Source of the DNA: Candidatus Uhrbacteria bacterium RIFOXYB12_FULL_58_10 | GTDB taxonomy: Bacteria > Patescibacteriota > Patescibacteriia > UBA9934 > GWF2-40-263 | Reading direction: 5' to 3' | Assembly (NCBI GenBank): GCA_943359455.1 | Contig: CALRHL010000011.1 | Location: forward strand, 1 to 38,445 | Length of the DNA stretch: 38,445 bases | Shown: piece by piece, positions 1 to 38,445 of the stretch | How the letters are laid out: the number at the start of each line of letters is the position of its first letter | Numbering within the stretch: position 1 is the stretch's first letter | Translations under genes and position numbers: made by a program | The notes under the pieces: generated by a model | Told to the model about the DNA's origin: nothing | What the model saw: only the letters and a program-made list of their open reading frames with translations | Databases searched by the model: none

Positions 1-708
1 ATGAATATCAAACGGCACGCCAAGATATTTTTTCGACATCGCCGAACATTCAATATGCCAACCCGGAAATCCGACACCCCAAGGCGACGGCCAGATCATT
101 TCTCGTGTCACCCCGTCCGCCGCGAACTTCCAAAGCGCAAAGTCCGTCCCATTACGCTTTTCTCCAACATCCACTCGCGCCCCAGCCATCTTGTCCTCCA
201 GTTTCTGGCCAGACAACTGCCCATACTCAGACAACTTTGACGTATCAAAATAAATCCCATCCGACGTTTGATACGTAAACCCATTGCGTTTCAAATCCTC
301 CACCATAGCAATCTGTTCGGTAATATGATCCGTCGCCCGTGGATACTTCTTTGCTGGCAAAATATTCAAACGTGTCAAATCAGCAAAAAACGCCTGTGCA
401 TAAAACTCCGCAATCTCATACGCCGATTTTCCTTCACGGCGCATAGCAAGAAGCATCTTGTCTTCCCCATCGTCAGAATCAGCAACCAAGTGTCCAACGT
501 CTGTCACGTTCATGATTAAACTCACATTAAATCCATTGTATTTCAACACGCGATTCAAAACATCCGAAAATAAAAACGCTCGCATATTTCCAATATGCGC
601 AAACCAGTAGACTGTTGGACCACAAGAGTAGACGGAAGCCTTACCGGTCTGGATCGGAACAAAAAGCTCAACTTTTCTCGAGAGGGTGTTATGCAATCGT
701 AGTTCCAT
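1..708 (-). CDS. cysS: Cysteinyl-tRNA synthetase, N-terminal part (truncated by window edge)
   Basis: Minus-strand translation from ATG at 708 stays open to position 1: MELRLHNTLSRKVELFVPIQTGKASVYSCGPTVYWFAHIGNMRAFLFSDVLNR...GWHIECSAMS; class I CysRS motifs. Not in the ORF track because it runs off the edge. Confidence 0.93.
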   Translation of the reverse strand, partial: MELRLHNTLSRKVELFVPIQTGKASVYSCGPTVYWFAHIGNMRAFLFSDVLNRVLKYNGFNVSLIMNVTDVGHLVADSDDGEDKMLLAMRREGKSAYEIAEFYAQAFFADLTRLNILPAKKYPRATDHITEQIAMVEDLKRNGFTYQTSDGIYFDTSKLSEYGQLSGQKLEDKMAGARVDVGEKRNGTDFALWKFAADGVTREMIWPSPWGVGFPGWHIECSAMSKKYLGVPFDIH

Positions 709-742
709 AGTCAACAGAGTATATCAGACCAAAATATTCAGT

Positions 743-2659
743 CTATCTTTCCACTTCCTCCAACCCTCGCGCCTGTTCTAGATACACATTCGCTAGTGCA
801 AGATGACCATGAATCCACTCTCTGACAGAATTTTTTGCGTTTTGATCCCGCACTAACGCCAAATCAATGTCAGACTGGCAATCGAGACGATTTTTTGCTT
901 TGGCGATTGCAACGTTAAATAGATCCCTCGTCATTGCCTCTGGAGTTTTATTTCGTCCGTCTGTATTAAGACCAGTAACACTGGTAGCCATCACAAGGGC
1001 ATTGGTTGGATCCATCACTCCATGATCAATACAGTACTGAGCGATCTCTAACAGCAGATCGGAACGACGGATTTTTAATGCATATTCGATTGCCATTCGA
1101 CAAGGAATGTGCGGTGGAGTGTTAGGATTATTTAGCTTACGCAACAGATCCGCGATCTGAATGAACATTCCAATCACTTCATTACCACCACCTCTTCGTT
1201 TAGCACACTCCTCTACATACGTATATAAAAAATCGATGGGGATTGATGGATCCCCTGTTTTTTTATTTTTTATCAGAGCAAACTCTTCGCAAACGCAAAA
1301 CCAATCTGCTATTTCCAGAGAGGTGTAAGTGAATGCTTGATTCTTAACGTCTATTTTCTGCACAGATTGATCGACCTCATTCTGATTACCTAACAAGGTA
1401 TACACTCCTGCCAATTTACACTCAATAAACCAAACCGGAATATGATCTATCTGTTGATAAAATTGGAGTGATTCTCCCAGATACGATTTTGGATTATCCC
1501 CTTTTTTCGCGGCACATAATGCGAGTTCCAAATATGACTCCGTTTTCATGAGGAAGCTCGTCGCGCGAGCATCAATCAGTCTTATCGCCTCACTCTCTTC
1601 GCCTTGTTCTGCCAACAAACGGACTAACTTGGGAATTTGCATGTCAAAACCAAGTTCCATTATTTCACGTGCATCTTGAATCCGACCATGACGGATCAAT
1701 TCACCAGGAAGTTTTTCGTGCGTCAGTGTCCTCCATTTTTTTGCAGTCAAATTTGATGATGCACGAATCACATCCATGACTTCCGTCAAATACGCGTTTC
1801 CATCTTTTTTTTTCACACGCAATATTTCTGCGATGTCGATATATAAATCCACCCATCCCCTTTTTGTGGCAAGCTGTGTTCGTCTGTCTGTTAATTTCAA
1901 AACATCGTCTACTTGATCAAATTTCCCAGCCTCAATCAATCCAAAAATCAGTTTTCGGGCGACGTGATCATTTTTTGGATCAATCAAAAAAGCTTGCTTA
2001 GCTATTTCGAACTGACCGTGCTCAACGGCCAACGTGGCGATCGTGATGTACAACCTCTTGTACTCATGATGTAGGGCGGAATGATCAAACACTTCTCCAA
2101 GCGTTCGCGGATCAAGAGCATTTGCTCGATCCATCGCGATTTGTAATTCGCCATTTCGTGCCAGGGCTTCAACAACCGCGTATTGCAATTCAGGAGTTTG
2201 ATTACGTTTCGAAACATCATCAAACAGTGGGCGGTCAACTTCGTACATCACGGACAACACATCTCTGCGACTCTCCGGCGCCCACGATTCAACCATTTCA
2301 AAAACGACTTGGGGATTGAACATCTTCTTCACTGCCTCATACTGCTCCTGTGCCTTCTCCTTCAACCCTCTCGCCTCCCGCTTCGCCTCAAGCGGCAAAC
2401 GGTTTTCAAAACACACTTTCAACGCTTCACTTAAAGCCCCAAACCGTCTTACATCTTCGATACGCATGACGTCTGTCTCCATGAGCGGGATAAGCTCTTT
2501 TGGATGAGAGACTCCATACGTGCGAACCAAATCTGCCACTTGTTCAGTGAGATTATCAACATACGATCGTACAACAGGTTTCAAATCGTCGTAGCGCATG
2601 TGCGATTGAGCATCTGGAACATTCAATGCTTGCTCGATATGTCTGCTTCCTTCTGGCAT
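743..2659 (-). CDS. Hypothetical 638-aa alpha-helical repeat (TPR/HEAT-like) protein
   Basis: Long ORF, helical-repeat-like composition; no family recognised with confidence. Confidence 0.8.
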   Translation of the reverse strand: MPEGSRHIEQALNVPDAQSHMRYDDLKPVVRSYVDNLTEQVADLVRTYGVSHPKELIPLMETDVMRIEDVRRFGALSEALKVCFENRLPLEAKREARGLKEKAQEQYEAVKKMFNPQVVFEMVESWAPESRRDVLSVMYEVDRPLFDDVSKRNQTPELQYAVVEALARNGELQIAMDRANALDPRTLGEVFDHSALHHEYKRLYITIATLAVEHGQFEIAKQAFLIDPKNDHVARKLIFGLIEAGKFDQVDDVLKLTDRRTQLATKRGWVDLYIDIAEILRVKKKDGNAYLTEVMDVIRASSNLTAKKWRTLTHEKLPGELIRHGRIQDAREIMELGFDMQIPKLVRLLAEQGEESEAIRLIDARATSFLMKTESYLELALCAAKKGDNPKSYLGESLQFYQQIDHIPVWFIECKLAGVYTLLGNQNEVDQSVQKIDVKNQAFTYTSLEIADWFCVCEEFALIKNKKTGDPSIPIDFLYTYVEECAKRRGGGNEVIGMFIQIADLLRKLNNPNTPPHIPCRMAIEYALKIRRSDLLLEIAQYCIDHGVMDPTNALVMATSVTGLNTDGRNKTPEAMTRDLFNVAIAKAKNRLDCQSDIDLALVRDQNAKNSVREWIHGHLALANVYLEQARGLEEVER

Positions 2660-2678
2660 ACCTCTAAAGTATAACAGA

Positions 2679-2709
2679 AAATCAGGCGATTGTGCGTCGC
2701 CTGATTTTT
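2679..2709 (-). terminator. Intrinsic terminator-like hairpin after the DUF5666-like gene
   Basis: AAAATCAGGCGA-ttgtgcg-TCGCCTGATTTT, 12-bp perfect stem in the intergenic gap; A/T-rich flanks, possibly bidirectional. Confidence 0.7.
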
Positions 2710-2724
2710 TATGTTTAGGGACTA

Positions 2725-3918
2725 TTATTCTGTCACAATCCAGATTGTCTCGACATCCGTAATCACGAGTGCGTCGTCATCTTCTCGAGCCATCCCACGA
2801 ACGCGGATTTGATCATCGGCTGAAAGATCATCTTCTGTCACCTCCTCACGATCTTTCATGAAGACTGTGTCATCGTCATAATCTACGGTGACGGATGTAT
2901 ACTTTGCATCTTCCTCATCAGATGGTGTCATCACGATTTGATTTTCTTCCGTATCTACGGAATCAACCTCACCTGTATGACGCGCAACACCTTTGATCCA
3001 GATATTGTTGTCTTTGATGAGACGCGCGCTGATCGTTCCGTCATCGTTCACGCGACCAACAATCATCAAGTTATCTCCTGCTTGAAATTCATCGACTTCT
3101 GACGACCCCATAAATCGACGTACGAAATTTGTGTTTTCGTCATACACAATCGTCAGTTCGTCACCTTCCTCACCTACCAGATTATTTACATCAGAGGAGC
3201 GAAGATGTGAGTTCTCGAGTAGTGTCACAGAAAGGGATCCGGAATCATCGTCATCTTCATTGATATCATTCAACTCCACGAGAAACCCTCGTGTGCGAGC
3301 TTTCAAATAAATTTCATCCCCACGTCGCAAGACGACGACAATGCGCGCGTCTTCGGTATCCTTTTCAAGTCGAACACGGACACGATCTCCGATAACGAAA
3401 TCGGACAACGACGCAGGATTCGTCGAACCAACAACCATATGTGTATCGTCCGTGATATTCACAACATGATCTTCCTCGTTCCATTGAACGGTCATGGTAT
3501 CTGCATCCTCATCAACTTCTTGAATCCACCCATTTAATCCACGCATGTTGTATGGATTGAGCGAAGAGTTTACGACGGTTTCAGCAGTCACAACTCCCGT
3601 GTTCTCATTGAGTTCGCCAACCACGTGAAGATAATCTCCTGTGATCCAGTCGGACATGACGGTTGTATTGCCATCGTTCGTTCCAAAAACCGTTTCTTCG
3701 TCGATGTCGACGGTATAATCCGTAAATTCACCGGAAGGATCTTGTCGTACGACAATCGTCGTTGGCACATCTGTCGAGCTCAGCTCAATGAGTTGTCCCC
3801 AAAAATCGATATCGGAAGTTTCCTCAGACTCTGCCTTTACAATGGACATTGGAGCAAGAGCTGTAACAAGAACAAGAGCGGAAATACTCGTTTGAAAAAA
3901 TCGTTTTGTGATGGACAT
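2725..3918 (-). CDS. Secreted protein with repeated DUF5666-like beta domains
   Basis: Signal peptide-like N-terminus; repeated units such as TDYTVDIDEETVF...WITGDYLHVVGELNENTGVVTAETV. Confidence 0.7.
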   Translation of the reverse strand: MSITKRFFQTSISALVLVTALAPMSIVKAESEETSDIDFWGQLIELSSTDVPTTIVVRQDPSGEFTDYTVDIDEETVFGTNDGNTTVMSDWITGDYLHVVGELNENTGVVTAETVVNSSLNPYNMRGLNGWIQEVDEDADTMTVQWNEEDHVVNITDDTHMVVGSTNPASLSDFVIGDRVRVRLEKDTEDARIVVVLRRGDEIYLKARTRGFLVELNDINEDDDDSGSLSVTLLENSHLRSSDVNNLVGEEGDELTIVYDENTNFVRRFMGSSEVDEFQAGDNLMIVGRVNDDGTISARLIKDNNIWIKGVARHTGEVDSVDTEENQIVMTPSDEEDAKYTSVTVDYDDDTVFMKDREEVTEDDLSADDQIRVRGMAREDDDALVITDVETIWIVTE

Positions 3919-3938
3919 AAGAATAGAAATTAAAGAAA

Positions 3939-4529
3939 TTAAGGATTTTGTTCGCGCAGTGGCTGCAGCCGCTTGCGCATCATTTCTGGAGTTGGTGGAC
4001 GACGTGATTCGTCTTCAGATAATTGTACACGAGTATGAACACGTTCGTAACGATCGTTTTCTGTAGAAAGTTTTTCGATGATTTTATGACGACGTGGCAT
4101 CACCTCTACTTCTGTATTGAGCTCCTCAACAGATTGATCGAGCTCGATCGCAGCGGATTCGAGTACGGTCGAAATTTTCTCGCTCTGTTCTACCAAACGC
4201 TCTGCTTCATTCATGCGACGATTGTACATTTTTGCGTGAAACTCTGCGCGTGCTTCGGAAGTTGGTGCCATGCGCTCTTCCATCTTTTCCATGTTCTGTT
4301 TCATAAAATAAAGCGGGTGGCCTTCGATGACATCTGGACTCTCATAGGCATACACACCGGTTCCCATTCCAAAAACAAGGACAAGACAAAGCGCTCCGAC
4401 TGTTGCAAATCGAAAAACTGGACGTGGTTGTGGAACGCCTACGATTTTTTTGAGCAAGGCGTCAGAAAATGCACGCGTCGGGCGCGCTTCCCTTGCCATT
4501 CGATTTAATTGCCACTTGAGCCAGAACAT
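3939..4529 (-). CDS. DUF5667-like membrane protein, putative anti-sigma partner
   Basis: N-terminal cytoplasmic segment, one TM (FATVGALCLVLVFGMGTGVYAY), then SPDVIEGHPLYFMKQNMEKMEERMAPTSEARAEFHAKMYNRRMNEAERL; start overlaps the upstream ECF sigma gene. Confidence 0.75.
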   Translation of the reverse strand: MFWLKWQLNRMAREARPTRAFSDALLKKIVGVPQPRPVFRFATVGALCLVLVFGMGTGVYAYESPDVIEGHPLYFMKQNMEKMEERMAPTSEARAEFHAKMYNRRMNEAERLVEQSEKISTVLESAAIELDQSVEELNTEVEVMPRRHKIIEKLSTENDRYERVHTRVQLSEDESRRPPTPEMMRKRLQPLREQNP

Positions 4530-5044
4530 ATTGTTTTGAGTTTTTTCATGGCGCGAAACGTTGCCACTTTAAGTGTGTCTGCAGATTTTCCTAAAAGTGG
4601 CGCCATGTCTTCATATCCGTACCCTTCCAGATACTTCATCGTTACAAGGCGTCGTTCATCTTTATCAAGTTGTGAAAGCGATTTATCAATAAGCATTTCT
4701 GATTCGCGTCGTTGCATCGTTTCATGACCATCTTCCCCAATCGCGGTTAATGTCACATCTTCGAGATCAACATCCTGCTTGCGATCGCGATAGAAGTTGG
4801 CGAGATGATTGTGGGCGATACGATAGATCCACGCAGACCGGGAGACTTCTGGGTCGTATTTCGCAAACGCATGAAACGCTTTCATGAAAATTTCACTCAC
4901 CAAATCCTCTGCAACATCCCGATTTCGCCCAACACGAAAAAACACGTATCGAAAGATACGATCCATGTTTTCCCTGTAAAAAAGTTCAAAATCAGGCTTC
5001 ACAGGGGTATTGTACACGATTTTTACCGTGTGGTAACAGGTCAA
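4505..5044 (-). CDS. ECF-type RNA polymerase sigma-70 family factor
   Basis: FYRENMDRIFRYVFFRVGRNRDVAEDLVSEIFMKAFHAFAKYD...AWIYRIAHNHLANFYRDRK; region 4 DERRLVTMKYLEGYGYEDMAPLLGKSADTLKVATFRAMKKLK. Confidence 0.92.
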   Translation of the reverse strand: MTCYHTVKIVYNTPVKPDFELFYRENMDRIFRYVFFRVGRNRDVAEDLVSEIFMKAFHAFAKYDPEVSRSAWIYRIAHNHLANFYRDRKQDVDLEDVTLTAIGEDGHETMQRRESEMLIDKSLSQLDKDERRLVTMKYLEGYGYEDMAPLLGKSADTLKVATFRAMKKLKTICSGSSGN

Positions 5045-5595
5045 GGATGAGCAGATTTTGCCCTCCCAACAAATGCCATGGAGAACACAGGTAGCAAAAC
5101 CCAGAAGGCCTTTGCTGCATCACCAACGAAGAGGGTTCGTGTGAGTGGAGATAGTACATCCGATGCTTCCGTCGGAAAAAATGAAAGAGTGACACTGATG
5201 AGTAAGCCGACGTGTAGAATCGAAAATAAAATAACTTGCCACATCGGACCTTGCTCGGAATTTACGCCAAGTGTGCGCATGAGGGCGGATTGTGAAAGTA
5301 AGAAAAAAAGGAAGATGAAAATTCCGAGAAAAACAGAGACACGGAGTGCGAATGCATCGTTAATGTTTACACTCGCGTCGAAGTTTGTAATGAACGGGAC
5401 GTATTTAACCACTGCAAGCGACATGTAGATCGAGACGAGAATGACGAGCAACCTGTCTCGTCCAAGCGACACTCCGTACATAAGTGACGCGACAATAAAA
5501 AAAAGAATAATGAACATGTCCCACGACGGCGTCAGCCAGTTAATCGTGGAAAGGTAGGAGCTTACCTGACTTGTGTCGAGGGCAAGACCGAGCAT
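5041..5595 (-). CDS. Hypothetical multi-pass membrane protein
   Basis: 184-aa ORF with several hydrophobic segments; ATGA overlap with the sigma gene. Confidence 0.7.
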   Translation of the reverse strand: MLGLALDTSQVSSYLSTINWLTPSWDMFIILFFIVASLMYGVSLGRDRLLVILVSIYMSLAVVKYVPFITNFDASVNINDAFALRVSVFLGIFIFLFFLLSQSALMRTLGVNSEQGPMWQVILFSILHVGLLISVTLSFFPTEASDVLSPLTRTLFVGDAAKAFWVLLPVFSMAFVGRAKSAHP

Positions 5596-5636
5596 GAGGA
5601 TCTGTTACTTGGGGGATTAAGCGTGAACAACCCTTT

Positions 5637-5990
5637 CTACCGTGCAAGAGCAACGGATGGAGCGGAAGCATTCACGTAGGTCGGGGTTTCAGCAGAAACG
5701 AGGCCGAGCATTTTAACAGATCGTGTGACGTTTTCGAGTGCACGTGCTTCGCGAGCCGTTACCTCAAGCTTTTGATTTTGTAGCGTGAGATCATGAATCG
5801 TGTCTTCGTATTCGCGAATGGTATAGCCATTTCCAACGGAACCGTTTACTTGAACGATGTAAACAATCGCGCAAAGCAAGACGAGAATCGTTGTAATAAC
5901 ATTCAGCGTAAATGTGTGCTGTGAAAAAAACGTAACAGCTGTGCGCGTTCCCTTTACACCAGAATACATTGTTTGTGAAAAATTGGACAT
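5637..5990 (-). CDS. FtsL-like small bitopic coiled-coil protein
   Basis: Directly downstream of rsmH; one TM (VITTILVLLCAIVYIVQV) followed by a coiled coil, the usual FtsL position and architecture. Confidence 0.65.
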   Translation of the reverse strand: MSNFSQTMYSGVKGTRTAVTFFSQHTFTLNVITTILVLLCAIVYIVQVNGSVGNGYTIREYEDTIHDLTLQNQKLEVTAREARALENVTRSVKMLGLVSAETPTYVNASAPSVALAR

Positions 5991-6008
5991 ATCCTCCTAC
6001 AGATATTT

Positions 6009-6956
6009 CTAGATTCGCTCTGCGACGCGCATTTTTGCGGATCGAGAACGTGGGTTTGAATGAATCTCTTTTTCGGATGGTGTGATGATACGTTTGTTGA
6101 TGGTATTGAGTGTTTTTCCTTGCTGTGCGGCGAAAAATTTCTTGATCATGCGATCTTCCAGAGAGTGAAACGAGATAATTGCAATACGGCCACCCGGACG
6201 AAGAAGATCAACCATGTCTGGCAGGGCACGGCTAAGTTCTCCTAATTCGTCATTGACCGCGATACGTAACGCTTGAAAGATACGGGTGGCCGGATGAATC
6301 TTTCCGCGACGATGAATCACCGACGCGACAAGCTCTGCCAATTGCAGGGTCGTCGTGATTCGTTTGTGTTTACGTTCCTGGTAGATTGCTTTTGCAAGAA
6401 TGTGTGAGGCGGGTTCCTCACCGTACACGCGAAAAATCTGTGCGAGATCATCTTGATTCCATCCGTTCACAATTCCTTCTGCGGTCAGCTCTTGCGTTTG
6501 ATCGTATCTCATGTCCAACGGTCCTTCATGCGAGAACGAAAATCCGCGTGACGCGTCTTCAATGTGACCCGAAGAGAATCCAAGATCAAGTAAAATGCCG
6601 TCAACGTGATTAAATCCTTGAACATATGCGTGTTGTTTTACCTGTGCATAACTATCCTGTACCAACACAAGGCTATTAGAAAACCTCTCCAGTCGCTTGC
6701 GTGCGATGGACAGGTTCACAGGGTCTCGATCGAAACCAAGAAGCCGGCACCCAGGAAGGCCGCGTAGAAGTATTGCTTCTGCGTGACCTCCCTGCCCCAC
6801 GGTGCCATCAATAAACAATCGTTCATCCGACGTTCGGATCTGTCTCATGGCCCCACCATGAGATACTTGGCCCGTTCGACGGGCTTGCTCCGGTTCATCT
6901 ACAAGGTGTAGTAACACCTCGGTGACCAGTATAGGAATGTGTGTCGGTTCAGCCAT
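6009..6956 (-). CDS. rsmH: 16S rRNA (cytosine1402-N4)-methyltransferase
   Basis: HIPILVTEVLLHL...FIDGTVGQGGHAEAIL...GILLDLGFSSGHIEDASRGFSF...RIFQALRIAVNDEL...IISFHSLEDRMIKKFF. Confidence 0.96.
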   Translation of the reverse strand: MAEPTHIPILVTEVLLHLVDEPEQARRTGQVSHGGAMRQIRTSDERLFIDGTVGQGGHAEAILLRGLPGCRLLGFDRDPVNLSIARKRLERFSNSLVLVQDSYAQVKQHAYVQGFNHVDGILLDLGFSSGHIEDASRGFSFSHEGPLDMRYDQTQELTAEGIVNGWNQDDLAQIFRVYGEEPASHILAKAIYQERKHKRITTTLQLAELVASVIHRRGKIHPATRIFQALRIAVNDELGELSRALPDMVDLLRPGGRIAIISFHSLEDRMIKKFFAAQQGKTLNTINKRIITPSEKEIHSNPRSRSAKMRVAERI

Positions 6957-6957
6957 A

Positions 6958-7389
6958 TCAGACTCCTAGTTCTCCCAGCTTTTCTGCGATATTTCCAACT
7001 TCCGCTTCTGTCGCCTTCTTATACGCCTCCCACTTTTCGGAATCCCACAGTTCGAGGCGGTTGTATAGTCCCGCGACCACAACCGCCTTTGTCATCCCGG
7101 CATACTGTCGGAGATATTCCGGCAGGATGATCCTTCCCTGTTTGTCTATGTCCACTTCCATTGCGCCCGCAAGCATGAGTCGGGCGAATGCACGTGAATT
7201 CGACTGTCCCAGGGGCAAGCTCGCTAATTTTAAAGCGAGTTTGTCCCACTCCTCCTTCGGGAACAGGAAAAGCGAAGTGTCGAGACCCCGCGTCACGACC
7301 GCCCCTTTCGCGAGGTCCAGACGAAACTTCACCGGGATCGCCAAGCGACCCTTGTCGTCGATGGTGTGGTTGTATTCGCCAATGAACAT
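6958..7389 (-). CDS. mraZ: Transcriptional regulator MraZ
   Basis: MFIGEYNHTIDDKGRLAIPVKFR..., two SpoVT/AbrB-like halves, adjacent to rsmH. Confidence 0.96.
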   Translation of the reverse strand: MFIGEYNHTIDDKGRLAIPVKFRLDLAKGAVVTRGLDTSLFLFPKEEWDKLALKLASLPLGQSNSRAFARLMLAGAMEVDIDKQGRIILPEYLRQYAGMTKAVVVAGLYNRLELWDSEKWEAYKKATEAEVGNIAEKLGELGV

Positions 7390-7470
7390 AGGCGGATCGT
7401 AAATGGCCCGAGGGGCTTACTTTTTTTGAAAAAAATAAGCGGTTCACCGGCTGGCCGTGCGCCAACCGAT

Positions 7471-7500
7471 TCCCCACTTTGTACCACTCGGTACCACTTA
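7471..7500 (-). promoter_or_regulatory. MraZ operator: three direct 10-bp-phased boxes
   Basis: Minus strand TAAGTGGTAC CGAGTGGTAC AAAGTGGGGA; core AGTGGK repeated every 10 bp upstream of mraZ. Confidence 0.8.
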
Positions 7501-7505
7501 TAGAC

Positions 7506-7534
7506 ATAATAGTCCTCTTCTCCACACACGTCAA
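7506..7534 (-). promoter_or_regulatory. Sigma70-type promoter for the mraZ operon
   Basis: Minus strand TTGACG (7534-7529), 17-nt spacer, TATTAT (7511-7506). Confidence 0.8.
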
Positions 7535-7572
7535 CACCAAACACCATCCAATTTTCTTAGCGAATTAAAGCC

Positions 7573-7604
7573 AAAAAAACAAAAATATCCACGAGCTGTG
7601 GATA
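7573..7604 (-). terminator. Intrinsic terminator after the MEMO/CapA gene
   Basis: Minus strand TATCCAC-AGCTC-GTGGATA followed by TTTTTGTTTTTTT. Confidence 0.8.
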
Positions 7605-7630
7605 ATTTTTTCTAAGATTCTAAACAGCCT

Positions 7631-9532
7631 CTAATACCAGCTAAACTTTCCATCTGTCGCGAATTCTTCAGGAAATTCCATGTTTTTGCTCCATGTGATA
7701 ATCCGAGCCAATGTATCTTCGCGCTCCTGGTCTGTGGCAGGACGCGGAAAATAACCATTAATCTGCATCGGGACAAGCTCAAGGAAACGTGTTCCGTTTT
7801 CATTCCATGTGAGGTTCACAATCAAACTCTCATTTTGATCTTCCCCAATTTGATCAAAAATAAAATTTCCGAGCGAATAAAGGATCAAGCCATTGTTGTA
7901 CGTTTCAATACCTTGAAGCACATGTGGGTGATGGCCAACGATCACATCTGCGCCAGCGTCGATTGCTGTGTGGGCGAGTTCAGTTTGACGCGCGGATGGT
8001 GTGTGTTGGTATTCTGCTCCCCAGTGAAACGAGACAACGAGAATGTCCCCAAGCGCATCTGCCGCTTTCACATCAGATTCTAATTGCGCAAGAGTAATCG
8101 GTCGAAACAAATCCTCATACGCTAAAAAGACAACATGATCTTTCACGACCGGTTCAACGTGATTGGAATAATCGCCTACTGGTTCGATCCCGGCATCGAT
8201 GAGATTCTGAACAGAATCCGCCCAACCTGCGTAGCCATAGTCGTCGATGTGATTGTTTGCAACCGAGACAACGTTCATTCCAAGGTACTGTAAAACATCC
8301 ACGCGTTCTGGTTCGCCTTTAAAGTAAATCTCCTTCCCTGTTGATGGTTCAACGTTCGTAAGAACAGATTCGAGATTTGCAAAAACAATGTCGCTTTCTG
8401 CGAACACTTCTTTCGCGTCAGAAAACGCTTGCTCGATGGTGATTTTATCCATCGCGGTTTTAACAGCACGGCCGAGCATGATGTCGCCGACGAGGGAGAT
8501 GGTGAAAGATTCGGAGGCTATAGGCTTTAGGCCGAGAGGGGTCGTGGAAAAAAAGACGAGGTAGCTTGTGCCGGGGGCGTTTGGGTCGTTTAAGATCCGA
8601 TGAGATGTTTCTTGCCAGATAAGGTTTGATTCAAAACCGTATTTATCGTTCCACATCAGATAGGCAATCAGCGCGAACGGCGAATCGAGATTGTCGGACT
8701 TGAGACGATCGATTTGCTCGTAGCGACGGCCTGCCATAAGGGCAAGTGTTTCGGCGTCCATCTCGTCTGTTGTGTCTTGTGGGAGGTAATGAGCAAAGTC
8801 GATACTTGAAATAATAAGTGCATCATCAGGGAGGATTTGCTGTAACACAAGAACGAGGGACTGAGCGTAGTCTGTTCCCGCCGTGGATTTAGCAACGATC
8901 GGAACGATTGGAACGTCTGGAAATAATTCGGCTAAGTAGGAGACGTGGGTTCCAATTGAGTGTTCATTAACAAATGATGTAGGTTCATCAGATGCGACTC
9001 CAAGTGAAACAAGACGATCGACGAGCACGTCATCTGTTTCGACCGTTCCAAACGGTGATGTCCAGACACCATGTGTTGTTTGAATTTGTTTCTCACCAGC
9101 GTTCTCATGGTTGGGTCCAATGACGACGATGACGGAAGGATCGGAGTTGTCCGCGATGTCTGTCCAGAGCTCCATGAGTTTTGTGCCGACAAGTGTGTGA
9201 TGAGGAAGAACGGCGGCGGAGATCTGACTCTCGGAATCGGACGCCACTAAAGTGGCTTTGAAATCAGGATTCCAAGCCACTTTAGTGGCGTCCGAAACAG
9301 AACTGATAACGTCCTGGATTCCGAGAATGTCAGTGATGGAAAAAACAGGACGGGTAACCACCCCCGACCCCTCCTTGAAAAGGAGGGGAGGTGAGACACT
9401 GGACGAATTCGTATATTCGGACAAATTCGGAATTCGGCTCACTACTGTTACGAGAAGCAAAACCAACACCGCGGCGATGAAGGCCGCGGTGAGGGTTTGG
9501 CGTTTATTCAGTGATCGTAATCGTTTGAGCAT
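7631..9532 (-). CDS. Membrane-anchored fusion: MEMO-like (AmmeMemoRadiSam system protein B) domain plus CapA-like domain
   Basis: N-terminal TM; MEMO-like LPHHTLVG...VVIGPNHEN...VNEHSIGTHVSYL; C-terminal CapA-like LVGDIMLGRAV...VFANLESVLT...VSVANNHIDDYG...VVSFHWGAEYQ...VGHHPHVLQGIE..ILYSLGNFIFDQ. Confidence 0.88.
   Translation of the reverse strand: MLKRLRSLNKRQTLTAAFIAAVLVLLLVTVVSRIPNLSEYTNSSSVSPPLLFKEGSGVVTRPVFSITDILGIQDVISSVSDATKVAWNPDFKATLVASDSESQISAAVLPHHTLVGTKLMELWTDIADNSDPSVIVVIGPNHENAGEKQIQTTHGVWTSPFGTVETDDVLVDRLVSLGVASDEPTSFVNEHSIGTHVSYLAELFPDVPIVPIVAKSTAGTDYAQSLVLVLQQILPDDALIISSIDFAHYLPQDTTDEMDAETLALMAGRRYEQIDRLKSDNLDSPFALIAYLMWNDKYGFESNLIWQETSHRILNDPNAPGTSYLVFFSTTPLGLKPIASESFTISLVGDIMLGRAVKTAMDKITIEQAFSDAKEVFAESDIVFANLESVLTNVEPSTGKEIYFKGEPERVDVLQYLGMNVVSVANNHIDDYGYAGWADSVQNLIDAGIEPVGDYSNHVEPVVKDHVVFLAYEDLFRPITLAQLESDVKAADALGDILVVSFHWGAEYQHTPSARQTELAHTAIDAGADVIVGHHPHVLQGIETYNNGLILYSLGNFIFDQIGEDQNESLIVNLTWNENGTRFLELVPMQINGYFPRPATDQEREDTLARIITWSKNMEFPEEFATDGKFSWY
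9237..9295. repeat. 59-bp perfect-arm inverted repeat inside the MEMO/CapA CDS
   Basis: 22-nt arms TCGGACGCCACTAAAGTGGCTT / AAGCCACTTTAGTGGCGTCCGA around a 15-nt loop. Confidence 0.95.
9356..9392. repeat. Palindromic element CCCCTCCTT-GAA-AAGGAGGGG inside the MEMO/CapA CDS
   Basis: 9-bp perfect stem (9368-9376/9380-9388) flanked by CACC/GGTG; encodes SPPLLFKEGSGVV. Confidence 0.85.
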
Positions 9533-12500
9533 CGGAGTGGTTATTTGTTTCTGGATCGCGTATGGAACGAATGTAGACCGGTTCTGCGTAGTACGTTCCT
9601 GGTGTCACGACACGAGCGTAATAGGTCAACGTTTGTGCTGGACATTGTCCACCCCACATTTCTGTTGAGACAAAGAATGTTGCACGACCATCAATCTCTT
9701 GTGACGGATAACTTTCACACTCTGTTGATGAACTATTGTATCCATTCGGTGAAATAATTGTCAGTCCAGATGGGACAATATCTGTGACTTCATACGTCTC
9801 GCACGGAATATAGGTGGTTGGCGTTGTCATCGTTGAACCGTCTTCCAGTACTTCGACGATAGCATCCTTCTCATCCCATCCACAAATCGCATCTGGAAGA
9901 TCGTACACAATAGTGACTTTCACTAAATCACCTTCATCAAACTGCACTCCTGTTTGACCATCCGCTGAATACGTTCGAGAAACAGCGAGCGAATCATCAA
10001 CAGGTGCATTGAGATCAACGACAGGAGTATCGTACCGACTCACAACCATGAGCGCGCCATCGTGGACGGTAAAGGCGAACTGACTGAGATCCTCTGGTGA
10101 GGCGAGAACATCGGCTGTTGCTCCGCGATGAAGCACCGCACGATTTTCTTCTCCACGGAATGTGTATGAGAAGTCAACTTTATTTCCGATCATGTTCGGC
10201 AGTGTCTCTTTCACATACAACAAACGCTCGAGCACAACCGTTGTTCCTCCCGCGTCCATGTTCAACACATAATCATGAATCGCATCGCGTTCTGGTTCAT
10301 TCAATCCTCCCGCCAAAACAGCGAGAAGTGCTGTTCGTTCAACAGTGGTTTCTTGATTATCTGCTTTCAAATACACATATCCATTTTTTGCCGTCGCATC
10401 TTTTAACAGCTCGCGGTATATTTTACGCGCGCTTTCATCATCTCCTGCGCCTTGCAATCCAAGCGCAACCCAGAGCTGAACGTCCGTATCATCTCCAAGA
10501 TCTGGCGCCGCGCGCTGGAACTCCGCAAGCACTGGCTCGCCGAGCGCCGCAAGGCCTGCAAATGCCATAGCGCGTTGCACACCGCCCAGTGCTGACTCGC
10601 TCGTATCGTCAAGTCGCATGCGCAAGTACCACGCAATATCGGATTCAATAAACGGCGTGTCTTGCAAAAGCGCAACGCGAGCCGTCAGCTCGATGTCTCC
10701 GCTCGAATACGGAAGAAGTTGAACACCGTCACCGTTCCAATACGCGGATTCGTTGAATTCAGCAACATCCATTTCTTCCTCAAAGAAATCATTGAGTAAC
10801 GTCGTCGCTGTCACGCGCGCAAGTTGTTCATCCACGCGATCACCCCACCATCCAGACAACGTTTGAAGCTCACCGTAGTAACGACCCATTCCTGCTTCCA
10901 TGAATGTCACTTCGGTGTATCGATCATCCGCACCATCAACGGTGACGAGTGGATTGATGTCGCCAGACATGCTAACAACGACTGGCTTCACAAGACGCGA
11001 TGGAACAATTTTAATCTGTCGCGTTATCTTGTCTGTAAACGCGCCAGAGTCCGCTTGGATCGTGACGTTATGCGTCCCTAATTCTAAGTCTGGAAGTTCA
11101 ATACGAAGCGTCTCACCCGCTTGACCAGAAGAAATTTTCTCGTACGAGGCATCTGGAATTTGAACGGTGTATTTTACGGCATCCTTCAAACCAACCTGCG
11201 TTCCTGATCCGCGCACAAGAAGAATAGGTTCGTCTTTGTCCAAATAAGAATCGCGTGCAACAACATGTAAAAAGAATGGAAGGGTTGCGTCAACGTTGAT
11301 CTGTGAGTCTCCTGCAAGTTTTTTATCCGTCTGCAACGCTTGAGCGGTCACGCGCCATGAGGTGATGTTATCCGGAAGGGTGAATTGCATCGTCCCATTT
11401 CCTTGCGCATCTGTCTGAATCAAATCAAACGCGGCTGTGTCCTTGAACTCGAAACGTCCCATGGAATCTCTACTTCCACCACCACCTTTTTCTGCACCCA
11501 TGGAAGACACGGTCGCTTCCTTTGTCACAGCCGTCGCAACAATTCCGTCATCTACCCAGCGATACAGTTCTTGAAGAGGCATCACGTCCTCAGGAAAAAT
11601 GGCGTAATACGCTTCATCGACTACGTTCATGTTCACTTCTGTTTGAACGGGACGACCTGCCTTGTCTGTGACATGTACAGCAAGAGAGACCTCTTGTCCT
11701 GGTGCGTACACCGTCCGGTCTGGTGTCACATCTACCGTTAACTCAGACAGCTCCGTATTGTATCGAACAGGAAAACCACCTGAATCGTACCACCAGCCAT
11801 ACTCCGCTCCGACAATTTGGTACGCACCGTCCACGTACAAAATTCCGTACACACTGGTGTTTGGAACGTCTGCTTGTTCGAACGAAAATACATACTGTGC
11901 GGATCGACTGATAACTGTTTCTTGAATTCCTTGATGCGCCTGGTAATAAAGCATGCGTCCATTTTCCGGCACCACGAACGTTTTTCCAAATTGATTCACA
12001 CTCAAATGGACCGTATCGCCAACGGCATACCCAGGAAATTCCCACTGACGATCACCTGCATCGTCGTTTTTAAAGCTCAATGCGTTTGAATCTCCATATT
12101 CAAACTCATGATATTCCCACAAATCGATGGTGGTGCGATCGGTTTTTCCGTTTTCATCAGTCGCGGCAAGATCGATGCGATAATTTGCATCTGTTCTTGT
12201 TGCATCAAACGAGTACGAGGCAACTCCATTCTCTCCCGAGAGAACCGTGAACGAGTTGATCTGTTTCTCCACTCGCTCATACTCATAATTTTTTACGACC
12301 TGCTTTCGAACCCAATCATACGACTCACCTCTTTCGTGTTTTACATACGTAATCTCTGTCACCGTCCCGGTCACTGCTTGTCCTGCACGCACGGTCGGCG
12401 CAAATGTTTTCGGATCACCCGAATTAATCGCCTGTGTGTTACGAACAGTCACTTCTATCTTCCCCGTTCCTCCTTCCAATTTATTTGATTCCCAATCTGT

Positions 12501-14675
12501 ATCCAGATAAATCTTCGGTCCAAAAATCAGAACAGAAGATCCCACCTCCATGCTGCCTTCTTCCGGACGAACTGGTCGTGCGGAAAACCAAACAGAAATT
12601 GGATAGCGTGATTCATCCCGATACGAACAAGAAAAATTTCCATGTGCGTTTCCAGCTGTATCAAGTGTGAGTGTCTGATCTACACACTCCCCTTGTACAT
12701 GCACTTCTAATCCCTTCACAGGTGTCCCTTCAAAAAATTCTCCATGAACGGTGTAGCCAACAGAATCACCAACAAACGCCGCGTCGATATCTGGAGTAAT
12801 GGAAAGTGTATATGCTGGCTTCACATAATCCGCCACACCAATAGAACGCGACGCAATCACTTCCGTTTGATCTCCTTTTCCTTCTCCAAAAATTGGAGAA
12901 ATATTCAGCTGATAATAATCTGGGTTTGAATTGCGTAACACAAGCTCACCAGAATACGTTCCGTTTGGCGTCACCTCTACCGTTGTTGAATCAAATCGCG
13001 CGTCTGCAAATATCCGTTCTGGTCGCGAACCGTCCGCACGCGTCTCCACATACCCCCAAAACTTCACCGTATCATTTGGTTTATACGTTGGACGGTCGGT
13101 GTACAAGTACGTCCAATACGAGTCAGACACATTGCTTGGCACATGATTCTCCCATCGATACGTACGTGTCGTATCATCAAAAACTTTTTGCCCATCCAAA
13201 ACTACCGCAAGGGCACGATCGCCAGAACGAACGACGATGATGTCACTTTGTTCAGAAACGGACGGTGTAAACGCAAGTCCGTCTGCATTTGTTGTGACCG
13301 TTTCCTCATCACCTTCATATCCAACAGAAGCTCCGACCGACGGTGTATTTGTCGACGCATCATTCACCCACACGAGCGTCTTGTTCGTGGCCCGTGAAAT
13401 GTACGACGTTAAATTTGATGACTGAATAAGAGCCCATGCATGCGCACCGTTTCGTGAAACATCAATATAGTAATATCCTTCGCTCAATGGTTCTGGAAAA
13501 AGCAATGCGGATTCCCAATCGTACTCAACGCGCTCGGCATCAAATTCCATGATCGGTTCATTCTGATCTACATCATAAAACGTGTCTGAACTTGCATACG
13601 ATCGCCATTCAGATGTGGATGTTTTTAAGGCAGTAAGATACGCTTCAAACGAATCGTATCGGTACACCTTCACATGCATCGGCGATTCCTCACCCGCGTT
13701 TCCCCAGTCAGAATAACGCAACAAAACAGAATCGTTTGGGGTTACGGTCTGAATCGGATCAAACAGGTTTATCGAATACCCACGCTCCTCGTCGATGGAC
13801 GTTTCAAATTGAACGGTGGTATCTTCTCCAAGTGTTTCACGTGAACCAACGAGTGGAAGGTTTCCGGAAAGCATCACGGTGTAAACCGTTTGCGGTGTTA
13901 ATCGTTCCTCAGGAATAAACACAAACGCACGGCGCAATTTTTCAACACGTCCTTTTATTTCTGGAGTGATCGTCAATGCATTTTCAAACGCCTCTTGTTC
14001 AATATTTTCATAGTTGAAATTGAATTCGATTCCCGTATCGAGTGGAACGGCCGTCGATTTGTCTCCTGGAATTGAATAGAGAACTTGAAAATCACCTTTC
14101 ACCTGAAACGCCCAACGATAATCGCGCGTAGCTTCTTGACCATCTGCCCAAGTGGTAACGGTTGGAATTTCAAATTTGATAATCTCGTCGGATGAAAGTG
14201 GTTCTGCAAAAGTGATACGGACAGATTTATCAGAAACTTGTTCCACAGTCGGGTCGATGTTTCCCTGATTTTTTACGACGAGCAAATCTTCGATGTCTGA
14301 CGCAGACACGGAGTCTCGGCTTTCCAATAAAAATGACCCGTCTGCCTTCACTCCAAGAGAATCTGACGATTCCGGAGTGAGAGTAAACTGGTCTTGGGCG
14401 TACACGGTCTGCACACCAAAAAATGGTTGGACGATGAGAACAGCGATAATGAGAACCGCGAGAACAGGAGAAAGAACGGCAACGAGTTTCATGCGAGACA
14501 TAATCGGAACCGGCCGTTTGAGAGCTTCTTGAAGACGCAATCGAAGCGCTTCCTTAAAACCCATCCGCGGTTCGGTATGAAGAGAGTTAGCATGACGACC
14601 TAAATCAGCCGTCAGCTTCTCTAACGATGGGTCTTGCGATTCATTACGATTCTGATCAGTCATAAAATTTTTCAC
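9504..14675 (-). CDS. Alpha-2-macroglobulin family protein with cytoplasmic N-terminal segment and TM
   Basis: 1723 aa; YWTYLYTDRPTYKPNDTVKFWGYV, SIGVADYVKPAY, VTPDRTVYAPGQEVSLAVHVTDKAGRPV, TQNGTMQFTLPDNITSWRVTAQAL-like stretch (DAQGNGTMQFTLPDNITSWRVTAQAL), VNVDATLPFFLHVVARDSYLDKDEP-like segment. Confidence 0.9.
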   Translation of the reverse strand: MKNFMTDQNRNESQDPSLEKLTADLGRHANSLHTEPRMGFKEALRLRLQEALKRPVPIMSRMKLVAVLSPVLAVLIIAVLIVQPFFGVQTVYAQDQFTLTPESSDSLGVKADGSFLLESRDSVSASDIEDLLVVKNQGNIDPTVEQVSDKSVRITFAEPLSSDEIIKFEIPTVTTWADGQEATRDYRWAFQVKGDFQVLYSIPGDKSTAVPLDTGIEFNFNYENIEQEAFENALTITPEIKGRVEKLRRAFVFIPEERLTPQTVYTVMLSGNLPLVGSRETLGEDTTVQFETSIDEERGYSINLFDPIQTVTPNDSVLLRYSDWGNAGEESPMHVKVYRYDSFEAYLTALKTSTSEWRSYASSDTFYDVDQNEPIMEFDAERVEYDWESALLFPEPLSEGYYYIDVSRNGAHAWALIQSSNLTSYISRATNKTLVWVNDASTNTPSVGASVGYEGDEETVTTNADGLAFTPSVSEQSDIIVVRSGDRALAVVLDGQKVFDDTTRTYRWENHVPSNVSDSYWTYLYTDRPTYKPNDTVKFWGYVETRADGSRPERIFADARFDSTTVEVTPNGTYSGELVLRNSNPDYYQLNISPIFGEGKGDQTEVIASRSIGVADYVKPAYTLSITPDIDAAFVGDSVGYTVHGEFFEGTPVKGLEVHVQGECVDQTLTLDTAGNAHGNFSCSYRDESRYPISVWFSARPVRPEEGSMEVGSSVLIFGPKIYLDTDWESNKLEGGTGKIEVTVRNTQAINSGDPKTFAPTVRAGQAVTGTVTEITYVKHERGESYDWVRKQVVKNYEYERVEKQINSFTVLSGENGVASYSFDATRTDANYRIDLAATDENGKTDRTTIDLWEYHEFEYGDSNALSFKNDDAGDRQWEFPGYAVGDTVHLSVNQFGKTFVVPENGRMLYYQAHQGIQETVISRSAQYVFSFEQADVPNTSVYGILYVDGAYQIVGAEYGWWYDSGGFPVRYNTELSELTVDVTPDRTVYAPGQEVSLAVHVTDKAGRPVQTEVNMNVVDEAYYAIFPEDVMPLQELYRWVDDGIVATAVTKEATVSSMGAEKGGGGSRDSMGRFEFKDTAAFDLIQTDAQGNGTMQFTLPDNITSWRVTAQALQTDKKLAGDSQINVDATLPFFLHVVARDSYLDKDEPILLVRGSGTQVGLKDAVKYTVQIPDASYEKISSGQAGETLRIELPDLELGTHNVTIQADSGAFTDKITRQIKIVPSRLVKPVVVSMSGDINPLVTVDGADDRYTEVTFMEAGMGRYYGELQTLSGWWGDRVDEQLARVTATTLLNDFFEEEMDVAEFNESAYWNGDGVQLLPYSSGDIELTARVALLQDTPFIESDIAWYLRMRLDDTSESALGGVQRAMAFAGLAALGEPVLAEFQRAAPDLGDDTDVQLWVALGLQGAGDDESARKIYRELLKDATAKNGYVYLKADNQETTVERTALLAVLAGGLNEPERDAIHDYVLNMDAGGTTVVLERLLYVKETLPNMIGNKVDFSYTFRGEENRAVLHRGATADVLASPEDLSQFAFTVHDGALMVVSRYDTPVVDLNAPVDDSLAVSRTYSADGQTGVQFDEGDLVKVTIVYDLPDAICGWDEKDAIVEVLEDGSTMTTPTTYIPCETYEVTDIVPSGLTIISPNGYNSSSTECESYPSQEIDGRATFFVSTEMWGGQCPAQTLTYYARVVTPGTYYAEPVYIRSIRDPETNNHSDAQTITITE

Positions 14676-15291
14676 ATTTCTTCAACGCGCGGTGCATAAT
14701 GACTCCGACATTATTAGGTGTCGCTTTAATCGCTTTTGCAATTTCCCCATTATCACACTCACCGTAAAACTTCATGGTCACCGCGATTCGTTCTCTCTCA
14801 GGCAATTTCTCCAATATTTTCTCCAATTTCCCTCCCAAAATTTCCCGATCAATTTCATCTTGCGGTCTCGCATCAGACGAAGGACGATCATGCTTCGTCT
14901 CATCAAGCTCATCCGTCGGTTTTTTCGTGCGGTAATAATCTGTAATCCGATTCGTCGCGATGCGATAGATCCAACAGGTAAACGAGGTCTTCCAAACAAA
15001 CGACTGTCGATGCGTAAACGCTTTCATGAAAATATCCGAGACAAGATCTTCCGCCGTCTGCGCATGACCAACACGACGCACCACGAACGAATATATTTTC
15101 TGAAAATACCGTTCGTACAATTCATCAAACGCCCGATCGTCACCCGACTGCATGGAACGAACCAAGTCTTCATCTGTTTTCTCTGTGACACCTGTCGCTG
15201 TTTTAAAACTTCCAAGAAGGTCAGTGGCAAACGCAAAAAACCTCGTCCACAGAGGTTGAAACGATGAAATGGTTCTTGTATTACTTTCCAT
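14656..15291 (-). CDS. ECF-type RNA polymerase sigma factor
   Basis: DEDLVRSMQSGDDRAFDELYERYFQKIYSFVVRRVGHAQTAEDLVSDIFMKAF...CWIYRIATNRITDYYRTKKP...ERERIAVTMKFYGECDNGEIAKAIKATPNNVGVIMHRALKK. Start chosen at MESN (15291) because the longer ORF to 15540 lies inside uvrC. Confidence 0.9.
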   Translation of the reverse strand: MESNTRTISSFQPLWTRFFAFATDLLGSFKTATGVTEKTDEDLVRSMQSGDDRAFDELYERYFQKIYSFVVRRVGHAQTAEDLVSDIFMKAFTHRQSFVWKTSFTCWIYRIATNRITDYYRTKKPTDELDETKHDRPSSDARPQDEIDREILGGKLEKILEKLPERERIAVTMKFYGECDNGEIAKAIKATPNNVGVIMHRALKKCEKFYD

Positions 15292-16627
15292 ACAACGATC
15301 GTTTGGATCGCAATGTTCGATGATATGATACCGCAAATCGGTGAGCTTCGTCACGGGCCTTCTGAAAAATCTCCTTCCCACGTATTGCGAGACGATGGAG
15401 CTCAACGTCAGAGCGGTCGTATACGAGACGGTCTTGTTTGCGATCAAATCCTTTTGCAATGCCGATGATCTGTGGAGGAGGTCGTGCAGTCGCGCAGGAG
15501 GATGGCAGAAGATCGTTGATAACTTTTTGTACGACAGCAACCTGTCCTTCTCCGCCGTCGATGACCATGAGGACGGGTGCTTCCCAGCCTTTCTGTCCCA
15601 ATCGAGACAATCTCCTTCGCATCACCTCTTCCATGCATGCAAAATCGTTCGCTCCCGTAACGGTCTTGATCTTGAATTTGCGATATAAATCTTTCGCAGG
15701 TTTCCCATCAATGAATACAACCATCGATCCGGTCGCGGACGTTCCTGAAATATTTGAGATGTCATATGCTTCGATGCGACCATTCAAATCGAAATATCCT
15801 TGTGGAGCAAGTGGGGTAAATGGAAGTTCGATGTCCTGTTTTGTGATGAGAGAAACGTCTCGTATATGCTCAAGCGCAAACAACTGTCCACGCAGTTTTG
15901 CTGCCTGTTCAAAATCCAGCCGATCTGCACATCGTTTCATCTCGCGTTGCAGTTCACGAACAATCGTCATTTTTTTGCCTTCGAAAAATAAAATCAGTCG
16001 CTTGATTATTTTTCGGTAGTCAGATTTTGAAATGGCACCAGTACAGACACCTGGACATTTACCGAGCTGGTGATCAAAGCATGCTCGCGAACGCCCGATC
16101 TTACAGGTACTCCACGGAATACTCGGACGGATCAGTGCCAGTGCTCGCTTCAGCGACAATCCACTCGTGTACGGACCAAACACAGCGAGATATTTCTTTT
16201 TTGCCGAAGGCTGTGAGCTTGTCGAACCGCTAAATGGATTCACTCCTTCCCGCTCCAAATCAAGCTGACGCATCACAAGTGGTCGTGGAAAATCCTCGTT
16301 CGTCACGACAAGATATTGAAAACTTTTATCATCGCGACTCAAAATATTGTACGGAGGCTTGAGCGCCTTAATCTGATTTGCTTCAAGCACGAGCGCCTCG
16401 ATCACTGTCGGTGTTTCGATGTAATCGATCCGTGCAATCTTTGAAACGAGTTCGGCGATCCGCGCTCCACGACCGTCCGCCTTGCCGTTGAAATACGACG
16501 AAACACGCCGCTGCAACGACGTCGCCTTGCCAACATACAGGAGTTGTTGGTCCGCATCAAAATAAAAGTACACCCCTGGTTTATCCGGAAGTTGATCATT
16601 CTGTATTTTGATCAAGGGTGGAATCAT
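15281..16627 (-). CDS. uvrC: UvrABC system protein C lacking the C-terminal HhH region
   Basis: GIY-YIG (KPGVYFYFDADQQLLYVGKATSLQRRVSSYF), UVR motif (DRLDFEQAAKLRGQL), RNase H-like nuclease (AYDISNISG, VIDGGEGQ, RDEAHRFAVSYHR); stop right after RSLYGK. Confidence 0.92.
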   Translation of the reverse strand: MIPPLIKIQNDQLPDKPGVYFYFDADQQLLYVGKATSLQRRVSSYFNGKADGRGARIAELVSKIARIDYIETPTVIEALVLEANQIKALKPPYNILSRDDKSFQYLVVTNEDFPRPLVMRQLDLEREGVNPFSGSTSSQPSAKKKYLAVFGPYTSGLSLKRALALIRPSIPWSTCKIGRSRACFDHQLGKCPGVCTGAISKSDYRKIIKRLILFFEGKKMTIVRELQREMKRCADRLDFEQAAKLRGQLFALEHIRDVSLITKQDIELPFTPLAPQGYFDLNGRIEAYDISNISGTSATGSMVVFIDGKPAKDLYRKFKIKTVTGANDFACMEEVMRRRLSRLGQKGWEAPVLMVIDGGEGQVAVVQKVINDLLPSSCATARPPPQIIGIAKGFDRKQDRLVYDRSDVELHRLAIRGKEIFQKARDEAHRFAVSYHRTLRSKRSLYGK

Positions 16628-17778
16628 TCAATGAGTTCTATACTCGCAAGAATCTGTTCATACACAGCTGTCTCAAGTTCTGGATTTGCCGCTATGACAA
16701 AAAATCGCGAGAAACCATCTTGCACACGGAAATCGGTCACGGTGTGTTTCTCGTTTCGCCAAGATGGCTGGTCAGCGAAATCTGCAACGCTCTCTTTCTT
16801 TTCAATCTCATATCGCTGTGCGTCATAGTTCTTTTGTCCGACGGTTAATTGTGCGGTGGACAGAACATCAACGGTCGAAAGCGTTAAGAAACGATTTGCA
16901 TCAAAATAGCGAATGAATATCTGAGATCGTTCACGAGCAGATCCTGTCCCAGAAACGGTGTAAAGATTTAATGAATCGATCGAGGGAATGTATTCCACAT
17001 CCCAATCACCTGGGATAGCAAACACGAGCTTTGCAAAAGACGATTGTGACCGTGGAATCGGATCCCATGGCCAGCCGAAAACTCCGAGATTGTCCGTACT
17101 CCCCCACTCCTCTGGATTTGGAATAATGAGTTCGGAATCAAGCGCACCATGGGTGAGAAAAAAATCGTATGGATTGATCCATGCAGACAGTTCCGCTGGC
17201 GTGTTCACATACCCCTGCAATCGCGTCTCGGTCCCTGGATATACCGCGAAATGCAAATGCTGTCGCTCCCCATCCGTTTCGTTCGATTTATCTGCGCCAA
17301 GATTGACGAGGAATTGTCCTTTTTCGACTCGATCCCCTGTCTTCAACGTCGTTGAATCAAGATCGACGTGACCATAAAGTGTCTGAATCGATTCGTCTTC
17401 AAGTTCGTGTTGCAAAATAATAACTCCGCCATATCCATCCACATCAGACAGATACACAACCAGTCCATCCGCAACCGCGCGGACAGGGACGAGTTGAATT
17501 TCTCCTGGAGCTAAATCCTCCGGCGGAACTTCTGCATCCTCTCCGGTGTGATATCCATGAAATCGATCATCAAAAAATTCTCCGAAACGCTTGTAACGCG
17601 GTTCGTATCCAATAACGTTTCCGTCCATTGGAAGAACGACATCGGTCTCAGTCGTTTCCTGAATAATCTGACCTTCTTCATCGCGGGTAACCGACGGCGT
17701 TGAGTTTAAACGGTCAGAACCTGTACATCCGACACCGAGAAGAAGTAGAACACCGAACGTTACAATGAGTTTATTCAT
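16624..17778 (-). CDS. M23-family peptidase-like lipoprotein
   Basis: Lipobox-like LLGVGCTG; VRAVADGLVVYLSDVDGYGGVIILQHE...TLYGHVDLDST..GDRVEKGQFLVNLG....HLHFAVYPG. Confidence 0.85.
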   Translation of the reverse strand: MNKLIVTFGVLLLLGVGCTGSDRLNSTPSVTRDEEGQIIQETTETDVVLPMDGNVIGYEPRYKRFGEFFDDRFHGYHTGEDAEVPPEDLAPGEIQLVPVRAVADGLVVYLSDVDGYGGVIILQHELEDESIQTLYGHVDLDSTTLKTGDRVEKGQFLVNLGADKSNETDGERQHLHFAVYPGTETRLQGYVNTPAELSAWINPYDFFLTHGALDSELIIPNPEEWGSTDNLGVFGWPWDPIPRSQSSFAKLVFAIPGDWDVEYIPSIDSLNLYTVSGTGSARERSQIFIRYFDANRFLTLSTVDVLSTAQLTVGQKNYDAQRYEIEKKESVADFADQPSWRNEKHTVTDFRVQDGFSRFFVIAANPELETAVYEQILASIELIE

Positions 17779-17784
17779 ATACTC

Positions 17785-20343
17785 TTACTTTAGCACCCGT
17801 TTCAAATACTGTCCCGTATGTGATTTTGCATGACGGGCGATATCTTCTGGCGTGCCAGCCATGACGAGATTTCCGCCTTTGTCTCCTCCTTCCGGACCAA
17901 GATCGATGATCCAGTCAGCGGTTTTAATCACATCAAGATTATGCTCAATCACGATAACAGAATTGCCCTTTTGAACGAGTTTATGAAGTACATCAAGAAG
18001 CTGTTTTACATCGGCAAAATGGAGTCCGGTTGTTGGTTCGTCAAGTAAATAGAGAGTGCGTCCTGTCTGGCGCTTGGACAATTCAGATGATAATTTAACG
18101 CGTTGTGCTTCTCCACCAGAAAGGGTGGTCGCACTCTGACCGAGTTTCAAATAACCAAGCCCAACTTCTAGCAATGTTTTGAGCTTATCGTGTACGATGG
18201 GAACATCACGAAAAAAAACTTCTGCTTCTTCGACCGTCATTTCAAGAATTTGCCAAACATTTTTTTCTTTAAACTGAATTTCGAGCGTCTCTCGATCAAA
18301 CCGTCGTCCCTTACACACATCACAAGTAACGTAGACCGTTGGAAGAAAATGCATTTCAATCGCGATGCGTCCGTGTCCTTCACACGTTTCACATCTCCCG
18401 CCTGGAACGTTGAAGGAAAAACGCCCGACTTTATATCCACGAAATCGTGCCTCTGGTGTTGCAGAAAAAATTTCCCGAATCGGACTCCAACACCCCGTGT
18501 ACGTCGCGGGATTAGAACGTGGTGTTCGTCCGATCGCCCCTTGATCGATTAGGATCGCTTTATCGATGTATTCAGTTCCAAGAACTGCTTTGTGTTTTCC
18601 TGGACGATCTTTTGAACCGTACAGTTTGTGTGCAAGCTCCTTGTACATCGTATCGTAGGCGAGCGTAGATTTTCCAGATCCTGAAACTCCTGTCACGCAA
18701 ACAAACCGACGGAGTGGAATATCCACATCGATGTTCTTGAGATTATTTTCTGACGCGCCTCGGATCTTGATCGAGTCTTTTCCAGGTTTTCGCCGCTCTT
18801 CTGGAACATCAATTTTCTTGTCTCCACGCAAATACGCTGCGGTCAGCGAGTTTTTATCCTTGAACACATCTGGTGTTCGACCAATTGCAACAACTTCCCC
18901 GCCATGAACTCCTGCACCAGGACCAATCTCGACCATGAAATCGGACGCACGAATCGTATCCTCGTCATGTTCGACAACAATCACGGTATTTCCTAAATCG
19001 CGCAACTGCAAAAGTGTTTCGATGAGACGATCGTTGTCGCGTTGGTGAAGGCCGATCGTTGGTTCGTCGAGAACATAGAGCGCTCCGACAAGACGCGACC
19101 CAACCTGTGAGGCGAGACGGATACGCTGAGCTTCTCCGCCGGAGAGTGTTCCAGCTGTTCTGTTTAGTGTCAGATAATGTAAACCGACATCCATCATGAA
19201 TTGCAATCGATTTACCACTTCCTTTAAGATAGGTGCCGCGATTTCTTTTTCTCGATCTGAAAGCTGAACTGTTTTGAAATAGTTTGTCGCTGTTTCGATG
19301 GACATGGCGGTCAAGTCGACGATGGAAAGACCAGACGGAAGCCAGACATGCAACGCTTCTGGACGCAGACGTTTTCCTTCACAAGCCAGACACAGCTCCT
19401 CGCTGAACAATTCCTTTGTGCCGAGCCCATGACAGGTTTGACAAGCACCGTACGGCGAGTTGAACGAAAATAAACGCGGTTCGATTTCTGGAAACGCGAA
19501 ACCATCTTCTGGACAGGAAAATTTCGAGGATAACATCTGTTCCGTTCCGTCTGGATAGATGATGAGGGCAACGTCGTTGCCGCGATCAACAGCGGTCTGG
19601 AGAGCGTCGGCAAGACGCTGACGAGATTCTTTATCGTCTAGGAGAGAGCTCGCAGGAATAGAATCCACAACAACTTCGATCGTGTGTTGCTGATATTTGG
19701 TGAGCTTGATCTGTTGCGAGAGATCGTGCATCTTTCCATCAATCCGCACCTTTGCAAATCCAGAATTATAAAGATCGTAAAGCAACTGGTAATACTCCCC
19801 CTTCCGCCCAATGACGACCGGGGACAGAATCTTCACACTTCCCCTCCCGGCCTCCGGGCCTCCGGGCCTCACGGCCTTCATCACAACATCCACCATCTCC
19901 TCATTGCTCAACTTCTGAATCTCCCTCTTACACCTTACACAATGCGGTTTCCCAATACGTGCAAACAACACGCGGAGATAATCATAAATCTCCGTAATCG
20001 TCGCAACGGTCGAACGCGGATTCGCAGAATGCGCTTTTTGATCAATCGAAATTGCCGGCGATAATCCTTCAATCTCATCCACATCCGGCTTTTCCATCTG
20101 TCCCAAAAACTGCCGCGCATATGCTGACAAGGACTCCACATACCGCCGCTGTCCTTCAGCAAATATCGTATCAAAAGCCAACGACGACTTCCCCGATCCA
20201 GAAAGTCCCGTGATCGTAATGAGCTGATTCCGTGGCAACTCCAACGAAATATTCTTCAAATTATGCTCACGCGCACCTTTGATGATGATCTTGTCGTTCA
20301 TAACGTCGGAAAATTCAATTGATGTTTCAGAACTTGTTGACAT
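17785..20343 (-). CDS. uvrA: UvrABC system protein A
   Basis: [62 protein letters not shown]; two ABC signatures ([34 protein letters not shown]) and Cys zinc motifs. Confidence 0.97.
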
Positions 20344-20400
20344 GTTTTAAAAACAATGATACGTTTGATGTGGAATCGACCTTGGCCCGAACTGTGGCGT

Positions 20401-21069
20401 TTATCGCCGCGTTCCCTTCACTGGGATAGGACCAGGGTTTTCTGTTGGCCAAACTTGTACTCGAATCTCTCGGTGAGCAATAAGCCTTCGAAACGCATTG
20501 GATTCCATTTCTTGATTTGTCACCGATCTGTTGACGATACTCGCGACATAATCGGCAAGCTGCAATAGATTGTTGCTTTCTGAACGCTGCATCTTTACCT
20601 TTCCGATCCGATATTGGGCATCATTCATCCTACGGCGTAAGTATGTTGCCAACTGTTTGCGAAACTCTGTATTACCACTCTGATCAATAACGACGGTCGC
20701 CCCGACAAGTCGATCTCGCGCGTTCTCGAATAAAAGACCGCAGGCAAACTTGTAAAATGCTGATTTGTCTTTAAATCCGTCTCCGTAGAGTCGTTTCGGA
20801 TCCTTGTTGATCACGAACCCATAGTAAAAAAAGTTATAAGGTGCAACCGCTCTGAGAAACGTTTCGCGTACCCGATCCGAGTTACGTCGAAAGTGAAACT
20901 CACTCGACGAATTCCAGCCCAGTTCGTGTTTCAGCAACTCGATGCGTTGGTCACAAGCGACTCCTTCATTAGGATCCTCAAACACAACAAGACCGATCGT
21001 GAAGAACCTGCTTGATCCGGTTTCGATTTTCAAGCCGGAATCTCCGGACTCGTCGACAAACACCAACAT
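20401..21069 (-). CDS. DUF3800-family protein
   Basis: MLVFVDESGDSGLKIETGSSRFFTIGLVVFED...VVIDQSGN...QLADYVASI. Confidence 0.85.
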   Translation of the reverse strand: MLVFVDESGDSGLKIETGSSRFFTIGLVVFEDPNEGVACDQRIELLKHELGWNSSSEFHFRRNSDRVRETFLRAVAPYNFFYYGFVINKDPKRLYGDGFKDKSAFYKFACGLLFENARDRLVGATVVIDQSGNTEFRKQLATYLRRRMNDAQYRIGKVKMQRSESNNLLQLADYVASIVNRSVTNQEMESNAFRRLIAHREIRVQVWPTENPGPIPVKGTRR

Positions 21070-21079
21070 ATAATCTAGC

Positions 21080-23245
21080 TTACTTTTTCTCCTTCAGCTC
21101 CTTCTTCAACACCACAATCTCATCCCGCAAAATCGCCGCGGTCTCGAAATCGAGGTTGCGTGCGGCGATACGCATTCCTTCATTCTTATCCCGAATAATT
21201 TCCTCAATTTCTCCAGGCTCTGCTGTTAACTCTATTTTTAAAATCCTTTCTGTCTCTTCATCTTTCTTTCCAAGCATCTTTCGAATATCTTTAATATCTT
21301 TCAAAATGGTCTTTGGGGTAATCCCGTGTTTCTTATTATATGCAAGCTGAATCTTTCGACGTCGTTCTGTTTCCCCAATCGCCTTTTCTAAAGAACCAGT
21401 CATCACATCTGCGTACAAAATAACTCTCCCCTCAACGTTACGCGCCGCACGACCAATCGTTTGAATGATGGACGTTTCGGAACGCAAGAAACCTTCTTTG
21501 TCTGCATCAAGAATCGCGACAAGTGTGACTTCCGGCAGATCGAGACCTTCACGCAATAAATTCACTCCAATAAGCACGTCGTATTTCCCTTTTCGAAAAT
21601 CTGTCAGTGTTGTGATGCGATCGAGAGTTTCAACATCTGAGTGCAAATACTGCACCTTCATTTTTCGCTCAATCAGAAATTCTGTCAGATCCTCAGCCAT
21701 TTTTTTCGTGAGTGTCGTGACAAGTGTTCGTTCGTGCTTATCTGCGCGCATCACGATTTCGTCCACCAAATCCTCGACCTGACCCTTTATCTGCCCTGTC
21801 ACATGGGGGCGGAGTGCCGAGGTCCCCATCGCCCGGAGCGAAGTGAGGACGATGGGGTGGCACGCAGCTGGGGCCCCATGTGCTGAATCAGAACCTGTCA
21901 CTGGCCGAACTTCGATCACAGGATCCACGAGTCCCGTCGGGCGAATGATCTGTTCCACGAACCGATCGGAGTGCGCTTTCTCATACTTCCCTGGTGTCGC
22001 AGAAACAAAAACCGTCTGACCGATTTTTTTCTCAAACTCTTCAAATTTCAACGGTCGATTGTCTCTCGCGGACGGTAAACGAAATCCATGCTCAATGAGC
22101 GTATCTTTGCGCGCTCGATCTCCTGCATACATACCACCGACTTGCGAAACCGTAACATGTGATTCATCGATCACGGTCAAAAAATCATCCGGAAAATAAT
22201 CCATGAGTGTGTATGGTGGTTCACCTTCTTTTCGACCGTCAAAATGTCGGGAATAGTTTTCGATTCCGTTACAGTAACCAATATTTTCCATCATCTCTAG
22301 ATCGTAACGCGTGCGACGAGACAAACGGTCGGCTTCGAGAAGTTTCCCGTCGACATCAAACTGTTGGAGTTGGTCTGCAAGCTCCTGACGAATATCCGCG
22401 ATCGCTTTCTTCTGATGATCTGAGGAAACGACGTAATGCTTTGCAGGAAAAATCCACACATCCGGAACATGTTCCAACTCTTTGCGACTGATGGCATCAA
22501 GCAAAATAATGTCTCGCACACACTCTTCCTCAAAAATCAAACGATAAATAATCTCTTCTTGCATCGGCATTATTTCAACAACATCACCTCGCGCGCGAAA
22601 ATGTCCGCGAGTGAGATCGGCCGTCGTTCGTTCAAACTGCATATCGATGAGACGGTGAAGGACGTCAGATCTGTTCACAGGGACTTTCCCGCCATCGGGC
22701 GGGACCCCGCCAACGGCGGTGGTAGTCCCGTCCGTCTGTACCGATCCGACGCCACTAAAGTGGCTTTGAATATGTAAAACAGTCTTCTCATATTCCTTCG
22801 GACTTCCCAATCCATAAATACAGGAAACAGATGCGACGATAATGACGTCGCGACGGGTCAACAAAGATTGTGTTGCCGCATGGCGTAAACGGTCGATTTC
22901 TTGATTGATCATCGCCTCTTTTTCAATAAAGGTATCTGTCCGCGGCATGTACGCTTCTGGCTGATAATAATCGTAATACGAAACAAAATACTCTACGGCA
23001 TTTTCAGGAAAAAATTCTCGAAACTCACTGCATAATTGTGCAGCGAGTGTTTTATTGTGCGCAATGACAAGTGTTGGACGCTGAACGTTTTGTATCAAGT
23101 TCGCAACCGTAAAAGTCTTCCCAGATCCAGTCACCCCAAGCAATGTCTGAAAGCGATCGCCAGAACTCAAACCAGCCGTCAATTGCTCAATGGCCTTCGG
23201 CTGATCCCCAGCAGGCTGATAATCAGATCGTAAATAAAACTCCAT
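21080..23245 (-). CDS. uvrB: UvrABC system protein B carrying two in-frame insertions
   Basis: [18 protein letters not shown]...[15 protein letters not shown]...[38 protein letters not shown]...VSATPGKYE...[42 protein letters not shown]-terminal UVR motif. Confidence 0.97.
21795..21901. repeat. Inserted palindromic element flanked by 8-bp direct repeats (uvrB)
   Basis: CCTGTCAC at 21795-21802 and 21894-21901 (99-bp period); outer inverted repeat CACATGGGG/CCCCATGTG (21800-21808/21874-21882), inner CCCCATCG/CGATGGGG (21824-21831/21850-21857). Confidence 0.9.
22678..22732. repeat. 55-bp structured repeat, copy 1 (uvrB)
   Basis: CAGGGACTTTCCCGCCATCGGGCGGGACCCCGCCAACGGCGGTGGTAGTCCCGTC; exact reverse complement at 33634-33688. 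Confidence 0.97.
22745..22770. repeat. Half copy of the GACGCCACTAAAGTGGCTTTGAA element (uvrB)
   Basis: 23 nt (22748-22770) identical to 9240-9262 in the MEMO/CapA gene. Confidence 0.95.
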
Positions 23246-23355
23246 ACATTTTACCTTTTACTTCTCGAATCAACAGAAATGCCCCAAGAGACAGGTCTCT
23301 AGGGGTACCTCAACAAATCGCGTTAAGGGGGATCGTTTAATTATCTCATTACTTC

Positions 23356-23862
23356 TTACGCCTTTTTGAGACGATCAACCGCGTTGATCTCTACAAGATA
23401 CGATACAACATCGTCCGGCACAAGCGCTTTCCAATCACCACCAGATTTCATTCGCGAGCGAATTTCCGTTCCGCTAATTCCTGGAATGGGTTTGATGTCT
23501 TTAATCTCAATTCCGGCATCTACAAAACATTTTTTTGTCCACTCATTCCCTGTCCAAACTTGATGGATTTCTTCAGAAAGTTCAAGACATTTTTTTGCCC
23601 ATTCTGCGTCAGAATCCATATCTGGTACTTCGATGATCGTAATATCAAAATTTGGAATAATATTCTCTGCTTGTAAAGCACGCTGGATCATTTCCTTGCG
23701 CTCTGAAACAGAAAAAGGATTTTCTTCTGTTCGACCTTCCACGGGGGACCCAATCGCAATCACCACTTTTCCGCATACTTTCGTCATTCCTTTAATCACC
23801 ATCAAATGACCGTTATGAAACGGCTGAAATCGACCGACAAAGAGACAGGAAAATGTAGACAT
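23356..23862 (-). CDS. Nicotinamide-nucleotide adenylyltransferase, archaeal NadM-like
   Basis: CLFVGRFQPFHNGHLMVIKGM...IAIGS...NPFSVSERKEMI...IPGISGTEIRSRM. Confidence 0.88.
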   Translation of the reverse strand: MSTFSCLFVGRFQPFHNGHLMVIKGMTKVCGKVVIAIGSPVEGRTEENPFSVSERKEMIQRALQAENIIPNFDITIIEVPDMDSDAEWAKKCLELSEEIHQVWTGNEWTKKCFVDAGIEIKDIKPIPGISGTEIRSRMKSGGDWKALVPDDVVSYLVEINAVDRLKKA

Positions 23863-23873
23863 ACAGACAAATA

Positions 23874-24149
23874 CTATGGAAAAAATTTCTGAGCGGCTTG
23901 TTCTATAAGTTCTCGGGGGGATTTACTTCCTTTTTTTAACACAGACGCATGAACATCAGGTAGCACTGTTACAAGAGCTCGAACAATTTCTGGATCCTCG
24001 GCGTTCACAATTTCCGATAAACGTTCTTGATCGGTTTTTGCAACCGTATCAAATAACGACATGAACGACGTGACTTCATCATCAGGGTGACCATTTTTTC
24101 GAAGCGTCACGATAATGCGAACGCGTGGATCGAGAATGTCGAGGGGCAT
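23874..24149 (-). CDS. Hypothetical protein
   Basis: 91-aa ORF filling the gap between neighbouring same-strand genes. Confidence 0.6.
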   Translation of the reverse strand: MPLDILDPRVRIIVTLRKNGHPDDEVTSFMSLFDTVAKTDQERLSEIVNAEDPEIVRALVTVLPDVHASVLKKGSKSPRELIEQAAQKFFP

Positions 24150-24155
24150 AGATGA

Positions 24156-24902
24156 TTATTTATGTAAGGAGATGGGATTCCCCTCATCATTACTTTGATA
24201 AAAATCACCGAATACACCGTGATCCAGTGCTAAAGTTTTGAAAGTACCACCTGTCGTATCGAAGACAATCCGCAATTCTGTCCCGTTTTTTTTGAGAAGA
24301 AAACGTGGATACGGGAGAAGATCTGGTCCGATGCGCTGTTGTATACGAGTTCCGTCACCTAGATCGCAAGAGAGGACATGATCCTGAAACTCAACATGAT
24401 ACTCGTGCATATACTGTGCTGCTTCGCGACTGACTTTATCGAGTGAAAGATCGGCCCAAGTATTTGGATTCATTTCACGACGATCGTTATACGCATCAAT
24501 TCCTTTTTGAGTTTCTCGCTCTAATCCAGACAACAATCGCGCTACATGATCGCGTTCGGCTTCGAGAGAACGTAGTTCTGCTTTGTCATTTCCTTTCAGT
24601 CCAAGTTGAACATTATATTCTCCTCGTTCTTCGTTCGAAATAATTTTTTGCTTCTGAGCTTCAACTTTTCGTTCAGCACTCGCAAGTCGTTGTCTGAGTT
24701 GGACCATTTCTTCTTGACGTTCCCCAACATTTTTTCCAACCAACTGCGCCCAATCACTATTTGATCCTGCGGTTGAATAGTCGCGCGCTTCTGCTTTTGG
24801 AGAGCCCATCATCGCAACCATAAGCATCCCAAGCTCAACAAAACGTTTGGCTTTTGAAGAAAATTCCTTTGTTTCTTGTGTTGGTCGAAATCCTTCTCGC
24901 AT
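24156..24902 (-). CDS. Hypothetical coiled-coil protein
   Basis: ORF track starts at GTG 24926, but a promoter-like -10 (24912-24917) lies inside that extension, so ATG 24902 (MREGFRPTQETKEF) is preferred. Confidence 0.65.
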   Translation of the reverse strand: MREGFRPTQETKEFSSKAKRFVELGMLMVAMMGSPKAEARDYSTAGSNSDWAQLVGKNVGERQEEMVQLRQRLASAERKVEAQKQKIISNEERGEYNVQLGLKGNDKAELRSLEAERDHVARLLSGLERETQKGIDAYNDRREMNPNTWADLSLDKVSREAAQYMHEYHVEFQDHVLSCDLGDGTRIQQRIGPDLLPYPRFLLKKNGTELRIVFDTTGGTFKTLALDHGVFGDFYQSNDEGNPISLHK

Positions 24903-24911
24903 AGTGAGAAC

Positions 24912-24940
24912 AGTATACGTATTCACGCGGATGACAGCAA
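24912..24940 (-). promoter_or_regulatory. Promoter-like element for the coiled-coil gene
   Basis: Minus strand TTGCTG (24940-24935), 17-nt spacer, TATACT (24917-24912). Confidence 0.5.
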
Positions 24941-24959
24941 GATCGCATTCTGATACTAT
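24931..24959 (+). promoter_or_regulatory. Promoter-like element for murI
   Basis: ATGACA (24931-24936), 17-nt spacer, TACTAT (24954-24959); ATG at 24971. Confidence 0.45.
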
Positions 24960-24970
24960 GAAGTTTCTCT

Positions 24971-25801
24971 ATGCTTGGTGTCTTTGATTCAGGATTTGGC
25001 GGGTTGACGGTGCTGAAAGCAATTCATGATCGTCTCCCAACTCTCTCCACAATTTATCTTGGTGACAACGCTCGTGCTCCGTATGGAACACGAACACACG
25101 AGGAGATTTTTCAGTTTGCACTCGAAGGAGTTCGTGAGTTGTTTGCGAGAGGCTGTCCACTCATTATTTTTGCATGTAATACCGCCAGCGCTCAAGCACT
25201 TCGACAAATTCAACAAACCATTCTTCCTGTTGAGTTTCCAGACAGACGAGTTCTGGGAGTTATCCGTCCAACCGCAGAAGAGATTGTGTCGTTAACAAAG
25301 ACAAGACACATCGGAGTGATGGCTACTCCTGCAACCGTTCAGTCAAAAGCCTATCTGCGAGAAATTGCTGATGCCGCTGGAACGACATCCATCACCATCA
25401 CACAAATCGCCTGCCCGGGAATCGTAGAGTTCATCGAGGCTGGATATGAGCAGTCTGCAGAAGCCGACGAACTCGTCGCTGAGTACACCCATGACCTCAT
25501 ACGTCACGACCCGACGATCGATGCAATCCTCCTCGGCTGTACACATTATCCGCTCGTCGAACCGCTATTCCGAAAACATCTTCCACCATCCGTCACAATC
25601 ATCAATCAAGGCAAGATCATTGCAGACAAACTCGCAGACTATCTCGATCGACATTCAGAGATTTTAACTCGGATCGAACAAACATACAGACGAGTTTATC
25701 TCACAACAAAGCAGAACGAAAATCTTTCCTCACTCGCATCCACCTTCTACGGCTCCCCTATTGCCTTTGAACAACTTACAACCAAATTTCATCAAGCTTA
25801 A
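24971..25801 (+). CDS. murI: Glutamate racemase
   Basis: MLGVFDSGFGGLTVLKAIHDRLP...IYLGDNARAPYGTRTHEEI...IIFACNTASAQALR...ILLGCTHYPLVEPLF. Confidence 0.95.
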   Translation: MLGVFDSGFGGLTVLKAIHDRLPTLSTIYLGDNARAPYGTRTHEEIFQFALEGVRELFARGCPLIIFACNTASAQALRQIQQTILPVEFPDRRVLGVIRPTAEEIVSLTKTRHIGVMATPATVQSKAYLREIADAAGTTSITITQIACPGIVEFIEAGYEQSAEADELVAEYTHDLIRHDPTIDAILLGCTHYPLVEPLFRKHLPPSVTIINQGKIIADKLADYLDRHSEILTRIEQTYRRVYLTTKQNENLSSLASTFYGSPIAFEQLTTKFHQA

Positions 25802-25822
25802 CGAATTTTGGTTAGGATTGTT

Positions 25823-26242
25823 TTAAAAATTCAACGGATGAAAATCTGTTTGACGTAACGTTTGTATCGGCAAGAATAATGGCGATGGAAAATTTTCCCA
25901 CGCAAACCATTCCCATGACTCGCACTTATGCGGCTCGCAGACAGTCACTTCACCAGACAGATAGTCAGCAACAAGCATGAGCGTAATATAATGTGTTCCC
26001 CACTCGTGATTCACATCATTCGTCGCGGTGACAAACCGCACATTCGAAATCTCAATCCCTGCCTCCTCCATCGTTTCACGCCGACTGCATTCTTCCCACG
26101 ACTCCCCAAACTCCAAATGTCCACCAGGCGGACACCACGTCCCTTCCCCATACGCATTTTTTCTTTTTCCAAGCAAAACTTTTCCATCACGAATGATAAA
26201 CACACCAACTCCTACCTTTGGACGTTGTGATGGATCTGTCAT
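25823..26242 (-). CDS. NUDIX hydrolase
   Basis: [54 protein letters not shown] (NUDIX box); start at MTDPSQ, ATGA overlap with upstream gene. Confidence 0.9.
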
Positions 26243-26694
26243 AAAAATGATGGTGCAAATCGTCCCATCAATTCTGCGGTTGCAAGAATGTGTCCTAAAC
26301 TTTTTTCTAGAATGGACTGCTTGTTGGATCCTTCCGGAAGATCGAGCATGCAATCCAGAGCATAAACCCGAAAAAAATATCGGTGTTCACGATCGGGCGG
26401 TCTAGGGCCGAGATAGTCGAGTTTATTCCGTGTCCCAATTCCTCGCGTTCCTTCTACAATCCACTTCTCAGAAATCTGTCTGACAGTGGAAGGAATATTA
26501 AACACCACCCAATGATCCCAAATCGGGACTCCAGCCGCCTCAGGAATGTCTGGGTCTTCCAAAATAAGAACGAACGAAACTGTTCCATCTGGTACATCAT
26601 GAATCGTCAGTGTTGGATTAATATTCTCAAAATCCATACCGTAACGTTTTGGGATCAACTCACCATCAAGAAATGCCGTGCTTGTAAGTTTCAT
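26239..26694 (-). CDS. PEBP / YbhB-YbcL family protein
   Basis: [45 protein letters not shown]...[21 protein letters not shown]. Confidence 0.93.
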
Positions 26695-26707
26695 ATCGTG
26701 AATTATA

Positions 26708-26740
26708 ACATAATAGATCGGGAACTCCGATCTATTATGT
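26708..26740 (-). terminator. 14-bp perfect hairpin directly abutting the tRNA-Gln 3' end
   Basis: ACATAATAGATCGG-gaact-CCGATCTATTATGT. Confidence 0.6.
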
Positions 26741-26814
26741 TGGTTCGGGGGAATGGAATCGAACCATTATTCACAGCTTCAAAGGCTGCTGTCCTGCCTT
26801 TAGACGACCCCCGA
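26741..26814 (-). tRNA. tRNA-Gln (anticodon UUG)
   Basis: Minus strand TCGGGGGTCGTCTAAAGGCAGGACAGCAGCCTTTGAAGCTGTGAATAATGGTTCGATTCCATTCCCCCGAACCA; full cloverleaf, U1-A72, encoded CCA. Confidence 0.93.
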
Positions 26815-26841
26815 TCGCGTCGAGAGTATAAAGGACAAGAG

Positions 26842-27756
26842 CTAAACTTTCAAGTACTTTCGCATGGCGACCATCGTTGCGAGCATGTTAATAATCGTCA
26901 TGACAATAAACTGGATACCAAAAATCCAGTACCAGTTTTTTGAGAAATACGTGAGGACGCCGCCGGTTTCGCCGTTAAAAAAGAGGCTAAATTTTGGATC
27001 CATGGTTGCGACGCTTGGAAAAACGATCAGGGCGGTGATTGTCACGGCGAGGAGACTGTATAAAATACACTCGATGAGAAATGGCGCGCGAACGAAGGCG
27101 TTGGAGGCGCCGACGAGTTTCATGATACCGATTTCTTCGCGATGGATGAAAATACCAATTCGGACGGTGTTGAACACAATAAGGATGGCGATAAGCAGGA
27201 AAATTCCGGACAACGCAATCCCGAAAAGCTGAATGCGATCGGTTGTTGAGCGAATGCGATCAATGATACTTTCGTAACTAGAAAAATCTTTTTCGCGGAT
27301 ATCATCGCGAAATTTTGGATTGTCGAGTGCATCAAGAATAAATGGAAAATCGTCTGCAGAATGTGCTTTGACAACGAGCGTTGCTCCAAACGGATTCCCA
27401 TCAACCTCAGACAAGGACGCGAGAATCACTTCGTCTGATGCATGCCTCAATTTGAACCGTTCGAGTGCTTCGTCGGATGTAATCACTGCAACGTCTCGGA
27501 CTTGTGGCAATCCTTGTAAGTACACGGCTGCATCAGACACCTGTTCGATGGTGGAGTTTGGATAAAAATAAACAGAAACCTCGATGCGATCTTCGGCAAA
27601 GGTTATTGCTTTCGTCGTCACCTGTTGTAGGACGATAAGAATGTTGATGGTCAACAATGTAAACACGAGCATGCTCACCGTGATAATCGACAACCAAAAA
27701 TTTCTCCCAAACTTTTGAAACGCGAATTTTATGGCCCGTAAGGTACTTGTAAACAT
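26842..27756 (-). CDS. ftsX: Cell division protein FtsX
   Basis: ABC permease after FtsE; IEVSVYFYPNSTIEQVSDAAVYLQGLPQVRDVAVITSDEALERFK; REEIGIMKLVGASNAFVRAPFLIE. Confidence 0.95.
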   Translation of the reverse strand: MFTSTLRAIKFAFQKFGRNFWLSIITVSMLVFTLLTINILIVLQQVTTKAITFAEDRIEVSVYFYPNSTIEQVSDAAVYLQGLPQVRDVAVITSDEALERFKLRHASDEVILASLSEVDGNPFGATLVVKAHSADDFPFILDALDNPKFRDDIREKDFSSYESIIDRIRSTTDRIQLFGIALSGIFLLIAILIVFNTVRIGIFIHREEIGIMKLVGASNAFVRAPFLIECILYSLLAVTITALIVFPSVATMDPKFSLFFNGETGGVLTYFSKNWYWIFGIQFIVMTIINMLATMVAMRKYLKV

Positions 27757-27758
27757 AG

Positions 27759-28439
27759 TTATAATCGATATCTCCCTTCTTCTACGTCTGATGTAATTTG
27801 TCCGTCATCGAGGGTAATGACACGTTTTTTAAGGGCATTAACAACTTCACGATTGTGCGTGACGAGAACGACGGTTGTACCGAACTCGTTAATTTTTTTG
27901 AGAAGATCGATAATTTCACGCGTATGAATGGTGTCTAAATTTCCTGTCGGTTCATCCGCGACCAGAATTTTTGGTCGATGAACGAGTGAACGCGCAACAA
28001 CAACACGCTGTGCTTCCCCACCGGACAGTTGTCGAGGATAACGATCTCCCTTATCACTTAGGTTTACAATCTTGAGAACTTGGGGAACCACTTCTCGAAT
28101 ACGACGATTTGATACACCGGCAACCTCAAGCGCAAAGGCAACATTTTCCGAAACGGTTTTTTGTGAAAGTAATTTGAAATCTTGAAATACAACTCCAATC
28201 TGTCGGCGCAACAGTGGAACATCGTGCTCACGAATATTCGTGATATCCCATCCTCCCACGGCGATTTCCCCACTCGTCGGCCGTTCCTCTGCAAACATCA
28301 TCTTCGCAAGCGTTGACTTCCCCGTTCCACTTTGTCCAACAATCGAAACAAACTCCCCAGGACGAATGTGGAGATTGATGTTGCGTATCCCGACAATGTT
28401 TGGTGGATACGTTTTAGAAACGTTTTTGAAATGGATCAT
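27759..28439 (-). CDS. ftsE: Cell division ATP-binding protein FtsE
   Basis: MIHFKNVSKTYPPNIVGIRNINLHIRPGEFVSIVGQSGTGKSTLAKMMF...[33 protein letters not shown]. Confidence 0.95.
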   Translation of the reverse strand: MIHFKNVSKTYPPNIVGIRNINLHIRPGEFVSIVGQSGTGKSTLAKMMFAEERPTSGEIAVGGWDITNIREHDVPLLRRQIGVVFQDFKLLSQKTVSENVAFALEVAGVSNRRIREVVPQVLKIVNLSDKGDRYPRQLSGGEAQRVVVARSLVHRPKILVADEPTGNLDTIHTREIIDLLKKINEFGTTVVLVTHNREVVNALKKRVITLDDGQITSDVEEGRYRL

Positions 28440-29206
28440 TGAAGTAATTTCACACTCACCTCAATCACTCCTGCTCCGAGGCTCGCCAATTTCTTAAATG
28501 CGACGGAGTCGAGGTCGATCACGCGATCGGGATGGACAGAACGATCAGGGCCGTAGTCGTTTACTTTGACCGTGACCGTTTTTGTTGGATCATTCATGCT
28601 CGTCACAACGAGATACGTTCCCTTTGGATAGTCTGGTGACGCGGCGCAGTCACATCCTTTGTATGCATACCAACTTGCTTTTCCAACTTCGGGAATTGTT
28701 TCCTCAAATATCGCAAGCCGTGCGTATGGAAGATGAATCAGGGCGCGGACAGAAAGATTTTCTGGACTATCTTCACTTGGTAACTCTTCCCATGCAGATG
28801 TCACTCCATTCCAAAATGCAATCCGACGACGCCCATGCAGTTTCGAATCAGTGTCTGATTCCGCAGATGGATAACGAATCTCAAGAAAGAAAAAATCTGT
28901 TCCATCGTAACTCGACTTATTCAGTATATCAAAAAGGTAAATGTTCCCAACAAGTGTTTTGTCGGTAGGAAGCGTTGCCTCCATGAGAGAACGATCGAGT
29001 GTTTTAACATCGATTTGCGTCGCGACGTTCAGTGTCCCTGGACGGATTCCGAGACGGAACAGCTGATCGGATGATTCAAGTGTGTACCCTGCTTCGATCG
29101 TTGCCGCATCGAACGTTGTTGAAACGATCTGCTCTAATTCTGACGCAGATGCCTGATCAAGAACGAGGAAAAAAAGAAAAATGGAAACGAATATTGATCT
29201 TGTCAT
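28436..29206 (-). CDS. RlpA-like double-psi beta-barrel protein
   Basis: GKASWYAYKGCDCAASPDYPKGTYLVVTSMNDPTKTVTVKVNDYGPDRSVHPDRVIDLDSVAFKKLASLGAGVIEVSVKLL. Confidence 0.85.
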   Translation of the reverse strand: MTRSIFVSIFLFFLVLDQASASELEQIVSTTFDAATIEAGYTLESSDQLFRLGIRPGTLNVATQIDVKTLDRSLMEATLPTDKTLVGNIYLFDILNKSSYDGTDFFFLEIRYPSAESDTDSKLHGRRRIAFWNGVTSAWEELPSEDSPENLSVRALIHLPYARLAIFEETIPEVGKASWYAYKGCDCAASPDYPKGTYLVVTSMNDPTKTVTVKVNDYGPDRSVHPDRVIDLDSVAFKKLASLGAGVIEVSVKLLQ

Positions 29207-29223
29207 AAAACAACGTCTCGTAT

Positions 29224-29252
29224 ATGATACCTCGCGTCAGAAGTTGAGACAA
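29224..29252 (-). promoter_or_regulatory. Promoter-like element for rlpA-like/ftsE/ftsX
   Basis: Minus strand TTGTCT (29252-29247), 17-nt spacer, TATCAT (29229-29224). Confidence 0.5.
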
Positions 29253-29274
29253 GTATTGAGACAAGCATCTTACT

Positions 29275-29349
29275 GCCGATGTAGCTCAGGGGTAGAGCAA
29301 TGCTTTCGTAAAGCAGAGGTCGTGGGTTCGAATCCCACCTTCGGCTCCA
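29275..29349 (+). tRNA. tRNA-Thr (anticodon CGU)
   Basis: GCCGATGTAGCTCAGGGGTAGAGCAATGCTTTCGTAAAGCAGAGGTCGTGGGTTCGAATCCCACCTTCGGCTCCA; anticodon loop TTCGTAA, encoded CCA. Confidence 0.92.
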
Positions 29350-29364
29350 GGCCGTCAGACGGCC

Positions 29365-29408
29365 TCCATTCAAAAAATCCACTTCAAACAGTGGATTTTT
29401 TGAATGGA
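29365..29408. terminator. 19-bp perfect hairpin between convergent tRNAs, likely bidirectional terminator
   Basis: TCCATTCAAAAAATCCACT-tcaaac-AGTGGATTTTTTGAATGGA. Confidence 0.75.
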
Positions 29409-29478
29409 GCAGGTAGCGGGAATCGGACCCGCGACTAATGCTTGGGAAGCACTCGTTTTACCACTAAACTATACCTAC
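29405..29478 (-). tRNA. tRNA-Gly (anticodon CCC)
   Basis: Minus strand GTAGGTATAGTTTAGTGGTAAAACGAGTGCTTCCCAAGCATTAGTCGCGGGTCCGATTCCCGCTACCTGCTCCA; anticodon loop TTCCCAA. Confidence 0.93.
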
Positions 29479-29487
29479 AAAACAAGT

Positions 29488-29529
29488 CGTCACGAAGAGT
29501 CGGTCGAGCGCGACCGGCTCTTCGTGACG
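29488..29529. repeat. 19-bp inverted repeat upstream of tRNA-Gly
   Basis: CGTCACGAAGAGTCGGTCG-agcg-CGACCGGCTCTTCGTGACG, one wobble/mismatch. Confidence 0.85.
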
Positions 29530-29549
29530 CTGGGTCTGTACGCCGAATC

Positions 29550-30536
29550 CTACGTTCGGCCAACAAATTTCCAGACACGAACAGATTCAAGATATGCCTG
29601 AACAATCTCTTCGAGAGTTACCTTTGAAACCGCGATGAGGGAGAGCTTCACTTGTGTATCTTCTCCCGCAACCACACGATCGGTTAACAAAAATATCATA
29701 TAGGTTACATCTCCCTCGAGTACCTCCGTAAACGAACCGACTTCAAGCGCCGAAACGGCTACTCTCCACTCTTCCGGAATATCAGACAAATTAATAAAAC
29801 CGATATCTCCTCCACTTGTCGCCGATGGATCGATACTTGTATCCGTTGCAACCAAAGCAAACTCTTCTCCTGCCACGAGTCGATCGTGTGCAGAATTCGC
29901 TTTTACGTGCGGTTCTTCCTGACGTGTTTCATCTGCAGAAATGTGCTCACTCAACTGCATCGTCAACACAACCGGCCGAATGACGCGTGCGCGAAACTGA
30001 TCTGTTGTCCACCCAAACATCGTCTCGAGTTCTAAGGAAAATTCTGCAGAATCTCCTCCTCCTGTTGCGTCCAAATAAAATTCTTCTACACGCTCTTCAT
30101 CAACGATAACCGATGCTTCTTGCGCCAACTGTTCAACCGCCGTTTTATGAACGAGCGTGTCGATAATATTTGCCGCGATCTCCTGTTCACTTGGCATAGG
30201 AGAATCGACGGACGTATTTGCTTCAAAATATTTATTCAGAGCAATCCGTTCATCTAAAAACGATTTCATCGAAATAACATCAGACCCAACAACCGCTGCA
30301 GGATACGGAAATACCCCCGCGAGTTTTTGGACGAGTAAATCTGTTGGTGGTCGTAAATAGACAACCGAAGTCAGGACAACGGTACCGGCTATCAAAAAAC
30401 AAACCGCCCCAAATATCCACAATACTTTTGGAGAGACAAGTCGTTTTTTTGGACCAGAAACGATTGGGGGAGGTAGAGTTTCTAAGACAGGAGCTGATTC
30501 CGGAATAGGGGCTATTGGTAATGATTCAGATTCCAT
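29550..30536 (-). CDS. Membrane-anchored PpiC/SurA-like peptidyl-prolyl isomerase
   Basis: N-terminal TM; SurA_N-like helical region; parvulin-like HDRLVAGEEFALVATDTSIDPSATSGGDIGFINLSDIPEEW. Confidence 0.82.
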   Translation of the reverse strand: MESESLPIAPIPESAPVLETLPPPIVSGPKKRLVSPKVLWIFGAVCFLIAGTVVLTSVVYLRPPTDLLVQKLAGVFPYPAAVVGSDVISMKSFLDERIALNKYFEANTSVDSPMPSEQEIAANIIDTLVHKTAVEQLAQEASVIVDEERVEEFYLDATGGGDSAEFSLELETMFGWTTDQFRARVIRPVVLTMQLSEHISADETRQEEPHVKANSAHDRLVAGEEFALVATDTSIDPSATSGGDIGFINLSDIPEEWRVAVSALEVGSFTEVLEGDVTYMIFLLTDRVVAGEDTQVKLSLIAVSKVTLEEIVQAYLESVRVWKFVGRT

Positions 30537-30563
30537 AAATACGTTTCAGACGTCTCTTCAGAG

Positions 30564-31004
30564 TTAATGTATGAAATATTGCCACCATTTGAGCGGATTG
30601 GCAACTATTTCAGAATCCTCTGTTGCAAGCAATAGACGTGGATCCCTATCGGACTCATCTTCATCTTTATCTGTTGATAATTCTATTTCAACAGGTTGCG
30701 TCTCTGTCTGTTGAATCACAACAACATTTTCCCCGGGTTTTTTCATTCCTAACTTGAGTCGAGCTTCTCGTTCGATAAACGATTCCGTTCGAAATGCGGT
30801 GTTTAAATCTGCTATTTCTAAATTACGAGCTTGAAGCGAACTCGACTCACTTTGCAACCGTGAAATCTCATTTTGAATTTCACGGTTACGGATATATTCT
30901 CTTCCAAAGGCAAACCCAAGCGCAACAAGAATACCCGCATTGATGAGAAACAACAATCGGAATTCGATGAGTCTTCGCCAAAATGGTTTTTTTACTTCAG
31001 GCAT
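30564..31004 (-). CDS. FtsB/DivIC-like septum formation initiator
   Basis: TM then coiled coil (EIQNEISRLQSESSSLQARNLEIADL) and FIEREARLKLGMKKPGENVVVI; start at MPEVKK. Confidence 0.82.
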   Translation of the reverse strand: MPEVKKPFWRRLIEFRLLFLINAGILVALGFAFGREYIRNREIQNEISRLQSESSSLQARNLEIADLNTAFRTESFIEREARLKLGMKKPGENVVVIQQTETQPVEIELSTDKDEDESDRDPRLLLATEDSEIVANPLKWWQYFIH

Positions 31005-31638
31005 CGTCGTTTTTATAAAGAGTTTCAACAGCAGATTCTCGTTCTTTGCGTCTCATCTCTGCGGCCATCTGTTCAATCTCCTCCATCGTCATTCCTTTGG
31101 CGATAGATTTTAGTTTATGCTCTTTTCTGTCAGGTGGCGATGTTCGTGCTGTTTCACGCAGATCGTTGATCAAATCGTGAATACGACTTGGACGTGCAAC
31201 GTGATGAAACTCGATGTCAGCTCCTGAACCCGAAACATGAACACGAATATCTCCGTACCGAAACATAGTTGGAACAATTCCTTTGACACGATAGGTGACA
31301 TCATCGATGTCACGATATAAAATTTCAGAAACGACACGATCGAAAAAACCACGTCGCTCCACATCGATCACACGATGATCCGTAAGAATGAAGGTAGTGT
31401 TTGACCATTTTGTATATGAGCGGAACCCAAAAAAACAGGCACTGATAATGAGCCCGAAGAAAATAAAGACACCGACAGCCCCTTCGCGGAAAAGAGGAAA
31501 CAGAAAAAAGAACGGAGCGACAAACCACAAAAAGAAAAGTGTATAACGCGGAAGATGTGGCACAATATCTTCGTGCACGATCTCAAGGACTTCTTCTTCC
31601 GGTTTCAGTTGGATTGTTTTATCGATCTGATGTTTCAT
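30997..31638 (-). CDS. Bacterial PH-domain membrane protein
   Basis: Two TMs then TTFILTDHRVIDVERRGFFDRVVSEILYRDIDDVTY. Confidence 0.78.
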   Translation of the reverse strand: MKHQIDKTIQLKPEEEVLEIVHEDIVPHLPRYTLFFLWFVAPFFFLFPLFREGAVGVFIFFGLIISACFFGFRSYTKWSNTTFILTDHRVIDVERRGFFDRVVSEILYRDIDDVTYRVKGIVPTMFRYGDIRVHVSGSGADIEFHHVARPSRIHDLINDLRETARTSPPDRKEHKLKSIAKGMTMEEIEQMAAEMRRKERESAVETLYKNDDA

Positions 31639-32983
31639 ATCCGAGTCCCGTTAGTGCTCGACGAACCGCCTCACGATCATCCCAAGCAATCTTTTTCCCA
31701 TTCGCCACCGCCATCACTGGTTCACAACCTTTTCCTGTAATCAAAACCAGATCTCCTGTCTTCGCAAGTCCAACAGCCTTTTCGATCGCCTCCTGCCGAT
31801 CTAGAATCTCGTACAGTTCTGGGCTGGGAGTCGACAGTGGGGCCCCGCTACGTGCCCCGTCTGCTACTTCTCGGACAATCTCCGCTGGATCGTCATCATA
31901 CGGATCCTCGTTCGTCACAATCACAACATCCGCATGTTCCGCTGCCATCTGACCAAGCACCTGACGACGAGCAGTATCCCGCCCGCCACCTGCTGATCCA
32001 AGCACATGAATCAACCGTCCGTCAGCTCTGATCAGATCCAGTGTCTCGTAAACAGCAGACAACGCAGCTGGCTCATACGCATAGTCCACAATCACAGAAA
32101 AAGGCTGTCCTTCCTGTATCGCCTCAAGCCGTCCTGGCACAGATTTTAACTGAGCAACCCCCGCTTGAATCTGCTCCCATGACAGTCCAAGCGCATGACA
32201 GGTTGAAATCGCTGCAAGTGCATTATACACGTTAAAGCGGCCGATGGGGGAGAGATGAAAGGGGGGGATTGGGGGTTGGGAGTTGGTCGTTGGTAGTTGG
32301 TCGTTGGTAGTTTGGGGGTTGATGAGGAAAGAAGATCCAGATGGGGTGAGAGAAATCTTTTGAGCAACGAAACTAGTGTCAGGTCTTGCCTTTTGCCTTT
32401 CTGCGACTATCCCGTATCCAATTTTTTTCTTGGCTGGAAAGGACAAAAAATATTCCGCATGCGGGTCATCAAGATTCACAACAGAAATACCATCTGGACC
32501 CATGTGCTTAAATAATTTCCCTTTCGCCTTTTTATAATTTTCAAATCCACCATGTGCTTCAATATGCTCGGGGGTGAGATTCGTAAAAACCGCAACGTCG
32601 TAATTAATTCCAATATGCCGTGATTGTGAAATTCCTTGTGAGGACGTTTCCACAATCGCATACTGACACCCTGCCTTCACCATCTGTTGCAACAACTTCT
32701 GTGTTTGAAATCTTCCAAGCATCGTCATCTTCTGATCATTCACCCATTCTCGATCTGCAACCTTAAACGACGCCGTCCCCGTCCAACCCACCCGATGCCC
32801 CGCGCTCTCCAATATCCGTCCAATAAATTCCACAGTTGTCGATTTTCCATTTGTCCCCGTGACTCCAATCACGACTAATTTTTCAGACGGAAACCGATAC
32901 ACCAACGCCGCAAAACACGCCAACACATAGTGATAAGCGTTGATCAAACTTTCCGGTAAAAATTTTCGAATAAATGTTTTCAT
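31619..32983 (-). CDS. murE: Mur ligase, MurE-like (UDP-MurNAc-tripeptide synthetase)
   Basis: VVIGVTGTNGKSTTVEFIGRIL...AIVETSSQGISQSRHIGINYDVAVFTNLTPEHIEAHGGFENYKKAKGKLF...FNVYNALAAI...VPGRLEAI...VDYAYEPAAL. Confidence 0.88.
   Translation of the reverse strand: MKTFIRKFLPESLINAYHYVLACFAALVYRFPSEKLVVIGVTGTNGKSTTVEFIGRILESAGHRVGWTGTASFKVADREWVNDQKMTMLGRFQTQKLLQQMVKAGCQYAIVETSSQGISQSRHIGINYDVAVFTNLTPEHIEAHGGFENYKKAKGKLFKHMGPDGISVVNLDDPHAEYFLSFPAKKKIGYGIVAERQKARPDTSFVAQKISLTPSGSSFLINPQTTNDQLPTTNSQPPIPPFHLSPIGRFNVYNALAAISTCHALGLSWEQIQAGVAQLKSVPGRLEAIQEGQPFSVIVDYAYEPAALSAVYETLDLIRADGRLIHVLGSAGGGRDTARRQVLGQMAAEHADVVIVTNEDPYDDDPAEIVREVADGARSGAPLSTPSPELYEILDRQEAIEKAVGLAKTGDLVLITGKGCEPVMAVANGKKIAWDDREAVRRALTGLGYETSDR
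32281..32308. repeat. Tandem 14-bp repeat x2 inside murE
   Basis: AGTTGGTCGTTGGT AGTTGGTCGTTGGT, preceded by related GGGTTGGG; encodes TTNDQLPTTNSQ. Confidence 0.93.
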
Positions 32984-33002
32984 GAAACACTCAACAACTC
33001 AA

Positions 33003-34514
33003 TCACTCTTTCACTTTCTTCACTGCTTCCACAAATTGCTCTCCTCGATCAAATTCGTTTTTGAACATCTCGAAACTTGTTGCGCCTGGGGACATCAAAA
33101 CGGTATCGCCTTCGGTCGCTTGCTTTGATGCAAGTTTAACGGCTTCCTCCATGGACATCGCGACCACGGACGGAATTGCCTGACCAACAGCCGCTTGGAT
33201 ATCTGGCGTTGCATTTCCCGCAAGATACACAACGTACTTACATGTCTTTGCAACCTTCTCTCCCATCGAGCCGTACGGCAACCCTTTGGTTGTTCCTCCT
33301 GTAATAAGCACAATTTGTTTACCTCTGCCAAACCGATCGAGAGCGGCAATCACGCCATCGGGGGATGTCGCTGTTGTGTCGTTGACATACGCAACCCCAC
33401 GCACTTCTTTCACAATTTCCTGTCGGCCAGGTAATCCCTGAAAGGACCTTAACGCGGCCGAGATCGCGTCGGCTGGAACTCCTGCCAAATGCGCAGACAA
33501 AGAGGCTGCAAGCGCGTTGAGCAAATTATGTGTTCCCTTCAGAGCCATCGTCGCCGTGTCACCAAGCACATGTTCTTTTCCTTCCACCACACAAATTATC
33601 TGTCCTCTGCGGAGAAAAACGCCTTCTTTTTCAGACGGGACTACCACCGCCGTTGGCGGGGTCCCGCCCGATGGCGGGAAAGTCCCTGAGAAATCGTGCT
33701 CCGAAAACCAGTATTTTTTACAGGTGATCTGATCTGACAATATTCGTACCATTTCGTGATCGGCATTCAGAACGGCACGCTGGCCTTCTTTAGAATGGCG
33801 GAACAGTTGCATCTTCGACTGGGCGTATGCTTCCAAAGACGCATAACGATTCAAATGATCTGGAAAAATATTTGTAAGAACAGCAATTTCTGGAGCGCGG
33901 TCGATATTTTCAAGACTCTCGATCTGCCATGAAGAAAGTTCGAGGACGACAGGAACGGGCGATTTCTCCAGAAGAAGCCAGTCTAAATCTTCAAGCGGGG
34001 AACGAGAAATATTTCCTGCCACAACGGTTTTTGGATGAATCCCTTTAAACATCTCTCCAAGGAGCGCGGTTGTCGTTGATTTTCCACGAGTCCCCGTGAT
34101 TGCGTAAATTGGAAATGGGCAATAACGAAAAAATAATGACATGTCACTTTCAATCGGGACATTCTGTTCGCGTGCGAGTTGAACAAACTCGGATTCACGT
34201 GGAACTCCAGGATTTTGAACAACGAGATCGACATCTGCAAAATCTTCTGCGCGATGCTCTGCAAGGACAAACAAAGGCTGGTAAATCGTTCGATCAGGAA
34301 ACTGTCCACGATACACGTCGTACCAATGAGAAATCTCATCGACCGATTCACGCATTTCTTCTTGATTTTTAAGATCAGTAATCACGAGTTGCGCCCCATG
34401 ACGCATCAGCCATTTTGCGGCACCGATCCCGCTTCCTTGTTTAAAACGCCCAAGACCCATCACGGTCACTACCGCGTCTTGGAAGGATGAAATGTCTGAT
34501 AAGTTTAATGACAT
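33003..34514 (-). CDS. murD: UDP-N-acetylmuramoylalanine--D-glutamate ligase
   Basis: VTVMGLGRFKQGSGIGAAKWLMRHGA...YAITGTRGKSTTTALLGEMF...SSWQIESL...AVLTNIFPDHLNRY...GLPGRQEIV...VNDTTATSPDGVIAAL. Confidence 0.93.
   Translation of the reverse strand: MSLNLSDISSFQDAVVTVMGLGRFKQGSGIGAAKWLMRHGAQLVITDLKNQEEMRESVDEISHWYDVYRGQFPDRTIYQPLFVLAEHRAEDFADVDLVVQNPGVPRESEFVQLAREQNVPIESDMSLFFRYCPFPIYAITGTRGKSTTTALLGEMFKGIHPKTVVAGNISRSPLEDLDWLLLEKSPVPVVLELSSWQIESLENIDRAPEIAVLTNIFPDHLNRYASLEAYAQSKMQLFRHSKEGQRAVLNADHEMVRILSDQITCKKYWFSEHDFSGTFPPSGGTPPTAVVVPSEKEGVFLRRGQIICVVEGKEHVLGDTATMALKGTHNLLNALAASLSAHLAGVPADAISAALRSFQGLPGRQEIVKEVRGVAYVNDTTATSPDGVIAALDRFGRGKQIVLITGGTTKGLPYGSMGEKVAKTCKYVVYLAGNATPDIQAAVGQAIPSVVAMSMEEAVKLASKQATEGDTVLMSPGATSFEMFKNEFDRGEQFVEAVKKVKE
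33634..33688. repeat. 55-bp structured repeat, copy 2 (murD, opposite orientation)
   Basis: Exact reverse complement of 22678-22732. Confidence 0.97.
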
Positions 34515-34541
34515 ACTTGAAGGAAATACTAAATACTAAGC

Positions 34542-34564
34542 ACCAAATTCTAAATAAATTTAAA
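34542..34564 (+). repeat. AT-rich dispersed repeat, copy 1
   Basis: ACCAAATTCTAAATAAATTTAAA in the murD-GT2 intergenic gap; 22/23 match to the reverse complement of 35914-35936. Confidence 0.8.
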
Positions 34565-34566
34565 AG

Positions 34567-35220
34567 CTAAAATCGATTGAAAAGTCTGGCGATTCGGACG
34601 GTAAGCATTGCTGTTAGAATCTGTGATGCCATGCGGATATATTGTACCATGCCTTGCTTCCAGCCTACTTTTTCGTATTTACGGCGGATGGTAAGGCCCT
34701 TTAGAAAAACGGTCCCGAACGGCAAGTGACGGGATTGACAAAAATAATTGATGGCTGTTTCAACCATAAATCTCTGAAGAAACTCTGGGGGAATTCCTTC
34801 GATCACCTGGCGTTTCATTGCACGTTCCCCGCTGATAAGAGGGAGGATTGATTGAAAACGAGAGAAAAAAATTCCACGATCGCGCAAACCTACATTCATG
34901 ACACGAGATCCAGACAAAACGGGCAGGACGAGTTGTTCTACATGCTCCGTTTTGAATCCAAGCAGATCTGCATCAACAAATAAAATAATCTCTGCATCCG
35001 TATGATGCACCCCATACAGCATTGCCGTGCCTTTTCCACGATTTTCTGGAAGCTCGTAAACCGTTGCTCCCGCATCACGAGCAACCTGTGCTGTCTGGTC
35101 CGATGATCCATCGGATACAACGATAACTTCCTGCAAATACGTAGAGGATTTTAAAACACGAACAACATCACCTACGGTCGGGGCTTCATTATAGGCAGAG
35201 ACAATCGCAACAACAGCCAT
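34567..35220 (-). CDS. Family 2 glycosyltransferase
   Basis: MAVVAIVSAYNEAPTVGDVVRVLKSSTYLQEVIVVSDGSSDQTAQVARDAGATVYELPENRGKGTAMLYGVHHTDAEIILFVDADLLG; start at MAVVA preferred over the longer overlapping ORF. Confidence 0.92.
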   Translation of the reverse strand: MAVVAIVSAYNEAPTVGDVVRVLKSSTYLQEVIVVSDGSSDQTAQVARDAGATVYELPENRGKGTAMLYGVHHTDAEIILFVDADLLGFKTEHVEQLVLPVLSGSRVMNVGLRDRGIFFSRFQSILPLISGERAMKRQVIEGIPPEFLQRFMVETAINYFCQSRHLPFGTVFLKGLTIRRKYEKVGWKQGMVQYIRMASQILTAMLTVRIARLFNRF

Positions 35221-35221
35221 A

Positions 35222-35866
35222 TCATTTTTTTGATTTTTTTGCTTCAACTTTTTCTGCGATGCGGTCTGCTTCTTCAATCATCCATTCCAAATCGCTCGAC
35301 GCAACCCCCGTCGTCGTAAGGGACCCAAGCGATTCTCGCGCGCGACGCAGATAGGTCAGCGCAAGATCAAATTCTAAGTCCATAATCTTTGTCGTGTGGG
35401 GATCTTTACGATGATGTTCCACCTGCGCAAAGGCAATTTTCACCGGAACAAGATACGCATTAATTTGCACCCTAAACATATCCTTGTTGCGCATGCCATT
35501 CATCCAGTAACAATCCCGCGCCCAATAAAAAACATGTACGGCCCATGTGTACGCTTGCGCATAGAGTGGGTCACGTTCCGGCACAAGCATCTCTGTCATT
35601 TTTACTCCATCCGGAAATCCATCTTTGCAATGCGAGCAGATGTGATCATGGGACGCAAGCGAAGCGGCCGGACCAAGCATCTCAGACAATCGGCGCTCAA
35701 ACTGCTCCTCTGTTTTCGTTTGTTCCAAAATCACCTCCTCTTCCATATCAAAATGAATCCCATCATCCTCATGTTTGTGTAAATGAAAAATTTCGTCGAG
35801 TTCTTCCTCCAGAACATCAATCTCATCGCGACGAAATAACCAGGGATTTGCTGTGTCTGAAGGCAT
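35222..35866 (-). CDS. Hypothetical protein
   Basis: 214-aa ORF in the same-strand gene run; no family recognised. Confidence 0.7.
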   Translation of the reverse strand: MPSDTANPWLFRRDEIDVLEEELDEIFHLHKHEDDGIHFDMEEEVILEQTKTEEQFERRLSEMLGPAASLASHDHICSHCKDGFPDGVKMTEMLVPERDPLYAQAYTWAVHVFYWARDCYWMNGMRNKDMFRVQINAYLVPVKIAFAQVEHHRKDPHTTKIMDLEFDLALTYLRRARESLGSLTTTGVASSDLEWMIEEADRIAEKVEAKKSKK

Positions 35867-35913
35867 ACGTAAGGTTTTAAAAAATTCGAAATTCGAAGCA
35901 TCAAATACGAAAG

Positions 35914-35936
35914 TTTAAATTTATTTAGGATTTGGT
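35914..35936 (-). repeat. AT-rich dispersed repeat, copy 2 (overlaps stop of translin-like gene)
   Basis: Minus strand ACCAAATCCTAAATAAATTTAAA. Confidence 0.8.
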
Positions 35937-36520
35937 ATTTCGGATTTCGGATTTGTCACTCTGCGGCTCAGGTCATACTGCATCTGCTCGAGTTGTCGGA
36001 GATTCCGTTTTGCTTGATCGAACTTTGTGCGCAGGTAACCAGTCAGGTCGAAGTCGAGAAGATCCGTGATGACGGATTCGACGATCAAGAATGCATCTGT
36101 AACCGCCTGATGATTTCCGTTCGTTGCCTGTCGCATGGCATATCGAACGATTTCACCTGTTGCGTCACACATACCCCCAATGTAGGTCAACGGTGATGTG
36201 GTGCGCTTATCAATCATCCCGAGTTTTCCCGTCTTAATATAGCTCAAAAAAAGTTGCGCCTCTGCAAATTCTTCAAGTCCACCGACAAAGGGTCCTTCTC
36301 CTGACAAATCAGGAAACGACCGAAGGGGCTGTGCGCACGCCTTCAATGATGCATCGATTTCTTTCAATAAATTTGTCGCTTGAGAAAAATCATCGCGATG
36401 CAAGGCAAAAATAACCTTTTTAGCCGTCCGGATAATCTCATCACCTCGCGAACAGACAATACGTCTCGCCGCTTCCCTTTCTCCATATTTTTTTCCAACG
36501 GCTTGCAAAACAGTGTTCAT
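35921..36520 (-). CDS. Translin-family-like protein
   Basis: GLEEFAEAQLFLSYI...YIGGMCDATGEIVRYAMRQATNGNHQAVTDAFLIVESVITDLLDFDLTGYLRTKFDQAKRNLRQLEQMQYDLS resembles translin/TRAX helical motifs. Confidence 0.7.
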   Translation of the reverse strand: MNTVLQAVGKKYGEREAARRIVCSRGDEIIRTAKKVIFALHRDDFSQATNLLKEIDASLKACAQPLRSFPDLSGEGPFVGGLEEFAEAQLFLSYIKTGKLGMIDKRTTSPLTYIGGMCDATGEIVRYAMRQATNGNHQAVTDAFLIVESVITDLLDFDLTGYLRTKFDQAKRNLRQLEQMQYDLSRRVTNPKSEIPNPK

Positions 36521-38445
36521 ATTGTGAATGTTTTCGCGGTTTCAATAATGAAGAGTTTTCCTGCGCCTATCATAGCCAACAACCCCCAGTCGGACAAGGC
36601 AAGAGGGGTTGCATGCAAGACGGACGATAGCCATGGATTTTGAATGGCAAAAACGAGCATGGCAAAACTGATCGCGACCGCACCGATGAGAAATGGATTT
36701 GAAAATGGATTGAGGCGAAAAAGAGATCGATGAAAGCTACGGATTGAAAAAACGTAAACAAGTGAAGCGATACCTACAGCCGCAAACATAAATGTTTGAG
36801 CAACTTCCACCTCCTTAGTTGGAAGAATCCAGAGGTAAAGACCGAACAATATCAAATCTGTCACCACACCGATCACGAGCAACAATACAGCCATCTGTCG
36901 GTTAAAAACAGCTTCGCCACGTTTGCGAGGAGGACGGAGCATAATGCCAGGCTCTCCTTTTTCAAAAGCAAGTGCGGCGTTTGGAAAGGTATCTGCAACA
37001 AGGTTAATCCAGAGAATCTGCGCGGGAAGAAGTGGGAGTGGTAAGCCAAGCAGAAGCGATCCGGCGATCAGGATCATCTCTGTAAAACCACTTGTGAATA
37101 GATACACTACGCTTCGACGCATGTTATCAAAGATCACACGCCCCTGTTCGATCGCGGTTGTGATTGAGGACAAATTGTCGTCAAGAAGAACCATGTCTGA
37201 TGCTTCCTTCGCAACCTCTGTACCAGACCCAAGTGCAACACCAATGTCGGCTGCTTTAAGTGCAGGCGCATCATTAACCCCATCGCCTGTCACCGCAACA
37301 ACCGCCCCACTTCTTTGCCACGCCTGCACCACTCGAATTTTATGACGAGGTTCAACACGAGCAAAGATTTGAATGCGTGAAAGGTGATGGTCAAGTGCCG
37401 CATCATCCCACGCATCAAGCTCAACCCCTGTGACAACCGCGTTTTCCGTCATGTGTAATCCGGCTTCTACTCCAATGGCACGAGCGGTCTTTGGATGATC
37501 CCCTGTCACGATCACTGTACGAACACCAGCGAGTTTTGCGACACGAATTTGCTCTGCGGCCTCCTTTCGAAGTGGATCGCGAAGACCGACAAATCCTGTG
37601 AAGACAAATCCTTGCAGATCAGCATCTGTGATATTGGTCACGGGATGTGAAATCGTTTTCTTTGCGACCGCGATAAGACGAAGACCTTGATCAGCTAATC
37701 GAGCAGCCTCCTGTAGATGACCATCTGATCCATGGCAAAATGTTAATACTCTCTCTGGAGCTCCTTTCAAAATCATCCAGGTCTTTCCATCTTTTTCATG
37801 CATCGTGACCATGTATTTTTTTGCAGAATCAAAAGGGATTTCTGCAATTCTTGGAGCATCCTTGATCAGTTTCGCTGGATGCAATCCTGCAGCCATACCT
37901 GCTTCCAACAGAGCACGCTCTGTTGGTGAACCAAGAACGGTATCTCCATCTAAAATCGCATCGTTGCATAAAACAACCGCTTCGAGCACCGCGTCACGAT
38001 TCCCTGTCACTTCATCGACACGCATACGACCTTCTGTAATCGTTCCCGTCTTATCTGTGCAAATAACAGAGACGGATCCGAGCGTTTCTGCAGCCACAAG
38101 CCGACGGATTAACGCATGATGTTTCACCATGCGTTGCATCCCGATTGCAAGAACGATCGTGACAGAAATCCCAAGTCCTTCTGGAATGGCTGCGACGGCA
38201 AGCGCCACGGATGTTTGGAACATTTCAAGTGATCCACGGCCATACAAAATACCAACTCCAAACAAGACGGTCACAATCCCGGCCACTCCAAACGACAACC
38301 ATTTTGCGAGACGTGCAAGCTCATCTTGTAGAGGTGTATTTTGCTCTGATGTTGATTGAACAAGCTGTGCGATTTTTCCAAGCTCTGTGTCTACCCCTGT
38401 TGCAACAACAACAGCGAATAATCTTCCAATCACCATCGATGTTCC
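36517..38445 (-). CDS. Cation-transporting P-type ATPase (5' end beyond window)
   Basis: CTDKTGTITEGRMRVDEV; TGDHPKTARAIG; VAVTGDGVNDAPALKAADIGVALG; C-terminal TMs; open to the window edge. Confidence 0.95.
   Translation of the reverse strand, partial: GTSMVIGRLFAVVVATGVDTELGKIAQLVQSTSEQNTPLQDELARLAKWLSFGVAGIVTVLFGVGILYGRGSLEMFQTSVALAVAAIPEGLGISVTIVLAIGMQRMVKHHALIRRLVAAETLGSVSVICTDKTGTITEGRMRVDEVTGNRDAVLEAVVLCNDAILDGDTVLGSPTERALLEAGMAAGLHPAKLIKDAPRIAEIPFDSAKKYMVTMHEKDGKTWMILKGAPERVLTFCHGSDGHLQEAARLADQGLRLIAVAKKTISHPVTNITDADLQGFVFTGFVGLRDPLRKEAAEQIRVAKLAGVRTVIVTGDHPKTARAIGVEAGLHMTENAVVTGVELDAWDDAALDHHLSRIQIFARVEPRHKIRVVQAWQRSGAVVAVTGDGVNDAPALKAADIGVALGSGTEVAKEASDMVLLDDNLSSITTAIEQGRVIFDNMRRSVVYLFTSGFTEMILIAGSLLLGLPLPLLPAQILWINLVADTFPNAALAFEKGEPGIMLRPPRKRGEAVFNRQMAVLLLVIGVVTDLILFGLYLWILPTKEVEVAQTFMFAAVGIASLVYVFSIRSFHRSLFRLNPFSNPFLIGAVAISFAMLVFAIQNPWLSSVLHATPLALSDWGLLAMIGAGKLFIIETAKTFTI

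Follow-up and report, generated by a model that had tools for sequence, protein, structure and literature searches.

Short palindromic DNA lying in-frame in the genes of conserved proteins, at a tolerated surface loop, has been described as Rickettsia palindromic elements (RPEs) and as intragenic REPs (PMC10969869, PMC3733652), and in-frame inserts of this kind are mostly read as harmless parasites. In Bacillus subtilis, methylation of 16S rRNA C1402 by MraW/RsmH is reported to aid the translation of mRNAs with early stem-loops (2026 preprint, PMC13317604): MraW-dependent early stem-loops in cmpA, isp, and yukJ limit translation, that of yukJ being formed by codons 2 to 12 only. The MraZ boxes of the dcw operon are direct repeats of the form (AAAGTGKN3)3 in promoter/leader DNA (PMC5282649, PMC7761207). 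Here, we compare with these systems an in-frame extension of the rsmH gene in a Candidatus Uhrbacteria genome (G000; 1.07 Mb, 44 contigs).

The gene lies in an operon with mraZ in the window analyzed, which is a stretch of 38,445 nucleotides (Table 1). The FtsL-like gene at 5637 to 5990 is without a Pfam match, and the repeats ahead of mraZ resemble the (AAAGTGKN3)3 boxes of PMC5282649. Along the minus strand of window positions 7400 to 7510, the mraZ leader runs from the promoter through GTGG repeats ending in AAGTGGGGAT to a variable hairpin. The order is the same in L069, L070, L073, L082, L083, and L088, other genera adding GCTCACTTTT after the hairpin, and the whole resembles a leader, perhaps an attenuator, whose structure is conserved. 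Genes for an ECF-type sigma factor (4505 to 5044), a DUF5667 protein (3939 to 4529), and a DUF5666 protein (2725 to 3918) follow the division genes on their downstream side (window 2725 to 5044).

Table 1. Features of the mraZ-rsmH region and of related hairpins (window positions unless a contig handle is given)
Feature	Position	Strand	Basis or remarks
rsmH (mraW), 16S rRNA m4C1402 methyltransferase, 315 aa	6009..6956	-	Pfam PF01795, E 5.7e-96; PDB relatives 1m6y, 1wg8, 3tka
mraZ, same operon as rsmH, upstream	6958..7389	-	Pfam PF02381
FtsL-like small membrane protein gene, 3' of rsmH	5637..5990	-	ORF that follows; hydrophobic segment at the N terminus; resembles its counterparts in all relatives
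MraZ-type direct repeats AGTGGTACCG AGTGGTACAA AGTGGGGAAT, 10-nt period, mraZ leader	7470..7499	-	Sequence; family-wide conservation
Sigma-70-type promoter TTGACG-N17-TATTAT, upstream of mraZ	7506..7534	-	Sequence; similar promoter in several family members
Genus-specific in-frame extension ARRTGQVSHGGAMRQIRTSDE, ~21 codons, about codons 25-45	6822..6884	-	Lacking in the rest of the family and in nearly all of 74 RsmH
Hairpin H1, GCCCGT-CGA-ACGGGC (loop tcg on + strand)	6870..6884	-	Seen in this species only
Hairpin H2, TCTCATGG-TGGGG-CCATGAGA, conserved element, codons 32-38	6843..6863	-	Same loop, compensated stems in G003 and G004
Hairpin H3, ATCCGA-ACG-TCGGAT	6825..6839	-	Sequence
NCCCCAC hairpins	L073:2130-2150, L077:2390-2410, L088:2329-2349		rsmH-ftsL junction
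NCCCCAC hairpins, further rsmH-ftsL junctions	L067, L069, L071, L072, L076, L078, L082-L084, L090, L250, L251		

The extension occupies the loop that leads from helix 1 (TEVLLHL) to the first Rossmann strand (LFIDG). On the coding strand, it consists of H1, the spacer CAAGTA, H2, the spacer CAG, and H3, that is, three consecutive perfect hairpins. The first-pass annotation had described a double hairpin; both of its hairpins (TCTCATGG-cccca-CCATGAGA and GCCCGT-tcg-ACGGGC in plus-strand letters) are where it placed them and in-frame in RsmH, but H3 had gone uncounted, and SDER, which precedes LFIDGT, was missing from the peptide that it listed. The predicted fold of the extension is made up of stems H1 to H3 (−28.3 kcal/mol for 72 nt; z = −3.0 versus dinucleotide shuffles). 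Ranked against codon shuffles, folding was only moderately exceptional in each genome (13/500 in G000, 45/500 and 36/500 in the two congeners discussed below). Three nonoverlapping perfect hairpins within 70 nt (stem of ≥6, loop of 3 to 6) were found in rsmH alone among 1,025 ORFs with relatives and in 1 of 5,125 codon-shuffled ORFs, an expectation of about 0.2 per genome with chance judged within G000 only; the triplet by itself is therefore striking, yet only moderately unusual and not decisive.

We next consider how the extension is distributed, based on a search of sixty relatives and then of all 43 family members. It is restricted to this genus, where it is present in the three genomes that have rsmH (G000, G003 with PEQQVASSRGAGSDAPTQHTGRLPEEQLLIDG, and G004 with PEQKEMQARGASFIDG); mraZ and rsmH had no match in the other two, G001 and G002, the latter despite its 96% completeness. 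Other genera have PEPNHLFIDG or similar in the corresponding segment. In a set of 74 RsmH sequences that spans all sampled phyla, the HxPV motif and the strand 1 Asp lie a median of 22 residues apart, and such an insert was found at this site in 5, representing 4 distinct genomes, which bears out the earlier remark that a few residues are the norm for RsmH here. Alignment with relatives showed no conservation of the extension across distant RsmH proteins, so that the first-pass annotation withstood the check it had itself proposed. The fourth genome is that of an unrelated patescibacterium, L126 (JAHIUN010000002.1), in which the inserted peptide is MPAGRQAG and the DNA is a palindrome, CCTGCCGGCAGG, that is multicopy in that genome. 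Given this unrelated palindromic insert at the same site, the connection between helix 1 and strand 1 is a permissive loop that has taken up palindromic DNA more than once; the insert contains palindromic DNA in all four genomes that have one.

Among the congeners, the amino acids of the extension are unconserved. AlphaFold confidence for RsmH falls below a pLDDT of 50 at residues 30 to 37 (model mean, 91.6), so that the extension is predicted to be a disordered loop. The reading frame through the insert is open in all three species; bypassing of the T4 gene 60 type need not be invoked.

In contrast to the peptide, H2 is found at the same place in both rsmH-bearing congeners with an invariant loop, GTGGGGC (alignment: TCTCATGG-TGGGG-CCATGAGA in G000, TCATCCCG-TGGGG-CGGGATCT in G003, and CAGGCTCG-TGGGG-CGAGCTTC in G004). 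The apical loop, UGGGG, is closed by a G-C pair on a perfect stem of 5 to 8 bp, which in G003 and G004 is extended by further pairing with small bulges. Each of the three species forms all six stem pairs (100% of cells; one pair is G-U), and both sides have changed in five of these pairs across the species; sliding the partners by 1 to 3 columns lowered pairing to 20 to 50%. H1 and H3 are not common to the congeners, and at the place corresponding to H3, G003 has an unrelated hairpin (CGACCC-AGCATAC-GGGTCG). Between these genomes, four-fold sites are almost saturated (mean identity, 0.33; GC of 47, 57, and 61%), and for this reason seven invariant nucleotides amid sequence that does not otherwise align suggest constraint. 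Covarying pairs around a conserved loop, the pattern by which a conserved cis-acting RNA stem-loop is recognized, are thus present, although in only three sequences, so that independent changes are not well countable. Rfam gave no credible match in window positions 5800 to 7700.

We also asked how unusual H2 is within these genomes. The sequence covered contains 62, 45, and 22 GTGGGGC sites in G000, G003, and G004, respectively, and in each genome no other such site equals the perfect stem at rsmH (8, 6, and 5). A covariance model of H2 scored the rsmH sites, its training sequences, at 24.5 to 26.5 bits across the five genomes of the genus, and the next match at 16.5. A scan of orthologous pairs (737 + 463) then looked for positionally matching hairpins that share an identical loop of ≥4 nt; it covered 711 kb of G003 and 380 kb of G004. 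The sole gene to combine an identical loop with at least 3 changed stem positions was rsmH (5 differences with G003 and 3 with G004; 0 to 2 in every other case).

Constraint on the nucleic acid most simply accounts for a hairpin that persists although the peptide it encodes is neither conserved nor ordered, and we infer selection at that level rather than on the peptide. Since the stem has been retained by compensatory change, we favor a role in mRNA over one in DNA, and H2 would then work in the transcript. The explanation we favor from these comparisons, which we judge about equally apt to hold or to fail, is that H2 arose in an insert into a permissive loop and that its structure has since been preserved, most probably as an element in the mRNA of the mraZ-rsmH operon. 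Under this explanation, a disordered, permissive loop of RsmH in the ancestor of the genus would have acquired a short, palindrome-rich in-frame insert, of which H2 was afterwards retained as a structure in the three rsmH copies while nearly all else, the amino acids included, turned over; H1 and H3 would be additional, lineage-specific hairpins. Within the mraZ-rsmH-ftsL mRNA, H2 would act as a cis-acting stem-loop at codons 32 to 38 that either slows translating ribosomes or exposes UGGGG for recognition by a partner, protein or RNA, thereby setting RsmH output. Against this explanation, the loop encodes (R/G)-G-A, so that its conservation may be partly at the protein level, and the very different stems may reflect replacement of the insert instead of gradual compensation, since the rsmH DNA flanking it is conserved above average. 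DNA identity between the congeners is high in mraZ and 5' rsmH, which constraint on codons or DNA would explain as well as horizontal exchange, given that four-fold-site identity in mraZ is raised throughout the family (0.45). Between congeners, mraZ (6958 to 7389) has the top four-fold-site identity of all genes compared (0.56 with G003 among 349 genes; 0.63 with G004 among 206 genes).

The main rival to a retained mRNA hairpin is neutral turnover of palindromes, in which a permissive loop has palindromes inserted or re-formed within it by snap-back synthesis or template switching between arms, and pairing is a functionless by-product of mutation. G000 is rich in palindromes (550 hairpins with a stem of ≥8 versus about 145 in Markov sequence), those within ORFs are twice as common as in codon shuffles (119 versus 55 to 64), and palindromes are overrepresented among the in-frame indels that distinguish congeners (22 of 167 at P ≤ 0.05). 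Neutral turnover also explains the L126 insert well, along with H1 and H3, which are not shared, and it accords with the presence of palindromic DNA in every genome that has an insert here. However, although template switching can repair pairing, it leaves unexplained why the loop and its closing pair are identical in three species, and the ortholog scan found no other gene in which an identical loop sits on a turned-over stem. We regard neutral turnover as possible but rather unlikely. The in-frame indels that separate G000 from G003 and G004 genome-wide are often palindromic repeats themselves (e.g., ASEAKQS... and PLPLLKKEG...), an RPE-like habit in Uhrbacteria, and several of them are copies of multicopy families in G000.

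If H2 is indeed a retained mRNA element, its location in rsmH raises the idea of feedback. Because MraW/RsmH methylation is reported to aid the translation of stem-loop mRNAs, a stem-loop inside rsmH could sensitize the gene to its own product. The hairpin would make rsmH translation depend on RsmH-methylated ribosomes in the first cell-division operon, and related genera would place the corresponding control over the start of the next, ftsL-like gene as a CCCCAC-loop hairpin. We consider this proposal improbable, and the conserved loop of H2 is not explained by it. The hairpins in question were first met when searching with the H2 model. They have the loop NCCCCAC on a covarying stem of 5 to 6 bp, occur directly after rsmH in roughly half of the remaining genera, and sit at the FtsL-like start codon or overlap it, replacing the Shine-Dalgarno sequence. 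Their loop is the reverse complement of both the H2 loop and the third MraZ repeat. In most genomes that carry the hairpin, it is the top match of its own model, and in this genus it is absent. A model built from these hairpins (R2) did not bring up H2, and a relation between the two is conjectural. The NCCCCAC hairpin looks like an undescribed cis-acting RNA element of this Uhrbacteria family.

Two further explanations are improbable in our view. According to the first, H2 descends from a dispersed selfish palindrome of the REP or RPE type that was inserted in-frame, as its palindromic, in-frame character might suggest; the first-pass annotation had likewise seen the insert as similar in style to others in the window. 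Multicopy palindrome families do exist in G000 (CCCCTCCTTGAAAAGGAGGGG, 19 copies; GACCGTCACTTAGTGACGGTC, 11; GACGCCACTAAAGTGGC, 9 to 11) and make up part of its wealth of hairpins; it also has two Y1-type transposase genes (PF01797 matches), the latter with no link to the rsmH locus. However, copy number largely refutes this explanation: the insert matches none of these families, and the genome-wide search that the annotation had proposed, covering 1,071,093 of 1,071,164 bases, found its DNA in single copy. No dispersed family with a TGGGG loop was found in the genus, the GTAG or CGTC tag is absent from the hairpin ends at 6825 to 6884 (CGTC occurs only inside H1 and H3), and congeners have the insert at the same site with a changed stem sequence. 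The likeness in style is therefore not supported, since the rsmH hairpin keeps structure rather than sequence, unlike a recent dispersed-repeat insertion. Copies of GACGCCACTAAAGTGGC at 9236 to 9296 and 22744 to 22770 lie in-frame in a PGA_cap/Memo-like protein and in UvrB; the latter may be compared with intragenic REPs in repair genes (PMC3733652).

According to the second, the extension is a variable linker in which the protein keeps an R/G-G-A tripeptide, or chance alone has operated, and the hairpins are coincidental. The loop codons do encode GGA, RGA, and RGA, and the single-genome folding ranks given above are modest. Nevertheless, when these core codons were held fixed and the other extension codons were shuffled, few shuffles matched the observed H2 stem (P = 0.001 in G000, 0.006 in G003, and 0.011 in G004), and rsmH is unique in the ortholog scan. 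Least probable of all is a palindromic DNA site for MraZ within rsmH, with GTGGGG in the H2 loop as its box core. In its favor, AAAGTGGGGA is the third of the MraZ-type repeats ahead of mraZ, and related genera have a hairpin with the reverse-complement loop, CCCCAC, just after rsmH. However, known sites are direct repeats (AAAGTGKN3, 10-nt period; PMC5282649) of which a base-paired stem is not part, H2 has one GTGGGG without repeat and without AAA (it is preceded by ATG, CCC, or CTC), and model R2 did not rank H2 in G000, G003, or G004. Two GTGGGG occurrences in rsmH, also considered in this connection, are spaced differently between species as judged by eye and were set aside.

A retained H2 would make this insert a candidate for a coding-region insertion that has become a regulatory RNA element, its structure kept while the protein sequence drifts. 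According to a recent report, RsmH assists the translation of stem-loop mRNAs, and the location of the insert in rsmH makes self-regulation directly testable. The anticodon arm of a tRNA-Pro(GGG) (CTTGCC-TGGGG-GGCAAG; L043:4272-4348) has the same UGGGG loop and 32-38 pair as H2; by a rough estimate, an H2-like anticodon arm would be found for some tRNA by chance about 1 time in 20.

Set against the known systems, H2 has the GTGGGG core and the operon in common with MraZ boxes but presents a single core in a hairpin. In the MraW-dependent early stem-loops of B. subtilis, the enzyme reported to help, MraW, is RsmH itself, and the yukJ hairpin, like H2, lies wholly within codons; H2 lies deeper in its gene, at codons 32 to 38, than the described cases (codons 2 to 12 in yukJ), and a link to MraW/RsmH-dependent translation is speculative. 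As with Rickettsia palindromic elements, the insert is palindromic, folds as hairpins, and is in-frame in a protein gene. The palindrome in L126 shares these in-frame, palindromic features in the same loop of the same protein, but it is multicopy and unrelated in sequence. REPs and RPEs are dispersed and multicopy, REPs carrying GTAG or CGTC tags, whereas the rsmH insert is single copy and its H2 keeps its structure while its sequence changes.
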